A DNA stretch of 64,000 bases from an uncultured Bryobacterales bacterium (GTDB lineage Bacteria > Acidobacteriota > Terriglobia > Bryobacterales > UBA6623): the NCBI GenBank assembly GCA_951813605.1, contig OX638379.1:5096062-5160061 (forward strand). Direction: 5' to 3'. Below the pieces are notes generated by a model that saw only the letters and a program-made list of their open reading frames with translations, was not told the DNA's origin and did no database searches. A program made the position numbers and the translations under genes. The stretch's first letter is position 1. Each line of letters opens with the position of its first letter. Shown in pieces: positions 1-64,000 of this stretch.

Positions 1-342
1 CCGCTCCACCCCGCGTTGCAGGCACGCCGTGTTGAGCGTGCTCTCGAACAGCCGTCGCCGCAGTCGGCCGTCCTTGTCCGGGCCCCACACGAATAGATCT
101 CCGACGACGGCCTTGCGGCCCTCCGGCATGAAGTAGCTGTAGCCTCTTGCCAAGCCGGAAACCAGCAGGGCGCGTCCGGCGAGCAATCGCTTGTCCAGCA
201 TGCGGCGGACCGCTCCAATCACGGGTCTCAAGTCCCATGCGAAGTGCGTCCGCCAGTGTGCCGCTTGGGCTTCTAGAACAGGCGCCAGGTCGTCTCCCCT
301 CAACTCGCGAAGGTCGGCGAGCCTAGACTTCGGAGGACGCAT
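1..342 (-). CDS. Partial GNAT-like N-acetyltransferase (3' end off the window)
   Basis: An uninterrupted reading frame runs from an ATG at 342 leftwards to the window edge, giving 114 codons without a stop. The translation begins MRPPKSRLADLREL and contains a stretch (GYSYFMPEG, then VVGDLFV) like the central strands of the GNAT fold. A helix-like LFESTLNTACLQRGVER follows, resembling the usual acetyl-CoA-binding region and next strand. The classical pyrophosphate-binding motif is not clear. It lies 93 bases downstream of the thiolase gene on the same strand, so it may share its transcript. The family call is inference from general pattern only. The substrate cannot be told from this fragment. 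Confidence 0.5.
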   Translation of the reverse strand, partial: MRPPKSRLADLRELRGDDLAPVLEAQAAHWRTHFAWDLRPVIGAVRRMLDKRLLAGRALLVSGLARGYSYFMPEGRKAVVGDLFVWGPDKDGRLRRRLFESTLNTACLQRGVER

Positions 343-435
343 TGTCTGATTCCAGCACGCGACCCCGCGACCGGCGCGAACCGGCAGAGGGGCGCGAATC
401 CCGCTCGCGGCCTGCGACAGGGTGCAGCAAGGCCG

Positions 436-1617
436 CTAGTTCACGCCTACAACGGACACGAAGCTGACGCACCGCCCCGGCGCGCCGCCGAGATTGTGTG
501 TCAGGCCAAGCTTGGGCGACTTCACTTGGCGATCGCCAGCCTCGCCCCGGAACTGCAGCCACATTTCGTACATCATGCGCAGTCCGCTCGCTCCGATTGG
601 ATGCCCGAAACTCTTCAGCCCTCCGTCGGGATTCACAGGCTGCTCTCCACCGATCTCGAACCGGCCGTCAAGCGTGTCCTGCCACGCGTTGCCGCGCCGC
701 GAGAATCCTAGATCCTCCATCAGAACGAGTTCGGTGGGCGTGAAGCAGTCGTGTACTTCGGCCATCGAGATCTCGTCGCGAGCGTCTCGCACGCCCGCCT
801 GCGCGTACGCGTCGGCAGCGCTCGCGACGACTTCGGGAAAGAACGTGTAGTCGTACGCCTGTCTCTTGGCGCCGTCCGCCGGGCCCGCAATGAGGGACAG
901 CGCCTTGATCACCAGGGGAGAGTCGGAGTATTTGTGCGCATCCTCGGCTCGGCATAGGATCGCCGCTGCCGCTCCGTCGCTGACGCCCGAGCAATCGAAG
1001 ACACCGAGCATCCCGGCCACCTTCGGAGCGCTCTCGATCGCTTCGGCGGGCACCGCCCGCTGGTACTGGGCCTTGGGGTTCCGCGCGCCGTTGGCATGGT
1101 TCTTGCACGCGATACGCGTAAGGACGTGGCGCAGCGTGTCTTCGCCGAGTCCGTATTTCTTCGCGTATGCGGGCGCCAGGAGCGAGAACGTTGCCGGAGC
1201 CGTCATCGACGACTGCGTCCCGTCCGTCGGGACGCCGGCGCCCGACACTAGGCCCGAATAGCCCGAGTCCTTGAGCTTCTCCACACCGATCGCCATGACG
1301 AGATCGTAGGCACCGCAGGCAACCGCGTAGGCGGCGTTGCGGAGTGCCTCGCTACCCGTCGCGCAGAAGTTCTCCACGCGCGTGATGGGCTTGTAGCCGG
1401 TCTTCAGGGGCTCGGAGAGCAGCAGGCCCGAGCGGCCGCTTGTCAAGGTGCCAAGCCAGTACGCGTCAACTGCATCACGCTCGGTCCCGGCGGAGGCGCA
1501 GGCCTCCAGCGCGGCTTCCACGAGCAGGTCGCTCGCGCCGCGGTCCCAGTGCTCCCCGAAGCGCGTGCATCCCATGCCCACAATTGCGACTCGGTCGCGG
1601 ATTCCCCTGCTTGCCAT
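436..1617 (-). CDS. Thiolase-family acetyl-CoA acetyltransferase
   Basis: The 393-residue protein belongs to the thiolase superfamily, in the SCP-x/archaeal-type branch that condenses or cleaves acyl-CoA thioesters. The nucleophile cysteine is in NFCATGSEAL (C85). The catalytic histidine motif SFGHPIGASG (H339) and the C-terminal LTHNLGGAPG motif (H374) are both present, so it looks active. The start at 1617 has AAGGA a few bases upstream and GGGAGG slightly further away. It lies 28 bases after the HMG-CoA-synthase/OB-fold gene, which is the usual partner order for this thiolase type. Such pairs are known in archaea (mevalonate pathway) and in some bacterial acyltransferase complexes. No other mevalonate genes are visible here, so the acyl substrate is open. 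Confidence 0.9.
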   Translation of the reverse strand: MASRGIRDRVAIVGMGCTRFGEHWDRGASDLLVEAALEACASAGTERDAVDAYWLGTLTSGRSGLLLSEPLKTGYKPITRVENFCATGSEALRNAAYAVACGAYDLVMAIGVEKLKDSGYSGLVSGAGVPTDGTQSSMTAPATFSLLAPAYAKKYGLGEDTLRHVLTRIACKNHANGARNPKAQYQRAVPAEAIESAPKVAGMLGVFDCSGVSDGAAAAILCRAEDAHKYSDSPLVIKALSLIAGPADGAKRQAYDYTFFPEVVASAADAYAQAGVRDARDEISMAEVHDCFTPTELVLMEDLGFSRRGNAWQDTLDGRFEIGGEQPVNPDGGLKSFGHPIGASGLRMMYEMWLQFRGEAGDRQVKSPKLGLTHNLGGAPGRCVSFVSVVGVN

Positions 1618-1645
1618 GGATCCTTGCGGCCTCCCGTGTTCGATT

Positions 1646-3034
1646 CTAGCGCCGCGGTCGCGCTTTCCAGAAATAGTTGCGCACGCCCTTCGAAGTGTAA
1701 AGCCGACGGAACGTCATTTCCAGTTCCTGGCCAATCGCTACCTTGTCCGGATCGACATCCGCAAGTTCGCACGCGAATCGCCCTCCCTGATCAAAGTCCA
1801 CTACCGCCGCGACCACCGGTTGCTGCAGCGAGTACGCGAGATGGTCCACCGTGTACGTGGCGACGCGCGCCGTCGCGTCCGCGAAGGGCGACTGGTCCAT
1901 GTCGTCGACAGAGCCGCACTCGACGCAGACGCGCTGGGGCGGAAGGTTTGCCGCGCCGCAGGAGCGGCAGCGCGAGCCGACGAACGCGTACTTCCAGCGC
2001 TCGGACCGCTGCATCGGCGGCGCAGCCGGTCTGGGCGGGTCCGGGCGGCGAGGCGCCTCGAAGGGCAGGATCTCCCGCCACTTCAGATAGGTCTGGTAGG
2101 GCAAGCTGGAGCGCTTGGATCCGATCCAGGCCGCGACGCTGTGCCGCGGACGCATGCTCGCGACGTGATTCGTCGCCTCCACGATGACTGCTTCGGCCCC
2201 GTCCGCCGCGCAGACTACGGCGATCTTGTCGCCAGGCTCGGCCGAATCCAGCAAGTTCGCCAAGAGCAATCCCGAGTGCGCCGCGCCCGCTCGCCCCACC
2301 GTGCCTTGAAGGTCGTCAGCAAACTGCGTTGCTTGCAGCCCTGCCGACCGGGCCAGCGAAGAGGCGATTTTCCTGTGAGAGGTGTCTACTGCGACCCGCG
2401 TCAGGTCCCTCGCTGAAAGTCCAGCCTCGCGCAGGCTCGACTCCAGGGCAGCTTGGAGAGCCGGAACCAAGCGGCGCTGTACGAAACGCTCCTCCCACTG
2501 TCGCGCGAACCGCTGTTGCGGCCCGCGCCACACGTCGAGCAGCTCCTCCGTGCGGGATGCCGCACCTGCGATCGCTGCCACCACTTCAGTCCCCTCGCCG
2601 ACCAGGAAGGCGCACGCCGCGTCCCCTCCGCCGGATTCGCGAGGTCCCATGGGAGCGCCGACCACCACGTCCGAGGCGCAGACAAGCGCCGTCTCGCTGC
2701 CCTTGAGCCGGGAGGCGATTGCCAGCGCCGCCAGGCCCGAGCGGCTGCAGGACGCCAAGTCGATGCTGCGGGCCTCGGCCGGCAGGTCAAGTGCGGCATG
2801 CACCGCAGCCGCGTTAAGTTTTTCTGCGTATGCGTGCGATGTGGAAGCGAAGAGCAGCTCTGTCGGTGCGTGCTCGCAATTGCGGAGTGCCTCTCGTCCC
2901 GCCTCCACGGCCATCGAGGTTGCGTCTTCGTCGAAACTGGCTGCCGAACGCTCGCCGCGGCCGCCGCTGCTCATGGACGAGCGCCGAAGGCGGCAGTACG
3001 GCACGTACGAACCGTAGCGCAGTATCCCCGCCAT
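1646..3034 (-). CDS. HMG-CoA synthase-like protein fused to a zinc-ribbon/OB-fold (DUF35) domain
   Basis: The N-terminal part (about residues 1-330 of 462) is thiolase-fold and resembles 3-hydroxy-3-methylglutaryl-CoA synthase. It has a candidate nucleophile in DLASCSRSGLAAL (C96) and a glycine-rich GDAACAFLVGEG stretch. The C-terminal part is a DUF35-type rubredoxin-like zinc ribbon (cysteines 356/359 and 370/373) followed by an OB-fold. In archaea and some bacteria these are separate small subunits that bridge thiolase and HMG-CoA synthase; here one polypeptide carries both. The ATG at 3034 gives the family-like start MAGILRYGSYVPYCR; an upstream in-frame ATG at 3079 adds 15 basic residues that look non-native. 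It is expected to form a complex with the thiolase just downstream. Confidence 0.85.
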   Translation of the reverse strand: MAGILRYGSYVPYCRLRRSSMSSGGRGERSAASFDEDATSMAVEAGREALRNCEHAPTELLFASTSHAYAEKLNAAAVHAALDLPAEARSIDLASCSRSGLAALAIASRLKGSETALVCASDVVVGAPMGPRESGGGDAACAFLVGEGTEVVAAIAGAASRTEELLDVWRGPQQRFARQWEERFVQRRLVPALQAALESSLREAGLSARDLTRVAVDTSHRKIASSLARSAGLQATQFADDLQGTVGRAGAAHSGLLLANLLDSAEPGDKIAVVCAADGAEAVIVEATNHVASMRPRHSVAAWIGSKRSSLPYQTYLKWREILPFEAPRRPDPPRPAAPPMQRSERWKYAFVGSRCRSCGAANLPPQRVCVECGSVDDMDQSPFADATARVATYTVDHLAYSLQQPVVAAVVDFDQGGRFACELADVDPDKVAIGQELEMTFRRLYTSKGVRNYFWKARPRR

Positions 3035-3124
3035 AGTTGGGGTATTGTCGCATGCACGTCGCGGCTTCCGACCGGCCATCGCCGCTCCACGCGACCGGAA
3101 GCGGAACCGGCCGCGGACTCGCCG

Positions 3125-3718
3125 CTACTGCGAGAGGAACTCGAAGTCTTCCGTGTCCAGAGTGGCGACGATCCGGCCCCGCCCCAGCGCTCGCCCGGAC
3201 GTCGGAAAGAACAGGGCGCCGTCGGTGGAGTCGCCCGGCGCGAGCTTGCCGCTGACAAAGCTGATCGCCGCGGCCGCGGCGGAGGCTTTGAGGCCCCTCG
3301 GGCCGATCGCCAAGGCCGAGAGGCGGCGCTTCTCGTAGCCGTTGTTCGGGCGGATGAATTGGTTGTTGTAAAGGGCCTTCTCGTAGGCGGACTGGAGCTT
3401 GAGCAGTTCGGACCGCTTTGCCGTGCGGAAGAAATCGCCGATCACCTGCTGCTCGGAAACAGCCCGCACTACTGTGCCGTCGCTGTACTCGAACGCGAAA
3501 TCGGCCGCGTTGATCTGGCGTGTCTGTCCGCTTCCGTTGCTAACTGCCACGTGCATCAAGGCGTAGCGGCTGGTTGTCAACGGCATCGGGGCGCACATCA
3601 GGGTAAGCCCGTTCCGGGTCTGGACTTGGTAGTCCATCCCGTTTGACTCGAACTGGATTACCTGCGCATAGACAGAGATCAACGCTGTCGCAAGCAGGGC
3701 GGCAAACCGTCTACTCAT
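3125..3718 (-). CDS. Secreted protein of unknown function
   Basis: The 197-residue protein begins with a Sec-type signal peptide (MSRRFAALLATALISVYAQ), with a likely cleavage after about residue 19. The mature part looks mostly beta, with alternating hydrophobic strands and an alanine-rich segment near residue 145. It ends in a strand-rich region where a conserved-looking LATDxG-type turn is absent. I do not recognise a named family; similar short periplasmic beta-sandwich proteins are common in Acidobacteriota. It is transcribed divergently from the Tex-like gene, with only 66 bases between the chosen starts, so the two probably share a promoter region. Confidence 0.7.
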   Translation of the reverse strand: MSRRFAALLATALISVYAQVIQFESNGMDYQVQTRNGLTLMCAPMPLTTSRYALMHVAVSNGSGQTRQINAADFAFEYSDGTVVRAVSEQQVIGDFFRTAKRSELLKLQSAYEKALYNNQFIRPNNGYEKRRLSALAIGPRGLKASAAAAAISFVSGKLAPGDSTDGALFFPTSGRALGRGRIVATLDTEDFEFLSQ

Positions 3719-3723
3719 CGCAA

Positions 3724-3753
3724 TTGGCCCGCGCTTCGCGATTGCCCTATGAT
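3724..3753 (+). promoter_or_regulatory. Sigma-70-like promoter for the Tex-like gene
   Basis: TTGGCC (3724-3729), an 18-base spacer and TATGAT (3748-3753) form a plausible housekeeping promoter. The -10 box overlaps the first in-frame ATG at 3749. That placement argues that translation really starts at the next ATG (3785), about 25 bases after the predicted transcription start. Confidence 0.5.
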
Positions 3754-3784
3754 ACAGGAAGCGTTTAGGGTCATTGGTCGAGTA

Positions 3785-6382
3785 ATGAAACCGCTCACAG
3801 GGCTTCCTGTGGATTCCTACGTAAAGGTGTCCCAGGAGGCCGACATCCCACTGAAGGATCTGCTGGAACTGGTGCAGCAGGTCGAAAACGGCGCTTCGGC
3901 GGCGTTTCTTGCCCGCTACAGGGCCGACGTGTGCGCAGGCTTGGACGAGAAACGGGTCCAGGACATACTGCGGAGGCTTCGTGACTGCAGGGATCTGGTC
4001 GACCGCCGGATCTCGGTACTGACGAAGCTCAGCTTACGCGGAGCGCTCACACCGGAGCTAAGAGCTCAGCTAGAGAAAGCCACGGATCGTCGCGAGCTGA
4101 ACGACATATTCATGCCGTTCCGCCCCCGCAAGCGCGACGCGGCCGACTCGGCCATCGACAAAGGCTTGGACCCGTTGGCGCGGGCGCTTTGGTTCCAGCA
4201 GGACGGCGTCGACATCCAAGCCGAAGCGCTCAAGCACGTCGCCCCCGGAAAGGGCGTGGAGGATGCCGAGCAGGCGCTTGCTGGAGCGTATGCGATTGCC
4301 GCCCGGTGGCTGAGTGAGAAGCCGGAGATTCTTCGCGAGCTTCGCAAGCTGTTCCGGAGGCACTGCGAGCTCTCCGTGAAAGCGAAGTCGGCGGGGCGCA
4401 AGGACGCTCGCGCGCAGGCGATGGACGGATACCGGTCCAAGGTGGTGAAAGTTCCCTGGCAGAAGCTGCTGGCTATCCGTCGAGGAATCCGTGCGGGCCT
4501 GCTCGAGAAGACCGTCGAGATTCCGGCCCGTACCGCATCTCGGTACTTGGAGCGGTGCCTGATCAAGGATGCGGAGTCGGAGTACGCGCCGCACCTGAAG
4601 CGTGTGGTCTCAACCGCCATTCGCAAGGGGCTCTCCGAGCGGGTCAAGAGAGATGCCTTGGCGCAGCTTGACGAAATGGCGGACAGCGAAGCGATCGAAT
4701 CGTTCCGCAAGGCGCTGCGCGACGCCCTGCTAGCCCCGACGGCGCATGGGATCAGGATTGTCGGCATCGAGACGGGCCGCCACGGCGGGTGGCGGGCCGC
4801 TCTGATCGATGGCGATGGCGAGTTGACCGACTACGCAATTGTCCGAGACGATGTCGGTCCAAACGGAAAGAGCGCAAAGCCCGTGAACTCAGGTCTCGGA
4901 AGCGCGCGCGCTGACACCGAGGGGTCCGACTCGGACACGTCCACCCGCGAGCCGTCTTCAGCCGCACCCCGCCCGACCTCGGAGGAGGGGAAGCGGACTG
5001 AGACAGCGGCAGTCGATGCGAAGAAGGCTCAGCCGGCGGCCGCCGACGCCGCCCTGTCGCGCGGGAACGGCAAGCAGCCGGTCCGCCGCACTGATCTCAG
5101 CGAGTTTCTCCGCGACCGCGATGTCGATTTGATCGTGTTTCCCGCCGGTCCGAGGCCACATTCCACCGAGCGGTTCATCCGCTCGCAGATCCGCCGTTGT
5201 GGCAAGGGTGACATCGCCTGGCACGTTGTGAGGGGCAGCAGAACATGGATCTACGCGACATCCAAGGCGGCCCGGCGCGAATTTCCCCATCTCGAACCGG
5301 CCTTTCGGAGCGCAGTCAGTCTCGCTCGGCGGGTACAGGATCCCCTCGCCGAGCTGGTGAAAAGCGATCCGAAGACCGTCGGGATCGGGGCCAACCACCA
5401 TGAGGTCAATGGGCCACGGCTGCGCGAAGTGCTCCGCCAAACGGTCGAATGCGCCGTGCATGATGCCGGTGTCGATGCAAACCGGGCCCCGTTCCCGTTG
5501 CTCGCACTCGTTCCGGGTATCACGGAGCGGCTCGCCAAGAGGATCGTGGACTACCGCAAGCGGCACGGCCCGTTCCGGCTCCGTCAGGACTTACGCAAGG
5601 TCGACGGGCTCAGCGACCGGATATTTGCCCAGGCCGCGGGATTCTTTAGGGTGCACGGGGACGAGCCTCTGGATAGCACGGGGGCACATCCGGAATACCA
5701 CGAGCTGCACCAGCGGATAGCGGCTGCGGCCGGCTGCGATCTCGCCACGCTGCTGGCCGAGCCCAGCCGCCTGGATGCCATCGATCCGGAGCAGTTCGCA
5801 ACGAAGGGTCGCTCAGTCTTGTTCGTCAAGTCGGCCATCGAGGAGTTCAAGCCCGAGCGACGCCACGTCCGCGGCAAATTCGAGATGCCGAAGCCGGTCG
5901 TGCCATTGCGCAAGGAGGAGGAATTGCAGCCCGGATCCAAGGTTGGCGGCGTTGTCTCCAGCATCTCCGACTACGGAGCTTGGGTGGATATCGGGGGAGA
6001 CCAGGACGCGTTGCTCCATGTCTCTCAAATTCATAGGGAGCACTTGAAGGACTCGAGACCTGCTCTTGGCGCCGGAGACTCGCTGGATGTGTACATCAGG
6101 CAGCCCCAGGATGGCAACGGGCGCATCTCGCTCACGATGTGGCAGCCGCGCTCGCGTCCGCCACGAGGCAAGAGCGGGGGCTTCCGGCCCGGCGCGCCCG
6201 GGCCGTTCAATGGGCCGAGGAACCGTCGGCGCCGCTCAGATCGGTTTCAACGCCGCAAGCCTTTCCACCGGACCTTTGGCCCCGCCTCCGATCGTCGCGC
6301 GGGGCGTGGCCGTCCCAGGGCCAAGCTGACCATGTCGGAGAAACTTAACATGCTCCAAGACAAGTACCGCACGAAGGTCTAG
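3785..6382 (+). CDS. Divergent Tex-family transcription accessory/RNA-binding protein
   Basis: The protein (865 residues from ATG 3785; 877 from ATG 3749) follows the Tex domain order. There is an N-terminal helical region, then a YqgF/RuvC-like fold starting near base 4744, a helix-hairpin-helix part (near 5490-5650), an S1 RNA-binding domain (about 5934-6141) and a long Arg/Pro/Gly-rich basic tail. The strongest family signature is LARRVQDPLAELVKSDPKT. Two things are odd. The YqgF fold is split by a low-complexity Ser/Thr/Ala-rich insert of about 80 residues (4850-5095), and its first strand reads GIETGRHGG where the family normally has a GLDPGxRTG-like acidic motif. Nucleic-acid binding is likely kept; any nuclease-like role of the YqgF domain is doubtful. 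Confidence 0.85.
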   Translation: MKPLTGLPVDSYVKVSQEADIPLKDLLELVQQVENGASAAFLARYRADVCAGLDEKRVQDILRRLRDCRDLVDRRISVLTKLSLRGALTPELRAQLEKATDRRELNDIFMPFRPRKRDAADSAIDKGLDPLARALWFQQDGVDIQAEALKHVAPGKGVEDAEQALAGAYAIAARWLSEKPEILRELRKLFRRHCELSVKAKSAGRKDARAQAMDGYRSKVVKVPWQKLLAIRRGIRAGLLEKTVEIPARTASRYLERCLIKDAESEYAPHLKRVVSTAIRKGLSERVKRDALAQLDEMADSEAIESFRKALRDALLAPTAHGIRIVGIETGRHGGWRAALIDGDGELTDYAIVRDDVGPNGKSAKPVNSGLGSARADTEGSDSDTSTREPSSAAPRPTSEEGKRTETAAVDAKKAQPAAADAALSRGNGKQPVRRTDLSEFLRDRDVDLIVFPAGPRPHSTERFIRSQIRRCGKGDIAWHVVRGSRTWIYATSKAARREFPHLEPAFRSAVSLARRVQDPLAELVKSDPKTVGIGANHHEVNGPRLREVLRQTVECAVHDAGVDANRAPFPLLALVPGITERLAKRIVDYRKRHGPFRLRQDLRKVDGLSDRIFAQAAGFFRVHGDEPLDSTGAHPEYHELHQRIAAAAGCDLATLLAEPSRLDAIDPEQFATKGRSVLFVKSAIEEFKPERRHVRGKFEMPKPVVPLRKEEELQPGSKVGGVVSSISDYGAWVDIGGDQDALLHVSQIHREHLKDSRPALGAGDSLDVYIRQPQDGNGRISLTMWQPRSRPPRGKSGGFRPGAPGPFNGPRNRRRRSDRFQRRKPFHRTFGPASDRRAGRGRPRAKLTMSEKLNMLQDKYRTKV

Positions 6383-6385
6383 GGA

Positions 6386-7042
6386 ATGTTGCGGCCGTCC
6401 GGGAGCGCCGGCAGGCCGGATTGGAACCTCGAGCGTCAGGCGAATCGCAGGGGCTACACACGTGTTGCGGGCATCGACGAGGCCGGGCGCGGATGCTTAT
6501 TCGGACCCGTATTCGCAGCAGCCGTGATCCTGGATCCAGCCGAGCCTCTGCCCGGCCTTGACGACAGCAAGCGTGTCAGGCCCTCGCGACGGGACCAATT
6601 GGATGCCCGGATACGCGAGACATCTGTCGCCTTTTCCGTGCAGGCGCTCGACGCGGCCTCCATCGACCTGCTCAACATCCTCCAGGCGGCGCGCCTGGCG
6701 ATGAAGCGCGCTGCGGAGAGCCTTGAGCCGGCCCCGGACTTCCTGCTGATAGACGCAGTCTCGGTCGAAACCGGATTTGCCCAGTGCAGCGTCATCAAGG
6801 GTGATCGCAAGAGCCGTTCCATCGCGGCGGCTTCGATCTTGGCCAAGGTGGCACGCGACCGCTGCATGCTCGCGTGGGACTCGCTGTATCCCCAGTACGG
6901 GCTGCGATCGAACAAAGGCTATGCGGCCCCGGCCCATCTTGCCGCCATCCGCGAGCACGGCTGCACGCCCCAGCACCGCAAGAGCTTTGGTCCGGTCGCG
7001 CGTTTCGCGGCGCTCGATCCGAGAATCCCGTTCTCCGGCTAA
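6386..7042 (+). CDS. rnhB: Ribonuclease HII
   Basis: The 218-residue protein removes ribonucleotides and RNA from RNA/DNA hybrids in the cytoplasm. The family motif GIDEAGRG carries the catalytic D31 and E32. DDSK follows at about 59-62, then LLIDAVSV (D123), and the KGDRKSRSIAAASILAKV segment matches the conserved lysine/serine-rich motif. The length is typical. It begins 3 bases after the Tex-like stop codon, so the two are very likely co-transcribed, an association that suits two nucleic-acid maintenance proteins. Confidence 0.95.
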   Translation: MLRPSGSAGRPDWNLERQANRRGYTRVAGIDEAGRGCLFGPVFAAAVILDPAEPLPGLDDSKRVRPSRRDQLDARIRETSVAFSVQALDAASIDLLNILQAARLAMKRAAESLEPAPDFLLIDAVSVETGFAQCSVIKGDRKSRSIAAASILAKVARDRCMLAWDSLYPQYGLRSNKGYAAPAHLAAIREHGCTPQHRKSFGPVARFAALDPRIPFSG

Positions 7043-7045
7043 ACT
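7040..7045 (+). promoter_or_regulatory. -10-like box close to the start of the small membrane protein
   Basis: TAAACT overlaps the rnhB stop codon and ends 8 bases before the GTG at 7054. This fits the leaderless-start spacing seen at several other genes in this window. Confidence 0.3.
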
Positions 7046-7053
7046 GTCAATTT

Positions 7054-7353
7054 GTGAGCATCAGTCCAAGGATTCCCCCGGTCAATCCGGGATTGCGGAA
7101 TGAGCGGGGCAGATCTCACATCGTCCTTAGCCAGGTCATCTACCTGCTTTTCTGCCTTGAAGTGGGCTTGGTCTTGCTGCTGCTGCCGTGGACCTTGCTG
7201 TGGGACAACAACTACTTCTTCAGCCTCCAGCCGCAGCACAGCCAGTTCTGGCTCAGCAATCACCTGCGAGGTGCTGTTTCCGGCATCGGCTTGGTCAACC
7301 TGTGGATGGGGCTAAAGGAATTGCTGCGCGTGATCAGGCGGCGAGCCCAATGA
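7054..7353 (+). CDS. Small two-helix membrane protein of unknown function
   Basis: A 99-residue reading frame starts at GTG 7054, just after rnhB. It holds two hydrophobic segments: about residues 26-48 (QVIYLLFCLEVGLVLLLLPW) and about 66-88 around LRGAVSGIGLVNLWMGL. A basic RRRAQ end suggests a cytoplasmic C-terminus. The frame stays open further upstream inside rnhB, but that part reads as an out-of-frame shadow, so GTG 7054 is the sensible start. No family recognised. The gene ends 9 bases from the convergent DUF4159 stop. Confidence 0.7.
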   Translation: MSISPRIPPVNPGLRNERGRSHIVLSQVIYLLFCLEVGLVLLLLPWTLLWDNNYFFSLQPQHSQFWLSNHLRGAVSGIGLVNLWMGLKELLRVIRRRAQ

Positions 7354-7362
7354 GCCAGGGTC

Positions 7363-8181
7363 TCAGTGGGTCATCGCGTAGACGATGTAATTGATTGCCA
7401 GGCGGTAGGACATCGCGGTGAATCGCTCTGGATACTCCGGCCAGTCGGCGTGTTCCCACGCGTCTCCCAGATCCATGTTGTGGTTGATTAGCACCATCAG
7501 GCGCCCGTCGTCGTCACGAATCCCTCGCCAGTGCGGCACGACGCCGTCGCGCTCGTATGGCCGGCCGCTGTAAATCATCTGCAAGCCCGGAATCTGCTCG
7601 CGGTGCTCCATGTCGAAAAGCACGTGGAACACCTCGCTGGCCGGTTCGAGGTCCTCGACGGGCCGTTCGGGAAAGATCCGCCGGATACCGCTCATGAAAT
7701 ACTCCCATTCCTCGGTGCCGTGGAAGTCGTCGAACATGATGAAGCCCCCGCGGAGCAGGTACTCGCGGATGCCTTCGACCTCCGACTCCGTCAAGTCCCA
7801 GTGTCCCGCCTCGACGACGTAAAGAAACGGGAACTCGAACAGCCGCGGGTCTGCCGGATGGACGTAGGCCTCCCTCGGCCGAGCGTCGATGGCCGAGAGC
7901 CGCTGCAGTCCTTCCAGGAAGTGCCTCTCGGCTGCTGGGGAATCGATCTGCCAGGGGCGGATCTCGAGGCTTTGGCCGGAATACCGGTCTGAGTACGCCA
8001 TGCGGGCCAGGACGAATTCGGACGGCTCGCCCTCGGAAAACCCGTCCAAAGCAAGGCGGGCCTCCGGCGGGATCGGAATGTCGTGGTATGTACGCTGCGC
8101 CACCAGCCAGCCGGAACACGCTGCGACGGCGGCCGCCGTCGCGACGGCAGGCAGGCGGCGCCTCGAGTCCATTCCGGCCAT
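7363..8181 (-). CDS. DUF4159 domain-containing exported protein
   Basis: The 272-residue protein has an N-terminal hydrophobic segment (AVATAAAVAACSGWLVA), so it is exported or anchored, possibly as a lipoprotein. The rest matches the DUF4159 pattern: FEFPFLYVVEAGHWDLT, then a REYLLRGGFIMFDDFHG core and a C-terminal INHNMDLGDAWE. That fold resembles class I glutamine amidotransferase/BatA-like domains; the function is unknown. A strong ribosome site (GGGGAGGG) precedes the ATG. It starts 18 bases after the ahcY stop on the same strand, so it is probably the last gene of the metK-ahcY transcript, although a functional link to the SAM cycle is not known. Confidence 0.85.
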   Translation of the reverse strand: MAGMDSRRRLPAVATAAAVAACSGWLVAQRTYHDIPIPPEARLALDGFSEGEPSEFVLARMAYSDRYSGQSLEIRPWQIDSPAAERHFLEGLQRLSAIDARPREAYVHPADPRLFEFPFLYVVEAGHWDLTESEVEGIREYLLRGGFIMFDDFHGTEEWEYFMSGIRRIFPERPVEDLEPASEVFHVLFDMEHREQIPGLQMIYSGRPYERDGVVPHWRGIRDDDGRLMVLINHNMDLGDAWEHADWPEYPERFTAMSYRLAINYIVYAMTH

Positions 8182-8199
8182 CGCCCGCCCTCCCCGCGC

Positions 8200-9681
8200 T
8201 CAGTAGCGGTAGTAATCGGGTTTGTAAGGGCCCTCGACAGGGATGCCCAAGTACTCTGACTGAGCCCGCGTCAAAGCTGTCAGGTCGGCCCCGAGAGCGC
8301 GCAGGTGCAACCGTGCAACCTGCTCGTCCAACTGCTTCGGCAGCGTCACTACCGTGCGGCCGTACGTCTGCGCGTTTCGATGCAGCTCGATTTGCGCCAG
8401 AACCTGGTTGGTGAAGCTGCAAGACATCACGAAGCTGGGATGCCCCGTCGCATTCCCCAGGTTCAGCAGGCGGCCTTCCGAGAGAATGATGACGGAGTGC
8501 CCGTCGGAGAAGCGGTACTCGTCCACCTGGGGCTTGACGGTCTTGCGGGCAACGCCGGGGAACTGCTTCAACCCGGCCATGTCGATCTCGTTGTCAAAGT
8601 GCCCGATGTTCCCCACGACGGCTTGGTGCTTCATGCGCGCCATGTGCTCCGCGAGAATCACGTGCTTGTTGCCCGTCGCGGTGACGAAGATGTCGCCGAC
8701 TTCGAGGACATCCTCGAGCCGACGCACCTCGAATCCCTCCATGGCGGCTTGCAGCGCGCAGATCGGATCGATCTCCGCCACGATCACGCGGGCTCCTTGG
8801 CCGCGCACGGACTGCGCGCATCCCTTGCCGACATCCCCGTATCCGCAGATGACGACGACCTTGCCCCCGATCATAACGTCCGTGCCGCGGTTCAGGCCGT
8901 CCACCAGGGAGTGCCGGCAGCCGTAGAGATTGTCGAACTTGGACTTGGTCACCGAGTCGTTGACATTGATTGCCGGGAAGAGTAGCGATCCGTTTTCCTG
9001 GCGCTGGTACAGCCGATGGACGCCTGTCGTGGTCTCCTCGGACACGCCGCGCACGCCGGCTGCCAGCTCTGCCCAAAAGCCCCCGCGCTCGCGTCGCAGG
9101 CGAGCGAGCGTCCGGAGAATGACGGACTCTTCCTCCGAGCCTGCCGTTGAAGGATCCGGCACCGCCCCTGCGAGTTCGCACTCCAAGCCCAGATGCACCA
9201 TGAGCGTCGCGTCTCCGCCATCGTCCAGGATCAAGCTCGGCCCTCCGTCCGGCCAGAGCAGCGCCTTGGATGTCGCCCACCAGTACTCCTCCAGGGTTTC
9301 ACCCTTCCATGCGAACACCGGCACGCCGCGCGGGCAATCGGGCGTGCCGTCGGGGCCGACGACGACCGCGGCCGCCGCGTGATCCTGCGTCGAAAAGATG
9401 TTGCAAGACGCCCATCGAAGCGTGGCTCCGAGGTGCGCGAGTGTCTCGATCAGGACCGCCGTCTGGACGGTCATGTGCAGCGATCCAGTGATCCGAGCGC
9501 CCGCGAGCGGCCGCTTGCCGGCGTACTCCTCGCGCAAAGCCATCAAGCCGGGCATCTCGTGCTCGGCGAGGCGAATCTCGTCCCGGCCGAACTCCGCCAG
9601 CTCCAAGTCCCTGACTTTGTGCTCCTCAAGCGAGGGGGCCGTCTCGGCGGCCGCCTCGGGCAATGTCTCAACTGTCGCCAT
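8200..9681 (-). CDS. ahcY: Adenosylhomocysteinase (S-adenosylhomocysteine hydrolase)
   Basis: This NAD-dependent cytoplasmic enzyme hydrolyses S-adenosylhomocysteine to adenosine and homocysteine, removing the product that inhibits methyltransferases. The 493-residue protein carries the family hallmarks: [29 protein letters not shown], the NAD-binding [26 protein letters not shown] and the canonical C-terminus ending YKPDYYRY. The ATG at 9681 is preceded by AAAGGAG at ideal spacing. An upstream in-frame codon at 9705 lacks such a site. It follows metK by 63 bases in the same direction, an operon that couples SAM synthesis to SAH removal. Confidence 0.97.
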
Positions 9682-9727
9682 GGCCAGTCTCCTTTCGCTC
9701 GACACGCAAAGCCCCTGCGGCGAATGT

Positions 9728-9744
9728 GCGGCGCGCCGCGCCGC
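9728..9744 (-). other. GC-rich hairpin directly after metK
   Basis: A perfect 7-bp inverted repeat (GCGGCGC / GCGCCGC) with a 3-base loop lies immediately after the metK stop codon. There is no T-run, so it is not a standard terminator. It could slow transcription or protect the metK 3' end and so tune ahcY relative to metK. Confidence 0.3.
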
Positions 9745-10908
<1,164 letters not shown>

Positions 10909-11023
10909 GGCGATTCTCCAATCGGGGGCCGCCGGATCTACGGTTCTTCCGACATGGGCAGGCGGCCGGTCAATGTGGCCGTTCGGGCTACCTGAGCCCG
11001 ATTCGAATTCCACTTAATCTTCC
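10909..11023 (-). promoter_or_regulatory. Structured 5' leader of metK (candidate regulatory RNA)
   Basis: Between the predicted promoter and TTG 10908 the transcript can fold several ways. A 7-bp hairpin forms with a 5-base loop (10983-11001). A 7-bp perfect stem GGCCGCC/GGCGGCC (10961-10967 with 10927-10933) encloses 27 bases. A small 5-bp stem CGATT/AATCG (10911-10924) has GGAG, the ribosome site, as its tetraloop. None matches a SAM or SAH riboswitch consensus I know. The same bases can be read as 35 sense codons in frame with metK, so a coding extension is the alternative. Confidence 0.35.
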
Positions 11024-11052
11024 ATTCTTCGGGTTGCCGGATGGTTTGTCAA
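11024..11052 (-). promoter_or_regulatory. Sigma-70-like promoter for metK-ahcY
   Basis: A perfect TTGACA (11052-11047 on the minus strand) is followed by a 17-base spacer and AAGAAT (11029-11024). The -35 box overlaps the tadA stop codon, so metK-ahcY can be transcribed independently of tadA. Confidence 0.6.
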
Positions 11053-11555
11053 TGGTTCTCGGCGATTAGCCGCATGTCATCGGCTGAGGCAGGCTCGCCG
11101 CGCGGGCGTCGTTCTGCGAAGAAAGCCCGCAGGGGCGCGAGGCACTCCGCCGCGAGAACGCCTTCCGAGATCTCCAAACGGTGGTTCAGCAGTTCCGAAT
11201 CCGCGAGGCGGAACTTGCTGCGCACGGCGCCGAAACGCAGGTCACGCGAACCGAACACCAGCCGCTCGACTCGCGCGGCAACCAGGGCTCCGGCGCACAT
11301 CGCGCACGGCTCCAGAGTCGAGTACAGCGTCGTGCCGCGGAGGCGGTAGCTGCCAAGCCACCGAGCCGCGTCCCGCAACGCGACAATCTCGGCATGGGCG
11401 GTGGGGTCGTCATCGCGGATCTGGCGGTTCGCCCCCCGTCCGATCACCTTGCTGTGATGCACTACGACCGCGCCTACCGGAACCTCCTCGGCGCGTGCCG
11501 ACCGAGCGGCCATTGCAATGGCCGCTCGCATGAATTGCTGGTCGCTGGCCGACAC
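11049..11555 (-). CDS. tadA: tRNA adenosine(34) deaminase
   Basis: TadA converts adenosine 34 to inosine in the anticodon of tRNA-Arg(ACG). The zinc/proton-shuttle motif HAE (H54, E56) and PCAMC (C84, C87) are intact, and VPVGAVVV lies at the usual place. The GTG at 11555, one base after the stop of the upstream sugar-binding gene, gives 168 residues, close to the E. coli enzyme length. A TTG at 11582 would overlap the upstream gene by 26 bases and add nine Ala-rich residues. Tight packing suggests read-through from the upstream gene. Nothing unusual in the active site. Confidence 0.9.
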   Translation of the reverse strand: MSASDQQFMRAAIAMAARSARAEEVPVGAVVVHHSKVIGRGANRQIRDDDPTAHAEIVALRDAARWLGSYRLRGTTLYSTLEPCAMCAGALVAARVERLVFGSRDLRFGAVRSKFRLADSELLNHRLEISEGVLAAECLAPLRAFFAERRPRGEPASADDMRLIAENH

Positions 11556-11556
11556 C

Positions 11557-12540
11557 TCAGTGGCCGCCGCCCTCGCGGCCAAGCCAGTACTCGAGGTCAG
11601 GGAAAACGACGGCCTGCATCTCCTGTGTGTCTACATTTCCGGGCTGAAGCAGGTACGCGCCGGAGTCGATGTGGCGTTCAGTCTCGCCGCCGGCGAGGTG
11701 AATCGACATCTGTCGCGTGCTCTCGTAACCCATCTTGAAAGGATCCTGCACGACGATTGAATCGATCACCCCGGCCCGCATGTCTGCCACCAAGGTCTCG
11801 GAAGCGTCAAAGCCGACAATCCTGACCTTGCCCGATAGCCCGCGCAGCTTGACCGCTTGCACGGTACCGTCGACGCTCGACTCGTTGTCGGCAAAAAAGC
11901 CCGCCAGATCGGGGTGCGCTGTGAGCAGGTTCTCGGCTTCGGCCAGTGCCTTGGCTCGGTCCGCCATGTTGAACCTGACACCCACGATCTCGATGCCCGG
12001 GAACTTCTCCGCGACCGTCTCGACGAAGCCCGCTTCGCGCTTCATGGTCGACGCGCTCCCCGGCATGAATCCGATCACGCCGACTTTGCCCGCCCCGCCC
12101 AGGATCTCGCCCATGCGCTCTGCCGCCATCACGCCCCCTTGGTAGTTGTCGGTTACCACGAGCGTGATGATCCGATCGGTATTGATCGCGGAATCGAAGA
12201 TCGCAACGGGAATGCCCCGATCCGCTGCCCGCTCGACCACTGTGACGAGGGCTTCCGCATCGACGGGCGCGAGCACGATCCCGTCAACTTGGCGGGTGAT
12301 GAGATTCTCGACAATCGAGATCTGGCGCGCCGTGTCGATTTCCAGCTGCGGGGCGTTCCAAAGGATCGCAAGGCCGAATTCCTCGCCAGCCTTGATCGCC
12401 CCGGCGTGGACGGACTGCCAGAACGTGTGATTGGTGCCCTTCGGCACGACGCCGATGATCGGCATGCCGCCGCCTCCGGCGCAGGCAGCCAAGCCTCCCA
12501 TGCCGGATGCCGCTGCCAGGAGTTGCCTGCGCGTAAGCAT
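11557..12540 (-). CDS. Sugar ABC transporter substrate-binding lipoprotein (ribose-type)
   Basis: The 327-residue protein is a periplasmic-binding-protein-like domain of the RbsB/LacI type. It starts MLTRRQLLAAASG and has a lipobox LAAC with the acylated cysteine at residue 20; the twin arginine suggests Tat export. Typical elements include GVVPKGTNHTFWQSV, DGIVLAPVDAEAL, the hinge region and GFDASETLVADM. No ABC ATPase or permease is adjacent, so the transporter partners must be elsewhere, or the protein acts as a sensor or orphan. The start codon is preceded at 6 bases by CATAAT. Confidence 0.9.
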   Translation of the reverse strand: MLTRRQLLAAASGMGGLAACAGGGGMPIIGVVPKGTNHTFWQSVHAGAIKAGEEFGLAILWNAPQLEIDTARQISIVENLITRQVDGIVLAPVDAEALVTVVERAADRGIPVAIFDSAINTDRIITLVVTDNYQGGVMAAERMGEILGGAGKVGVIGFMPGSASTMKREAGFVETVAEKFPGIEIVGVRFNMADRAKALAEAENLLTAHPDLAGFFADNESSVDGTVQAVKLRGLSGKVRIVGFDASETLVADMRAGVIDSIVVQDPFKMGYESTRQMSIHLAGGETERHIDSGAYLLQPGNVDTQEMQAVVFPDLEYWLGREGGGH

Positions 12541-12546
12541 GCAGCC

Positions 12547-12552
12547 ATTATG
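12547..12552 (-). promoter_or_regulatory. -10-like box, leaderless-type, for the sugar-binding lipoprotein
   Basis: CATAAT (minus strand) ends 6 bases before the ATG at 12540, and no ribosome site fits between. This suggests a leaderless transcript. Confidence 0.4.
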
Positions 12553-12831
12553 GCGCAGCGAACCGGCACCACGGCTACGGTCCGGACCGTTTGGCCATAT
12601 TCCGCGCCGGGCCGATCGGAAACCATCCGGAGCGCGAGGCGATTACCCGAATGCGTTGCGCGCCGGGTCCCCCAGGGCGCCAAGGGAGCGTCAGCGTTCG
12701 CGCTTCAGCACGCGGTCCGCGCGCAGCGGCCCACGGCTATCTGAAAGCGCGTGTGCGGCGTAGGCCGAGTTTCCTTCGCGCCCGCCAAGCCCGTGCCGGT
12801 TGCCAACCGACGGGGCGCGGCATTGCCGAGT

Positions 12832-13449
12832 TCAGGCCGACTGGTTAGGCTGCCAAAGCGTCTCTGCGACGCCGGCCACTTGGCACGCCCACCGGCTCCA
12901 AACGAAGAACGCGTCTGAAAGCCGATTCAGATAGCGGATCGCCATTTCCAGTCCGGGCTGCGATGCCGATAGGGAGACGACCCGGCGCTCGGCGCGGCGA
13001 CAGACCGCGCGGCACACGTGAAGATCCGCGTTCAACGGCGAGCCCCCCGGAAGCACGAACGACGCCAGGGGTGGAATCTGCTCGTTCAACAGATCGACTT
13101 CGGCTTCCAGGCGCTCTACGTCGGACGGTAGGACACGAGGTTGTCGCGAGCCGAGCGATTCGGAGTCGGTGGCGACCTCGGACCCCAGGTTGAACAGTTC
13201 GTGCTGGACTCGCAGCAGGGTCTCCCCTAGTGGCGCTAGTTCCGGACAGTCCGTCGCGGCGCGAAGCAGATTCTCCTTGGCTTGCCCGACGGCGGCGTTG
13301 AGCTCGTCAACGGTGCCGTATGCCTCGACCCTGGGATCGTCCTTGCGCACCCGGCGTCCGTTCACGAGCCGCGTCTCGCCGCCGTCCCCGCCGCGCGTGT
13401 AAATGCGGTTCAGCACGATGCGTGGTTCACGGAACACTCTGTCGGCCAT
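12832..13449 (-). CDS. Cob(I)yrinic acid a,c-diamide adenosyltransferase, PduO type
   Basis: The enzyme transfers the adenosyl group of ATP to cob(I)alamin to make adenosylcobalamin. The ATP-binding N-terminal pattern IYTRGGDGGETRL and the RKDDPRVEAYGTVDELNAAVG stretch are family hallmarks. CRRAERRVVSLS and YLNRLSDAFFVWSRW complete the helical-bundle active site. ATG 13449 gives 205 residues, normal for the family. Upstream codons in frame to 13557 only add sequence antisense to the usual start and overlap the deaminase gene. The gene is 43 bases downstream of the kinase-deaminase gene on the same strand. No cobalamin-dependent enzyme is in the window. Confidence 0.9.
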   Translation of the reverse strand: MADRVFREPRIVLNRIYTRGGDGGETRLVNGRRVRKDDPRVEAYGTVDELNAAVGQAKENLLRAATDCPELAPLGETLLRVQHELFNLGSEVATDSESLGSRQPRVLPSDVERLEAEVDLLNEQIPPLASFVLPGGSPLNADLHVCRAVCRRAERRVVSLSASQPGLEMAIRYLNRLSDAFFVWSRWACQVAGVAETLWQPNQSA

Positions 13450-13457
13450 TACAAACG

Positions 13458-13463
13458 ATCTTA
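13458..13463 (-). promoter_or_regulatory. -10-like box close to the adenosyltransferase start
   Basis: TAAGAT (minus strand) ends 8 bases before ATG 13449. It lies in the short gap after the kinase-deaminase gene and fits the leaderless-type spacing. Confidence 0.3.
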
Positions 13464-13492
13464 CGACTCTGAGGTACGAGTCGATGGCGCCA

Positions 13493-14494
13493 CTACCGCA
13501 GGCGCTGTAGGTCAAGTGCCACGCCTGCCTCCGCCAGCAGCTTGTTCGCTGTCCCATGCAGCGGGTAGTCGAGGTTGTACACGACCCTCGCGATCCCCGC
13601 GTTGATGATCATCTTCGTGCAAATCAGGCAGGGAGAGCACGTAGAGTACACCGTGGAACCCTTCACGGAAATGCCGTGGTAGGCAGCTTGGACGATGGCA
13701 TTCTCTTCGGCGTGGCTGCAGAGACACTCCGATAGCAGCGTTCCGCTGTCTGCAAGGGAATTGCAGCGCGGGCAACCCCCCTCGTTGCAGTTCGCCACGC
13801 GGCGCGGCGTGCCGTTGTAGCCCGTCGAGATGATGCGCCGGTCCTTCACCACTACTGCGGCCACCTTGCGCTTCATGCAGTTGGATCGCAGTGCGACGAT
13901 CTGGGCGATCCGCATGAAGTACTCGTCCCATCCGGGCCGAGCGGCCCCCATCATCCAGCCCTTGGCGACCTCCGTGAGGGACTGCCGGAACTGCTCTATC
14001 GACCCGGAATTGACGAGCGTCTCGTCCGCCTCTTCCCAGGTCGCGCGCAATTGCTGCCGGGAGGGGTCTCGACTCTCCAACTCCCGCCCCTCATGCTCGG
14101 CGAACTCCCCGAACGAAGCCGGCACCCTGTCCCCGCCCCTTCGCACGACACGCTCGTATCGCAGCTCGCGCGGGGCGTCCAGGTGAAGCAAGTGGAATTC
14201 GCCGCATTCGCGCAACGCGCGCACCTCGTGCGGGCTGCGGATGGAGTCGATCACGTAGTTCTGGTCGAGCCGGAACTTTCTCGCGATCCGCTGGGCCAGG
14301 ATTGCCGGTCCGAACTCCGATCGAAGGCGGTTTCCCTCGGCGATCAGGTTCTCGCGAGTTGCCCGCAGGCCGCGAGCGGCTAGCTCCTCGCGGATTACGT
14401 CCGACAGCGAGTAGAAATGGAACCCCTTCTTGGTAAGGTGCTCGGCCGCAACGGTCTTGCCCGAGCCATTGGTTCCCGTAAGTCCGATAATCAT
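13493..14494 (-). CDS. P-loop nucleotide kinase-like domain fused to dCMP deaminase
   Basis: The 333-residue protein has two domains. Residues 1 to about 190 are a P-loop kinase-like domain with Walker A GTNGSGKT (7-14) and an LID-like arginine-rich region, resembling dephospho-CoA kinase or dNMP kinases. Residues from about 200 form a zinc-dependent deoxycytidylate deaminase, with H261-A-E263 and PCLIC (C289, C292) as zinc ligands and catalytic residue. A second cysteine cluster (NEGGCPRC) is as in phage T4-type dCMP deaminases. The role would be conversion of dCMP to dUMP for thymidylate synthesis. The fusion resembles fungal Dcd1 and, in outline, the anti-phage DcdV/AvcD proteins. ATG 14494 is chosen because it places the P-loop at the normal position. 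Upstream residues to 14662 look non-native. Confidence 0.87.
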   Translation of the reverse strand: MIIGLTGTNGSGKTVAAEHLTKKGFHFYSLSDVIREELAARGLRATRENLIAEGNRLRSEFGPAILAQRIARKFRLDQNYVIDSIRSPHEVRALRECGEFHLLHLDAPRELRYERVVRRGGDRVPASFGEFAEHEGRELESRDPSRQQLRATWEEADETLVNSGSIEQFRQSLTEVAKGWMMGAARPGWDEYFMRIAQIVALRSNCMKRKVAAVVVKDRRIISTGYNGTPRRVANCNEGGCPRCNSLADSGTLLSECLCSHAEENAIVQAAYHGISVKGSTVYSTCSPCLICTKMIINAGIARVVYNLDYPLHGTANKLLAEAGVALDLQRLR

Positions 14495-14918
14495 TTCCGA
14501 AGAATACCCATGGTAGGGCAATCTCGCCCGGTCCCGTCCAAAGCTCGTGCGACTTCGTCTAGCGCTTCGACATCCGAGCAGTTTGGATCCGGGGAGCGCA
14601 ACCGGCATGTTAAGCTGTTGGAAACTGCGGAGACACGCCACTCTTCGCGCGGTCGCCCCCAACCAAAGGCTGGGAATTTCCGCGAGCGACGAGGCCCGGC
14701 GGAACTGAATTCAGCGTTCATGCGGCATGGTCAGCAGACGCTGCGAGCGATTCGGTTGTCGAGGGCGCTGCTCTTCCGGCGGAGTGCTGTGCAGTGAGCC
14801 TTTCGGTTCACCCATCCGTGGGTCCGCCAGCGCGGATCGGGAATCCCAGCACTAACCCGAGTTCGTTCATCAAACAGACGGTCCGCGGGCGCATTTTGGA
14901 ATTGGAGATCGAATTGCT
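14495..14918. other. Divergent intergenic region between the kinase-deaminase gene and hppA
   Basis: About 420 bases separate two divergent genes. The left end carries the -10-like box of the deaminase gene. A hairpin GTGAGCC/GGTTCAC with one wobble pair and a 4-base loop lies at 14794-14811. GGAG (near 14904) is the likely ribosome site for hppA. No convincing gene or clear -35/-10 pair for hppA was found. Confidence 0.5.
14501..14506 (-). promoter_or_regulatory. -10-like box, leaderless-type, for the kinase-deaminase gene
   Basis: TATTCT (minus strand) ends 6 bases before ATG 14494. No ribosome site lies between. Confidence 0.35.
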
Positions 14919-16973
14919 ATGGACAACTACTTCGCGCTAGCCCCGATCCTCGGTGCTATCGGCTTGGTGGCCTCGTTTCTGACCTTCCTGACGGTGAAGA
15001 GAAGCTCCCCCGGCAATCGTCAGATGCAGAGCGTGGCCGGACTGATCCGGGTTGGCGCGATGGCGTTCCTCTACCGCGAGTACCGTATCCTCGCGATTTT
15101 CGTCGTCCTTGTGGCGGGCCTGGTCGCTTGGAAGCTCGGCGCGCCAATGGCAATCAGCTTTGCTGTCGGCGCGGCTTGCTCGGTACTCGCCGGACTGTTC
15201 GGCATGCAGGCCGCCACACTCGCCAACTCCCGCACGAGCGAAGCGGCCCGCACCGGGGGGCTTGGCGCCGCGCTGACTGTCGCTTTCAACGGCGGATCGG
15301 TGATGGGCCTGGCCGTCGCCGGCCTGGGCTTGCTGGGTGTCGGGCTGCTCGCGATCGGTTTCTCGGGCCCGGCGAACGCGGTGTATCTCAACGGCTTCGC
15401 CATGGGTGCCAGCTCGATCGCCCTCTTCGCCCGCGTTGGAGGAGGGATTTACACGAAGGCCGCCGATGTCGGAGCCGACCTCGTGGGCAAGGTCGAGGCC
15501 GGCATTCCCGAAGACGACCCGCGGAACCCCGGGGTCATCGCTGACAATGTCGGTGACAACGTGGGTGACGTCGCCGGCATGGGCGCGGACATCTTCGAGT
15601 CGTTCGTCGGGTCGATGATTGCAACCTTGGCGATCGCCGCGACGCTGCCGGAGGGGGCGTTATCGCAACTCTCCGGCTCGGTCAGCGGAGAAGCCCTGCG
15701 CTCCGCCCTGATGGCTTTGCCGCTCGTGCTTTCCTCGGTCGGCCTAGTCGCGTCGCTCGTAGGCATCGTTTCGGTTCGTGCCCTCAAGGCTCTCGGTCCC
15801 GCGGCCGCGCTGCGCTACGCGGCTTGGCTCAGCGCTGTGCTGTTTCTCGTCGGAGGGTACTTCGCCGGGCAGGCCATCGGCGTTTCGACCGGGGTGTTCG
15901 GCGCCGTGATTGCCGGGTGCCTGGCCGGGGTAGCAATCGGCTACATCACGGAGTACTACACATCGATGAAGCCTGTGATGCAAATCGCGAACGCGTCGCG
16001 AATGGGCACTGCGACTAACATCATCGAGGGCTTGGCGACCGGCTTCCGCAGCTGCGCCGCCCCGGTGCTCGTGATTTGCGGCGCCATATACCTTGCCAAC
16101 GAAACGGCCGGATTGTACGGCATCGGCATTGCGGCGGTTGGCATGCTCGCCACCGTGGGAATCACGATGAGCGTGGACGCTTACGGCCCGATCGCCGATA
16201 ACGCGGGAGGGATTTCGGAGATGTGCGGCCTGCCGGAAAATGTGCGCAAGATTACCGACCAGCTGGACTCCCTGGGGAATACCACGGCGGCGATGGGCAA
16301 AGGCTTTGCGATCGGATCGGCCGCCCTGGCGGCCCTCGCCCTTTTCTCCGCCTACACCCAGGCTCTAGACAGCGCCCGCGCGAACGCCGGCTTGGGTCCC
16401 GTGTCGATTCCGCTTAACACATCCGAGGTTGTCATCGGGCTGCTGCTCGGCGGCATCCTGCCCTTCCTGATCGCGGCGCTCACTATGAAGGCTGTGGGCA
16501 GAGCCGCCGGCAAGATCATCGACGAGATCCGGCGGCAGTTCCGCGAGATCGAGGGGTTGCTTGAAGGGCGCGAGGGCGTCCATCCGGATGCGGCCCGCTG
16601 CGTGAATATCGCAACGGGGGCGGCACTGAAAGAAATGGTGCTGCCGGGAGTGATCGCTGTGGCAGCGCCGGTGCTGGTCGGATTCGGCCTAGGCCCGGAG
16701 GCTCTTGGAGGGACTCTCGCCGGCGCGACTGTGACCGGGGTTTTGCTGGCCTTGTTCATGGCCAACGCCGGAGGTGCGTGGGACAACGCGAAGAAGACGA
16801 TCGAGCAAGGCGGTGTCGAGGGGGAGGGCAAGGGGTCGGACGGCCACAAGGCTTCTGTAGTCGGCGACACGGTCGGCGATCCTTTCAAGGACACTGCCGG
16901 ACCCTCGATGAACATCCTGATCAAGCTGATGTCCATCGTGGCGCTAGTGATCGCTCCTCTGATCGCGGTCTGA
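14919..16973 (+). CDS. hppA: Membrane-bound cation-pumping pyrophosphatase (K+-dependent type)
   Basis: This integral membrane pump couples pyrophosphate hydrolysis to H+ or Na+ export. The 684-residue protein has about 16 hydrophobic helices. The pyrophosphate-binding motif [11 protein letters not shown] begins at residue 183 and is followed by the acidic [17 protein letters not shown] segment. The second acidic motif near the C-terminus (GGAWDNAKK, then [15 protein letters not shown]) is intact. GNTTAA (453-458) has alanine where K+-independent enzymes have lysine, which marks the K+-dependent class. Whether H+ or Na+ is pumped cannot be read with confidence. It is followed by hemQ after about 80 bases. 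Confidence 0.97.
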
Positions 16974-17054
16974 CAAAGAGATCGGCGGGTAGCACCGAGT
17001 CCTCGAAACCCAGTCGAATCTCGCTTGAAAACCCTCTGGTAGAGTGGGGCAAGG

Positions 17055-17954
17055 ATGTCGGAGGGAAGGGCAAGACCCCCGGGGCCGGTGGTCGGAGCGC
17101 CGAGCCATGCAACCCGAGCGGCTATGCCGCCTCACCCCCTCACGCTGGACGGGTCCGCAGTCCTGCACCAGATGTTCCGGATGCGCTGGGCGGCTTGGCG
17201 CTCGATCGACCGCTCGCAGCGCGCCACGATCAAGGAGGAGGCTCGGGAGGTCCTTGGGTCGATGGAACGCGATCCGCGGGGCGACTCCGCTCTGTTCTCT
17301 ACGATTGGTCACAAGGGCGACCTTCTCATCCTGCACTTTCGCCGGGATTTCGAGCAACTGAACCGCGCCGAGCTGGCTGTGTCGGCCCTGCGCTTGTCCG
17401 AGTTCCTAGAGCCGACCACGTCGTACGTGTCTGTGGTCGAACTCGGGCTGTACGACTCGACGGTGAAGCTTTACGAAGCGATGTTGGACGAGGGCGTTGT
17501 GCCGGACAGCGACGAGTGGAAAGCGGGGCTGCGGGCCCGAACGGACGAGCAGGCCGCGGCGATGGCGCCACGCCTCTATCCCGCGATGCCCCCGCACAAG
17601 TACCTATGCTTCTACCCCATGGACAAGAAGCGCGGCGAACAGCGCAACTGGTACTCGGTCGCCATCGAGGACCGACGGCGCATGATGCGGGAGCACGGCC
17701 TTATCGGACGCCGATTCGCGGGTCGCGTCAAGCAGATCATATCCGGGTCCATCGGTTTCGATGACTGGGAATGGGGCGTCGACCTGTTCGCCGACGATCC
17801 GCTGGTGTTCAAGCAATTGATCTACGAGATGCGATTCGACGAGGCGAGCGCGGTCTATGCCCTGTTCGGTCCGTTCTACATCAGCCTGCGGCTTCCGGCC
17901 TCGGAGTTCGGCAAGTGGCTGGACTTCGACGCGCCCGCTTTCGGCCTGCCCTAA
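17055..17954 (+). CDS. hemQ: Coproheme decarboxylase HemQ (chlorite dismutase family)
   Basis: HemQ carries out the last step of the coproporphyrin-dependent heme pathway, oxidatively decarboxylating coproheme to heme b. The 299-residue frame contains the family blocks [10 protein letters not shown], a central [17 protein letters not shown] with the RMMREHG helix, and the C-terminal [20 protein letters not shown] and LFGPFYI blocks. The charged EHG histidine and neighbouring arginines suit coproheme binding. The first 23 residues (Arg/Pro/Ala rich) look like an extension. ATG 17124 would give 276 residues and a start closer to characterised HemQ proteins. A pathway using HemQ is common in Gram-positive bacteria and also occurs in Acidobacteriota. 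Confidence 0.9.
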
Positions 17955-17989
17955 ACTAGCGTCTGGAGCAGGCCCTAGTCCCGTTTCCA

Positions 17990-18829
17990 ATGGGTACTAT
18001 AGGAACGAGTCGGATCGTGACGCTGTTTTCCCGACCTTCGCCACGCGACAAAGGAGCACTGGCATTCGCCGTTGCCGTCCTTGCGGCTACATCGCTCGCT
18101 CCGAGCGCTGCGGGTGCGGACTTCGCGCTGGCGTACGTCGGCCCCGAATCCAGCCCAGCGCTGCGGGGCATCCAGCTTGGGATCGACGAGTCGAACATCC
18201 AGGGCGAGTTCTTGGGGGTGCAGCTTGCCCTGGTGAAGGCAGAGCACCAAGCTGTTCCTTCTGGCGCCATCGCTATTTTTGCCGACAGTCTGGGGACGAT
18301 ACCCGACTTGGCCGCGAAGTCCGGCGGCAGGGCGGTCTTCAACCTCAGCGACGGTTCCGATGCCCTTCGCGCGGCCTGCCTACCCAACGCGCTCCACGTG
18401 CATCCCAGCGACAGGATGAAGGCTGACGCGGTCGCGCAATGGCGCGCGCGCAACCCCGGCGCGCGGGTGTCGGCGGCCGCTTGGCACGGCCGCGCCGTCA
18501 AGTTCGCCGCCCGCGATCTGAACAATCGCTACCGAAACCGTTTCGGCACGGACATGGACCAGCTTGCGTGGGCAGGTTGGTTCGCCGCGCGTGCCGTTGG
18601 CGACACACTGATGCGAGATCCGGGCGCGGACGCGGCTTCGCTGCTGCTCTCGCTGAAGGAAGCCGACGGATTGGACGGTCAGAAAGGCGACCCCCATAGC
18701 TTTCGGGCCAGCGGCCAGTTGAGGCAGCCGCTCGTTCTCGTCGATGTCGACGGGAAACTGCTCGGCGAAGCCCCGGTCCGCGGCGCGGCGGGCGGTCTCG
18801 ACAGCCTCGGCACCTCACCTTGCGAGTAA
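17990..18829 (+). CDS. Compact PQQ-catabolism-type ABC substrate-binding-like protein
   Basis: The 279-residue protein has a long signal region with a hydrophobic core AFAVAVLAATSLAP and a signal-peptidase-like SAAGA. The mature part begins FALAYVGPESSPALRG and later reads LRAACLPNALHVHPSDRM, LNNRYRNRFGTDMDQLAWAGW and SFRASGQLRQPLVLV. These resemble the periplasmic binding protein found beside PQQ-dependent alcohol dehydrogenase systems. Compared with that family it seems to lack roughly 80-100 residues between the two conserved parts, so one lobe may be missing. It is the first of three tightly spaced genes; the propeller gene starts 4 bases after it. A ligand-binding role is likely reduced or changed. 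GTG 18017 is an alternative start. Confidence 0.7.
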   Translation: MGTIGTSRIVTLFSRPSPRDKGALAFAVAVLAATSLAPSAAGADFALAYVGPESSPALRGIQLGIDESNIQGEFLGVQLALVKAEHQAVPSGAIAIFADSLGTIPDLAAKSGGRAVFNLSDGSDALRAACLPNALHVHPSDRMKADAVAQWRARNPGARVSAAAWHGRAVKFAARDLNNRYRNRFGTDMDQLAWAGWFAARAVGDTLMRDPGADAASLLLSLKEADGLDGQKGDPHSFRASGQLRQPLVLVDVDGKLLGEAPVRGAAGGLDSLGTSPCE

Positions 18830-18833
18830 AGGC

Positions 18834-19793
18834 ATGCTGCGACTCATTCCCGCTCTCTTCCTGTTTCCGATTCCGCAGGTTCTCGCCGAGCCGACCTACC
18901 GCCTGTTTGTCACCAATGAGGCCGGTGACTCGGTCACCGTCGTCGACAGCCGCACCGGCGAAGTCGAAACGACCGTCGACGTAGGGGACCGACCGCGCGG
19001 AATCGGCTTCAGCCCCGGGCGCGAACGCGTCTATGTGGCCTTGGGCGAGGAGAACGCCATCGGCGTAATCAACACCGCGACTCTAGAGATTGAACGCAAG
19101 GTTCCCGCTGGCTCCGACCCGGAAGCGTTCGCGGTGCACCCAAACGGGACGATCTACCTGTCCAACGAGGACGACGGAGTCGCCACGGCGCTAGACCCGG
19201 AGTCGGGCGAGATACTGGCGGAAATCAAGGTTGGCCTCGAGCCGGAGGGGGTCGGCATCAGTCCTGATGGCGAACAGGTGCTGGTAACGAGCGAGTCGTC
19301 CAACATGGTGCATGTCATCTCGGTGGCCGACAACAAGCTCGTCGCGAACATCCTGGTCGGCGCCAGGCCCCGCGAGGTTGCCTTCAGCCCCGACGGACGG
19401 TTCTTCTGGGTCACTTCAGAGGTTGCCGGCCACGTTTCGAAGGTGGACCGGTCCACCAATCGCATCGTCGCAGTCAACCGTCGCCTGCGGAGGGAGATCA
19501 ACCCGCGCGTGAAGCCGAAAGGCATTGTGCTGAGCCCCGACGGAACTCGCCTGTACGTTTCGCTCGGAAGAGGCAACGCCATCGCCGTGATGGATCCGGA
19601 GACGCTCGAGTTGCAAGGCAGCGTGCCGGTGGGCGTGCGCGTCTGGGGCCTAGCACTTTCGCGCGACGGCAGCAGGCTGTACGCTGCCAACGGCCCCGAT
19701 GCCACCGTCTCGGTCGTCGACACCGCCTCGCTCAAGGAGATCGCGACAATTCCGACCGGCGAGATGCCGTGGGGCGTTGTACTCGATGACTAG
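18834..19793 (+). CDS. YVTN-family beta-propeller, PQQ-dependent-catabolism-associated type
   Basis: The 319-residue exported protein has a signal peptide (MLRLIPALFLFPIPQVLA) and about seven YVTN-like repeats. Each contains a strand turn such as VTNEAGDSVTVVDSRTGEV followed by a glycine-proline and SPDG/SPG-type loop. The run SNEDDGVATALDPESGEIL, then LEPEGVGISPDGEQVLVTSE, closely follows the propeller family linked to PQQ alcohol dehydrogenases. The start at 18834 has AAAGG just upstream. Its stop overlaps the next gene by 8 bases, so translation is coupled. It probably acts in the periplasm as a binding scaffold; no enzymatic residues are apparent. Confidence 0.9.
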   Translation: MLRLIPALFLFPIPQVLAEPTYRLFVTNEAGDSVTVVDSRTGEVETTVDVGDRPRGIGFSPGRERVYVALGEENAIGVINTATLEIERKVPAGSDPEAFAVHPNGTIYLSNEDDGVATALDPESGEILAEIKVGLEPEGVGISPDGEQVLVTSESSNMVHVISVADNKLVANILVGARPREVAFSPDGRFFWVTSEVAGHVSKVDRSTNRIVAVNRRLRREINPRVKPKGIVLSPDGTRLYVSLGRGNAIAVMDPETLELQGSVPVGVRVWGLALSRDGSRLYAANGPDATVSVVDTASLKEIATIPTGEMPWGVVLDD

Positions 19794-20739
19794 CCGGAGC
19801 GTCCAGAGCCTCTTGGTCGCCGGGCTTCTAATCGTCTCGTCCGCTCGCGAGCTCGACGCCGGAGAGATCGGGACGCTGGAGGCGATCGGCTGGAAGCTGT
19901 TCTTCGACCCCTTGCTTTCGGCGCCGCGCAACACCTCCTGTTCCACATGTCACGTACCGGAGAAGGGCTTCGAGTCCGGCGTGGCGCTCGGCGAGGGGGC
20001 TTACGGCGACATCTTGCCCAGAAACGCCCCCACGGTTGTCAATCTGAACGATGCGGAGTTCTTTTTTTGGGACGGCCGCGCGGCTTCCCTCGAGGAGCAG
20101 GCCAGGGGGCCGATCGAGAATCCCATTGAAATGGATCTATCCCTCGACGAAGCGGCCCGGCGAGTCCGCGCCGAGCCGCGCTACGCCAGGGCATTCGCCA
20201 TGGTTGGCGTCGAGGACATCACCATCGGACAAATTGCGCGCGCGATTGCGGCGTTCGAGAGGCGCCTTACGACGGGGCCAACCCTGTACGACAAATGGCT
20301 CGAAGGAGACCGCTCGGTGTTCAACGCGGCACAGGAGCGCGGACGCATGATTTTTTTCACGCGCGGGCAATGCGCCACCTGCCATTTCGGCCCCAACTTT
20401 ACCGACGGAATGTTCCATAACATCGGCACCGGCTCCCCCGAGGATCCCGGGCGGGCAGCGATAAGCAAGGACGACTACGACTTGGGGGCGTTCAAGACGC
20501 CCGCACTCCGTAATTGGAAGGGGCGCGAGCCGTTCATGCACGATGGCCGGTTCGAGACACTGGACGAGGTTCTGGAATTCTATAACGAGCCCAAGACCGG
20601 CGCGTTCGGGGAGACCGAGCTCGATCCACTCGAACTCACTGAGCGGGACCATGCGGACATCAAGGCGTTCTTGGAGACCCTGAACGGCACGTGGCCTGAC
20701 CTAGCTCCGTACGAAGCGGCTTGGAACGCCCTGCAGTGA
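19786..20739 (+). CDS. Diheme cytochrome c peroxidase/MauG-family protein
   Basis: The 317-residue protein is exported (hydrophobic stretch LLVAGLLIVSSA) and carries two covalent heme motifs, CSTCH (52-56) and CATCH (196-200). The family features FFDPLLSAPRNTSCSTCH, an ALRNWKGREPFMHDGRFETL block and a C-terminal DIKAFLETLNGTW are present. Family members reduce hydrogen peroxide or oxidise protein residues, as MauG does. Here it is overlapped with the PQQ-associated propeller gene, so a partner role in the same periplasmic redox system is likely. The alcohol dehydrogenase itself is not in the window. Confidence 0.92.
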   Translation: MTSRSVQSLLVAGLLIVSSARELDAGEIGTLEAIGWKLFFDPLLSAPRNTSCSTCHVPEKGFESGVALGEGAYGDILPRNAPTVVNLNDAEFFFWDGRAASLEEQARGPIENPIEMDLSLDEAARRVRAEPRYARAFAMVGVEDITIGQIARAIAAFERRLTTGPTLYDKWLEGDRSVFNAAQERGRMIFFTRGQCATCHFGPNFTDGMFHNIGTGSPEDPGRAAISKDDYDLGAFKTPALRNWKGREPFMHDGRFETLDEVLEFYNEPKTGAFGETELDPLELTERDHADIKAFLETLNGTWPDLAPYEAAWNALQ

Positions 20740-20770
20740 GAACGGCCCCTTTTTCTTTCCATCACCAGCC

Positions 20771-21985
20771 GTGTCATTGATCCCTGACGAACGCACTTGG
20801 CGGCGATGGCTGGCCGTGGCAGCATTCTGTGCAGCCGCCGCTAATCTCGCTTCCATCGCGGTCGCTCACGTGTTCCTAGGGCTGGGGCTCGCACTGCTTC
20901 TGCTGCGACCCGGCTCGGTGCGCGTTCCGCCGGTCGCTTGGCCGCTCGTCGCGCTCCTGGCGTGGACACTGGCTTCGGTCGCGGGATCGGACGCCCCCTT
21001 CGAAGCTCTTCCTCAAATCAAGAAATTCTTCGTTTTTGCAATGCTGCCGCTGGTCTACACAGCATTCCGCTCAGCGGAGGCGTGTCGGCGGTCGGCCGAA
21101 TCTTGGTTCGTCGTGGTGCTGTGTGCTTGCGCTCTTGCCTCGGCGCAGTTCGTCGTATCCGCTCTGGACTCGGTCGGGGATGGCGGGGACTTCTATCGCT
21201 TGTACGTGGATGACCGCATCACGGGTTTCTACAGCCACTGGATGACGTTCAGCCAAGCTTCTGTCTTGGTCCTCGTTGCACTCGGCTGCTACCTCGTCTT
21301 CGCGAGGAAGCGGGCTGGATTCGGGATCTGGCTCGCAGTGGCGGGCGTAGTCGCTGTCGCATTGCTGCTCAGTTTCACTCGCAGTGCCTGGCTTGCCCTC
21401 GTGGCCTGCGGATTGTATCTCGTTGCGATCCATAAGCCCCGTGCTTTGGCGGTGGTGCCGGTGGTTCTGCTCGTCGGTTACTTCGCCGCCCCGGATGCCC
21501 TCCAGCAGCGCGTGCGATCCATCCGGCCCGCCGCCAACCAGGCGCGTATCGTGATGTGGCGCACCGGGCTGAACATGATCGGCGCGCATCCGCTGCTGGG
21601 GGTGGGGCCGGAACGGGCCGGGCCTCTGTTTGCGGAATTCCAGCCGAGCGACGTCGGAGAGCTTCCCCCCGGCTTTTACGGCCACCTTCACAACGTCTAC
21701 ATTCACTTCGCCGCCGAGCGGGGTATTCCCGCCGCCCTGATCGTGCTGTGGCTCTTCGCCCGGATCCTGCTTGACATGCGCAATGGCCTGCGACGGCTAT
21801 CCGAGGCTCGCGATGACCGCCGCTTCCTGCTGCACGCGGGCGTCGCCGGCACCTTGGCCGTGGGGATCCTCAGCTGCTTCGATGTCTCGCTAGGCGACAG
21901 CGAAGTGCTGGGGGCCTTCCTGGCCCTCGTGGCGATTGCCTACCGGGGCATTCCGGATCGGCCCGTTGGGGATCCCGCGTCGTAG
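20771..21985 (+). CDS. O-antigen ligase/polymerase-like membrane protein (Wzy_C)
   Basis: The 404-residue protein has about 10 to 12 hydrophobic segments. The Wzy_C-type block near residue 300 reads YGHLHNVYIHFAAERGIPAAL. It contains the histidine-asparagine motif typical of the O-antigen ligase WaaL and Wzy families, which transfer or polymerise undecaprenyl-linked glycans at the periplasmic face. A large loop with R, W and RT residues precedes it (IVMWRTGLNMIGAHPLLGVGP). No other polysaccharide genes are beside it, so WaaL and Wzy cannot be separated. The GTG start at 20771 is the only good one. Confidence 0.85.
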   Translation: MSLIPDERTWRRWLAVAAFCAAAANLASIAVAHVFLGLGLALLLLRPGSVRVPPVAWPLVALLAWTLASVAGSDAPFEALPQIKKFFVFAMLPLVYTAFRSAEACRRSAESWFVVVLCACALASAQFVVSALDSVGDGGDFYRLYVDDRITGFYSHWMTFSQASVLVLVALGCYLVFARKRAGFGIWLAVAGVVAVALLLSFTRSAWLALVACGLYLVAIHKPRALAVVPVVLLVGYFAAPDALQQRVRSIRPAANQARIVMWRTGLNMIGAHPLLGVGPERAGPLFAEFQPSDVGELPPGFYGHLHNVYIHFAAERGIPAALIVLWLFARILLDMRNGLRRLSEARDDRRFLLHAGVAGTLAVGILSCFDVSLGDSEVLGAFLALVAIAYRGIPDRPVGDPAS

Positions 21986-22050
21986 CCGCAAGACCCGCGG
22001 CCGCCGAAGCCCGCCCGTCCGGCCTCTATGCCATGATTAGTCCTGAAACT

Positions 22051-23529
22051 ATGCGGTTCAAGCTGACCGAGTTGGCGCTCGAGGACATCGAGGCCGACGT
22101 CGCGATGGGGTTTGTCTACGAAACCGAGAACGGTCACATCCCGGGAGACAAGTTCTGGGATTCCATTACGGATGGCTTGGCCACCGAAATGGCGGCGCGG
22201 GGGGAATTCCGGGGGAAGTTCCAGTCCAATGCCGTGATTCACAGGCCGCAGCGAATGCGCTCTGGACGGTTGGTGCTGGTCGGTGCCGGGCCGGCGGGCA
22301 AGGCGCAGACCGCCAGATGGAGTGACTGTGTCGGGAGTGCGTGGCGGCAGCTGCGAACCGCGGGAGCCGGGTCTGTCGCGGTGCTTGCTCCGTACGGCGT
22401 CGATCCCGACAAGGCGGTGCGGGCCGTCGTCGAGGGAATTGCCCTTGCGGAATACGAGCCGGATGTCCACAAGAGCTCGGGCAGGGAAACCTCGTCTCTC
22501 CAAGAAGTCACAATTTCCGCGACGGGAGCGACGCAACGTGCCCTGGACCACGCAGTCGCTACTGCGACGGCGCAGAATCGTGCTCGCGAGTTGGCGAACG
22601 AACCGGGCAATCTCCTAACGCCCACGGTGCTGGCCGCGCGTGCCGCCGAATTGGCGAGCGCGGCGGGACTGGAATGCGAGGTTCTCGACAAGGCGCAGCT
22701 CGAGTCCCTAGGCATGGGCGCGCTGCTCGGCGTGGCCCGAGGCAGCGTCGAGGCTCCCGTCATGATCGTGGTGCGTTACCGTCCCGACGCGGAGGTGCAG
22801 CCCGAGACCGCCCATCTAGGGCTGGTGGGCAAGGCCGTGACGTTCGACACCGGCGGAATCTCGATCAAGCCCTCGAAGGACATGCACTTGATGAAGCACG
22901 ACATGGCAGGCGGCGCCGCCATGCTCGGCGCGATGCTCGCGATCGCAGCTCTGCGCCCCAGCATACCGGTCACCGCCGTCATCCCGTCCGTCGAGAACAT
23001 GCCGGGCGGTGCTGCCCAGAGGCCCGGCGACATCGTCAAGAGCCGGTCCGGGACGACGGTCGAAGTGCTGAACACCGACGCGGAAGGCCGCTTGATCCTA
23101 GCCGATGCTCTCACGTACGCCAAGGAACTGGGCTGCACGCACCTAGTTGACGCGGCAACGCTGACGGGCGCGATTGTCGTCGCCCTGGGCACCGACTTCA
23201 CAGGCCTGTTCAGCAACGACGCCGGCTGGCGCGATCGAGTCGTTGAGGCATCCAAAGAGGCGGGCGAAAGAATGTGGCCAATGCCGGTCGGAGGGGAATT
23301 CTCCCAGTTGCTCAAGAGCCCGGTCGCCGACCTCGCGAATATCGGTCCTCGCTGGGGCGGGGCTTGCACCGCGGCGGCGTTCCTCGGGCACTTCGCCGGG
23401 GACACGCCCTGGGTTCACCTCGACATCGCCGGCACGGCCTGGTACGAGGCGAAGCTGCCGCACGCGCCAGTCGGCGCTAGCGGCGTGGCGGTGGCGACGC
23501 TGGCTCGTCTCGCGATGTCGCTCGGCTAG
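22051..23529 (+). CDS. pepA: Leucyl aminopeptidase (M17 family)
   Basis: The protein (492 residues from ATG 22051) removes N-terminal residues from peptides in the cytoplasm using two metal ions. The C-terminal catalytic domain has the ligands in VGKAVTFDTGGISIKPSKD, then MKHDMAGGAAMLGAM, and the signature NTDAEGRLILADAL with the D and E ligands. All expected metal ligands are visible. The N-terminal part is more variable, as usual. An ATG at 22033 adds six residues. It ends 26 bases from the convergent ATPase gene. Confidence 0.95.
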   Translation: MRFKLTELALEDIEADVAMGFVYETENGHIPGDKFWDSITDGLATEMAARGEFRGKFQSNAVIHRPQRMRSGRLVLVGAGPAGKAQTARWSDCVGSAWRQLRTAGAGSVAVLAPYGVDPDKAVRAVVEGIALAEYEPDVHKSSGRETSSLQEVTISATGATQRALDHAVATATAQNRARELANEPGNLLTPTVLAARAAELASAAGLECEVLDKAQLESLGMGALLGVARGSVEAPVMIVVRYRPDAEVQPETAHLGLVGKAVTFDTGGISIKPSKDMHLMKHDMAGGAAMLGAMLAIAALRPSIPVTAVIPSVENMPGGAAQRPGDIVKSRSGTTVEVLNTDAEGRLILADALTYAKELGCTHLVDAATLTGAIVVALGTDFTGLFSNDAGWRDRVVEASKEAGERMWPMPVGGEFSQLLKSPVADLANIGPRWGGACTAAAFLGHFAGDTPWVHLDIAGTAWYEAKLPHAPVGASGVAVATLARLAMSLG

Positions 23530-23536
23530 TCGCTCA

Positions 23537-23556
23537 AGGGCCCGGGGTCCGGCCCT
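23537..23556. terminator. Hairpin between convergent pepA and ATPase genes
   Basis: AGGGCC (23537-23542) and GGCCCT (23551-23556) form a 6-bp stem with an 8-base loop, overlapping the end of the ATPase gene. No T-run follows on either strand. It could act as a weak bidirectional terminator. Confidence 0.35.
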
Positions 23557-24169
23557 ACTGGATCGTTGACGTGCCCTGCATGCCGAGCGGGCCCGTCGTC
23601 ACGTTGCGGTTGACGTGCTTGTCAAGGTTGATGACGTACGTTTCCGGTGCGCTCAGAAGATGCGGGGAGTGCGTGGCGGCGAGGATGCGAAACCGCTTCG
23701 TATCCACCAGCTCCTTCAGCATCTTCAGGACGCGTCGCTGGTTGGACGCCGATAGCGCCATCTCTGGCTCGTCCAGCAGCAAGACAGATCCTTCGGGAAG
23801 CCGGGGGAATGTCTCGCGGAAAAGGGACAGCATCACTTGCCCGTGGCTGGCCGTGGCCAGAAACTCCTTCATCTCAGGCTGGCCGTCGTACAGGGACGGG
23901 TTGTTGCGCGGGTTGTGCTGCTCGGCATCGAACAGCAGCACCTTCCCCAGTTGCACTCCCCGCGTGTCGAGCTTGTAGGCGTAATTGCCGATCGACTCCT
24001 GCCTCAGTGCGTAGTAGATCGAATGGAGCAGCGTGGACTTCCCGGATCCGTTCTCGCCCTCCAGCATGATCAGCGGATGCGACAGGTCCACGATCATGGG
24101 CATGTGGAAGTTGAGGTTCATGAAGACCGGATGGCTGAGGATCTTGAGGAACATTGTCTCAACCAGCAT
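23555..24169 (-). CDS. Small stand-alone AAA/ABC-type ATPase
   Basis: The protein (about 204 residues from ATG 24169; GTG 24178 and ATG 24154 are alternatives) is a minimal ATP-binding-cassette ATPase head. It has Walker A GENGSGKST, a signature-like SHGQ, Walker B SVLLLDEPE with the catalytic glutamate, and the switch histidine in ATHSPHLL. It resembles the RecF/SMC-like AAA_15 and AAA_21 families but lacks any coiled coil, transmembrane or TOPRIM partner. The neighbours are pepA and a metallo-hydrolase, neither a known partner. The role is unknown; many relatives act in phage defence, but nothing here proves that. Confidence 0.8.
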   Translation of the reverse strand: MLVETMFLKILSHPVFMNLNFHMPMIVDLSHPLIMLEGENGSGKSTLLHSIYYALRQESIGNYAYKLDTRGVQLGKVLLFDAEQHNPRNNPSLYDGQPEMKEFLATASHGQVMLSLFRETFPRLPEGSVLLLDEPEMALSASNQRRVLKMLKELVDTKRFRILAATHSPHLLSAPETYVINLDKHVNRNVTTGPLGMQGTSTIQ

Positions 24170-24278
24170 ATCCTGCACTGCTTCGAGGGAGGTCGAGTGC
24201 GAGTTGCGGTGCAGTTAAGATTGAGAGGAAACGAGCGCGCCCGCGCCCTGCCGGAAGCGGCTTTCCGCGCTTAGCTTG

Positions 24279-25073
24279 ATGGCGGCCGGTTGCAAGATCG
24301 AGGTTCTCGGGTCCGGGACCAGCGTGGGGGTGCCAACGATCGGTTGCGGCTGCCGCGTATGCACTTCGCAAGATCCTCGGGACAGGCGCCTGCGCCCGTC
24401 CGTGCTGATCCGATTCGACGCGGGAGGCGTCGAGCGGAACGTGATAGTGGATACGACCCCGGACTTTCGCCAGCAGGCGCTGGCCGCCAAGCTGCGGCGC
24501 CTTGACGCCGTCCTTTACACGCACGACCACGCCGACCACATCATGGGGCTCGACGACATCAGGCCGTTCAACTACAAGCGGAGAGACCGCATTCCCGTGT
24601 ATGCCTCGAACTCCACGCTGAGGTCCTTGCGTCGGGTTTTCCCGTACGGGTTTTCCGGCGAGGGGACGCACCCCGGCGGCGTGCCCCGTCTGGACGCCCG
24701 CGCGGTCGGGAAGGGGCCTATCCGGCTTTTCGGGATGGAGTTCCAGCCATTCGAGGTGCATCACGGGCACAAGCGGATCCTGGGATACCGCTTCGGGCGG
24801 GCCGCCTACGTCACCGACCAGACCGGTTTCCCTAGCGAGTCGCTGCCATGGCTGCAGGATCTCGACGTCCTGTTCCTAGGGGCGCTGCGTCACGAGCCTC
24901 ATCCCATGCATTCAACCGTCCAGCAATCCTTGCGGTGGGTTGAAAGGCTTCGACCGGCCCGCGCGTTCTTCACCCACATCTGCCACGCGTTGCCCCACGA
25001 GGAGACGAGCCGCCGCCTCCCCGAGGGCGTCGCGCTCGCTTACGACGGTCTGCGAATCAAGGTCCGCGGATGA
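24279..25073 (+). CDS. MBL-fold metallo-hydrolase (PhnP-like)
   Basis: The 264-residue protein is a metallo-beta-lactamase-fold hydrolase, most like the PhnP/phosphoribosyl cyclic phosphodiesterase group. It begins with GSGTSVGVPTIGCGCRVC, whose cysteines suit a structural zinc. The active-site motif THDHADHI follows, then HHGHKRILGYRF and the C-terminal HICHALPHEE. Two zinc or manganese ions are expected. The ATG at 24279 is used; an upstream TTG (24276) adds one residue. No phosphonate-degradation genes are adjacent. It is followed by ribF after 7 bases, so it is probably co-transcribed with it. Confidence 0.86.
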   Translation: MAAGCKIEVLGSGTSVGVPTIGCGCRVCTSQDPRDRRLRPSVLIRFDAGGVERNVIVDTTPDFRQQALAAKLRRLDAVLYTHDHADHIMGLDDIRPFNYKRRDRIPVYASNSTLRSLRRVFPYGFSGEGTHPGGVPRLDARAVGKGPIRLFGMEFQPFEVHHGHKRILGYRFGRAAYVTDQTGFPSESLPWLQDLDVLFLGALRHEPHPMHSTVQQSLRWVERLRPARAFFTHICHALPHEETSRRLPEGVALAYDGLRIKVRG

Positions 25074-25080
25074 GGATGCG

Positions 25081-26049
25081 ATGAAAGGAGCTTGGCGAGG
25101 CTTGGAAGCGATTCCGGCGACCTTCGGACCGTCGGCGGTAACGATCGGGAACTTCGACGGCGTCCACTTGGGCCACCGCAAGATCCTCTTGGCCGCCGCT
25201 GCGTTCGCACGACGCAGCGGCATGTCGTCCGTCGCCCTGACATTCGATCCCCACCCTCTGGAGGTAGTTGCGCCGGCTCTTGCGCCCAAGGCGCTTACCA
25301 GCCTCGGCCAGCGAGTCAGGCTGATTCGCCGCCAAGGCATCGACCATGTCGCGATACTGCCCTTCACCGCGGCACTGTCCAAGCTCTCGCCTCGGCAGTT
25401 CGCCGAGCGGGTCTTGGCAGGCAAGCTAGCGGCCAGAAAGGTCGTCGTCGGGGCCGACTTCCGCTTCGGCTGCGGGCAGGCTGGGGACGCAGCGGAGCTT
25501 GGAAGGCTGGGGCAGGAGCTGGGCTTCGGGGTGGAACTCGCGGGCACGGTGTTGGTCGGCGGCGCCGCGGTCAGCAGCACCCGCGTCAGGAGCTTGGTTC
25601 GGCAGGGCCGGGTTGCAGAAGCCCGCCGGCTACTAGGCCGCCGGTTCTCGCTGCAAGGCCCGATTGTCAAGGGAGACGGGATCGGAGCGAAGCATACGGT
25701 GCCGACGCTCAACTTGGCACCGGAGAGCCAAGTCTTGCCGGCGGACGGCGTCTACGTGACCGTCACCTGCCTGTCGGGCCGGAATGGCTGCCACGAGTCC
25801 ATTACCAACGTGGGAATGCGACCCACCTTCAACGGCCGGCAACGCACCGTTGAAACCTTCTTGCTCGGGCAACTCGCAGGAGACGCTCCGGAAGCGATAG
25901 AATTGAAATTTCTACGGAAAATCCGGGATGAACGCAAGTTCGCCTCGGCCAGTTTGCTGAGGGAACAGATTCAGATCGACGTAGAGGTCGCGGCGCGTTT
26001 CTTTCGGAGGCTGCGCGCTGTATCCCGGGATTCTTCCGTAGCTTCCTGA
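25081..26049 (+). CDS. ribF: Bifunctional riboflavin kinase/FAD synthetase
   Basis: The 322-residue cytoplasmic protein makes FMN from riboflavin and FAD from FMN. The N-terminal adenylyltransferase domain shows TIGNFDGVHLGHRKIL and VVVGADFRFGCGQAGD, with the SSTRVRSLVRQGRV block after. The C-terminal riboflavin kinase domain has GDGIGAKHTVPTLNL, a somewhat divergent version of the usual G-x-P-T-x-N motif, and NVGMRPTFNGRQRTVETF. The length is normal. It starts 7 bases after the metallo-hydrolase, with GAGGATG at the junction. Confidence 0.93.
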   Translation: MKGAWRGLEAIPATFGPSAVTIGNFDGVHLGHRKILLAAAAFARRSGMSSVALTFDPHPLEVVAPALAPKALTSLGQRVRLIRRQGIDHVAILPFTAALSKLSPRQFAERVLAGKLAARKVVVGADFRFGCGQAGDAAELGRLGQELGFGVELAGTVLVGGAAVSSTRVRSLVRQGRVAEARRLLGRRFSLQGPIVKGDGIGAKHTVPTLNLAPESQVLPADGVYVTVTCLSGRNGCHESITNVGMRPTFNGRQRTVETFLLGQLAGDAPEAIELKFLRKIRDERKFASASLLREQIQIDVEVAARFFRRLRAVSRDSSVAS

Positions 26050-26091
26050 CAAGATGCCGGGAACGCCGGTTCCCGAGAAGAAAGAGGCTTC

Positions 26092-27120
26092 ATGAGCATT
26101 CGAATCTCAGCCGCCAAGTGCGCGCACCTACAGGCCCTCGCTACGGAAGGCGGAATCATCGGTGCTGCGGCGATGGACCAGCGCGGCTCCCTGAAGAAAG
26201 CGATCTCCAAGGGCAAGGGGATCGCCCCGACCGAGGTCACCGACGAGATGATGAGCGAGTTCAAGCTCGCCGTCTCCAAGGTGCTCACACCATACGCGAG
26301 TGCCATCCTCCTGGATCCGGTCTGGGGCCTGCCCGGGGCGGAAGCGCGATCTTCGAACGCGGGCTTGCTGCTTTCTTACGAGGAGAGCGGCTACGACAAC
26401 ACGCAGCCAGGCAGGCATTGCTTGCTGCTCGACGACTACTCGGTCAAGCGGATCGGGGAACTGGGTGCTAACGCAGTGAAGATTCTCCTGTACTACACGC
26501 CCTTCGACGACCCCAGGGTCAACGATGTCAAGCACGCGCTCATCGAGCGGATCGGAGACGAGTGCGTTGCGAACGGCCTTCCGTTCTTCTTGGAATTCGT
26601 CGGCTACGACCCGGACGGCGGCAACGAGAAGGAGATTGAGTTCGCCAGCCGCAAGCCGGAAGTCGTCGCCGAGAGCATGCGCGAGTTCTCGAAGGATCGC
26701 TACGGCGTCGATGTCTTAAAGGTGGAGGTTCCGGTGAACATGGCCTTCGCTTCCGGCTCACGGGCCTGCCAGGGGCCGAGTGTCTATTCCAAGGAGGAAG
26801 CGCTCGGACACTTCCGAGCGGCGGCGGAGGCCGCGGGCCGGCCCTTCATTTACCTCAGCGCCGGTGTGAGCAACGGAGTCTTCATCGAATCTCTCGAGTG
26901 GGCCGCCGAAGCAGGCGTGAACTTCTCCGGAGTGCTGTGCGGGCGCGCGACATGGCAGGAAGCCATCCCGATCTACTGCACGCAAGGGGCTGCTGCTCTC
27001 GAGGACTGGCTCTCCGGCCAGGGAATCAAGAACATCGGACGCATCAACAAGCGATTGGAGCAGGCAACCGCATGGTACCGATTCTACGGGGCTGACAGCC
27101 CCGAGGCGCTGGTCGCCTAG
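26092..27120 (+). CDS. LacD-type class I aldolase (tagatose-1,6-bisphosphate aldolase family)
   Basis: The 342-residue protein belongs to the LacD family, which cleaves tagatose 1,6-bisphosphate or related ketose bisphosphates to dihydroxyacetone phosphate and glyceraldehyde 3-phosphate through a Schiff-base lysine. The segment AAAMDQRGSLKK is characteristic, and K210 in DVLKVEVPVNM is the expected Schiff-base lysine. The later GVSNGVFIESL, VNFSGVLCGRATW and NIGRINKRLE blocks agree. It has an AAAGAGG ribosome site. No other lactose or tagatose pathway genes are near, so it may serve as a general fructose- or tagatose-bisphosphate aldolase. Confidence 0.9.
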   Translation: MSIRISAAKCAHLQALATEGGIIGAAAMDQRGSLKKAISKGKGIAPTEVTDEMMSEFKLAVSKVLTPYASAILLDPVWGLPGAEARSSNAGLLLSYEESGYDNTQPGRHCLLLDDYSVKRIGELGANAVKILLYYTPFDDPRVNDVKHALIERIGDECVANGLPFFLEFVGYDPDGGNEKEIEFASRKPEVVAESMREFSKDRYGVDVLKVEVPVNMAFASGSRACQGPSVYSKEEALGHFRAAAEAAGRPFIYLSAGVSNGVFIESLEWAAEAGVNFSGVLCGRATWQEAIPIYCTQGAAALEDWLSGQGIKNIGRINKRLEQATAWYRFYGADSPEALVA

Positions 27121-27131
27121 GTTGTACGGAA

Positions 27132-27159
27132 GCGGCGCGCATCCGATTCTACGCGCCGC
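27132..27159. terminator. Hairpin between convergent aldolase and GH29-like genes
   Basis: GCGGCGCG (27132-27139) and CGCGCCGC (27152-27159) form a perfect 8-bp stem around a 12-base loop. It lies just after the aldolase stop and over the last codons of the GH29-like gene. No T-run is present. It is a plausible bidirectional stop for the two converging transcripts. Confidence 0.4.
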
Positions 27160-28267
27160 GCAGCCTGCCGAATTCCAGCAAGGTCCGCTCGTCAGCGGCG
27201 TCAAGGGAACCGTCAGGACGCATTTCCGCGCTAACCAGCAGGTTGGCGGCCTGGGAAGACGACCTTTCCAGCAAGCCGAGTAATCTGTCGGCCGCGCGGC
27301 GAGGTGCTTCGGCCCTGCCTTCGGTGGACTCCATAGCGAGCGAGTGACGGATTTCGAGCGGCTTGCCCCTGTTGTCGCTCCACGCGCGCGCCGCGCGAAG
27401 TCCCTCGATTGTCGCGGGCACCTGCCCGTCCGTGGTTGCGAAGTCCTCGTCCCCGTTGGCGCCCAGACCGAGCGCGATGAGAATCCCGGGCCGTGCCTCG
27501 CGCAGAATGGCATATGTCTGCTCCACGGGAAAGAGGTCGGGCCGGGCGTGATACCCGGCGGCGGGCTCGAGCCGGATGCCGGCGACTGACTCGTAGCGGT
27601 AGACGATCTCTTGCAGCTGGTTGTGCGCGTAACGGATGTAGTGCAGGAAGTCTTCGTCTTTCTCGAAGACGTACTCGTCAGGCGGCGTCTCGTAGGCGGG
27701 GCGGGCACCTCGCCATTTCGATCGAGCGGTCTCTGTCGGGTAGAAGTACGGATGGCGCCAGTCGGCCGCGTAAGAATACGACAGGAGCAGGCCGAGGCGC
27801 CGTCGTTGGCACGATTCGGCTAGCTCGCCTACGAGGTCGCGTCCGCTGCTTTCCAAGCTGTTGAAGTCGGTTTCTATCGTGCGGAAAAGGCAGAATCCGT
27901 CCGCGTGACGCGCTGTCAGGCCGACATAGGGCATACCGGAGTCAAGCGCCAAGTCCGCAATCCTCTCCGCATCGAACCCCCTAGGGTCGAATGTCGCATT
28001 GAGCTTGCCGTAGCGGGCGACAGGGATGCGCTCGTCGAACTGGACTGTCGGTCCACGCCCAAGCTGGCTGTAGACGCCGTACTGCAAGAACAGACCGCAG
28101 CCGGCCTCGCGGAACCAGGCTTGGAACGCCGCTTCGGGATCGGCAGCGTACAGCACCTCGTAGCCTTCGAGGAATCGAGGGCGGTCCGGCTCTTGGTCGC
28201 GCGGCACGACCGGGCCGCCGCAGCCCGCTAGGCCGGCAGCTGCGACAAGTAGCTCGCGCCTACGCAT
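27149..28267 (-). CDS. GH29 alpha-L-fucosidase-like lipoprotein, nucleophile position changed
   Basis: The 372-residue protein has a twin-arginine start and a lipobox (LAGC, cysteine 16), so it is an exported lipoprotein. The barrel contains GH29 landmarks: CGLFLQYGVYSQ, the substrate-binding VGLTARHADGFCLF and then TDFNSLES. At the strand where fucosidases carry the nucleophile (an IWFDG-like motif) this protein reads GIRLEP, with glutamate 234 in place of aspartate and no following glycine. Activity is therefore uncertain; it may be a binding protein or a variant enzyme. It is divergent from the sialidase gene, 68 bases away. ATG 28267 is chosen because TACAAT sits 7 bases before it and the signal peptide begins there. 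Confidence 0.75.
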   Translation of the reverse strand: MRRRELLVAAAGLAGCGGPVVPRDQEPDRPRFLEGYEVLYAADPEAAFQAWFREAGCGLFLQYGVYSQLGRGPTVQFDERIPVARYGKLNATFDPRGFDAERIADLALDSGMPYVGLTARHADGFCLFRTIETDFNSLESSGRDLVGELAESCQRRRLGLLLSYSYAADWRHPYFYPTETARSKWRGARPAYETPPDEYVFEKDEDFLHYIRYAHNQLQEIVYRYESVAGIRLEPAAGYHARPDLFPVEQTYAILREARPGILIALGLGANGDEDFATTDGQVPATIEGLRAARAWSDNRGKPLEIRHSLAMESTEGRAEAPRRAADRLLGLLERSSSQAANLLVSAEMRPDGSLDAADERTLLEFGRLRGA

Positions 28268-28274
28268 ACGTTGG

Positions 28275-28329
28275 ATTGTAGCGGTGCCTCGGCACCCTTC
28301 CACGGGATTCCGATGAGGGCTGCTAGACT
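28275..28329. promoter_or_regulatory. Back-to-back leaderless-type promoters between GH29-like and sialidase genes
   Basis: On the minus strand TACAAT (28280-28275) ends 7 bases before ATG 28267. On the plus strand TAGACT (28324-28329), preceded by TGC (an extended -10), ends 6 bases before GTG 28336. Both genes therefore look divergently transcribed without a 5' leader from a 68-base region. Confidence 0.45.
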
Positions 28330-28335
28330 GGCCCC

Positions 28336-29544
28336 GTGCCCGCTTTCCTGCTTGCAATCTCAGCCCTGCTCACAGTGCTCGCTTGCGGCGTTGCGCCCGC
28401 CCCTGCGCCTAGCGGGGCGGAAGTCCACGCTGTGCATGTGTTCGAGGCCGAGACTGGCGGATACGCGCATTACCGTGTGCCTGCCATCGCGGTATCGCCG
28501 TCTGGAACGGTGATGGTGGTCGTCGAGGCGCGGGCAAGCACGAGCGGAGACTGGGGCCTGCAGGACATCCTCATGAGGAGGAGCACCGACGGGGGCCGAA
28601 GCTGGGACGACCCGCGCAAGATCGTCCAGCTGGAAGGCCCGCCGGTGGAAAACGAGGCAGCGCTCGCGCAAGGTCTGGCCGAGCCGGGCGTGACGACGTA
28701 CAACAACATCGTTCCGATCGTCGATGCGGAGGAAAACGTGGTGCATTTCCTTTTCTGCAGCGCTTACAAGCGTGCGTACTACATGCGCACTGCGGACGAT
28801 GGCGATTCATTCACCGAGCCGGTGGACATCACGGACACCTTCGAAGAATTCCGCGAAGAGTACGACTGGAAGGTGATCGCCACGGGGCCGGGCCACGGTC
28901 TCCGGCATAGCAGCGGCCGACTGATCGTGCCGGTATGGCTTTCCGACGGGACCGCCGGTCACGCGCATCGGCCTTCGGTCGTCGCAACCATCTATAGCGA
29001 CGACAGGGGCGCGACCTGGGAGCGCGGCGAGATCGTGGTGCGCCATCCCGACCTCAAGAATCCTTCCGAAACGCTGGCGGTCGAGCTTTCCGACAGTCGC
29101 GTCATGCTCAACATCCGGCACGAGTCTCCGAACCACCGCCGAGCCGTTACGGTGGGCCCGGACGGGGCCGGCGGCTGGTCGGAAATACGATTCGACGAGG
29201 CACTAGTGGAGCCGATTTGCATGGGCAGCCTGCTGCGTGTCGGCGACGCTCTCCTATTTGCTAATCCCGATAGCACGGAGCCGAGAGACCCCGAGAACCC
29301 GTTGGGAAATTGGAAACGCCAGAACGTCAGCGTTCGGCTGAGCGAGGATGACGGGAGCACTTGGCCCTACAAGCGGGTGATCGAGCCGGGGGTCAGCGGC
29401 TACAGCGATCTTGCCGCAGATGCCGACGGATCAGTCTACTGCGTCTACGAAAACGGGACGCCGACGGATCGAGGTACGCACGTGAAGTACGTGAGCGTTG
29501 CCAGATTCACTTCAGAGTGGATTCGACAAGCCAACGCGGGATAA
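28336..29544 (+). CDS. Exo-sialidase-like BNR-repeat lipoprotein (GH33-type)
   Basis: The 402-residue protein starts at GTG 28336 with a lipoprotein signal (LLTVLACG, cysteine 17). The mature part is a six-bladed sialidase-like propeller. It has the arginine-containing YRVPAI motif near residue 55, and Asp-box repeats STDGGRSW, SDDRGATW and SEDDGSTW at about 82, 220 and 337. Sialidases release terminal sialic acid; close relatives act on other sugars or as carbohydrate binders. The genes around it (GH29-like, sulfatase) fit degradation of decorated glycans. A catalytic tyrosine-glutamate pair cannot be placed with certainty. Confidence 0.85.
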   Translation: MPAFLLAISALLTVLACGVAPAPAPSGAEVHAVHVFEAETGGYAHYRVPAIAVSPSGTVMVVVEARASTSGDWGLQDILMRRSTDGGRSWDDPRKIVQLEGPPVENEAALAQGLAEPGVTTYNNIVPIVDAEENVVHFLFCSAYKRAYYMRTADDGDSFTEPVDITDTFEEFREEYDWKVIATGPGHGLRHSSGRLIVPVWLSDGTAGHAHRPSVVATIYSDDRGATWERGEIVVRHPDLKNPSETLAVELSDSRVMLNIRHESPNHRRAVTVGPDGAGGWSEIRFDEALVEPICMGSLLRVGDALLFANPDSTEPRDPENPLGNWKRQNVSVRLSEDDGSTWPYKRVIEPGVSGYSDLAADADGSVYCVYENGTPTDRGTHVKYVSVARFTSEWIRQANAG

Positions 29545-29914
29545 TTCTTCCCAATGCTCCGTGGTAGGTACCGGACCCCGGGGAACACGAATGCCAGGCT
29601 GACGCCAATAGACTAGACGACACCTTCGCATCGGGCCACCAGGTTCTGAATCAAGGCCTTCCGTTGTCATCCCGGCGTTTCCTAGGCTTTGCAATCGGCA
29701 TCCGGATAAAGACGGCAGGATGCCAATGTAGCGAAGCCGATGATGGCTTTGCTGACGGCTTCTGCAGGTCAGTCATGATTGACCGTCAACCACGCCATAT
29801 GCGGTACACCTGCCAGGTTCTCAACGCAAGGCACATGCATCGACAGGGACCGGGCGAAGCGCGTGAATAATCTGCTCGTCGTGACGCCCGGAAGACGGAA
29901 GTCGCGATAACCCC
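29545..29914. other. Convergent intergenic region with an imperfect palindrome
   Basis: About 370 bases lie between the convergent sialidase and sulfatase genes. The region is less GC-rich than its flanks. An 18-base near-palindrome GGTCAGTCATGATTGACC (29767-29784, 16 of 18 positions symmetric) is the only clear structure. No gene is supported and no clear terminator T-run was seen. Confidence 0.5.
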
Positions 29915-31315
29915 TCAGCCTGTCCGAAGAATGGAGGAAGCAATATTGCTCAGCTCCCTGGCGATACCGGCGTTGCCGGAGTCGTCAATCACGTTGCGAA
30001 ACTCGCCCGGATCCTGCTCCAGGTCGAACAGTTCGCTCCGCTCCCAGCTCAGATAGTTGAGCTTCCACTTCCCGGTTCGCACCATCAGAATCGGAGGCTT
30101 CCCCACGAATCGGTCGTCTGCAGTGAATACACGGCGGCAGAAATAGTACTCAGAGTAGGCGAATTCCCGGGCACTGTGGCGCTGCTCTCCCACGGAAGCC
30201 GCGAACGAACGACCGTGAACGCCCTTCGGTGCGCTGAAGCCGCATAGCTCCGCCAGCGTCGGGAACAGATCGACCTGTTCGACGATGTGGTCGCGCGCAG
30301 AGCCGGCACCCGAGCGATCCGGCGTGCGCACAATCAAAGGGACTCGCACGGACTGCTCGTACATGTTGTGCTTGGTCCACATGCGATGGGCGCCCGCCAT
30401 CTCGCCGTGGTCCGATGTGTACACGACGACTGTGTTCTTCTCGAGGCCCAGTTCCCGCAAAGTGTCAAAGACCCGCCCCACGTTGGCGTCCATCTGAGAG
30501 ACATTGCCGTAGTAGCCGCGAATCGCGTCGTGCAACTGCTCGTCGGTCTGCTGGTACCAGCCACGCTCCTTGGCGCGAACTAAGTGCCCGTGGAAACCGC
30601 TCTCGAGCGCGTCAGGCGAGCGCTCCGGGAGCTCCAGGCGTACGCCATCGTATAGATCCCAGTACTTCCGGTGTGGAACCAGGGGCGTGTGAGGCATGAA
30701 GAAGGAAGCCCAAAGGCAAAACGGCTTCTCCCGATGCGCCCGAAGGAATCGAACCGCCTCCTCCGCGTAGAACGTGTCGCGGAACAGCCTTTCCGGCATC
30801 GCAGACGGTTTTCCGGTCGTGCCGCCGGCCGACCCTTGGTCCTCGCGAAATGATCTAGCCTCCGCGCGCGTGAGCCGGTCGAGGTGCGTGGCCGCGTTGA
30901 CTCGATGCGAGAAGCCGTGCCGACGTGTCTCGTCGACGAAGTGCATCTTGCCGATCGCGGCCGTCGAGTAGCCTTGGTCTCCGAAAAAGTGCGCGACCGT
31001 GCGAGAGTCCTCCGGCAGCGGATCATTCAGTATCTTTGCCCCGTGGCGGCTCGCGTAGTTGCCCGTGATGATCGAGCCGCGGGACGGGACGCAGACGGGG
31101 GACTGACAGTACGCTCTTTCGAAGCGCACCCCCTCGGAAGCGATCTCGTCGATGTGAGGGGTCTGCACCTGATGATGGCCATAGCATCCCGAGGCGGCCG
31201 CCTGATGCTGGTCCGAGCAGAGGAACAGCAGATTCGCCCGCTGTGTCCTGGGGAACGCGAAGAACGGCCCTGCTGAGGCCGCAGCCAGCGTGCGAATAGC
31301 GCCCCGCCTGTTCAC
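29915..31315 (-). CDS. Arylsulfatase-type sulfatase (S1 family)
   Basis: The 466-residue exported protein starts at GTG 31315 with a twin-arginine-like signal region (MNRRGAIRTLAAASAG). It hydrolyses sulfate esters. The formylglycine-forming motif CVPSR begins at C75 and continues GSIITGNYASRHG. The calcium-binding FLCSDQHQAA near the N-terminus and later blocks (AAIGKMHFV, TSDHGEMAGAHRMWTKHNMYE) match the family. The cysteine must be converted by a formylglycine-generating enzyme, not seen here. The neighbouring sialidase and fucosidase-like genes point to a sulfated glycan target. Confidence 0.92.
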   Translation of the reverse strand: MNRRGAIRTLAAASAGPFFAFPRTQRANLLFLCSDQHQAAASGCYGHHQVQTPHIDEIASEGVRFERAYCQSPVCVPSRGSIITGNYASRHGAKILNDPLPEDSRTVAHFFGDQGYSTAAIGKMHFVDETRRHGFSHRVNAATHLDRLTRAEARSFREDQGSAGGTTGKPSAMPERLFRDTFYAEEAVRFLRAHREKPFCLWASFFMPHTPLVPHRKYWDLYDGVRLELPERSPDALESGFHGHLVRAKERGWYQQTDEQLHDAIRGYYGNVSQMDANVGRVFDTLRELGLEKNTVVVYTSDHGEMAGAHRMWTKHNMYEQSVRVPLIVRTPDRSGAGSARDHIVEQVDLFPTLAELCGFSAPKGVHGRSFAASVGEQRHSAREFAYSEYYFCRRVFTADDRFVGKPPILMVRTGKWKLNYLSWERSELFDLEQDPGEFRNVIDDSGNAGIARELSNIASSILRTG

Positions 31316-31323
31316 GGCCGCCC

Positions 31324-31332
31324 AATATATCA
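31324..31332 (-). promoter_or_regulatory. Extended -10 box, leaderless-type, for the sulfatase
   Basis: TGATATATT (minus strand, 31332-31324) is an extended -10 element. Its hexamer TATATT ends 8 bases before the GTG at 31315. No ribosome site lies between. Confidence 0.5.
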
Positions 31333-31363
31333 GTGCGCCGGCAGCGGGAACCGGGCAGGCATC

Positions 31364-32518
31364 TCATTCGTCGGCGCGGGCGAAGCAATACACCTCCCCG
31401 CTGCGCGAGCCGATCACGATCCGCCCATCGGCGATTGCCGGCGACGCCACGATCCGCCCTCCAATCGCGAACTTCCAGAGCAGCGATCCGTCGGAATGGT
31501 CAAGCGCGTAGAGGTTGCCGTCCATGGACCCGACCCAGATCACGTTGCCTGCGAGAGCGGGCGAGGAGTCCACCCTGGAGCCGGTTTGGAAATCCCATTC
31601 CAGCTCTCCGCTCTGCTCGTCAATGGCATGGACGCGCTTGTCTCGTCCACCGATGACTACGAGACCTCCGCTGACGACAGGAGAGGCGAAAAACTCGAAA
31701 TCGGTCTCGGGATGGTCGTATCGCCACGCGACCTTGCCGTCCTCCCAGTCGATCTTAAGCACTTCGTAGCCGAACGTGCCGACATACGCGGACCCGCCGA
31801 CGACAGCCGGCGACGCGGCTACGTAATCCCTCATGTCGACGAACGCGTCCTCTTCGCCGCTCTTGATGTCGATGATGCGGAACTTGCCGTCGCAACCGGT
31901 AATGAACGTCTTCCCTCCGACGACCGCCGGACTGGAATTGACCCGATCATCGGTCTGGTACTTCCAGAGCACCTTTCCTGTCTCCGGGTCAAATGCGTAA
32001 AGGTGCGTGTCGTAGGACCCGACCAGCACTGCCTCGTCGCTGCAATGCGGTGAAGAAAGGATCTCGGCGAAGGTCTGGTAAATCCAGCTGGCTTCGCCAG
32101 TTTCGATATCGACCGCGTGGAAGTAGCCTTCCTCGTCGCCGAAGAACACCGTGCCTCGCGCCACGCAGCCGGACGCAGGGACTCCGAGGTTTGCCTGGTA
32201 GACCCACTGCGCCTTGCCGGTTTCCAAGTCTACGGCGTGAAAGCGCCCATCCATCTCGCCGAAATAGACGGTGCCGTCTACGATGATCGCCGTCGAGTCG
32301 ACTCCGCCGGGAGCGTCGTACACCCACTGGACGTCCAATGGCGGATCGATATCTGATTCCGCGATGGCATTCCGGTCGCTGTTGCCTAGGAACAGTGGCC
32401 AGTCCGCTGCTCGGGACAGCGTTCCGTGGGCCATCAGGACCGCTGCCCACAAGACCCAAGCGCAATTCAATGCAGGTTTCCCGTGGGTTCCGGCAGTTTC
32501 TCCCGCTTGGTGATTCAT
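31364..32518 (-). CDS. PQQ-like beta-propeller protein (BamB-like repeats)
   Basis: The 384-residue protein is exported (hydrophobic CAWVLWAAVLMAHGTLSRA) and made of about seven repeats. Each reads like VDSTAIIVDGTVYFGEMDGRFHAVDLETG followed by W-Y-Q, the pyrrolo-quinoline-quinone-like propeller repeat. There are no quinoprotein catalytic ligands and no lipobox, so it is better seen as a scaffold or binding propeller than as a PQQ enzyme or a strict BamB. It lies 48 bases upstream of the sulfatase on the same strand, and a shared function in glycan handling is possible but unproven. Confidence 0.9.
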   Translation of the reverse strand: MNHQAGETAGTHGKPALNCAWVLWAAVLMAHGTLSRAADWPLFLGNSDRNAIAESDIDPPLDVQWVYDAPGGVDSTAIIVDGTVYFGEMDGRFHAVDLETGKAQWVYQANLGVPASGCVARGTVFFGDEEGYFHAVDIETGEASWIYQTFAEILSSPHCSDEAVLVGSYDTHLYAFDPETGKVLWKYQTDDRVNSSPAVVGGKTFITGCDGKFRIIDIKSGEEDAFVDMRDYVAASPAVVGGSAYVGTFGYEVLKIDWEDGKVAWRYDHPETDFEFFASPVVSGGLVVIGGRDKRVHAIDEQSGELEWDFQTGSRVDSSPALAGNVIWVGSMDGNLYALDHSDGSLLWKFAIGGRIVASPAIADGRIVIGSRSGEVYCFARADE

Positions 32519-32572
32519 TTGACCGGCTATGCCTGAAACTGTGCACTCGGCAATTCCCCGAGCGCGCGCCTG

Positions 32573-33538
32573 CTAGAACGTAGCAATCGGGTTGAACGGG
32601 CTGCCCGTACCGCCTCCGACAGCGATGGGCGCTGCGGTGAGGAGAAACTCCCAGCGATCCTGGCGGGCAGCTTCCTCGGCTACCGCTTCGAGATCCAAGT
32701 TGTCGAATATCGGCATCCCCATGGCGATGATCACCAGTTGATGGATCGGCTGACCGACTCCGCTAACTAGAGAAGGCGACACGTCGCTCGCCGCGTCGCT
32801 GCCAAGAATCGCGGCATCGCGATCCTTGAGCCACTTGGCGCATGAGGCGTGCAGGCCGGCCGATTCCCTGGAAACGTCCCACGGGCCGGCCTCGTCGCGC
32901 TTGGCCCACCGTCCCGTCCGGATCAGCACGATGTCCCCGCTGCCGACGTTCGCACCGGCCTTCTTCTCCCAAGCGTCCAGGTCCGATGGGTAGATCGGCG
33001 TACCGGGCTCGAGCCAGTCGACTTCCTTCAATCGCGGGATGTCCATGAGGACCGCTCGGGCGAAGATCCCTTCTTTGAAATTCGTCACCGCCAGTTTGGG
33101 GGCGCCCTCGGCCACGACCTCCGCCTGCGGGAAGCCGTTGTACATCTTGCCTTGGAACGCCATGTGGCACAGCGAATCCATGTGCGTGTGCGCGTAGCCG
33201 TGGTAGCTCACTTGGAAGTCGTCGGAGACGAACTGGCTGGGGTTGTTCAGCCCGACGTTCAGCATCTTGTGAAGGAAAGGGCGCGGATTATCGACCGCTT
33301 CCTCCTTCTCTACATCGCGTGCCAGGGAAACCGAAATACCTTTGGTCACGAGCTTCGCCGCGGCCAATCGGGTCTCGGGCGTGATGAGGTTGATTGCGCC
33401 GAGCTGATCGGCTTCGCCCCAGCGCCCCCAGTTCGATAGAGTCTCCATCCATTCGTCAACATCGGCCTTCGTGACTGTCGGCTGGCCGTACGCGCAAGCC
33501 AGCCAAATCAGGATAGTTGGCAGAAGGATTTTCTTCAT
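32573..33538 (-). CDS. Exported cyclase-family hydrolase (kynurenine formamidase-like)
   Basis: The 321-residue protein has a signal peptide (MKKILLPTILIWLACAYG) and a cyclase-fold metal site: HTHMDSLCH (H117, H119, D121, H125), the family's HxGTHxDxPxH-like motif. Relatives hydrolyse formamides, cyclic amides or esters using zinc or manganese. The substrate here is unknown and periplasmic. GTG 33541 directly precedes ATG 33538 in frame. TGCTAAGCT ends exactly 6 bases before the GTG, which would suit a leaderless start at that codon instead. Confidence 0.87.
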   Translation of the reverse strand: MKKILLPTILIWLACAYGQPTVTKADVDEWMETLSNWGRWGEADQLGAINLITPETRLAAAKLVTKGISVSLARDVEKEEAVDNPRPFLHKMLNVGLNNPSQFVSDDFQVSYHGYAHTHMDSLCHMAFQGKMYNGFPQAEVVAEGAPKLAVTNFKEGIFARAVLMDIPRLKEVDWLEPGTPIYPSDLDAWEKKAGANVGSGDIVLIRTGRWAKRDEAGPWDVSRESAGLHASCAKWLKDRDAAILGSDAASDVSPSLVSGVGQPIHQLVIIAMGMPIFDNLDLEAVAEEAARQDRWEFLLTAAPIAVGGGTGSPFNPIATF

Positions 33539-33673
33539 CACGCCATCAGCTTAGCAACAGCAAGTCCGCGCCTTCCTTTGCGGGCAGGCACTCAATCCAG
33601 TCGAACTTCCCCAGCGCCAGACCTGGCCGTTCACGCATCGCCAGGAAGCAAATCAATCCGGGAATGCTTTCGT

Positions 33674-35452
33674 TCAACCAGCCCGCAATTGAGTGCGGCT
33701 TGCGGGCCAGCCCTCCCTCGACACGATCCCAGCCCCCTCCTCGATTCGCACCAGGGCGTTCGCCTTGACGCCGGCGAATGCTTCGGATTTCCCAGTGGGC
33801 CAGCGAATCTCGAGATCGGCGGACTTCGCTTCGCCCAACCCGAAGTGGAGGCGGCTGTCGTTCGCCGAATGAAAGCTTGACTGACTGAGCACGGCCTGCG
33901 CCTGGCGTCGCCCGTCGTATTCCGCTATGACCGTAGCCCCGATGGCGCTACGGTTCGATTCGGTCCCCACTAGCTTGACCTTCAGCCAGTTTGCCTCGCC
34001 GGAAACGTCGTTCCGGAGGAGCGAGGGTGCCTGGTTGAGATTGACAATGAGGATGTCGACATCGCCGTCGTTATCGAAGTCACCGAAAGCGCAGCCCCGG
34101 CTGCACTTCGCGGCGCTGACTGCAGCTCCCGCCTCCTCAAGGAGTTCCTCGAACCTCCCGTCCCCGAGGTTGCGGAACAGAACCCGCGGCGTTGCCGCCG
34201 GGTAGCGCTCGAACTCACGAGCCACTTGCGGATAGACGCTGCCCGTCACGAAGAAAATGTCGGGCAGCCCGCTGTTATCTAGGTCCGCAAGCCCGGCCCC
34301 CCATCCGACATATCGCGTCTCGACTCCTATGCCCGATCGCAGCGTCATGTCTTCGAAGTAGCCCGTCCCGTCGTTCCGGTACAGGACATGCGTGTCGTCG
34401 AAGAAATGGGTCTTGAAGAGATCCAGACTGCCGTCGAGATCGTAATCTCCCACGGCGACTCCCATGCCCGCTTGCTCGGCACCGTCCTCGCTGACGGCGC
34501 AACCACGTTCCAACGCTTCCTCGGTGAACGTCCCATCGCCGTTGTTCCTGAAGAAAAGGCTGGGGCTCGAGTCGCACGCGACGAAAATGTCCTGCCACCC
34601 GTCACCGTCGAAATCGGCTGCCACTGCGGTCAAGGCGTAGCTCTCGGTGGCCGACGCGATGCCGGAGTCCACGCTCACGTCCGTGAACGTGCCGTCGCCG
34701 TTGTTCCGGTAGAGGAGGTTATGGCCGCGCCTGAGCCCGCGCGGCCCGCAAACGACGGGAACCCCCTTCCAGACGCATACTGACGACTCGCCCGGCAAGG
34801 GAACTGACTTGAAATCGAATTCCAAGTAATTCGCCACGAACAGGTCAAGGTGCCCGTCACGGTTGTAGTCGAGAAAGGTGCAACCGGATCCCCACCGGAC
34901 ATCGGAGCGGGCCAGGCCGGACTCTGCTGTGACATCGGTGAATGTGCCGTCACCGTTGTTCCGGTAAAGAACGTTCTGCCCCCAATACGTGACGAAAAGG
35001 TCTTCGTATCCGCTGTTGTTGCAGTCGCCAACACAGACGGCAGCCGCCCAGCCGCTCCGCGCCAGGCCGGCGTCCTCCGTGACGTCTGTGAACGTGCCGT
35101 CTCGATTGTTCCTGTACAGGCGGTTGGTAGCACCGTCCGGGATTCCGTCCACCGAGCGTCCGTTCAGGATAAATATATCGATCCATCCGTCGTTGTCGTA
35201 ATCGAGGAAAGCTGCTCCGCAACCTATGGTTTCGAGGATGTACCGTGGGTCGTCGGGCGAGCCGTAGATAGTCGGATGCGTCAGACCCGCTTGGCGGGCG
35301 ACGTCCGTGAAGTGCGCCCCGAACGGCAGGCCGGATAACTTCGCGCGCGGCTGTGCGCGAACACCTCGGGAAGCTACGCCTTGGGCCTTGAGCTTTACGG
35401 ACCCGACGGCAGCTAGGGACAGAACCTGCCGCCGAGACAACTCACCCGGCAT
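33674..35452 (-). CDS. CRTAC1-type FG-GAP/VCBS repeat protein with ASPIC/UnbV-like end
   Basis: The 592-residue protein begins with a twin-arginine signal (SRRQVLSLAAVG). Its body is an integrin-like propeller of repeats such as FLDYDNDGWIDIFI followed by [14 protein letters not shown], with calcium-binding D-x-D-x-D-G loops. The C-terminal region GEAKSADLEIRWPTGKSEAF is the ASPIC/UnbV-like domain. Such exported proteins are abundant in Acidobacteriota and Planctomycetota; their function is unknown and adhesion or calcium-dependent binding is often assumed. ATG 35452 has an extended -10 box exactly 6 bases upstream. It is divergent from the TPR-CRTAC1 pair. Confidence 0.9.
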   Translation of the reverse strand: MPGELSRRQVLSLAAVGSVKLKAQGVASRGVRAQPRAKLSGLPFGAHFTDVARQAGLTHPTIYGSPDDPRYILETIGCGAAFLDYDNDGWIDIFILNGRSVDGIPDGATNRLYRNNRDGTFTDVTEDAGLARSGWAAAVCVGDCNNSGYEDLFVTYWGQNVLYRNNGDGTFTDVTAESGLARSDVRWGSGCTFLDYNRDGHLDLFVANYLEFDFKSVPLPGESSVCVWKGVPVVCGPRGLRRGHNLLYRNNGDGTFTDVSVDSGIASATESYALTAVAADFDGDGWQDIFVACDSSPSLFFRNNGDGTFTEEALERGCAVSEDGAEQAGMGVAVGDYDLDGSLDLFKTHFFDDTHVLYRNDGTGYFEDMTLRSGIGVETRYVGWGAGLADLDNSGLPDIFFVTGSVYPQVAREFERYPAATPRVLFRNLGDGRFEELLEEAGAAVSAAKCSRGCAFGDFDNDGDVDILIVNLNQAPSLLRNDVSGEANWLKVKLVGTESNRSAIGATVIAEYDGRRQAQAVLSQSSFHSANDSRLHFGLGEAKSADLEIRWPTGKSEAFAGVKANALVRIEEGAGIVSREGWPASRTQLRAG

Positions 35453-35458
35453 GCCCAC

Positions 35459-35467
35459 AATGTAGCA
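35459..35467 (-). promoter_or_regulatory. Extended -10 box, leaderless-type, for the minus-strand CRTAC1 gene
   Basis: TGCTACATT (minus strand) has its hexamer TACATT ending 6 bases before ATG 35452. Together with the signal peptide it supports this start over an upstream one at 35617. Confidence 0.45.
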
Positions 35468-35685
35468 GCGCGAGCTTGATGCGAATGGATGTCGCGGACC
35501 ATCCGCTGGGCGCGCGACGCGACCTGGCCCAGCGCTCCTGCATGCGTCGAGGCTGGCGGGCGTCCGTACGTCCTGCCGACGAATTGGGAGTAGAGTATGG
35601 ACAGGTCGCGACTCCAAGGGTTCGGCTGCCGGGGTCCGTTCCGCCCGCTCTCGCCGTCTGCGGCCGCTGATTCAAACTTGAGTCC

Positions 35686-36849
35686 GTGAACAATTGGAGA
35701 CGCAGGTACCTGCCGGTTCTGTGCGCCGCGGCGCTGTGCGGCTTCTCCTTTGCGCAATCGACTGCTGACGAAGCCATTGCCCGCGGGACGAGATTGCAGC
35801 GGGAAGGCGACCTTCAAGGAGCGCTGGCCGCGTTTCGCGACGCCGTGGAATCGGCTCCGCAGCGAATCGACGCGATCATGAGCCTGGCGGTCGCCTACCT
35901 GCACATAGGGAGACCGGCCGAAGCCATTCCGGGTTTGCGCAAGGCGCGCGAGTCGGTTCCCCGGCACCAGGGCGTGGCGTACTTTCTTGGACTCGCTTAC
36001 TTTCAGGTCCACAGGTACCGAGAAGCGCGCGAGGAGCTGGCCTGGGTCGTGCGGAGGCAGCCCGACAACAGCCAGGTTCGTCACTTGCATGGACTGTGCC
36101 TCCTGAAGCTGGGGGAGCTCGCGGAGGGAATCCAAGCTCTGGAAACGGTCGTCGGAGCTGACCCGGACAATCGGCAAGCCGTCTGTACGCTCGGTTCGGC
36201 CTATATCAGGGCGGGGCTCGTCGATCGGGCGGAGGCCTTGGTCAGTCAGCGCCTGCGGGACGACGAGACGCCCGAAGCCTCGTTGATCAAGGGTTCCCTG
36301 CATCTCGCGAGAAAGGACTACCAAAGCGCGCTGGCCGATTTCGAGCGCGCTCGAATCGGAAACGCCGCGCTGCCGACGCTGCACTCGCAGACAGGCGTGG
36401 CGCTGCTGTACGAAGGCCGCAGGGTGCGAGCGGCGGAAGAGTTCAGGGCCGAGCTCGCGAACAATCCAAGTGATTTCAATGCAAACGCTTTCCTCGGCTG
36501 GCTGGTCCAGCAGAATGGTGAATCGGAGCGAGCGCTGGATTTGCTACAAGCTGCCCACAGCCAGAACGAGTTCGACACCGGGGTGCAGTACCTGCTCGCG
36601 CAAGTGCACAGTTCCCGCGGGAGCTGGCGAGAGTCCGAGGCCCTGCTGGAAGAAGTCGTCACAGCACAGCCCGGATTCATTCCCGCCCACGTCATGCTTG
36701 CTCGTGCCTATGCCAAGCTCAATCGGACGGAGCGGTTCCGCGAGCGGCGAGCGATCATCGACAAGCTGAACGCGCAACAGCAGGAACGGGACTTGCAAGG
36801 TGTGGACCAGCTTTACGACGGATCCGTCCTCTCGATGCCGAAGCGGTGA
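35686..36849 (+). CDS. Exported TPR-repeat protein
   Basis: The 387-residue protein starts at GTG 35686 with a signal peptide ([15 protein letters not shown]). The body is about ten tetratricopeptide repeats, recognisable by the A-x-x-x-G/A and P spacing, as in [21 protein letters not shown] and [18 protein letters not shown] arrays bind other proteins. Its last four bases (GTGA) overlap the start of the following CRTAC1 gene, so the two are translationally coupled and probably form one periplasmic complex. Confidence 0.82.
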
Positions 36850-38585
36850 CTCCCAACCTTGAAACTTCCCACGCAGAAGCCCGCATGAAATCGTCCGCAC
36901 CAGTGGCCCGAAGCGCGATTTGCGGGGCGTTTTTTGCCATGGCCGGGTTTCCCGGGCTCCCCGTGGCCGCGCAAATCGCAAGTGGCGCGGGCAGCGCCCC
37001 AATCCGGTTCGAGTCGATTCTTCCAGCCGAGAGCGGAATTCGGTGGGAACATGTCAACGGAATGTCCGACGAGCGCCACCTGCCGGAGACCGTCGGTGCC
37101 GGATGCGCCTTTCTTGACTTCAACAATGACGGCTGGATGGACGTTTACTTCGTCAACAGCGGCCCCTCGGATTTCTACCGGCCGATACGCCCGATCGCGA
37201 ACGCCCTGTACCGCAACAACCGGGACGGCACCTTCACTGACGTGACGGACGCCGCGGGCGTCCGGGGGGGCCAGTTCGGTATGGGCGCCGCGGCGGCGGA
37301 CTACGACGCCGACGGCGACACCGACTTGTTCGTGACTGCGTACGGACGGAACCTCCTGTTCAGGAATCGCGGGGACGGGAGCTTCGAGGAGGTTGCCGAG
37401 TCCGCGGGCCTTTACTCCGAGGGATGGTTCACCGATGCGGTGTGGTTCGACTACGATAACGATTCGCATCTGGACCTGTTCGTTTCAGGATTCGTTTCCT
37501 ACAGCCTCACGGAGTCCAAGTACTGCGGTGACAACCAGGCTGGCCGGAGGCACTACTGCATTCCGCGCTCCTTCCGTCCCACGCGCTGCCTCCTATACCG
37601 CAACAACGGAGACGGCACGTTTCGCGACGAGAGCGAGAGTTCCGGGATCTCGCGGGTGGGCAGCAAGGCGTTTGGCGCGGTCGCGACGGACATCAACCGG
37701 GACGGTTCGCTCGATCTCTTCGTTGCCAACGACACGATCCAGAACTTTCTCTTCGTGAACCAAGGCGACGGTACCTTTTTCGAGCAGGGCCTGCTCTTGG
37801 GGGTGGCCTACAGCGACGCGGGCACCGCGCGTTCCGGCATGGGCGTCGACGCTGCGGACTATGACGGCGACGGCTGGCAGGACCTGTTTGTCGCGAACAT
37901 CGACCAGGAGATGTTCAGCCTCTACAAGAACCTGCAAGGGGACGATTTCGTCGACGCGTCCCTTGAAGTGCGCAGGGAGACGCGGCTTTACAGCGGGTGG
38001 GGGCTCCGCTTCTTCGACTTCGACAACGATGGCGATCCGGACCTGGTGCTCGCCAACGGGCATCCAGACGACATGATCGGCCTCTTCAAGCCGCTCGTCA
38101 GCTACAAGCAGGAGTTGCTCCTTTTCGAGAACACCGGCAGTGACTTCCTCAATGTCAGCGACAGCGCGGGCGAAGTGTTCAACGGAGAGTACGCCTCGCG
38201 CGGCTTGGCGGTCGGCGACTATGACAATGACGGCGACGGGGACGTTCTGGTGTCCAACAACGGCGCCGCGCCGCTGCTGCTAAGGAACGGGACAGCTCGG
38301 GGGAACAATTGGATCGGCCTGCGCCTCGTCGCGACCCGCAGCAACCCAGAGGCGTACGGGGCCGTGGTCTCCTGGAGCGCCGGCGGGACGGAGCGCAGCC
38401 GATTCCGCACGAGCGGGGGCAGCTTCCTTTCTTCGCACGACCCGCGGGAGATCCTCGGGCTCGGCGCCGCTTCCGAGGCAGAATGGATTGAAGTCCGCTG
38501 GCCGGGAGGCCCGGTCGATCGCCTGGAGGGCGTGGCCGCGGGAGACTATCTCGAGATCCGCGAAGGCGAGGGCATCGCGGACTGA
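36846..38585 (+). CDS. CRTAC1-type FG-GAP/VCBS repeat protein, second copy
   Basis: The 579-residue protein has an N-terminal signal (from M14, 36885: [19 protein letters not shown]) and a calcium-binding FG-GAP propeller. Repeats such as [15 protein letters not shown] and [18 protein letters not shown] recur, with an ASPIC/UnbV-like end ([20 protein letters not shown]). It is a diverged paralogue of the minus-strand CRTAC1 gene. The start GTG 36846 overlaps the TPR stop; ATG 36885 is the alternative that begins at the signal peptide. A cysteine/histidine segment ([16 protein letters not shown]) is shared in form with the other copy. Confidence 0.9.
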
Positions 38586-38632
38586 ACTCTCCGGCGGAGA
38601 TGCGGACCGCTGGTGTAATCTGAAATTCGACT

Positions 38633-39235
38633 ATGTTCGGCAGTGGCGAGCGCAAGAGGCTGCAGCGGGAGCACCGAAATACCGGTCGACTTCCGCCGGG
38701 GCAGTCGCTCACCCTCAAGTGGCCGGTGCTGCATGTGGGCGCGGTCCCTGCATTTGACCCGGCTTCGTGGCGGTTCTACGTGGAAGGCCTTGTTGAACGA
38801 CCCTTCGAACTGAGCTGGGAGGAGTTTCAATCGCTGCCGCGCGTGCGGGTACAGGCGGACTTCCATTGCGTGACCACTTGGAGCAAGTTCGACAATGTGT
38901 GGGAAGGCGTGTCCTTGAGCACGATCGTCGAACGGGCCAAGCCAACCCCCGCGGCGCGCTATGTGATCCAGCACTGTGACGGCGGGTACACTACGAATGC
39001 CCCGCTCGACGATTTGCTGCGGGACAATGTGCTGCTGGCTGACACGCACAGCCCGGAGCCTCTCACCCCCGAGCATGGCGGCCCCTTGCGCATGATCATT
39101 CCTCACTTGTACGCGTGGAAGAGCGCGAAGTGGATCCGCGGTCTGGAATTCGTGAAACGGGACCGCGCCGGCTATTGGGAGGAGCGCGGTTACCACATGT
39201 ACGGCGACCCCTCCCACGAAGAGCGCTTCCGCTAA
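38633..39235 (+). CDS. Molybdopterin-dependent oxidoreductase, sulfite-oxidase-like domain
   Basis: The 200-residue protein is the stand-alone oxidoreductase-molybdopterin domain of the sulfite oxidase/YedY (MsrP) family. The cysteine in DFHCVTTWSKFDN (C79) is the expected molybdenum ligand. The pterin-contacting IIPHLYAWKSAKWI block is present. No signal peptide or heme-binding MsrQ partner is seen, so it appears cytoplasmic and its electron acceptor is unknown. Substrate cannot be predicted. The next small gene follows after 10 bases in the same direction. Confidence 0.88.
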   Translation: MFGSGERKRLQREHRNTGRLPPGQSLTLKWPVLHVGAVPAFDPASWRFYVEGLVERPFELSWEEFQSLPRVRVQADFHCVTTWSKFDNVWEGVSLSTIVERAKPTPAARYVIQHCDGGYTTNAPLDDLLRDNVLLADTHSPEPLTPEHGGPLRMIIPHLYAWKSAKWIRGLEFVKRDRAGYWEERGYHMYGDPSHEERFR

Positions 39236-39245
39236 GTCTGCCCCG

Positions 39246-39665
39246 ATGCTCAGGCAACTCTTCCGCTTGCGGCGCGGCAGGCGCAGGGCCGCAGCGCCCG
39301 AACTCCGGGGCCGCCCTCCAATCCGGCGCGAGAAAATCTACGCGGCAGATAGCGGCTACGTCTATCAGTACACGTACGAAGGCTACCGGCCTGCCACACG
39401 CGCCAAGGTCGATGGCTGGGAGTTCGTCTTCCGCTGTACGACGGATCGGGCCGCGCATTTTCCGATCAGCGTGTTCGCTCCTGCCGAGAGCTTCTCCGAC
39501 TGGGAGCGGCGCTTTGATCGCGAGCTGAACCAAGTCGAGCGCTACGCGATCATCAAGATGCGCCTGTTCGAGATCCTTGATGAGTTTGAGCGAATCTCGA
39601 GCGACCTCGACGAAGTGCTAACGCCGGAACAGGTCGAGCGCCAGGTCGAAGCGCTGGACCTATGA
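39246..39665 (+). CDS. Unknown 139-residue protein
   Basis: The protein starts with a very basic segment (RLRRGRRRAAAPELRGR) followed by a compact beta-rich domain with aromatic residues (YVYQYTYEGYRPA, WEFVFRCTTDR). It ends in a long acidic helix (ERISSDLDEVLTPEQVERQ). No signal peptide or membrane segment. I do not recognise the family. Its spacing of 10 bases after the molybdopterin protein suggests a partner role. Its stop overlaps an ATG (39662) of the DUF885 frame as ATGA, although the more likely DUF885 start is 39692. Confidence 0.65.
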   Translation: MLRQLFRLRRGRRRAAAPELRGRPPIRREKIYAADSGYVYQYTYEGYRPATRAKVDGWEFVFRCTTDRAAHFPISVFAPAESFSDWERRFDRELNQVERYAIIKMRLFEILDEFERISSDLDEVLTPEQVERQVEALDL

Positions 39666-39679
39666 TCGGCCTCGGCACC

Positions 39680-39685
39680 TACAAT
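39680..39685 (+). promoter_or_regulatory. -10-like box, leaderless-type, for the DUF885 peptidase
   Basis: TACAAT ends 6 bases before ATG 39692. This internal promoter, and the lipoprotein signal starting there, both support 39692 as the true start. Confidence 0.45.
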
Positions 39686-39691
39686 GGGCGC

Positions 39692-41410
39692 ATGAGACTT
39701 CGCGCCAGCGGGCTCCTTGCAGCGATCTTGGCCGTGTCTTGCTCGACGGTGCCGCCCTCGCAGGACGCTGACTTCGTCGCTCTTGCCGACGGATACATTG
39801 AGGAGCTGCTCGATCGGTATCCAGAATTCGCGACCGCGCTTGGCGACCACCGGTACGACGGACGTCTCAACGACTACACGGCCGACGGAGTCGCCGCAGC
39901 CATTGCTTGGAACAAGCGCTACTTGGAGTCGTTGGAAACCATCGATCCGTCCCGGCTCTCACCCGCCAACGCCGTGGACTTCGAGATATTGAACAACGAG
40001 CTTCGCTACAGCATCTGGTCGGGCGAGCAGTTGCGCGAGCACACTTGGAATCCCATGCGCTACGGCGTCGGCGACGCCCTGTACGCCCTACTGGCAAGAG
40101 AATTCGCACCGCTGGAAGACAGACTCGCGAGCCTCAAGCAACGGCTGGAGGGCGTATCGGCGGTGTTCGACGCGGCGCGGGCCAACCTCGAGAATCCGCC
40201 ACGCATCCACACCGAAACGGCAATCCGTCAGAACGCAGGGGTGATTTCCCTGATACGGGATGAATTGGACACGTTCCTCGACGAGGCGCCGCGCATGGAA
40301 GAGGAACTCGCTTCCGCGAGGGAATCCGCCATAGAAGAGCTGGAGGCATACGGCCGCTGGCTGCAGGAAGACCTGCTGCCTCGTTCAAGCGGCGATTTTC
40401 GGATCGGCGAGGAGAAGTATCGAACAAAGCTCGCGTTCACGCTGCATTCGGATCTTTCGATGGAGGAAATTCTCGCCAGAGCGCAACGGAGGCTCGCGGA
40501 ATTGCAGGACGAGCTGTACGAGACGGCGCTCCCGCTCTATCGCGAACGTGCTGCCGGCACAGCTGACGACACAGACCGCACGGCGGTCGTTCGGGCGGTC
40601 CTTGACAGCTTGGCCGATTCGCATCCGACCGACACGTCGATCGTGGACGACGCCCGGCGATCTCTCGAGGAGGTCACCGCGTTCACCCAGGACAACGGCC
40701 TCGTGACGGTTCCCGACGAGCCACTGCGGATCATCGTGATGCCGGAATTCCGCCGCGGTGTCTCCACTGCCTACTGCGATTCGCCGGGCCCGCTCGAGAA
40801 GAACGGGGAGACCTTCTACGCGATATCGCCGACACCGGAGGATTGGACGCCAGAACGCAAGCTATCGTTCTACCGCGAATACAACGACTACATGCTGCAA
40901 GACCTTACCGTCCACGAGGCGATACCCGGCCACTACCTGCAGATAGCCCACTCGAATCGCATGAAGGCGCCGACGATGGTCCGCTCCATCTTCTACTCCG
41001 GCAGCTTTGTCGAAGGGTGGGCCGTGTATGCCGAACAGGTGATGGCGGAGCACGGATACGGCGGGGCCCGTTTCAAGATGCAGCAGTTGAAGATGCTGAC
41101 GCGCGCCGTCATCAATGCCATCCTCGACCAGAAGATTCACGCCGGCTTGATGACCGAGGAGAAAGCCATGGAGATGATGCTTCAGGAGGGTTTTCAGGAA
41201 GACGGCGAAGCGGCGGGCAAGTGGATCCGGGCGCAGCTGACCTCCGCCCAGCTCTCGACGTACTTCGTCGGAATCGCGGAGCACAACGACATCCGGCGGG
41301 CGTGGGTCGAGCAAAACGGGCCCATCGAGGATTGGAAGGCATATCACGACACGGTGCTGTCCTACGGTTCCCCGCCAGCAAAGTTCGTGCGGGGCCTGCT
41401 GGGGCTATAG
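39692..41410 (+). CDS. DUF885 family exported metallopeptidase-like lipoprotein
   Basis: The 572-residue protein has a lipoprotein signal (LLAAILAVSC, cysteine 17). It contains the DUF885 zinc-site motif HEAIPGH at 408-414 and then FVEGWAVYAEQVMAE, whose glutamates resemble a third metal ligand. The N-terminal half carries the family's YPEFATALGDHRYDG segment. DUF885 proteins are related to zinc peptidases, probably active on periplasmic peptides; the substrate is unknown. ATG 39662 would add ten residues and overlap the previous gene. TatT follows after 4 bases. Confidence 0.9.
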   Translation: MRLRASGLLAAILAVSCSTVPPSQDADFVALADGYIEELLDRYPEFATALGDHRYDGRLNDYTADGVAAAIAWNKRYLESLETIDPSRLSPANAVDFEILNNELRYSIWSGEQLREHTWNPMRYGVGDALYALLAREFAPLEDRLASLKQRLEGVSAVFDAARANLENPPRIHTETAIRQNAGVISLIRDELDTFLDEAPRMEEELASARESAIEELEAYGRWLQEDLLPRSSGDFRIGEEKYRTKLAFTLHSDLSMEEILARAQRRLAELQDELYETALPLYRERAAGTADDTDRTAVVRAVLDSLADSHPTDTSIVDDARRSLEEVTAFTQDNGLVTVPDEPLRIIVMPEFRRGVSTAYCDSPGPLEKNGETFYAISPTPEDWTPERKLSFYREYNDYMLQDLTVHEAIPGHYLQIAHSNRMKAPTMVRSIFYSGSFVEGWAVYAEQVMAEHGYGGARFKMQQLKMLTRAVINAILDQKIHAGLMTEEKAMEMMLQEGFQEDGEAAGKWIRAQLTSAQLSTYFVGIAEHNDIRRAWVEQNGPIEDWKAYHDTVLSYGSPPAKFVRGLLGL

Positions 41411-41414
41411 CTCA

Positions 41415-42377
41415 ATGAGTTACGGGGGGCTCGTGTCCTGCAAGATCCGGCCGTCCAACGCGGCCGGGGAGTCCAAGCGGCCGTCCGTGACCGCTGTAGG
41501 GCTGCTGGCCTGCGGTCTGGTCGGATCCGCTTGTTCCGTCAAGAAATTCGCCGTGCGGCAGGTGGGCGACGCGCTCTCATCGGGCACTTCCGTCTACGAG
41601 ACAGACCCGGACGTGGAGTTGGTGGGCGGGGCGTTGCCATTCAGCCTGAAGTTGGTGGAGAGCCTCCTCGATGTGACGCCTCGGCACCGCGGCCTGCTGC
41701 TCACCGCAGCGAAGGGCTTCACCCTGTATTCCCTTGCGTACGTCGATTCGGAAGGCGAGGTTCTCGTGGAGGAGGACTTCGAGCGCGGGACAGCCCTCAA
41801 GGAGCGGGCCAAGCGGTTGTACTTGCGCGCACTCGGGTTTGGCACGCGGGCGCTCGAGACTGCGTATCCCGGCATAACTGAGCAAGTCCGGCTGACGCCC
41901 CGTGACGCGGCGGCCCGCGTCCGGGCGAAGGATGTCGAACTTCTGTACTGGGCCGCAGCGGCCTTGGGCCTTTCGATCTCGACCGATCCGACGGATCCCC
42001 GCATGGTCCTGCGGCTCGCCGAGGTGGAGGCGCTGCTAAATCGCGCCTTGGATCTCGACGAGAGCTGGGACCGGGGATCGCTGCACGAGTTTCGGCTGCG
42101 CTTGGAGTCCTCCAAGCCGGGCGGCGGCGACTCAACTGTCATGGAGCGCAGCTTTCGCCGCGCGCTAGACCTGTCCGGGGGCGAGCGTGCCGGCCTTTAC
42201 CTTTCCTACGCAGAGGCGATTGCCGTTCCCTCGCAGGACCGCGCGTTGTTCAGCGAAATGATCGGCAAGGCGCTCGCCGTGGACGCTGATCAGTACGAAC
42301 CTTACCGGCTGTTGAACCATCTCGCGCACCGTCGCGCGCGCTGGTTGCGTTCGCGCGTGGACGATTTGTTCTTTTGA
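41415..42377 (+). CDS. TRAP-associated TatT-family lipoprotein (orphan)
   Basis: The 320-residue protein matches the TatT component of some TRAP transporters. It has a lipobox-like GSAC (C40), then SVKKFAVRQVGDAL, and the LVGGALPFSLKLVESLL block, followed by helical hairpins like irregular TPRs. TatT forms a periplasmic trimer that passes hydrophobic ligands to a partner binding protein. No TRAP membrane or P-type binding gene lies nearby, so its partner is elsewhere or it acts alone. The n-region before the signal is long; GTG 41487 would give a shorter, more normal lipoprotein signal. Confidence 0.8.
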   Translation: MSYGGLVSCKIRPSNAAGESKRPSVTAVGLLACGLVGSACSVKKFAVRQVGDALSSGTSVYETDPDVELVGGALPFSLKLVESLLDVTPRHRGLLLTAAKGFTLYSLAYVDSEGEVLVEEDFERGTALKERAKRLYLRALGFGTRALETAYPGITEQVRLTPRDAAARVRAKDVELLYWAAAALGLSISTDPTDPRMVLRLAEVEALLNRALDLDESWDRGSLHEFRLRLESSKPGGGDSTVMERSFRRALDLSGGERAGLYLSYAEAIAVPSQDRALFSEMIGKALAVDADQYEPYRLLNHLAHRRARWLRSRVDDLFF

Positions 42378-42860
42378 TTGGTACCGACGGCAGCGGTGGA
42401 TTCTGATTGTCCTTCGGTCCGCTCACGGCGGACTCGCGCGAACCGGCGAGCTGGCTTGGCCATGCAACGGCTACGGTGCGAGTAGGGTGCGCCGGGAGCC
42501 GTGGGCGCCGCGCGCCAAGAGTCCCGGCATCTATCTTGTTTTCATCTTGCGCTTCAGCGGCGTCTTGGCCCCACTTGCGGACTCTCAAAGAATATTAGCC
42601 ACACGTGCGGCACGCTATCCGGGGAAGCGATCCCCTCCGCAGCCCCCAAGTATCGTTCCTCCGACCGATAGCCCAACGCCGGATTCCCGACCCCGCCAGC
42701 GAGCGGTCCCCGTCAGGAACAAGGGACTGGAAGGCCTTGGACCTTGTGCCTCAGGATGCGGATCACGGATTGTTTTCCGCATGCTCTCTCGAATGCGTAC
42801 ACTCCGGCCTTGCAGCGAAGCAATTGTCTTGGCTTCGCCTTGACACCGGCCGCGTTTTTC

Positions 42861-42889
42861 TTGACGCAATCTGCTTGATCGGATAGAGT
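42861..42889 (+). promoter_or_regulatory. Sigma-70-like promoter upstream of the first DUF1592 gene
   Basis: TTGACG (42861-42866), a 17-base spacer and TAGAGT (42884-42889) precede the gene by about 47 bases. Confidence 0.5.
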
Positions 42890-42924
42890 GGCCTTGGAAA
42901 CTTGGGCCGGAGGGTCGCCCAACG

Positions 42925-42930
42925 TAAGAT
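42925..42930 (+). promoter_or_regulatory. -10-like box, leaderless-type, for the first DUF1592 gene
   Basis: TAAGAT ends 6 bases before GTG 42937, an alternative to the longer-leader promoter just upstream. Confidence 0.35.
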
Positions 42931-42936
42931 ACTGCG

Positions 42937-45345
42937 GTGGCGGAATGTCGTGACAAGGTCTTGCGAAGCTGCTGTAGATGCGTCTCCGTCGTCAGCCTGT
43001 CCCTAGCGTTCTGCCTGCTGATTGGGCTGCCTGTAAGCTCTGCGCAACTGATTCTTGCACCTGCTGCCGCCACGGAGCAGGGGCTTGCTTCGACTCCTCG
43101 AAAGGTCCTTGACCGTTACTGCGTTGCCTGCCACGGCGAGCAGTTGGCAACGGCCGGCCTGCGGCTTGACTCGGCCGATATCGCGCATATCGGCAGCGAC
43201 CCCGAGACGTGGGAGCATGTGGTCCATAAGCTCCGGACCGGAATCATGCCTCCCGCAGGAATGCCGCAGCCTCCCGGAGCAGACCGCCGGTCGCTCCTCG
43301 ACTGGCTGGAAGCCTCGCTTGACGAAGCGGCGGCAGAGAATCCGAATCCAGGCAGGACGGAGGCTTTGCGCCGTCTCAACCGCACCGAGTATGGGAACGC
43401 GATTCGGGATCTTCTTGCCATCGAAATCGATGTGAATTCCCTGCTGCCCCACGACGAGAGCGGACACGGATTTGACAATGTGAACGTCGGCGATCTGTCT
43501 CCGACTCTTCTGGGCCGATACATCACCGCTGCGCAGAGAATCAGCCGCGTGGCGGTCGGCGGCAGCGCTTCCGCGCCCCAAACCGATATCGTTCGCGTCA
43601 AGCCGGACTTCACGCAGGAACGGCATTTGCCGGGCCTGCCGATAGGGAGTCGTGGGGGCGTCGCGTTTCCGTTCGTGTTCCTTCAATCCGGCCAGTATGA
43701 AGTCCAGATTTGGCTGTCGCGCAACAGGAACGAAGAAATCGAGGGGCTCAGTAGACCGCATGACGTCCACCTCATTCTCGACCGGGAGCTCGTGCAGAGA
43801 TTTACCGTCGCCCCGCCCGCAGACCGCTTCGACCACTCGCAGGTGGACAAGCACCTCAAGGTGCGTTTGAATGTGACCGCCGGACCGCACGACTTGGCTG
43901 TGACCTTCCCCAATACCCAGGCGTCGCTCCTCGAGACGATGCGGCAGCCGACCCAATCGCGCTTCAACATGCACCGGCACCCCCGTACTGCTCCGGCGGT
44001 GTTCCAAGTTTCGATCACTGGCCCGCACAAGGGGCGGAGCCCAGGCGACACGCCGAGCCGAAGGCGGCTGTTCTCGTGCCGGCCTGCCGTTCCGGCCGAG
44101 GAGGAACACTGCGCCGGCGAGATTCTTTCCACGCTCGTGCGACGCGCCTATCGCAGGCCGATCACGAAAGCCGATTTAGCCGGGCCGATGGCCTTTTACC
44201 GGAAAGGCCGGTCCGAGGGGGATTTCGACGTGGGCCTGGAGAAGGCGCTCACAGCAGTGCTAGTGAGCCCGGAATTCCTGTTTCGCACGGAGACGGACCA
44301 CCGCAGCTCGGCACCGAACCGGGCTTTTCGTATCAGCGATATTGAACTCGCATCGCGCCTCTCCTTCTTTCTTTGGAGCAGCATTCCCGACGACGCGTTG
44401 CTGGATGCCGCGGCACGGGGCGAGCTCAGCCGCCCGCAGGTGCTCGAGAGGCAGGCTCGGAGAATGCTGGCCGATCCGCGCTCCTCGAATCTCGCCACGA
44501 ACTTCGCCGGACAGTGGCTCAATTTGGGAAAGCTGGAATCGTTCTCGCCCAATGCGAGGCTCTTCCCCGACTTCGATGACAACCTTCGCCGCGCCTTCCG
44601 CGAAGAGACGGAGCGCTTCGTGGACAGCGTTTTTCGCGAGAACCGAAGCGTGCTTGACCTGATCAGCGCGGACTATACATTTCTAAACGAGCGATTGGCC
44701 AAGCACTACCGGGTTCCCGGAATCTACGGAAGCAGGTTCCGGCGCGTTGCACTGGGAGAGGGGAGCAGGCGTGGCGGCTTGCTCCGCCACGGCAGCGTGT
44801 TGACGGTGACTTCGTATCCGACGCGCACGTCGCCTGTCTTGCGAGGGACGTGGATTCTGGAAAACATCTTCGGAGCCCCGCCGCCCCCGCCGCCCCCCAA
44901 CGTCCCGACGCTCGACAATTCGGTTTCCGCTTCGCTGCCGATGCGCCAAAGACTGAGCGCTCACCGGGCCAATCCCGCGTGCGCGAGCTGCCACGAGACG
45001 CTCGACCCCATAGGATTCGCGATGGAGAATTTCGACGCGCTCGGTCGCTGGAGGGACTACGAGGACGGTGTGCCTGTGGACGCATCGGGGGGCCTCCCGG
45101 GGGCTAGTGAGTCCGATGTCGGCGTCGGCGGCCTCGAGAACAGCCTTCTGGCACGGCCGGAGCTGTTCGCCGGGACATTGACCAGGAAACTGCTGACATT
45201 CGCGCTCGGGCGCGGGGTCGAGTACTTCGACGCCCCCGCGATCCGGAAAATACTGCGCGAGGCTGAGCCCGGCGGCTATCGCTTCTCGGCGCTCGTACTG
45301 GGTATCGTGAAAAGCGTGCCGTTCCAGATGAGGAGACCCACATGA
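42937..45345 (+). CDS. DUF1592-type multi-domain cytochrome-like protein, copy 1
   Basis: The 802-residue exported protein has a hydrophobic signal region (SLAFCLLIGLPVSSA) and a planctomycete-type heme motif CVACH (62-66). Further along come LRRLNRTEYGNAIRDL (DUF1587-like), YFLWSSIPDDALL-type DUF1592, TSYPTRTSPVLRGTWIL (DUF1588) and ELFAGTLTRKLLTFALGRG (DUF1585). A second heme motif CASCH is near 682-686. The function of this family is unknown; a periplasmic c-type cytochrome joined to binding domains is the usual view. The GTG start at 42937 is preceded by two possible promoters. Its stop overlaps the following DUF1552 gene as ATGA. Confidence 0.93.
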   Translation: MAECRDKVLRSCCRCVSVVSLSLAFCLLIGLPVSSAQLILAPAAATEQGLASTPRKVLDRYCVACHGEQLATAGLRLDSADIAHIGSDPETWEHVVHKLRTGIMPPAGMPQPPGADRRSLLDWLEASLDEAAAENPNPGRTEALRRLNRTEYGNAIRDLLAIEIDVNSLLPHDESGHGFDNVNVGDLSPTLLGRYITAAQRISRVAVGGSASAPQTDIVRVKPDFTQERHLPGLPIGSRGGVAFPFVFLQSGQYEVQIWLSRNRNEEIEGLSRPHDVHLILDRELVQRFTVAPPADRFDHSQVDKHLKVRLNVTAGPHDLAVTFPNTQASLLETMRQPTQSRFNMHRHPRTAPAVFQVSITGPHKGRSPGDTPSRRRLFSCRPAVPAEEEHCAGEILSTLVRRAYRRPITKADLAGPMAFYRKGRSEGDFDVGLEKALTAVLVSPEFLFRTETDHRSSAPNRAFRISDIELASRLSFFLWSSIPDDALLDAAARGELSRPQVLERQARRMLADPRSSNLATNFAGQWLNLGKLESFSPNARLFPDFDDNLRRAFREETERFVDSVFRENRSVLDLISADYTFLNERLAKHYRVPGIYGSRFRRVALGEGSRRGGLLRHGSVLTVTSYPTRTSPVLRGTWILENIFGAPPPPPPPNVPTLDNSVSASLPMRQRLSAHRANPACASCHETLDPIGFAMENFDALGRWRDYEDGVPVDASGGLPGASESDVGVGGLENSLLARPELFAGTLTRKLLTFALGRGVEYFDAPAIRKILREAEPGGYRFSALVLGIVKSVPFQMRRPT

Positions 45346-46685
45346 TCGTCACCAAGAAGGCGCTGGCGAGGCGCACTTTCCTTCGGGGGATGCAGGTGAG
45401 TCTGGCCTTGCCGCTGCTGGATGCAATGATACCGGCGGCAACCGCCTTGAACAAGACGCCGGCGAATCCCGTACCCAGGCTAGGGTTCGTGTTTATTCCG
45501 ATGGGCTGCGACCATTCCCGCTGGACGCCGAGCGATTCGCCGCAGCTCGGCGAGCTGTCCCCGATCCTCGCGCCGCTGGAGAATGTCAAGGACGACCTAG
45601 TCGTTTTTACGAATTTCGATCTAAAGAACGCCTATCCCGGGACGCATTCGACTTCGAATGCAGCTTTTCTGAGCGCAGCCTTCGCGAAGCACACCGAAAG
45701 CTCGGACTACTATCTCGGCACAACCGTCGACCAGCACGCGGCGAGGCGGCTCGGCAAGGAGACGCAATTACCGTCGCTAGAGCTATCGATGGACCTGCTG
45801 CAGACCGTCGGCCAATGCAACAACGGATACGCTTGCGTGTACCAGAACAACCTCTCGTGGTCCTCGCCGACGTCCCCGCTTCCGTCGGAAGCACACCCGC
45901 GCACGGTTTTCGAGCGGCTGTTCGGCGAGGGCGGGAGTATCGGTGACCGACGCGCGGCGTTGAGGGAGAGGGCCAGCCTTCTGGATTGGGTCAGGGAGGA
46001 CATCACGCGTCTGAAGGCGAAACTCGGAACTGCGGACCGCAACCGGGTCGATGGCTACCTCACCAGCATCCGCGAGGTCGAGCGCCAGATCCAGCGAGCC
46101 GAAGCCGGGGCCGCCGACAATCCGCTTCCCGATCTAGACCGTCCGAAAGGCGTCCCCGCGGCTTACGCCGATCACGCCAGGTTGATGTTCGACCTGCAAT
46201 TGCTTGCCTTCCAAGGAGACATCACAAGGGTTATCACCTTCCAGCTCGCGCGCGAGCTCAGCGGACGCACCTATCCCGAAGTAGGCGTGCCCGACCCCCA
46301 TCACCCGTTGAGCCACCACGGCAACGACCCGGAAAAGGTCGAGAAGATTTCCCGGATCAACCGGTTCCATGTCTCGCTATTCGCGGAGTATCTTGAAAAG
46401 CTCAAGGCCACGCCGGACGGAGACGGGTCGCTGCTGGACCACTCCGTCCTCCTGTACGGAAGCGGCATGGGCAACCCCAGTACCCACGACCACGACAACT
46501 TGCCGATTCTCGTCGCGGGAGGGGCGTCGTGCGGCGTGACGGGCGGGCGCCATGTCAGGTTCGACCGCGGCATGCCCTTGGCCAATCTTCACTTGACGCT
46601 ACTTGATCGCGTGGGAGTTCACTTGGACTCATTCGGAGACAGCGATGGCAAGATCGACGATCTTTTCGAGCCTGTGGCGGTGTAA
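45342..46685 (+). CDS. DUF1552 family Tat-exported protein, copy 1
   Basis: The 447-residue protein begins MIVTKKALARRTFLRGMQ, a twin-arginine signal, so it is exported folded. The core has DUF1552 landmarks: a FVFIPMGCDHSRWTPS-type N-terminal strand, an HSTSNAAFLSA segment and histidine-rich HPLSHHGNDPEKV. GSGMGNPSTHDHDNLPILVAGG is followed by a C-terminal DRVGVHLDSFGDS. The shape recalls alkaline-phosphatase-like or DUF1501 folds, but no enzyme activity is established. It always seems to accompany DUF1592, here with a 4-base overlap and AGGAG ribosome site. Confidence 0.92.
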   Translation: MIVTKKALARRTFLRGMQVSLALPLLDAMIPAATALNKTPANPVPRLGFVFIPMGCDHSRWTPSDSPQLGELSPILAPLENVKDDLVVFTNFDLKNAYPGTHSTSNAAFLSAAFAKHTESSDYYLGTTVDQHAARRLGKETQLPSLELSMDLLQTVGQCNNGYACVYQNNLSWSSPTSPLPSEAHPRTVFERLFGEGGSIGDRRAALRERASLLDWVREDITRLKAKLGTADRNRVDGYLTSIREVERQIQRAEAGAADNPLPDLDRPKGVPAAYADHARLMFDLQLLAFQGDITRVITFQLARELSGRTYPEVGVPDPHHPLSHHGNDPEKVEKISRINRFHVSLFAEYLEKLKATPDGDGSLLDHSVLLYGSGMGNPSTHDHDNLPILVAGGASCGVTGGRHVRFDRGMPLANLHLTLLDRVGVHLDSFGDSDGKIDDLFEPVAV

Positions 46686-46724
46686 CACGAGGAGCCTTGC
46701 GAGGGCTGCCGGAGGAAATACGTA

Positions 46725-48224
46725 ATGCGATTGGGAGCAACCGTTTGTTTATTCGTCTCGCTTATCGCTGCTGCAGGGGCGGCGGAAGCCGCAGCCGACG
46801 TCGCGAACGCAGCGGAAGCCGGCGACGGGGCGCTCGTGCGCTCGCTGCTGGAGACGGGAGCCGATGTGAACGTCCCGCAGCCGGACGGCACGGCGGCGCT
46901 GCACTGGGCGGCCTATCACAACGACACCGACACGGCGGCGCTGCTCGTGGGGGCCGGTGCCGACGTAAACGCTCGCAACCGATACGGTACGCCCCCGCTG
47001 TCGCTGGCATGCACGAATGGCAACGCCGCGCTGGTCAAGCTCCTGCTTGCCGCAGGCGCTGACGCGAACGCCGCGCTGGACGGCGGAGAGACTGTTCTCA
47101 TGACGGCCGCGCGGACCGGAAATCTCGAATCCGTCAAAGCCCTGCTCGACGGCGGGGCCGAGGTGAGCGCCCGGGAGCGGAACGCGCAGACCGCGCTCAT
47201 GTGGGCCGCCGCCGAGGGACACGCGCCGGTCGTGGAGGCCCTGATCGATGTCGGCGCCGACTTCCGCCTGACGCTCGATTCCGGATTCAACGCGATGTTC
47301 TTCGCGGTGCGCGAGGGAGGCATCGACGTGGTACGCACTCTTCTCCGAGCCGGAGTGGATCCGAACCAGCCGCTGCATCGAAAGGGTCGCCCGAAGTACC
47401 AGTTCGCCAATACCGGCATGAGCCCGCTGCTGCTGGCGATCGAGAACGGCCATTTCGAGCTGGCAGTGGCGTTGCTGGAAGCCGGAGCTGACCCGAATGA
47501 CGAACGCACCGGATACACCCCGCTCCACACGATAACGTGGGTGCGCAAGCCCAAGAACAGCGACTACGGGAGCGACCCCTCACCGGAGGGATCGGGAAAC
47601 TTGTCAAGCCTCCAGTTCGTGCGGACGCTCGTGGCGATGGGTGCCGATGTCAACGCGCGGCTGGCAAACGGCAGGTCCCAGCCTCCAAAGATCAACTTGA
47701 AGGGTTCCACGCCCTTCCTGTTTGCCGCGGACAAAGCCGATGTCCCGCTCATGAAGGTCCTGCTCGACCTCGGCGCAGACCCGTTCCTTCCGAATTTCGA
47801 GAACACGACGCCTCTGATGGCGGCGGCCGGGCTCGGCACGACGGCTCCGCTAGAAGAGGCTGGAACCGAGCAGGAGGCGTTCGAAGCCACGAAGCTGCTT
47901 CTCGAGCTCGGCGCGGACATCAACGCAGTGGACGACAATGGCGAGACCGTGATGCATGGCGCGGCGTACGGAAGCTTTCCGACACTCGTGCAACTTCTAG
48001 CCGAGAACGGAGCTGACCCCGAACTCTGGAAGCGGCCCAACAAGCACGGATGGACGCCGCTCTTCATTGCCGAGGGCTATCGCCCGGGGAACTTCAAACC
48101 CGCGCCACTGACGATCGCGGCGATCGAGCGGCTGATGGCAGAGGAAGGCCTTTCGACGGCTGGAGTGAGGCCTCGGCATATCGGCACCTACGAGAAAGCG
48201 CGCCTCGCCAAGAAATCACCGTAG
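46725..48224 (+). CDS. Exported ankyrin-repeat protein
   Basis: The 499-residue protein has a signal peptide (CLFVSLIAAAGAAEA) and about ten ankyrin repeats. They are recognisable by DGTAALHWAAYHNDTDTAAL, LLEAGADPNDERTGYTPLHT and similar lines. Two longer inserts interrupt the array: a KGRPKYQF-containing one near residue 220 and a Ser/Pro/Gly-rich one near residue 280. Ankyrin repeats bind protein partners. The GGAGG ribosome site lies 8 bases before ATG. It follows the DUF1552 gene by 39 bases and so probably belongs to the copy 1 transcript. Confidence 0.92.
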   Translation: MRLGATVCLFVSLIAAAGAAEAAADVANAAEAGDGALVRSLLETGADVNVPQPDGTAALHWAAYHNDTDTAALLVGAGADVNARNRYGTPPLSLACTNGNAALVKLLLAAGADANAALDGGETVLMTAARTGNLESVKALLDGGAEVSARERNAQTALMWAAAEGHAPVVEALIDVGADFRLTLDSGFNAMFFAVREGGIDVVRTLLRAGVDPNQPLHRKGRPKYQFANTGMSPLLLAIENGHFELAVALLEAGADPNDERTGYTPLHTITWVRKPKNSDYGSDPSPEGSGNLSSLQFVRTLVAMGADVNARLANGRSQPPKINLKGSTPFLFAADKADVPLMKVLLDLGADPFLPNFENTTPLMAAAGLGTTAPLEEAGTEQEAFEATKLLLELGADINAVDDNGETVMHGAAYGSFPTLVQLLAENGADPELWKRPNKHGWTPLFIAEGYRPGNFKPAPLTIAAIERLMAEEGLSTAGVRPRHIGTYEKARLAKKSP

Positions 48225-48631
48225 TGCCGCAGGGGCAGACCGGCTGCCAGGCTGCAGTCACAGTCTTGGCTAATTGCATAGGTCAGCCCTCCGCTGCGAA
48301 TTCGGAAAGGCTCGTCAGGACTTGTCATTGTTCGTCGCTCACTCAACGCCCAGGCGCATGCAGGCTCGAGGCAGGTAAGCGTTCTTCGCGAGGTCAACAC
48401 CGCTCTCAGTTGCCGGAGCGACGCTAGGCGATGCCCGAATCCTTGGAAAAACACGGTCCGAATGGGCTGGGCCCGCCTCGAGTGTCAGGGGGTCCGGCTT
48501 TAGCTCGGCATGCCGAGCGGGAAAAACGTCGGCCATGAGCGCCAACGCGCAACGAGGTTGATGGATGCGTCAATGCAATTCCGGTTGCCGGCCACAAGGC
48601 TGCAGGTCGAGCCTAGTTCTGTCGCCTATGG
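48225..48631. other. Convergent intergenic region
   Basis: About 400 bases lie between the ankyrin gene and the convergent MaoC gene. The only clear structure is the perfect 16-bp palindrome at 48503-48518. No gene is supported. Confidence 0.5.
48503..48518. repeat. Perfect 16-bp palindrome
   Basis: GCTCGGCATGCCGAGC is fully self-complementary. With no loop bases it is more like a regulator site than a hairpin, yet it lies between gene ends. No T-run follows it on either strand. Confidence 0.5.
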
Positions 48632-49066
48632 CTAGGCGTTCGGCACCCACTGCAAGATATGGTTCGCGACCGCGACGAGGGCACCATCTTGGTTGGTGAC
48701 TTTGATGTCGGCGAAAGAGCGGCGACGGTCGATATCGACCGACGCGATTTCGTAATGCACGGTTACGGTATCCCCTAGGAAAACAGCCTTGAGAAAGCGG
48801 ACCCTATCCATGCCGACCGAGACGGGGGTTTCTGCCCTGTCATCCCTGCAGTGTTCGATCGCCATCGACGAGGCCGTCGACATGAAACCGACGAGCAAGG
48901 CTCCGTGGGCCATGCGGCGGCCGTAGCTAGAGCGCTCCATGTAGGCGCGATTCACGTGGTTCGGGGACAAGTCTCCGGTGACTCCCGCAAACAGGTACAC
49001 GTCGCTCTCGCTGACCGTCTTCGAGAACGTGACCGCGTGGCCCACCTCTACGTGGAATTCGGGCAT
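48632..49066 (-). CDS. MaoC-family (R)-hydratase/dehydratase
   Basis: The 144-residue hot-dog-fold protein adds water to or removes it from enoyl-CoA-type substrates. The active-site motif GDLSPNHVN carries D32 and H37, and YGRRMAHGALL is the usual following helix. It is likely cytoplasmic. The exact acyl substrate is unknown; SDR and TIM-barrel genes next to it point to a small catabolic or acyl-modifying set. The gene is divergent from the SDR gene, 23 bases away. Confidence 0.9.
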   Translation of the reverse strand: MPEFHVEVGHAVTFSKTVSESDVYLFAGVTGDLSPNHVNRAYMERSSYGRRMAHGALLVGFMSTASSMAIEHCRDDRAETPVSVGMDRVRFLKAVFLGDTVTVHYEIASVDIDRRRSFADIKVTNQDGALVAVANHILQWVPNA

Positions 49067-49073
49067 GGGTGTT

Positions 49074-49079
49074 ATTCTA
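49074..49079 (-). promoter_or_regulatory. -10-like box, leaderless-type, for the MaoC gene
   Basis: TAGAAT (minus strand) ends 7 bases before ATG 49066. It lies within the 23-base gap to the SDR gene. Confidence 0.4.
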
Positions 49080-49089
49080 CGGTGCCGGA

Positions 49090-49830
49090 ATGGGTGGTGT
49101 TGAGTCTGCGGTTGGTCGGCCGGTCGCCGTCGTTACAGGGGCCGCCAAGGGTATCGGCTATGGCGTCGCGAGGCGATTCGAGCGGGAAGGGCACTGTGTT
49201 TCGGTTTGGGACATCGACCTGACTCCTCTGGGGGACACACGGCACTTCGCTCAGCAGATCGCGGTCGATGTAACGGATCCCGATTGCGTCGAACGGGCCG
49301 CCGAGCGAACCCTCAGTGAACTCGGACGCATCGACGTCCTCGTGAACAATGCCGGGGTCAACGGGCCGACCCTGCCCGCTTGGGAATATCCGCTGGACGC
49401 GTGGGATCGCGTTCTCGCTGTCGACCTGACAGGCGTGTTCCTCTGCTGCAGAGCTGTGATCCCCCACATGCGCGAGCGCGGGGCCGGTCGCATCGTCAAC
49501 GTCGCCTCCGTGGTCGGGAAGGAGGGCAACGCTCTGGCTCCGGCCTATTCAGCGGCGAAAGCCGGCGTAATCGGATTGACAAAAAGCTTGGCCAAGGACT
49601 TGATGGATGCCGGCGTGCTGGTCAATTGCGTGGCCCCGGCGATGGCGCGGACCGCGCTGCTCGACGAAATGACGGACGGCTACATATCTATGGTGACGGC
49701 AAAGATTCCCATGGGGAGGCTGTGCACTGTGCAGGAGGTTGCCGACATGGTGGCTTGGATCGCCGGCCCCGAATGCACCTTCTGCACGGGAGCGGTATTC
49801 GATCTGTCTGGCGGACGCGCGACGTATTAG
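49090..49830 (+). CDS. Short-chain dehydrogenase/reductase (FabG-like)
   Basis: The 246-residue Rossmann-fold enzyme oxidises or reduces hydroxyacyl or sugar substrates with NAD(P). TGAAKGIG (16-23), NNAG and the catalytic pair Y153/K157 in APAYSAAKAG are present. The D-I-D after the second strand (WDIDL) suggests NAD preference. ATG 49090 is chosen; an upstream GTG at 49069 lies in the divergent gap and adds only seven residues. The TIM-barrel gene follows after 14 bases, so the two form an operon. Confidence 0.92.
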   Translation: MGGVESAVGRPVAVVTGAAKGIGYGVARRFEREGHCVSVWDIDLTPLGDTRHFAQQIAVDVTDPDCVERAAERTLSELGRIDVLVNNAGVNGPTLPAWEYPLDAWDRVLAVDLTGVFLCCRAVIPHMRERGAGRIVNVASVVGKEGNALAPAYSAAKAGVIGLTKSLAKDLMDAGVLVNCVAPAMARTALLDEMTDGYISMVTAKIPMGRLCTVQEVADMVAWIAGPECTFCTGAVFDLSGGRATY

Positions 49831-49844
49831 CGGGAGAGTGCAAC

Positions 49845-50672
49845 ATGGTTGACGAATCCAGGCTGGCAATTCACCAAGTCACGCTTCGCGACCAATGGTC
49901 GTTCCGGGAGTGTGTCGAAGGCTTGGCACGTCACGGGGTCCGCCAGACCGCGGTCTGGCGCGACAAGCTGCACGAGGTCGGTGTCGAGGAGGGAGCCAAG
50001 ATATTATGCGACAACGACATGCGAGTCACCGGACTTTCCGTGGGCGGGCTGGCAACCTCGCCCGACGCGGTGGAATGGCAGGCCGCCGTCGACGACAACC
50101 GGCGGGTCTTGGAAGAGGCCGCTCTGATCGGGGCGGATCATGTCGTCACGATATCCGGCGGCCTCGCGGCGGATTCGACGGACCTGGACGGCGCCCGGGA
50201 GCGAACACTGGAGGCGCTTGCACGGATGCTGCGCGACACTCGTGGGTCCGGCGTCAAGATCGGCATCGAACCGCTCCATCCCATGATGTGCGCCAATCGA
50301 GCCGTTCTCTGCACTCTGGAGCAAGCGAACGATTGGTGCGACATGCTTGGAGACGACGAGTCTGTCGGAATCGTCGTCGACACCTATTCGGTTTGGTGGG
50401 ATCCGAACATGGAACGTGAGATCGAGGAGGCTGGGTCGCGGATCTGCGCATTTCATGTCAATGACTGGCTGCGCGACACGCGGGACCTGCGGCTGGATCG
50501 CGGCATGCCAGGCGATGGCGTGATCGACATTCCGGCAATTCGACGGGCAGTTGAGCGTGCAGGCTACCACGGCGCATGCGAAGTCGAGATCTTCTCGGCT
50601 CGCAATTGGTGGCGGCGCGATCCCGACGAGGTCGTGCGAATCATCAAGGATCGATTTCGCCAGCACGTCTAG
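49845..50672 (+). CDS. TIM-barrel sugar phosphate isomerase/epimerase-like protein
   Basis: The 275-residue protein belongs to the xylose-isomerase-like TIM-barrel (AP endonuclease 2) superfamily. Metal-ligand-bearing segments include IEPLHPM, GIVVDTYSVWW, AFHVNDW and CEVEIFS, with acidic and histidine residues at the strand ends. Relatives epimerise or isomerise sugars and polyols, inosose included. The precise reaction cannot be read. ATG 49845 has GGGAG upstream; the frame is open to 49380 but only as an antisense-type overlap with the SDR gene. Confidence 0.86.
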   Translation: MVDESRLAIHQVTLRDQWSFRECVEGLARHGVRQTAVWRDKLHEVGVEEGAKILCDNDMRVTGLSVGGLATSPDAVEWQAAVDDNRRVLEEAALIGADHVVTISGGLAADSTDLDGARERTLEALARMLRDTRGSGVKIGIEPLHPMMCANRAVLCTLEQANDWCDMLGDDESVGIVVDTYSVWWDPNMEREIEEAGSRICAFHVNDWLRDTRDLRLDRGMPGDGVIDIPAIRRAVERAGYHGACEVEIFSARNWWRRDPDEVVRIIKDRFRQHV

Positions 50673-50695
50673 CTGGGACTGGGGAGCGGACGGAA

Positions 50696-51643
50696 CTATT
50701 CCGATGAGCCGGCGGTGCCGGTTCCAACATGTTGAACGGTGTTCCCGGTCAGGACGATCCGCTCGTCTCTCGTTTCCAATCCCCCTTGCGGCATGGCCGG
50801 GCCATCGTGATCGCGGAAATAGAGGGGCAAGCCTTCTGAGAAGTTGATCGGGCGGCTCTTCGGATCTTGGCGTTGGTGATGGATGTGGATGTGGGGTTCG
50901 CTGGTGTTGCCCGAGTTCCCGCACGCGCCGATCGGTTCCCCTTCCCGAACGTCGTCTCCCGCTTCCACCAGCACGCTGCCCGGCTTCAAGTGCGCGATTA
51001 CGAGATAAGTTCCCGTCTCGAGCTTGAAGACGACAGAGTTGCCGACCGGGTTCCTCAAGTCCCAAGATATCTTGCCGGGGACATGGTCCGGAGCTCCGTC
51101 CGTGGAGTAGTGAACCCGTGCGGACGCCGGAGCCACGACGGGCGTGCCGTAGCAACCGTAGTCGTCGAGGCGCTCCGATCCGTGCGCGGCGGGCTCGACG
51201 AGGAGATCGTAAGCCCAGCGCTGGTCAGGGGTGAAGGCGTGGTAGTTCGTAGCGAGACGATCCCCGCCCCAGGCGACGCGCAGCTTCTCGTTCGAGGGCA
51301 GGCGAACCGTCGCGGAGGGACTCGCATTCTCTATGCTGGACGGGAACCGGACGGGCAAGATGCCGATGCTCCAGAGTCCAGGCCAGAGCGCTAGGGCGGT
51401 AAGCGCAAGTGTCGCCCGCATCGGTCGGCTGAATCGGCGCTTGCGGATGGCGTGGACTATCAGAACCAGCAGCATGAGCGGAGCGAGCAGCTGCCCCGCG
51501 GTGAGGAGGGCTATCCAACCGGTGACGGCTCTCATGCCTCCGGAAAGATAGAGCACCCATGACGGCAGAAGAACCGCTGCCAGCAGGCCCGGCGGTATCC
51601 AGCGCGCGACGGATCGAAGTCGGCTTCGGGCAGCTAGTGTCAT
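50696..51643 (-). CDS. Membrane-anchored M23 (LytM-like) metallopeptidase
   Basis: The 315-residue protein has two or three N-terminal membrane segments (GLLAAVLLPSWVLYLSGGM and LLTAGQLLAPLMLLVLIVH) followed by a periplasmic M23 domain. The zinc ligands fit NYHAFTPDQRWAYDLL (H, D) and HIHIHH near the end. VAPASARVHY and VVFKLETGTYLVIAHLKPGS are typical of the fold. It probably cleaves peptidoglycan cross-bridges or regulates other hydrolases. ATG 51643 is preferred over upstream codons to 51937, which lack a signal-like start. It is convergent with the TIM-barrel gene and divergent from DUF1592 copy 2. Confidence 0.86.
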   Translation of the reverse strand: MTLAARSRLRSVARWIPPGLLAAVLLPSWVLYLSGGMRAVTGWIALLTAGQLLAPLMLLVLIVHAIRKRRFSRPMRATLALTALALWPGLWSIGILPVRFPSSIENASPSATVRLPSNEKLRVAWGGDRLATNYHAFTPDQRWAYDLLVEPAAHGSERLDDYGCYGTPVVAPASARVHYSTDGAPDHVPGKISWDLRNPVGNSVVFKLETGTYLVIAHLKPGSVLVEAGDDVREGEPIGACGNSGNTSEPHIHIHHQRQDPKSRPINFSEGLPLYFRDHDGPAMPQGGLETRDERIVLTGNTVQHVGTGTAGSSE

Positions 51644-52113
51644 GCTTTCAATCGGGCCGGATTCGTCTAGCCTAGAAGTGCCTGCCCGTATTCTCGGTTG
51701 CTGTTGGCAGCCTCCAATGACACCGCTTGCGCTGGCTTTGTTCCCGCGCCGCCATGGACGGCAAGGGCACGGACCGAACCGAGCCGATACTGAGGCACAC
51801 AAGAGTCCTGAACGAGCCAGCCTCAGGCAGACCGTCTGGACGTGACGACTGGCAATTTGTCTTGATGTTTCGGTAACGTGTCTCTGGTCCAAACCCGCAA
51901 GCGTTGCTCTGCGCAACTTCCCCCGCGGCCTTACCAACCGGGTACTATTGTGATAGCCTCCGTTTCGAAAGTCCGTTGCTCCGTTTCGAACGAGGGTTCC
52001 CGGATCGTAGCTGCGACGGCGGAAGATTGCATTGGGATGCTTTCCCCGATCTTGCTATTCGCAGCTGTGCCGGAATCCTGCAATGCGCTCCGGAAGCGTC
52101 GGAGGGCATTTCA
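51644..52113. other. Upstream region of the second DUF1592 operon
   Basis: About 470 bases lie between the divergent M23 and DUF1592 genes. A 12-base direct repeat (51958-51990) and a GGAGG ribosome site just before ATG 52114 are present. A weak TTACCA-17-TAGCCT pair (51931-51959) is possible. No gene is supported. Confidence 0.5.
51958..51990 (+). repeat. Direct repeat CTCCGTTTCGAA, two copies, 21-bp period
   Basis: CTCCGTTTCGAA occurs at 51958-51969 and 51979-51990, exactly two helical turns apart. Each copy contains the palindromic TTCGAA. This layout suits a regulator that binds one face of the DNA upstream of DUF1592 copy 2. Confidence 0.55.
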
Positions 52114-54495
52114 ATGACGACACTGCCGCGTGTTGGCTGGTTATTGATGTGTGTGATGGCGCTTCAGGCGACGCCGTCGAATGACCGCATCGACGAGTCT
52201 TTTCGGAACGAGATCCAGCCCCTGCTCAAGACCTACTGCGCACGGTGCCACGGCCCCGAGCTCCAAACCGCCGGCATAGTTTTTGAGGCATTCACTGATC
52301 ACGATTCGGTCGTGCGGGCACGTCCTCTCTGGTTGCGGGCCCTGCGCGTACTGCGCGAAAACGAAATGCCGCCGGTGGACCCGCAACCCAGCATCGAAGA
52401 GCGTCAGTTGTTGATTTCCTGGATCGACGACGCCGTCAACAATCTCGATTGGAGCGAGTTCCGGAATCCGGGATCTGTCACGATTTCCCGTCTCAATCGA
52501 ACCGAATACAACAACACGATTCGCGACCTCACCGGACTGGATCTGCGTCCCGCCGCGGCGTTTCCGGTGGACGGGCAGGGAGAGAGCGGCTTCCGCAACG
52601 ACCGAGACGGCCTGTTCGTGGCGCCGATGCTAGCGGAGAAGTACCTGGAAGCGGCGAACGATGTGGTCGATGTCTTGATCTCGACTAGGAAATCCCGCGA
52701 CAGCCTGAATGTGCGCCTTGAAATCGAGGACTTCATGCGCACGGAGACGAATCACGAATTCACCGCCTACGGGCTGGACTTGCGCAACTACCAGCAGACC
52801 GTCTATCGCTACGTCACTTTCCCGCAGTTCGGTCGGTACAAATTCCGTGTCCGAGCATGGGGGGAGTCTCCGGTAGAAGGGCAGACGCCGGGCGTCACCT
52901 TGCGAGTCGGCGGGCGGATCGTCGGTCAGTCGCATGTAACGGCAGATCCGGATTCCCCCGGGATCTACGAGTTCGAGGCCAACATTCCGCAGGGCAGCCA
53001 TCGCGTTTCGCTGCACTGGTTCAAGTCCGCGACTGCCGAGACCAACGACTACAACCGCCAGCTCGCAGCCGAAGCCAAGCGACTCGCCGAAGCTGCCAAG
53101 GCGGAAGGCAAGAAACCGCCCCCGAAGTTCGTGATCCTTTCCTTGGACTGGGTCGAAATCAAGGAAGACTGGGAGTCCGGGCAGGATGGCTCTCTGGTTT
53201 GGATCGCCCAGCCGGGGAACGGCCTGTCAGAGCGCAAGGCCGCTCGCCGAGTCTTGGCTAACTTCGCCGAGCGCGCCTACCGAGGGCCGGTGAAGCGATC
53301 CGAAACGGATCGCCTGATGGGTTTCTATTCGCGCGCCAAGACGCGCGGCCAGCCCTTTGAACAGGCGGTCGGCCTCGGATTGCGTGCAGCGTTGGTATCT
53401 CCGCGGTTCTTGTACCGGGCCGAGAGGGGCGGAACGGCATCAGGCGAGTATCGATTGAGCGATTACGAGCTTGCGTCACGTCTCTCTTACTTCCTTTGGA
53501 TGTCGATGCCTGACCAGGAGCTGACGGATCTAGCTCGCAAGGGGGCTCTCGGGCATACGGAAACTCTCCGCGGCCAGGTCGTGAGAATGCTCGCGAACCC
53601 AAAATCCCGGGCCTTCACGTCAACATTTGTCGGGCAGTGGCTCGGTTTTGCCGAGCTAGGCGGGACCATCAAGCCCGACGATGTCACGTTCCCGGAGTTC
53701 ACGCCCGCTCTCGGGGAGGCAATGCTGGAGGAGGCGACGCGTTACTTTGACCGCATCGTCCGCGAGGATCGGAGCCTGTTGGAACTTCTGAATTCCGACT
53801 ACAGCTATCTCAATGAAGAGCTAGCGAGGCACTACGGCATCGAAGGGATTGCCGGTCGCGAGATCCGTCTCGTCGAATTCGACGACAGGCGGCGAGGCGG
53901 AGTGCTCGGCATGGGTGCCGTGCTGACCGCGACTTCGCTGCCTGCCCGAACGAGTCCGGTTGTGCGGGGGAAGTGGGTGCTGGAAACGATGCTCGGCGAG
54001 GAACTGCCGCCCCCGCCCCCCGATGCCGGGGAGCTGCCGGAGCCGGGCGAGAGCTCTAAGGGCATGACCATGCGCCAGATGTTCGAGATGCATCGGGATG
54101 AAGCGAGGTGCGCCGTTTGTCACGACCGGATCGATCCGATCGGTTTCGGCTTGGAGAATTTCGATGCGATCGGGAGGTGGCGCGACACCGAGAATGAGCA
54201 GCCCGTGGACGCAACCGGCACCTTGCCGAGCGGCGAGAGTTTCAATGGCCCGGGCGAACTCAAGAGAATTCTTCTCGGTCGGCGCGAGGCATTCGCGCGG
54301 ATGATCTGCGAACAGATGCTTAAGTTTGCGCTTGGCCGCGATTTAGAATACTATGATGAACCTACGGTTCAGCGAATCAGCGAAGCCGTGATTCGCCGAA
54401 ACTACAGCGCGTTGACGATGGTCGCGGAGATCGTCAGCAGCTATCCGTTCCGTTACAGGCGGGGCGCGACCGAGACCGCAGAGGAGCGCAAGTAA
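52114..54495 (+). CDS. DUF1592-type multi-domain cytochrome-like protein, copy 2
   Basis: The 793-residue protein has the same domain order as copy 1: a signal segment (VGWLLMCVMALQA), heme motif CARCH (42-46), and SRLNRTEYNNTIRDLTGL (DUF1587-like). DUF1592 reads SYFLWMSMPDQELTDL. Then come DUF1588 (SLPARTSPVVRGKWVLE), a second heme motif CAVCH (666-670) and DUF1585 (AFARMICEQMLKFALGRD). It has an inserted lysine-rich helix near residue 320 (AEAKRLAEAAKAEGKKPPPK). A GGAGG ribosome site is well placed. It overlaps the following DUF1552 gene by one base. Confidence 0.93.
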   Translation: MTTLPRVGWLLMCVMALQATPSNDRIDESFRNEIQPLLKTYCARCHGPELQTAGIVFEAFTDHDSVVRARPLWLRALRVLRENEMPPVDPQPSIEERQLLISWIDDAVNNLDWSEFRNPGSVTISRLNRTEYNNTIRDLTGLDLRPAAAFPVDGQGESGFRNDRDGLFVAPMLAEKYLEAANDVVDVLISTRKSRDSLNVRLEIEDFMRTETNHEFTAYGLDLRNYQQTVYRYVTFPQFGRYKFRVRAWGESPVEGQTPGVTLRVGGRIVGQSHVTADPDSPGIYEFEANIPQGSHRVSLHWFKSATAETNDYNRQLAAEAKRLAEAAKAEGKKPPPKFVILSLDWVEIKEDWESGQDGSLVWIAQPGNGLSERKAARRVLANFAERAYRGPVKRSETDRLMGFYSRAKTRGQPFEQAVGLGLRAALVSPRFLYRAERGGTASGEYRLSDYELASRLSYFLWMSMPDQELTDLARKGALGHTETLRGQVVRMLANPKSRAFTSTFVGQWLGFAELGGTIKPDDVTFPEFTPALGEAMLEEATRYFDRIVREDRSLLELLNSDYSYLNEELARHYGIEGIAGREIRLVEFDDRRRGGVLGMGAVLTATSLPARTSPVVRGKWVLETMLGEELPPPPPDAGELPEPGESSKGMTMRQMFEMHRDEARCAVCHDRIDPIGFGLENFDAIGRWRDTENEQPVDATGTLPSGESFNGPGELKRILLGRREAFARMICEQMLKFALGRDLEYYDEPTVQRISEAVIRRNYSALTMVAEIVSSYPFRYRRGATETAEERK

Positions 54496-55826
54496 TGGCA
54501 GGCAATCTCATTTCGAGACGATCCGTTCTCAGGGGCGCGGGGGTGACGATCGCACTGCCTTTCCTTGACACGACAGAGCCGGCGCGCGCTGCTGCGCGTC
54601 GACCCGTGCCCGGCGATCCGGTCCGGCTCGCGACATTGTTCCACCCGAACGGGGTCTATCCGCCGAACTGGGATCCTGAAGGCTCCGGCCGCGACTACAA
54701 GCTCTCCCGCATTTTAGAGCCGTTGGCAACGGTCAAGGAACACGTCAGCGTCATTTCGAACCTGGGAACGGGCGCCCAAGGCCACGTCGGAGCGACATCC
54801 TCGTTCTTGACGGGCACGCCTCTGCACAAGAAGGCTGCTGGACGGATCAACACGCCCAACATGGGGGTCTCGCTGGACCAGTTTGTCGCGGAGCGCATCG
54901 GACACCGAAACAGCATTGCCTCGCTCGAGGTCGGCACGGAGCCGCCGCGCTCCGGAGGGGAAAACGGGCTGGCGATATCGTATGCCAACACGGTCTCGTG
55001 GCGCACCGACAATACGAAGGTCGATCCCGAGATCGAACCGCAGGCGGTCTTCGACAGGCTATTCGGCGTTACCAAGAAGAACCGCCAGCAGCTAGCGGAC
55101 GAGGCGAGCATCATTGATCACGTGCTTGAGGACGCCAAGGCGATGAGCGTCCGGGGCAGCGAGGCCGACCGGCGCAAGCTGGACGAATTCCTGACATCGG
55201 TGCGCGATGTGGAGAAGCGCATCGAGCGCAATCTGAACCCGGCCGACCCGGAAGCCGAGTGGAAGCCGCTGGTTGAACCGGACCTGTACCGTCCCGAAGC
55301 AGGCATTCCGACGACGCGGGACGAGCACCTGCGCCAGATGCTCGACCTCATCGTGCTGGCACTCCAGACCAATACCACGCGCGTCGCGACATTCATGATG
55401 GCGCACGGGTTCAGCCGCCAGAACTTCACCTTCCTGGACGGCGTCAGCGGCGATCACCACTCGATCTCCCATCACAAGGAAAACCCGGAACTGACCGAGC
55501 CCTACACCATCGTCAGCCGCTGGTATGTTTCGCAACTCGTCTACTTGGTCGAGAAGCTGAACTCAATCCGGGAGCGCGATGGCAGGACTCTGCTCGATAA
55601 CACCATGGTCCTGTACGGTTCTGCGCTGAAGAACGGCAACGGACACACGACGCAGAACCTGCCGATTCTGCTGGCGGGTCGCGGCGGCGGGAAGCTCCGC
55701 CCGGGTCGACGGATCGTGCTGCCCGAAGAGACTCCGATAACCAATTTCCATCTGACATTGGCTCAGAACATGGGCGTTGAGGCGGATCGCTTCAACAACA
55801 GCACGGGAACGGTCACCGAGCTCTAG
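54495..55826 (+). CDS. DUF1552 family Tat-exported protein, copy 2
   Basis: The 443-residue protein begins MAGNLISRRSVLRGAGVT, a twin-arginine signal. The core matches copy 1 of the pair: LATLFHPNGVYPPNWDPEG, HVGATSSFLTGTPL, HSISHHKENPEL and a YGSALKNGNGHTTQNLPIL segment. Its divergence from copy 1 is large, suggesting an old duplication or independent acquisition. It overlaps DUF1592 copy 2 by one base (TAATG), so translation is coupled. No enzymatic residues can be named. Confidence 0.92.
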   Translation: MAGNLISRRSVLRGAGVTIALPFLDTTEPARAAARRPVPGDPVRLATLFHPNGVYPPNWDPEGSGRDYKLSRILEPLATVKEHVSVISNLGTGAQGHVGATSSFLTGTPLHKKAAGRINTPNMGVSLDQFVAERIGHRNSIASLEVGTEPPRSGGENGLAISYANTVSWRTDNTKVDPEIEPQAVFDRLFGVTKKNRQQLADEASIIDHVLEDAKAMSVRGSEADRRKLDEFLTSVRDVEKRIERNLNPADPEAEWKPLVEPDLYRPEAGIPTTRDEHLRQMLDLIVLALQTNTTRVATFMMAHGFSRQNFTFLDGVSGDHHSISHHKENPELTEPYTIVSRWYVSQLVYLVEKLNSIRERDGRTLLDNTMVLYGSALKNGNGHTTQNLPILLAGRGGGKLRPGRRIVLPEETPITNFHLTLAQNMGVEADRFNNSTGTVTEL

Positions 55827-56015
55827 CCGAGACCTGCATCGGATCGACGAAGGCGGTCCGCATCCTCTCGGTTGCAGCGCCAATAGGACTCTTGGTGGTC
55901 TCTGCAGCTTCCTTGCCCGTCAGCCTGGGTGTTCGTTCTAAGTAGGAAGCGCCGAATTCAGAATGGGCGGCGGGTTTGCCGTCTTGGGTGCCGCACCGGC
56001 AAGAGAAAGCTTCTT

Positions 56016-56870
56016 ATGACGCTCTGTTCTCCCGAAAACGTGAGGTTCATTTGCAACGGCCTGGACCATCCCGAGAGTCTTTGCTTCGCCGCCGATGGCT
56101 CATTGATCGCCGGGAGCGAGTCCGGCGGGATCTATCGAATCGAACCCGAGGGCGGTCACGTCGAAACCGTTGCCGAGACCGAGGGGTTCATCCTGGGCGT
56201 TTGCGCTGACGCGTCAGGCACGGTGTACGCCTGCGACGCCGGTCGCAACGAGGTGCTCAGGATCGATGTAGATGGCACGGTCAGGTCATTGGCATCGGGA
56301 TCGCTCGATAATCCGAACGACTGTGCGTTTGACGGGGAAGGGAATCTGTTCTTCACGGAGTCGGGCACTTATCATCCCGAGCGGCATAGCGGTCGGCTAT
56401 ATGTCATCACGCCCGAATGCGAGGCGATCTGTGTTCATCCGGGGCCATTTCGTTTCGCCAACGGCATCTTCATCGATAGGCGCCGGTCCCTGCTCTACAT
56501 GGTTGAGAGCACGGCGCCTAGCGTGCTCGCATTCCGGATCGATGGCCCGAGGCTTACGAGCTCGGAGCCGGTTCATCGCTTCGAACTTGAGCCCGGAACC
56601 GTTCCCGATGGCGTTGCCCTCGATACTGACGGGAATATCTATATCGCTTATTACTCCCCGGATCAGATCGGTGTCATTCGCACGGATGGAAGATTTGAAG
56701 TGCTGTTCCGCGACTTCCTCGGGGAATGGATGAATCGCCCGACCAACATCGCTCTCCGCGACAATGAGATCTACTTCGCCAACCTCGGCGGCTGGCACAT
56801 TGGCGTCGTAGAGCACGGCCTCTCGCCGCTGCCTCCGTTCCTGCCTGAACGAGGTCCACGGCCCGCGTGA
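56016..56870 (+). CDS. SMP-30/gluconolactonase-like propeller
   Basis: The 284-residue protein is a six-bladed SMP-30/LRE propeller. Metal-binding segments of the family appear as GLDHPESLCFAADGSL, LDNPNDCAFDGEGNLFFTES, FRFANGIFIDRR and PDGVALDTDGNIYIAYY. Relatives hydrolyse sugar lactones with calcium or zinc. No signal peptide is evident, so it is probably cytoplasmic. The ATG at 56016 is preferred over codons upstream, which give an implausible basic start. It follows DUF1552 copy 2 by about 190 bases and is possibly its own transcript. Confidence 0.88.
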   Translation: MTLCSPENVRFICNGLDHPESLCFAADGSLIAGSESGGIYRIEPEGGHVETVAETEGFILGVCADASGTVYACDAGRNEVLRIDVDGTVRSLASGSLDNPNDCAFDGEGNLFFTESGTYHPERHSGRLYVITPECEAICVHPGPFRFANGIFIDRRRSLLYMVESTAPSVLAFRIDGPRLTSSEPVHRFELEPGTVPDGVALDTDGNIYIAYYSPDQIGVIRTDGRFEVLFRDFLGEWMNRPTNIALRDNEIYFANLGGWHIGVVEHGLSPLPPFLPERGPRPA

Positions 56871-57245
56871 AGCCGTTTTCGCTTCAGCCGAGCAACTTCA
56901 CCGCCGGCCATTGCGTACTGCATTCGAGTCGAGCCGCATGTCCCGCGTCTGCTGCTCGGTATCGTGGCAGCCTACGCATGCTCTCGCGGCAGGGGGGCAG
57001 GGCTGATCCGCGAGTCAATCCCGACAGGCTTCGGTCGGATCGAGCGTGTGATCGCCGACGCGCATGTCGCCGGCCCGATGGTGTTTCGGGGTCGCTGGTC
57101 GAAATCAGCCATCAAGACGCAACTCAATTCAGCAGCTGTGCCGAACAGCCTGACTTGATTGCCCAATCCGTTGCAACTAGGTTCGGAAGAGCGAACGAGG
57201 GCAAGGTTCGGCGGTACACTATTGCGTCCGGCCCCGGACTCGCTC
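56871..57245. other. Intergenic region without a supported gene
   Basis: About 375 bases follow the SMP-30 gene. Open frames exist but lack recognisable motifs. TACACT at 57215-57220 may be a -10 box about 25 bases before GTG 57246. Confidence 0.45.
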
Positions 57246-58094
57246 GTGCCCGCGAATTTTCGGAACTGCTTGATTGCGACGGTGCTTGGATTGGCGGCCG
57301 TCAGCTCGACGCGCGGCTCCTGCGTCGGCGCCGAAGGGGGATTGTCCGCTGCGCAGCAGGCGCTAGCCCAGGGAAGGGTCGAAATCGCTCAGGCTCAGCT
57401 CGCGGAACTGACTGCGAGTCATCCTGATTGTCCGCCGGCTCTGGTACTCAGGGCGCACTTGCTTGCGGCAAGCGGCGATTCGAACCAGGCGGAAGAACTC
57501 TTCGTGCGGGCCTGCGAGCTCGTGCCGAACCAACCTGAGCCCTTCTTTCAGCTTGGTGTCTTCTACGACAGTCGCCAGCAGCACGGCAAGGCTGCGGAGC
57601 AGTTCCGGACAGTGCTTCGCTTGACGCCGGCGGACCCGCAAGCCTATGACTATCTTGGCCTCAGCCTCGAGGCGCTAGGGGAATTCGACAAGGCGGAATC
57701 GGCCTACCGCATGGGCTTGGCAAGGAACCGAGGCCCACGCTTCGATCCGATGCTTCACTACAATTACGGCCGCTACCTCGCGAAGCGTGGCAGGCTGGCC
57801 GATGCAAAGGGGCATCTGGACGAGGCGGTCCGGCGCGCCCCCGGCGTGCGGGCCGTCCACTACGAGAGAGCCAAGCTCGCCGAACAGCTCGGCGATCTCG
57901 ACCAGGCTCGTTGGCACGCCGAGAAGGCATTGGCGCTCGAGGATCGCGTTGGCGTGATTCTGGATATGCAGGTGCATTACTTGCTGTCGCGCGTTTACCG
58001 GGCGGTGGGCGAGACCGACCTGGCAGCGAAGTACACGGCGCTCGCCGAAAAGGGTGAAATCCCGCTGGCTGCGCGCCAGCGGTCGGGACGGTAG
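57246..58094 (+). CDS. Exported TPR-repeat protein, second
   Basis: The 282-residue protein starts at GTG 57246 with a signal-like CLIATVLGLAAVSST. It has about six TPR repeats (PALVLRAHLLAASGDSNQAEELF, YDYLGLSLEALGEFDKAE, YNYGRYLAKRGRLADAKG). It resembles periplasmic TPR proteins that bind other proteins. An earlier in-frame codon (57159) would give 311 residues but hides the signal. It stands alone between two non-coding stretches. Confidence 0.72.
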   Translation: MPANFRNCLIATVLGLAAVSSTRGSCVGAEGGLSAAQQALAQGRVEIAQAQLAELTASHPDCPPALVLRAHLLAASGDSNQAEELFVRACELVPNQPEPFFQLGVFYDSRQQHGKAAEQFRTVLRLTPADPQAYDYLGLSLEALGEFDKAESAYRMGLARNRGPRFDPMLHYNYGRYLAKRGRLADAKGHLDEAVRRAPGVRAVHYERAKLAEQLGDLDQARWHAEKALALEDRVGVILDMQVHYLLSRVYRAVGETDLAAKYTALAEKGEIPLAARQRSGR

Positions 58095-58505
58095 CTCGTC
58101 GGACGGACAGCGAGCACAGCGCCCAATTCGATCGCCCGGTACCCTTGTTCCCTTCCAATTCTTGTCCAGCAAGAATCGTCTAGCCGTCGTGGAAGACCTA
58201 GCTCGGCAAGCACCAAGGCGGGCTGCTGGCCAAGCCCGCTCTTCGATTTGCGGAGCAGGATCACATGTGGGCTGCCCAAGGTGGATCGTGCTATTTGCGA
58301 GCTATCTTGCGACGAACGGGGCGAAGAACCTAATCCGGCCATCGATCGAGTACTGCGCCGCGCCACTGATCGTGGAATTGCTTGACAGTTTCGCCTGCTC
58401 CAAACATTGAGCCTGCCTCGCCTACAGCGTGCATTGCAACACGGATTATCCTCGATCGCGGGCCGGGCTGAGGTAGCACATTCACCGTGGTACGCTTCCT
58501 CATTG
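58095..58505. other. Intergenic region without a supported gene
   Basis: About 410 bases hold no convincing gene. A TTGACA at 58382 lacks a matching -10. TGGTACGCT (58478-58500 area) precedes the next gene at leaderless-like spacing. Confidence 0.4.
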
Positions 58506-59390
58506 ATGACTCCCATCCTGTTCTCTGTGAGCTATTCCGGATCTTGGGGACAGGCCCGCCTTTCGGTCGAGCAATTCGTGGACAAAGCCGCCGAGCTGGG
58601 TTACCAAGGCGTAATGCTGGGGGGCAAGCGCCCCCACCTTAGCCCGCTTGACTGGGACGCCGCCGCGCGAGCCAGACTCCGCCGGCACATCGAGATGGCA
58701 GGCCTTCACCAAGTCGTCGTTGCGGGCTACAACAACTTCACCGCGGACCTCGAGCATGCCGAGGTTCCGATGCGGGAGATACAGGTGGCCTACGTGACGG
58801 ACCTGGCTCGTCTGGCTCGCGACATCGGCGGAGACAAGGTGCGGGTCTTCACCGGCTACGAGAATCCCTCCAGGGGTTACCTGCCGCAATGGAACCTGGT
58901 AGTGGAGAGCCTCAGGGAGTGCGCCCGGAAGGCCGCGGAACTCGGAGTGACCCTAGCCGTGCAGAATCACCACGACCTCGGCGCTGACTATCGCTCGCAC
59001 AAGGATCTGCTCGAAGCGGTGGGAGAGGCGAACTGCCGCGCCGGATTTGATGCGTGGGCGCCAGCCTTGCACGGGGTGGACCTAAATGAGGCGGCGAGGG
59101 TCATGGCCCCGTTGACAGTCCACACGACCGTGGCCGACTATCAAAGCCGCCCGCGTTTCGCTTACGAGCCGGAAGCCGTCAACTATCGGACGGAGACGCC
59201 CTATTCGCAAGCCGTTCCAATGGGCGATGGCTTCCTGGACTACCGGGGCTTCTTCGCGTCACTTCAGGCAGGCGGCTTTGACGGGACGGTAGCGTACGAG
59301 ATGTGTTCGCCACTGCTGGGAGGCGGTTCCGAGGAGAATCTCGATCGCCATGCGAGGAGCTTCCTAGCTTATCTGGAAGAGTTGGTCTGA
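58506..59390 (+). CDS. TIM-barrel sugar phosphate isomerase/epimerase-like protein
   Basis: The 294-residue protein belongs to the xylose-isomerase-like TIM-barrel superfamily. Strand-end metal ligands are likely in VAVQNHHD-type segments: LAVQNHHDLGADY, GFDAWAPAL, VHTTVADYQ and VAYEMCSP. ATG 58506 has a TTG (58503) directly before it in frame; the -10-like TGGTACGCT box ends six bases before that TTG. A PLP-dependent decarboxylase follows after about 245 bases. Substrate unknown. Confidence 0.85.
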   Translation: MTPILFSVSYSGSWGQARLSVEQFVDKAAELGYQGVMLGGKRPHLSPLDWDAAARARLRRHIEMAGLHQVVVAGYNNFTADLEHAEVPMREIQVAYVTDLARLARDIGGDKVRVFTGYENPSRGYLPQWNLVVESLRECARKAAELGVTLAVQNHHDLGADYRSHKDLLEAVGEANCRAGFDAWAPALHGVDLNEAARVMAPLTVHTTVADYQSRPRFAYEPEAVNYRTETPYSQAVPMGDGFLDYRGFFASLQAGGFDGTVAYEMCSPLLGGGSEENLDRHARSFLAYLEELV

Positions 59391-59635
59391 GAAGGAAACC
59401 AGCATGGGCTCCGCAACGATGCGGAACACTTGGTTCCATTCGCTCCCGGCCCCCTGCGCGGATGCCCGCCGAGTGCCAGCTCATCCGCGCAAGCGGGAGA
59501 GCGGCACGTCCCGGAGCTGCAAGAAGGCCGGGGATCGCGGTGGCCCATTCGATCATGCTCATGCGGGCCCTGGTTGACGCCCCTACCCAGCGACGAGAAT
59601 CGCGGAATTCCCTGTCCTGCACTCGAAGATACAGA

Positions 59636-60988
59636 ATGAAAACCCTCCTTCGAGATGCGGCTGAACGGGCCATCGCATACCTTGAAGCCGTTCCGGAACG
59701 CTCCGTGCTGCCGGACATCGCTGCAATCGCAAAGCTGGCGCAGCTGAGGGGGCCACTCCCGGAATACGGCCAAGCCGCCGGGACGATCCTATCCGAAATC
59801 GACCGGGTCGGCGGACCGGCCACCGTCGCCAGTGCAGGGCCCCGCTATTTTGGTTTTGTCACCGGCGGTGCCCTGCCAGCTACTGTTGCCGCCTCGTGGC
59901 TGGCCGCGGCCTGGGACCAAAACGCGTTTTCTGGAGTTAGTTCGCCAGTGGCTGCATCCGTGGAGGCGGTGGCACTGGACTGGCTGACGCAGATCTTCGG
60001 ATTTCCGTCGACTTCCGGCGGCGCGTTCGTCACCGGCGCAACCATGGCGAATTTCAGTGCGCTGTCAGCGGCTCGCCACGAAGTTCTGCAGAGAGTCAGG
60101 TGGAATGTCGCCGCAGAAGGACTGTTCGAAGCACCGCCGATCACTGTGATTGTCGGCGGCGAAGTGCATGCGTCCCTATTGAAGGCATTGCGCATGCTGG
60201 GCCTGGGCGACAGGCGTCTGACAAAGGTGCCGGTTGACAGTCAGGGACGAATGCGCGCAGATGCCCTTCCGGCGATCTCTGGACCAACAATTCTGTGCCT
60301 CCAGGCGGGGAATGTGAACAGCGGTGCTTCCGATCCCTGCGCGGCAATAATCCCGGCTGCGCAGGCGTCCGGAGCGTGGGTGCACGTTGACGGCGCCTTT
60401 GGCGCTTGGGCAAAGGCCGCACCGGCGCGGGCGGGACAGGTGCGAGGCTTGGAACTCGCCGACTCCCTTGCGGTAGATGCGCACAAGTGGCTGAACGTAC
60501 CTTACGACAGCGGCATCGCCTTGGTCCGAGAGCCTGAGGCCCTGCGAGCAGCCATGTCGATCAATGCGGCCTATCTGCCGGAAGAATCGATGCGTGATCC
60601 GTTCGAGTACACACCCGAATGCAGTCGGCGCATGCGCGGACTGGAGATATTTACCGCTCTGCGAGCAATGGGGCGCAACGGCCTGGCCGACCTGGTGGAA
60701 CGCTGCTGCCGCCATGCCACCCGCTTGGCCGACGGCCTGCGGGACGCCGGTTTCTGCATCCTGAACGAGGTCGAGCTGAACCAAGTGCTGGTTTCCTTCG
60801 GACGGCCGCATGTAACGCAACGAGTCATTGCCGCAGTCAACGAGGACGGTACTTGCTGGTGTGGCGGCACGGTATGGCAGGAGCAAACCGCCATGCGCCT
60901 CAGCGTCTCTTCGTGGGCCACGACGGAGCGGGACATCGAAGCCAGCCTAGCCGCTATCATTCGGATCGCACGTCGCTGCCGGGCGTAG
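59636..60988 (+). CDS. PLP-dependent group II decarboxylase-like enzyme
   Basis: The 450-residue enzyme belongs to the fold type I group II decarboxylases (tyrosine, aromatic amino acid and glutamate decarboxylase relatives). Motifs: PRYFGFVTGGALPAT, GGAFVTGATMANF, a PLP-stacking histidine in GGEVHASLLKAL, VHVDGAFGAW and the Schiff-base K284 in DAHKWLNVPYDSG. The substrate cannot be read. The start ATG 59636 gives the normal N-terminus (MKTLLRDAAERAIAY); the frame is open to 59303 but that part overlaps the TIM-barrel gene out of frame. Confidence 0.92.
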   Translation: MKTLLRDAAERAIAYLEAVPERSVLPDIAAIAKLAQLRGPLPEYGQAAGTILSEIDRVGGPATVASAGPRYFGFVTGGALPATVAASWLAAAWDQNAFSGVSSPVAASVEAVALDWLTQIFGFPSTSGGAFVTGATMANFSALSAARHEVLQRVRWNVAAEGLFEAPPITVIVGGEVHASLLKALRMLGLGDRRLTKVPVDSQGRMRADALPAISGPTILCLQAGNVNSGASDPCAAIIPAAQASGAWVHVDGAFGAWAKAAPARAGQVRGLELADSLAVDAHKWLNVPYDSGIALVREPEALRAAMSINAAYLPEESMRDPFEYTPECSRRMRGLEIFTALRAMGRNGLADLVERCCRHATRLADGLRDAGFCILNEVELNQVLVSFGRPHVTQRVIAAVNEDGTCWCGGTVWQEQTAMRLSVSSWATTERDIEASLAAIIRIARRCRA

Positions 60989-61708
60989 TGCCGTTACTGT
61001 TCCCAGACGGGCTGGCGAGGAAGGGTCCCAGTGGGGATCGATCAGGCAAGGTTGCGATTCTCGAATCCGCCATGTTGTCGAGGATTGAATGCGCGAGCGG
61101 GGTTAACCGTTGCGAGCCACGGACACAAGACAGCGACCGCGTCCCGGCGGGGCGCGCAAGTTGAGAGATGCGAATGTTCGAGGCGAGGTGCAGCCCGAGA
61201 TGCGATCAATGCGTGGCGTCGTGCAGTAACCGCTGGACGGCGGCAGGTCGTTCGTGCAGCACATGCTGCCCCCTGCAGTTGGCGCCGGGTTCCCGGGGTC
61301 GTGGATCAACACGTCAGCTTCGCCGCCAGACCCAATCGCCGAGGAGTCGGTCGCGCCCTTCTGCGACAAACGCTCCGATCTCTTGTTGCACGTCAACTTT
61401 CGGCGCACCAGCTGCTTCGACCCGTCGCTGCAGGGTGTCCGGAGCCAGTGTTTTCTAAATCCAGGTCAGCGCGAACCAAAGGTCCAATGCGCCGCCTTGG
61501 TACGTCCAGCCTTGCAAACAGTCTGACGAAGTGGCCGTCTGCTAGCGGTCCGCAAGGCCCCCAAGAATCCTCTCTCGGCAAGAGCTGATTTCAGGGTCCC
61601 TGTGTTTTCCTTAGGATGCGATTTCGACCGTCAAACATTGGGTAGCGAGCATTTACGCGCATTGTCGGCTAAGGGATATCCCGTATTCGCCAATCAAAGC
61701 GCAGTCGA
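60989..61708. other. Long intergenic region with a possible gene relic
   Basis: About 720 bases follow the decarboxylase. The only suggestion of coding is a short stretch near 61254-61526. No insertion sequence, repeat or tRNA was seen. Confidence 0.45.
61254..61526 (+). pseudogene. Tentative relic of a DUF1592-region-associated copper/cytochrome-type protein
   Basis: A 90-residue frame contains FPGSWINTSA and SDLLLHVNFRRTS. These look like a degraded version of the PxGSDLLLQxHFxPTG segment of secreted Acidobacteriota redox proteins with copper-monooxygenase-like domains. It has no clear start and lacks the rest of the domain. The match is short and could be coincidence. Confidence 0.2.
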
Positions 61709-62095
61709 TTACCACAGCGTCGGTGCCGAATACATTTGGATTGCTGGATCGGTGGTTCCAATCGTCATTCCGTTCAAGATCGCTTGGCAAACCAAGCCGC
61801 GGTCGAATGGGTCCTCATGGTACGGCGGAAGGCGCGTGTCATGAGCTGCACACAGTTCATCGAAAGCGAGCGCCTCCAACCCGAGCCATTTCCGACGGCT
61901 GACGACGTAGTCGCGCGTTGGTAGCGGTAGCGGCAATCGTCCGAGCCGATGCTTGATTGCAAATTCCCATGCCGAAAGTGCGCTGAGGCACACCTCGTGG
62001 TCCGGGCTGAGACAGCTCGCCCGCGCCGTTGCCGACAGCTTCGGATCGTCGGCGGCCAGCCAGAGAAACGTGCAAGTGTCGATCGGGAGGGTCAT
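61709..62095 (-). CDS. PIN-domain toxin, VapC-like
   Basis: The 128-residue protein is a PIN-domain ribonuclease, the toxin of a type II toxin-antitoxin pair. The acidic residues are in LPIDTCTFLW (D6), SAWEFAIKH (E) and EDPFDRGL (D), which bind Mg. The fold is of the PhdA/YefM-associated PIN class. Its ATG overlaps the antitoxin stop as ATGA, the classical coupling of antitoxin and toxin. Confidence 0.9.
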   Translation of the reverse strand: MTLPIDTCTFLWLAADDPKLSATARASCLSPDHEVCLSALSAWEFAIKHRLGRLPLPLPTRDYVVSRRKWLGLEALAFDELCAAHDTRLPPYHEDPFDRGLVCQAILNGMTIGTTDPAIQMYSAPTLW

Positions 62096-62391
62096 CGCGG
62101 TTCGCTCTTCCCCTCGAATGCCTCGAGGAGCTCTAGCGGGAGCGCTTCGAAGAAACTGTTCGGGACCTTCATTCCGCGATCAATCCCGATCGGGCGTGGT
62201 TCGGCTCGCGGGCGGGCAATTGGGCGCAGTTCGGCGATGGGCAGATTGCGCCTGCATACGATAATCGTCTCTCCGCGGATCACGCGGTCTAGGTAGCCCG
62301 AGAACCTTGCCTTCATGTCGGCAGTGTTGACCTTCAAGATGGTCTGATTGCAGGTCAACAATATGACTCTTTCTTGCCTGCCCCGCGCCAC
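62092..62391 (-). CDS. Phd/YefM-family antitoxin
   Basis: The frame of up to 99 residues holds an N-terminal Phd-type fold: KVNTADMKARFSGYLDRV and GETIIVCRRNLPIAEL. The C-terminal half, which would bind the toxin, is acidic and basic by turns. The start is uncertain: GTG 62391 is the earliest. TTG 62361 and TTG 62337 are alternatives; the last gives the family-like start LKVNTADMKARF. It is upstream of the toxin, as usual for such pairs, and should repress the shared promoter. Confidence 0.8.
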   Translation of the reverse strand: MARGRQERVILLTCNQTILKVNTADMKARFSGYLDRVIRGETIIVCRRNLPIAELRPIARPRAEPRPIGIDRGMKVPNSFFEALPLELLEAFEGKSEPR

Positions 62392-62526
62392 TCCGTGAAT
62401 TGGACGACGCCGCAGCGGTCACCCTTGCTGGCAGGTTGAGTGAGGCAACGGCCGGAAAGGCCGTTTCAATACACGCTTCTGCGGAATCCCCGTAGCCGGC
62501 GCGCAAGGTCGATGACGGTAGTGCTC

Positions 62527-63498
62527 CTACTCCGACAGGAAGAGTTCCAGTTTTGCTTTCGCGTCCCCGAAATACGTCGCCAGTTCTTCGACCGGCCCAC
62601 CTATCTCGAACACGAGCAGGCCTTGGTAGTCGATCTTGCGGAGCTTTGCGACCAGTCGAGGGTAGTCGACAAACCCGTGAACCAAAGGCTTGTGCTCGGC
62701 CCAGGTCGCGGGTTCGATGTCATGCACGTGCATGTGAAAGACCTTGGGGCCTAGCTGGTCGATGATTTCGTGCGTCACGTCGTTGTAGGCTCGGATGGCA
62801 TCGGGCGTGCCTCTATCCTCGGGCTTCACACGCGCGATCAGCTCGGCGTAGTTCTTCTGGTGTCCGACATCGATCGTCGCGCCCACGTGCTCGTGATCAA
62901 TTTCCCCGATCAGTCTCACGAAGTCCCTCACCGATTCTGGATAGCCGGTTTCTATGGCAAGCCGGAATCCCCGTTCGCGCGCGATGCCCCCCCACCTCCG
63001 GAAGCTGTCGATCAACATGGGCCAGGCATCGTCCATAGAAACGTGCGCGGAGCGCTGCACATGAATGTTGGCTACTTCGGCTCCCAAGAATGCCGTGGCT
63101 TCCAGAGCGGCTTCGATCCTGCTCGCGCCAAACTCGTGTGCCGGCGTGAATGGCGAGAAGTAGGGCGTGTCGACCCACGGCAGGTGCGTGGAGACGTAGC
63201 GGAACGGCCCCAGGGCCTCCTTGATGCGTCGCTTCTGGGCGTCGGAAATCCTGTCGTACTCGAATCCTGGGGGCATGCCCGGTCTCGCCCCTGGCGAGCC
63301 CATGGGGTGCATTTCAATCGTGTGGAACCCTAGCCCGTGCAGTATCCCGATGGACCGGTAGAGGTCATAGCCAGGGAAGTACGGGTTTGCACCGATGATC
63401 GCGGGGTCAAGCCCCCGATCTGCCGCCAAGGCGGGGCCCGCTGCGACACCGAGCCCGCCCATCGCCGATTTCAAGAACTGACGGCGGCTAGAATACAT
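62527..63498 (-). CDS. Tat-exported TIM-barrel sugar isomerase/epimerase-like protein
   Basis: The 323-residue protein starts MYSSRRQFLKSAMGG, a twin-arginine signal. The barrel carries histidine and acidic clusters typical of xylose-isomerase-like enzymes: FHTIEMHPMG, VSTHLPWVDTPYF, NIHVQRSAH, LAIETGYPES, GATIDVGHQKNY and FHMHVHDIEP. It is one of several such exported TIM-barrel proteins known in Acidobacteriota and related phyla. Export of a normally cytoplasmic fold points to periplasmic sugar or polyol processing. Confidence 0.88.
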   Translation of the reverse strand: MYSSRRQFLKSAMGGLGVAAGPALAADRGLDPAIIGANPYFPGYDLYRSIGILHGLGFHTIEMHPMGSPGARPGMPPGFEYDRISDAQKRRIKEALGPFRYVSTHLPWVDTPYFSPFTPAHEFGASRIEAALEATAFLGAEVANIHVQRSAHVSMDDAWPMLIDSFRRWGGIARERGFRLAIETGYPESVRDFVRLIGEIDHEHVGATIDVGHQKNYAELIARVKPEDRGTPDAIRAYNDVTHEIIDQLGPKVFHMHVHDIEPATWAEHKPLVHGFVDYPRLVAKLRKIDYQGLLVFEIGGPVEELATYFGDAKAKLELFLSE

Positions 63499-63532
63499 GC
63501 TCGGTGCTTAACCTCGCTCCAACGCCATAGGG

Positions 63533-64000
63533 TTAGCTCCGCTGCGGCACGCCGAAGTGATGCAGCGCGTTGCGCATGAGAGCCTGCATTTTCGGGTCTG
63601 CCGAGAGCGCCCAACCGCCCGCTATGCATCCTGCGTGGAAGACTGTGCCTCCTTGAGGGCGCTCCCAGAAAGTCATCTCGGCGTAGACTCCGTGGTCCAA
63701 CGGCTCCCAACGCCCGAAGTAGTCGATCCCCCTCCGTCCTTTGTCGACGATCTGCGCTAGCGCCACGATGCCCGGCGGATCGCCCGGGACGGGGTCCGAG
63801 GTCGGGTTTTGCCTCGTAATGGCTCGGATCAGGCTTGGCCGAACATCGGACTCGTGACCTCCGGCCCGAGGCGGCTTTCCGTCGGGGGCCTGGCCGAAGG
63901 TCTCTCCTTCCCGCAGCCCGACCGACTCCGGCTCGTTGAAGAGGAAATGGCTCGAATTGACCACCTTGTACGCACCGAAGTATTCCGATGTGGTCGGCCA
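63533..64000 (-). CDS. Partial N,N-dimethylformamidase beta-subunit-like C-terminal domain
   Basis: The frame runs from the window edge (64000) to a stop at 63533; its 5' end lies outside. The C-terminal part reads SSHFLFNEPESVGLREGETFG, then GGHESDV, AEMTFWERPQGGTVFHAGCIAGGWALS. This matches the C-terminal domain of the large dimethylformamidase-like (DUF6605) proteins. No catalytic residue can be placed in this fragment. It lies 34 bases upstream of the exported TIM-barrel gene in the same direction, so co-transcription is possible. Confidence 0.7.
   Translation of the reverse strand, partial: WPTTSEYFGAYKVVNSSHFLFNEPESVGLREGETFGQAPDGKPPRAGGHESDVRPSLIRAITRQNPTSDPVPGDPPGIVALAQIVDKGRRGIDYFGRWEPLDHGVYAEMTFWERPQGGTVFHAGCIAGGWALSADPKMQALMRNALHHFGVPQRS

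What the first reader, a model, noticed from the sequence alone, without database searches (positions are those of the whole stretch)
17990..20739. PQQ-catabolism-like cassette without its dehydrogenase or transporter
A compact ABC-type binding protein, a YVTN propeller closely matching the PQQ-dependent-catabolism type and a MauG-like diheme protein sit in a tight operon. The quinoprotein alcohol dehydrogenase, ABC ATPase and permease that usually accompany the first two are absent. The binding protein seems to have lost 80-100 internal residues. The group may have been recruited to another periplasmic redox task, for example protein-residue oxidation by the diheme enzyme.
Basis: partly seen in the sequence, partly recalled or inferred. 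Interest (0 to 1): 0.5.

Follow-up and report, generated by a model that had tools for sequence, protein, structure and literature searches.

The report
Shortened lanthanide-type binding protein operon
Three neighbouring, probably exported proteins of an acidobacterium include a shortened relative of a rare-earth-metal binding protein, its usual propeller partner and a diheme peroxidase-like enzyme, without the membrane pump that normally goes with the first two, which suggests that those two have a job that needs no import.

Summary
SBP (17990-18829), PROP (18834-19793) and MAUG (19786-20739) form a tight trio. PROP passes the curated cut-off of TIGR03866 (PedA2/LutB type). SBP is a TIGR03863 (PedA1/LutA type) relative lacking about 89 residues, the core of the second lobe of the clamshell. 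The gap is the same in all 30 short SBPs aligned (Bryobacterales and kin, Gammaproteobacteria, one unidentified bacterium); 30 full-length ones have the block, and none is intermediate. PROP follows the short SBP in 29 of 29 loci, ATPase or permease in none at my thresholds.

'PQQ catabolism' is a misleading label: the characterised homologues serve lanthanide uptake. In the unidentified bacterium the pair lies beside a XoxF-like/MoxJ/CoxB cluster; in some gammaproteobacteria beside kinases with a MoxY domain. Best reading: a transporter-free LutAB-like module serving periplasmic quinoproteins. MAUG, seen only in the Bryobacterales loci, has the MauG/BthA ligand tyrosine position; its substrate is unknown.

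The lanthanide link is weakest in this genome: no quinoprotein beside the trio and no canonical PQQ synthesis hit. New variant of a known kind.

The parts
17990..18829 (+). SBP: shortened relative of the PedA1/LutA-type binding protein, 279 aa, with signal-peptide-like start; cysteines C130 and C278 conserved
   Evidence: TIGR03863 100.8 bits in two stretches; model pLDDT 81.2, type-I SBP fold, VIA Z 22.0, 221 aligned; C130 30/30 short and 30/30 full, C278 30/30 and 29/30
18440..18484 (+). Deletion junction: codons W151 to W165 of SBP; 13 residues between them here, 101-102 in full-length relatives
   Evidence: MAFFT of 60 SBPs
18834..19793 (+). PROP: YVTN propeller of PedA2/LutB type with signal-peptide-like start; E29, E112, E154, E196 at the same place of blades 1, 3, 4, 5
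   Evidence: TIGR03866 312.6 over cut-off 287.3; the four Glu invariant in 54 of 54 rows
19786..20739 (+). MAUG: diheme CCP_MauG protein with signal-peptide-like start; CXXCH at residues 52-56 and 196-200, W95, E115, ligand position Y266
   Evidence: PF03150 167.5 bits; Y266 aligned with MauG Y294; numbering; all conserved in 12 of 12 rows
17055..17954 (+). HemQ-type coproheme decarboxylase gene directly upstream; synteny partner in the genus, not counted as part of the core
   Evidence: NF008913 323.2 over cut-off 253; within 200 bp upstream in 8 of 9 same-genus loci (about 1.7 kb away in L033) and in L041; no hit in L042-L045

Best explanation
The trio is a transporter-free version of the LutA-LutB (PedA1-PedA2) pair with a MauG-like enzyme added. 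SHOWN by sequence: SBP lacks the core of the second lobe, and no matching ATPase over cut-off was found in the genome; PROP keeps the residues invariant in the transporter-linked family. INFERRED: with one lobe missing SBP cannot close on a ligand as a normal binding protein does and is now a docking or stabilising subunit for PROP; PROP uses a charged face (four glutamates at equivalent blade positions plus arginines) to hold a trivalent metal or a metal chelate in the periplasm and serves exported quinoprotein dehydrogenases or their sensor kinase, without import into the cytoplasm. MAUG probably works as a peroxide-driven Tyr/His-ligated diheme oxidase on a residue of a partner protein, or as a peroxidase that protects the module. 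Neither the ligand of PROP nor the substrate of MAUG is shown.
For: PROP over the TIGR03866 cut-off. PedA1A2BC lowers the La3+ needed for growth 100-fold; lutA and lutB mutants grow slowly with La while lutE and lutF mutants do not grow before suppressors arise, so A and B are separable from the pump (passages of PMC6839425 and PMC7391723). Spacing 13-14 residues in 29 and 5 in 1 of 30 short SBPs, 101-102 in 30 of 30 full ones; the missing block, about residues 167-258 of L104, is the strand-helix core of lobe 2 in the model (lobe limits from general knowledge). Short and full types split 100/100 (SBP) and 100/99 (PROP) in trees. Short-clade loci: PROP directly after SBP in 29 of 29, ATPase or permease in 0 of 29 at my thresholds in the stretch held. 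L084: short SBP-PROP divergent from a TIGR03075 quinoprotein, MoxJ-2, cytochrome c and CoxB; YncE is named in the XoxF3 cluster legend of PMC10875860. Gamma loci: LapD_MoxY_N in 5 of 5 kinases scanned, 4 over cut-off; MxaY controls the lanthanide switch in Methylomicrobium (abstract). TIGR03075 over cut-off in 17 of 17 gamma/L084 genomes, 0 of 14 control genomes; D-x-D read in 16 of 17.
Against: In this window no quinoprotein lies beside the pair; quinoproteins over cut-off are in 121 of 150 relatives while SBP is in 15 of 150, so there is no tight coupling in Bryobacterales. No PqqE over cut-off and no PqqC match (PqqC without a positive control). 3 of 10 scanned own quinoproteins score better to 'acido-empty-quinoprotein' TIGR04528, below its cut-off. 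D-x-D as a lanthanide sign is recalled, and no background rate was measured; 10 of 11 own quinoproteins have it, so it may be the usual state. The 14 control genomes are not gamma relatives. Whether the gamma kinases are MxaY orthologues, or the L084 enzyme of the XoxF3 clade, was not tested. No metal was modelled; the charged residues could bind PQQ, a peptide or a protein. 14 of 31 full-length-type loci also showed no permease in the stretch held, so local absence alone says little.
Confidence: 0.45

Rival explanations
1. The trio is a redox unit unrelated to lanthanides: MAUG is the enzyme, PROP and SBP are its partner or substrate, and the LutAB ancestry is only history.
For: MAUG Tyr ligand position, bridging Trp and acid-base Glu are conserved; trio order kept in 12 of 14 Bryobacterales loci, window included; no canonical PQQ synthesis hit in the genome; the short-specific W151 (29 of 30 short, 0 of 30 full SBPs) could be an oxidisable residue.
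Against: Pair without MAUG beside it in 16 of 16 gamma-type loci and 2 of 14 Bryobacterales loci; W151 is present there too; PROP residues shared with the transporter-linked family. MAUG-like genes elsewhere in the gamma genomes were not searched.
Confidence: 0.25
2. SBP-PROP is a periplasmic sensor input: it binds a signal (metal or alcohol-related) and presents it to a MoxY-type histidine kinase, in place of uptake into the cytoplasm.
For: Response regulator in 7 and kinase in 6 of 16 gamma-type loci by BLAST grouping; kinase domain LapD_MoxY_N in 5 of 5 scanned; MxaY controls the lanthanide switch. AmiC (1qo0, Z 18.4) is a regulator with the type-I SBP fold.
Against: I recognised no kinase by eye among the frames around the trio in the window or in L041-L045 (not searched by profile); kinase in only 6 of 16 gamma-type loci, several contigs being short.
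Confidence: 0.15
3. PROP-SBP handles PQQ itself (scavenged cofactor) rather than a metal.
For: 7 TIGR03075 quinoproteins over cut-off but no PqqE over cut-off and no PqqC match in this genome; invariant arginines of PROP suit an anionic ligand.
Against: Phenotypes of the characterised homologues follow La; PQQ synthesis in the gamma genomes was not tested.
Confidence: 0.11
4. SBP-PROP is a decaying remnant of a Lut/Ped transporter without function.
For: Lobe 2 is missing and no ATPase over cut-off was found.
Against: Open, syntenic genes with one shared gap in two phyla; 65-75% (SBP) and 79-84% (PROP) identity between same-genus loci and the window; 30 PROP columns invariant over 54 rows.
Confidence: 0.04

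Closest known systems
PedA1-PedA2 of PedA1A2BC (Pseudomonas putida KT2440)
   Same: Binding protein and TIGR03866 propeller encoded side by side; PROP over the curated cut-off; same family names in PMC12997753 (table passage)
   Different: No permease or ATPase beside the trio; SBP lacks 88-89 residues of lobe 2; SBP precedes PROP in the short clade, PROP precedes SBP in the full-length-type loci where both were placed
LutA-LutB of the lut cluster (Methylorubrum extorquens AM1)
   Same: Reported similar to PedA1/PedA2 (passage of PMC6839425); lutA and lutB mutants have a like, partial La phenotype
   Different: No pump genes beside the trio; the LutA and LutB sequences themselves were not compared here
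XoxF3 clusters with YncE in Acidobacteria and Gemmatimonadetes (PMC10875860)
   Same: L084 has the short SBP-PROP pair beside XoxF-like, MoxJ-2, cytochrome c and CoxB genes
   Different: The window trio is not beside such a cluster; the passages seen name YncE and no short binding protein
MauG / BthA / MbnH diheme enzymes
   Same: Two CXXCH, Tyr at the MauG Y294 position, Trp as in MauG
   Different: Below the curated cut-offs of MauG (208.5 of 443.85) and MbnH (160.1 of 362.85); partner unknown

Membership tests
TIGR03863 PQQ_ABC_bind (PedA1/LutA type) | Curated score cut-off 413.6 | tested here: not met
   100.8 bits; for comparison full-length L104 474.9, L110 432.9, L088 414.4, and L096 408.9, itself just below
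TIGR03863 PQQ_ABC_bind (PedA1/LutA type) | Binding protein covering the whole profile, both lobes | tested here: not met
   Profile 12-124 and 221-339 matched, middle absent; 13 against 101-102 residues
TIGR03866 PQQ_ABC_repeats (PedA2/LutB type) | Curated score cut-off 287.3 | tested here: met
   312.6 bits, profile 11-308 of 310
Lut/Ped lanthanide ABC transporter | ATPase of TIGR03864 type in the genome | tested here: not met
   Best of 38 matches 233.8 of 302.25
Lut/Ped lanthanide ABC transporter | Permease of PedC/LutF type in the genome | not tested
   Sought only beside the short-clade loci: 0 of 29
Lut/Ped lanthanide ABC transporter | Lanthanide-dependent phenotype or lanthanide binding | not testable with these tools
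   Needs experiment
MauG TIGR03791 | Curated score cut-off 443.85 | tested here: not met
   208.5 bits
MauG/BthA-like Tyr-ligated diheme enzymes | Tyr at the axial ligand position of the six-coordinate heme (MauG Y294, BthA Y463) | tested here: met
   Y266 aligned with MauG Y294 and with the BthA Tyr, conserved in 12 of 12; ligation itself not shown
MauG | Methylamine dehydrogenase beta subunit as substrate in the operon | tested here: inconclusive
   No such family among the six window proteins scanned; the rest of the genome was not searched
Type-I (LivJ-like) substrate-binding fold | Structural match | tested here: met
   3n0w_A Z 22.0, rmsd 2.7, 221 aligned; full-length L104 model Z 32.2, rmsd 3.2, 333 aligned

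The most novel reading that the evidence does not exclude
The short SBP-PROP pair is a periplasmic chaperone that loads a lanthanide-PQQ holo-cofactor into exported quinoproteins without any import step: PROP offers glutamates for the metal and arginines for the PQQ carboxylates, the one-lobe SBP docks it to the dehydrogenase, and in Bryobacterales the MauG-like enzyme oxidises a residue of the acceptor or of the pair during maturation. It would be a chaperone grown out of an ABC importer by deleting one lobe of its binding protein and dropping the pump.
Probability: 0.1. Interest if true: 0.8.

Novelty: new variant of a known kind. Interest (0 to 1): 0.5.

Why it matters
What LutB/PedA2 does is open (PedA2 is 'of unknown function' in the passage of PMC6839425). 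A natural clade that kept the propeller residues, cut one lobe from the binding protein and has no pump beside it says that the pair may have a job outside uptake, and names the residues to test. It also warns that the database label 'PQQ-dependent catabolism' should not be read as catabolism.

Tried and rejected
Deletion as assembly error or single-species loss: rejected, 30 of 30 short SBPs share it. Second, full-length SBP in the same genomes: in the own genome and in 16 of 17 gamma/L084 genomes the only TIGR03863 matches are two stretches of the short protein; the seventeenth (G558) gave no match, probably because its SBP is partly masked in L085; 0 of 17 pass the cut-off. In 396 Acidobacteriota genomes 6 match and 0 pass. 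Of the five weak hits outside the own genome three (L117-L119) had no PROP at 150 bits or more; L120 and L121 were fetched but not analysed. MAUG substrate by conserved tryptophan: W151 is short-specific but also present where no MAUG lies beside the pair, so dropped. The gathering of invariant PROP residues in the BC and DA loops (26 of 30, Fisher 3e-12) is partly circular, since I set the DA loops by their motifs; I rest on the 12 charged loop residues, none identical in 1l0q in the alignment (counted by eye). SBP had no solved relative by sequence (best E 0.53). A plasmid search for a MauG reference gave none labelled MauG among the rows shown and was not used. Promoter and terminator scans were no better than shuffles. 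Paper searches: family name (3 papers), lutA/lanthanide/MauG, PedA1A2BC, MauG/MbnH, LutB/lanthanide, pedA2/propeller, lanthanide/Acidobacteria/ABC/XoxF (70), Bryobacterales/sponge/lanthanide, MxaY, acido-empty-quinoprotein (101, none). No listed title is about a short form; only the passages or abstracts named in this report were read, so this does not show that it is unpublished.

Rows dropped: hits under 150 bits (PROP), 60 (MAUG) and 120 (ATPase) were not printed; L085 (masked SBP) and L116 (no SBP hit) are not in the SBP alignment; 8 of 31 full-length-type loci are not in the PROP alignment (no plus-strand hit at 1e-30). Of 12 own quinoprotein loci fetched, one (L133) was not aligned.
Full report
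What is there. Between 17990 and 20739 three plus-strand genes lie 4 bp apart (SBP, PROP) or overlap by 8 bp (PROP, MAUG), behind a HemQ-type gene that ends at 17954. All three proteins begin with a signal-peptide-like stretch (sequence reading). PROP passes the curated cut-off of TIGR03866 (312.6 of 287.3). SBP matches TIGR03863 in two separated stretches and fails its cut-off (100.8 of 413.6). MAUG is a CCP_MauG protein below the cut-offs of MauG and MbnH. The window lies in a 6.19 Mb single-contig genome; named contigs equal in length to those of its relatives are titled Bryobacterales, Terriglobia or Acidobacteria MAGs. I call this set Bryobacterales.

What is not there. The only TIGR03863 matches in the genome are the two stretches of this SBP; one TIGR03866 protein passes the cut-off, this PROP; no TIGR03864 ATPase passes (best 233.8 of 302.25 among 38 matches). 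A permease was not searched genome-wide. Quinoproteins are plentiful elsewhere: 7 places over the TIGR03075 cut-off. No PqqE over cut-off (best 68.1 of 381.35, a place that reads as MoaA to me) and no PqqC match, the latter without a positive control.

The deletion. In an alignment of 60 SBPs (window, L056-L083, L084, and 30 full-length ones) the stretch between the columns of W151 and W165 has 13 residues in 25, 14 in 4 and 5 in 1 of the 30 short proteins, and 102 in 29 and 101 in 1 of the 30 full-length ones; nothing lies between. In the model of full-length L104 (mean pLDDT 84.7) the missing block, about residues 167-258, holds strands 171-176, 199-205, 231-235, 255-257 and helices 180-196, 212-218, 220-224, 241-248, the core of the second lobe of a LivJ-type binding protein (lobe limits from general knowledge). 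The window SBP model (pLDDT 81.2, pTM 0.78) still has that fold: 3n0w_A Z 22.0 with 221 aligned, against Z 32.2 with 333 aligned for the full-length model. Two cysteines survive: C130 30/30 and 30/30, C278 30/30 short and 29/30 full.

Who has it. Of 150 genomes searched as relatives (own included) 15 match SBP; all 15 are among the 18 listed as the window's family, and one of them (G002) is a contig-end fragment. Among 13 relatives' loci that reach past SBP, 11 keep the trio; L042 and L043 (one genus) have SBP-PROP without MAUG in the 18 kb held; a fourteenth contig (L046) ends inside SBP. The genome-contig scan gave 61 loci: 13 are the same Bryobacterales contigs, 16 are Gammaproteobacteria or unplaced Proteobacteria, L084 is an unidentified bacterium, and 31 (L086-L116) are of the full-length type (30 aligned; L116 gave no SBP hit). 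PROP directly follows the short SBP in 29 of 29 (without L084); ATPase or permease in 0 of 29; a quinoprotein hit in 1 of 29, weak (L078, 40 bits; the same locus as L045, where a quinoprotein-like frame lies about 6 kb upstream); MAUG in 11 of 13 Bryobacterales and 0 of 16 gamma-type loci. Of the 31 full-length-type loci 17 showed the permease, 10 the ATPase, 29 a quinoprotein and 0 a MAUG, at my thresholds and within the stretch held. None of 17 gamma/L084 genomes has a TIGR03863 match over cut-off; 16 show the same broken match and nothing else. Trees separate short from full with 100/100 (SBP, 60 rows) and 100/99 (PROP, 54 rows); in the PROP tree Bryobacterales and gammas are one clade each (100/98, 100/97), in the SBP tree they do not resolve, and L084 is a long branch in both.

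What the homologues do. In P. [quoted passage not shown] In M. extorquens lutA and lutB mutants grow slowly with La, while lutE and lutF mutants do not grow until suppressors arise (passages of PMC7391723). So the name 'PQQ-dependent catabolism' misleads, and A and B are genetically separable from the pump.

Context of the short pair elsewhere. In L084, divergent from SBP-PROP, lie a TIGR03075 quinoprotein (654 of 480.05, motif HDYD), a MoxJ-2 protein (317.6 of 212.15), a cytochrome c and CoxB (164 of 147.7). [quoted passage not shown] the clade of the L084 enzyme was not tested. By BLAST grouping of called frames, neighbours in the 16 gamma-type loci are an aldehyde:ferredoxin oxidoreductase in 9, a pyridine-nucleotide oxidoreductase in 9, a 4Fe-4S protein in 8, a porin in 10, a LuxR-type response regulator in 7 and a histidine kinase in 6 (identities from examples). 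The kinase has LapD_MoxY_N in 5 of 5 scanned (L083 at 22.4 under the cut-off 25). [quoted passage not shown] orthology with these kinases was not tested. All 17 gamma/L084 genomes have a TIGR03075 protein over cut-off, against 0 of 14 well-known control genomes, which are not their relatives. In 30 of these loci D-x-D stands at the catalytic place in at least one protein of 16 of 17 genomes; for G548 only 2 of its 11 matches were read, both D-F/Y-T. That D-x-D marks lanthanide enzymes is recalled, and no background rate was measured.

In the own genome 10 of 11 aligned quinoproteins have D-x-D (12 loci fetched). But 3 of 10 scanned score better to TIGR04528 'acido-empty-quinoprotein' than to TIGR03075, below the former's cut-off, and quinoproteins over cut-off are in 121 of 150 relatives, so their presence does not follow that of SBP. 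The quinoprotein link is therefore direct for L084, by co-occurrence for the gammas, and only plausible here.

PROP residues. E29, E112, E154 and E196 stand at the same place of blades 1, 3, 4 and 5; with R53, R55, E97, E136, E138, R178, R180 and R269 they are invariant in 54 of 54 rows from both subfamilies. None of these 12 is identical in the generic YVTN protein 1l0q in the alignment (counted by eye). That they share one face follows from propeller topology (general knowledge), not from a measured model. Their conservation suggests that the ligand stayed the same after the pump was lost.

MAUG. The C-terminal segment aligns Y266 with Y294 of MauG (3sjl) and with the Tyr of BthA (6nx0; chain 6v59 has Met there). 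In BthA this Tyr (Y463) ligates the six-coordinate heme; exchanging it to His removes the near-infrared feature of the bis-Fe(IV) state, as reported for MauG Y294H (passages of PMC6405878). W95 and E115 match the bridging Trp and the acid-base Glu by motif (my assignment). They, Y266 and both CXXCH are conserved in 12 of 12 rows. So MAUG looks like a MauG/BthA-type enzyme rather than a Met-ligated peroxidase, though over the whole length its best solved match is a cytochrome c peroxidase (1iqc, E 2.1e-43; MauG 3l4m 4.6e-21) and it is not a member of TIGR03791 by score. Its substrate is unknown.

Verdict. The trio is real and conserved. It is a half-clamshell version of the LutA-LutB pair without its pump, with a MauG-like addition in Bryobacterales. 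The deletion, its spread, the missing ATPase and the shared PROP residues are shown; the mechanism (docking subunit plus a propeller that holds metal or cofactor for periplasmic quinoproteins or their sensor) is inference.

Noticed in passing
own genome, G000:C1 (L122-L132): Seven quinoprotein genes over the TIGR03075 cut-off but no PqqE over cut-off and no PqqC match (the latter without a positive control); scavenged PQQ or PQQ-free quinoprotein folds are possible.
   Followed up: partly
L065, L066, L069, L070, L073, L076, L080, L081, L085: The short SBP-PROP pair lies divergently beside an aldehyde:ferredoxin oxidoreductase gene in 9 of 16 gamma-type loci, often with a 4Fe-4S protein and an FAD-type oxidoreductase; a possible link of tungsten-type aldehyde oxidation with quinoprotein alcohol oxidation.
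   Followed up: partly
window 17055-17954: HemQ-type coproheme decarboxylase gene just upstream of the trio; kept there in 8 of 9 same-genus loci and L041, no hit in L042-L045.
   Followed up: no
window 31364-32518: Another PQQ-repeat propeller protein on the minus strand; own-genome PF13360 matches at C1:5127524-5128387 fall here.
   Followed up: no
window 42937-46685 and 51904-55826: Two like pairs of a large gene and a following gene with a twin-arginine-like start; the first large protein shows a CVACH motif (reading by eye).
   Followed up: no
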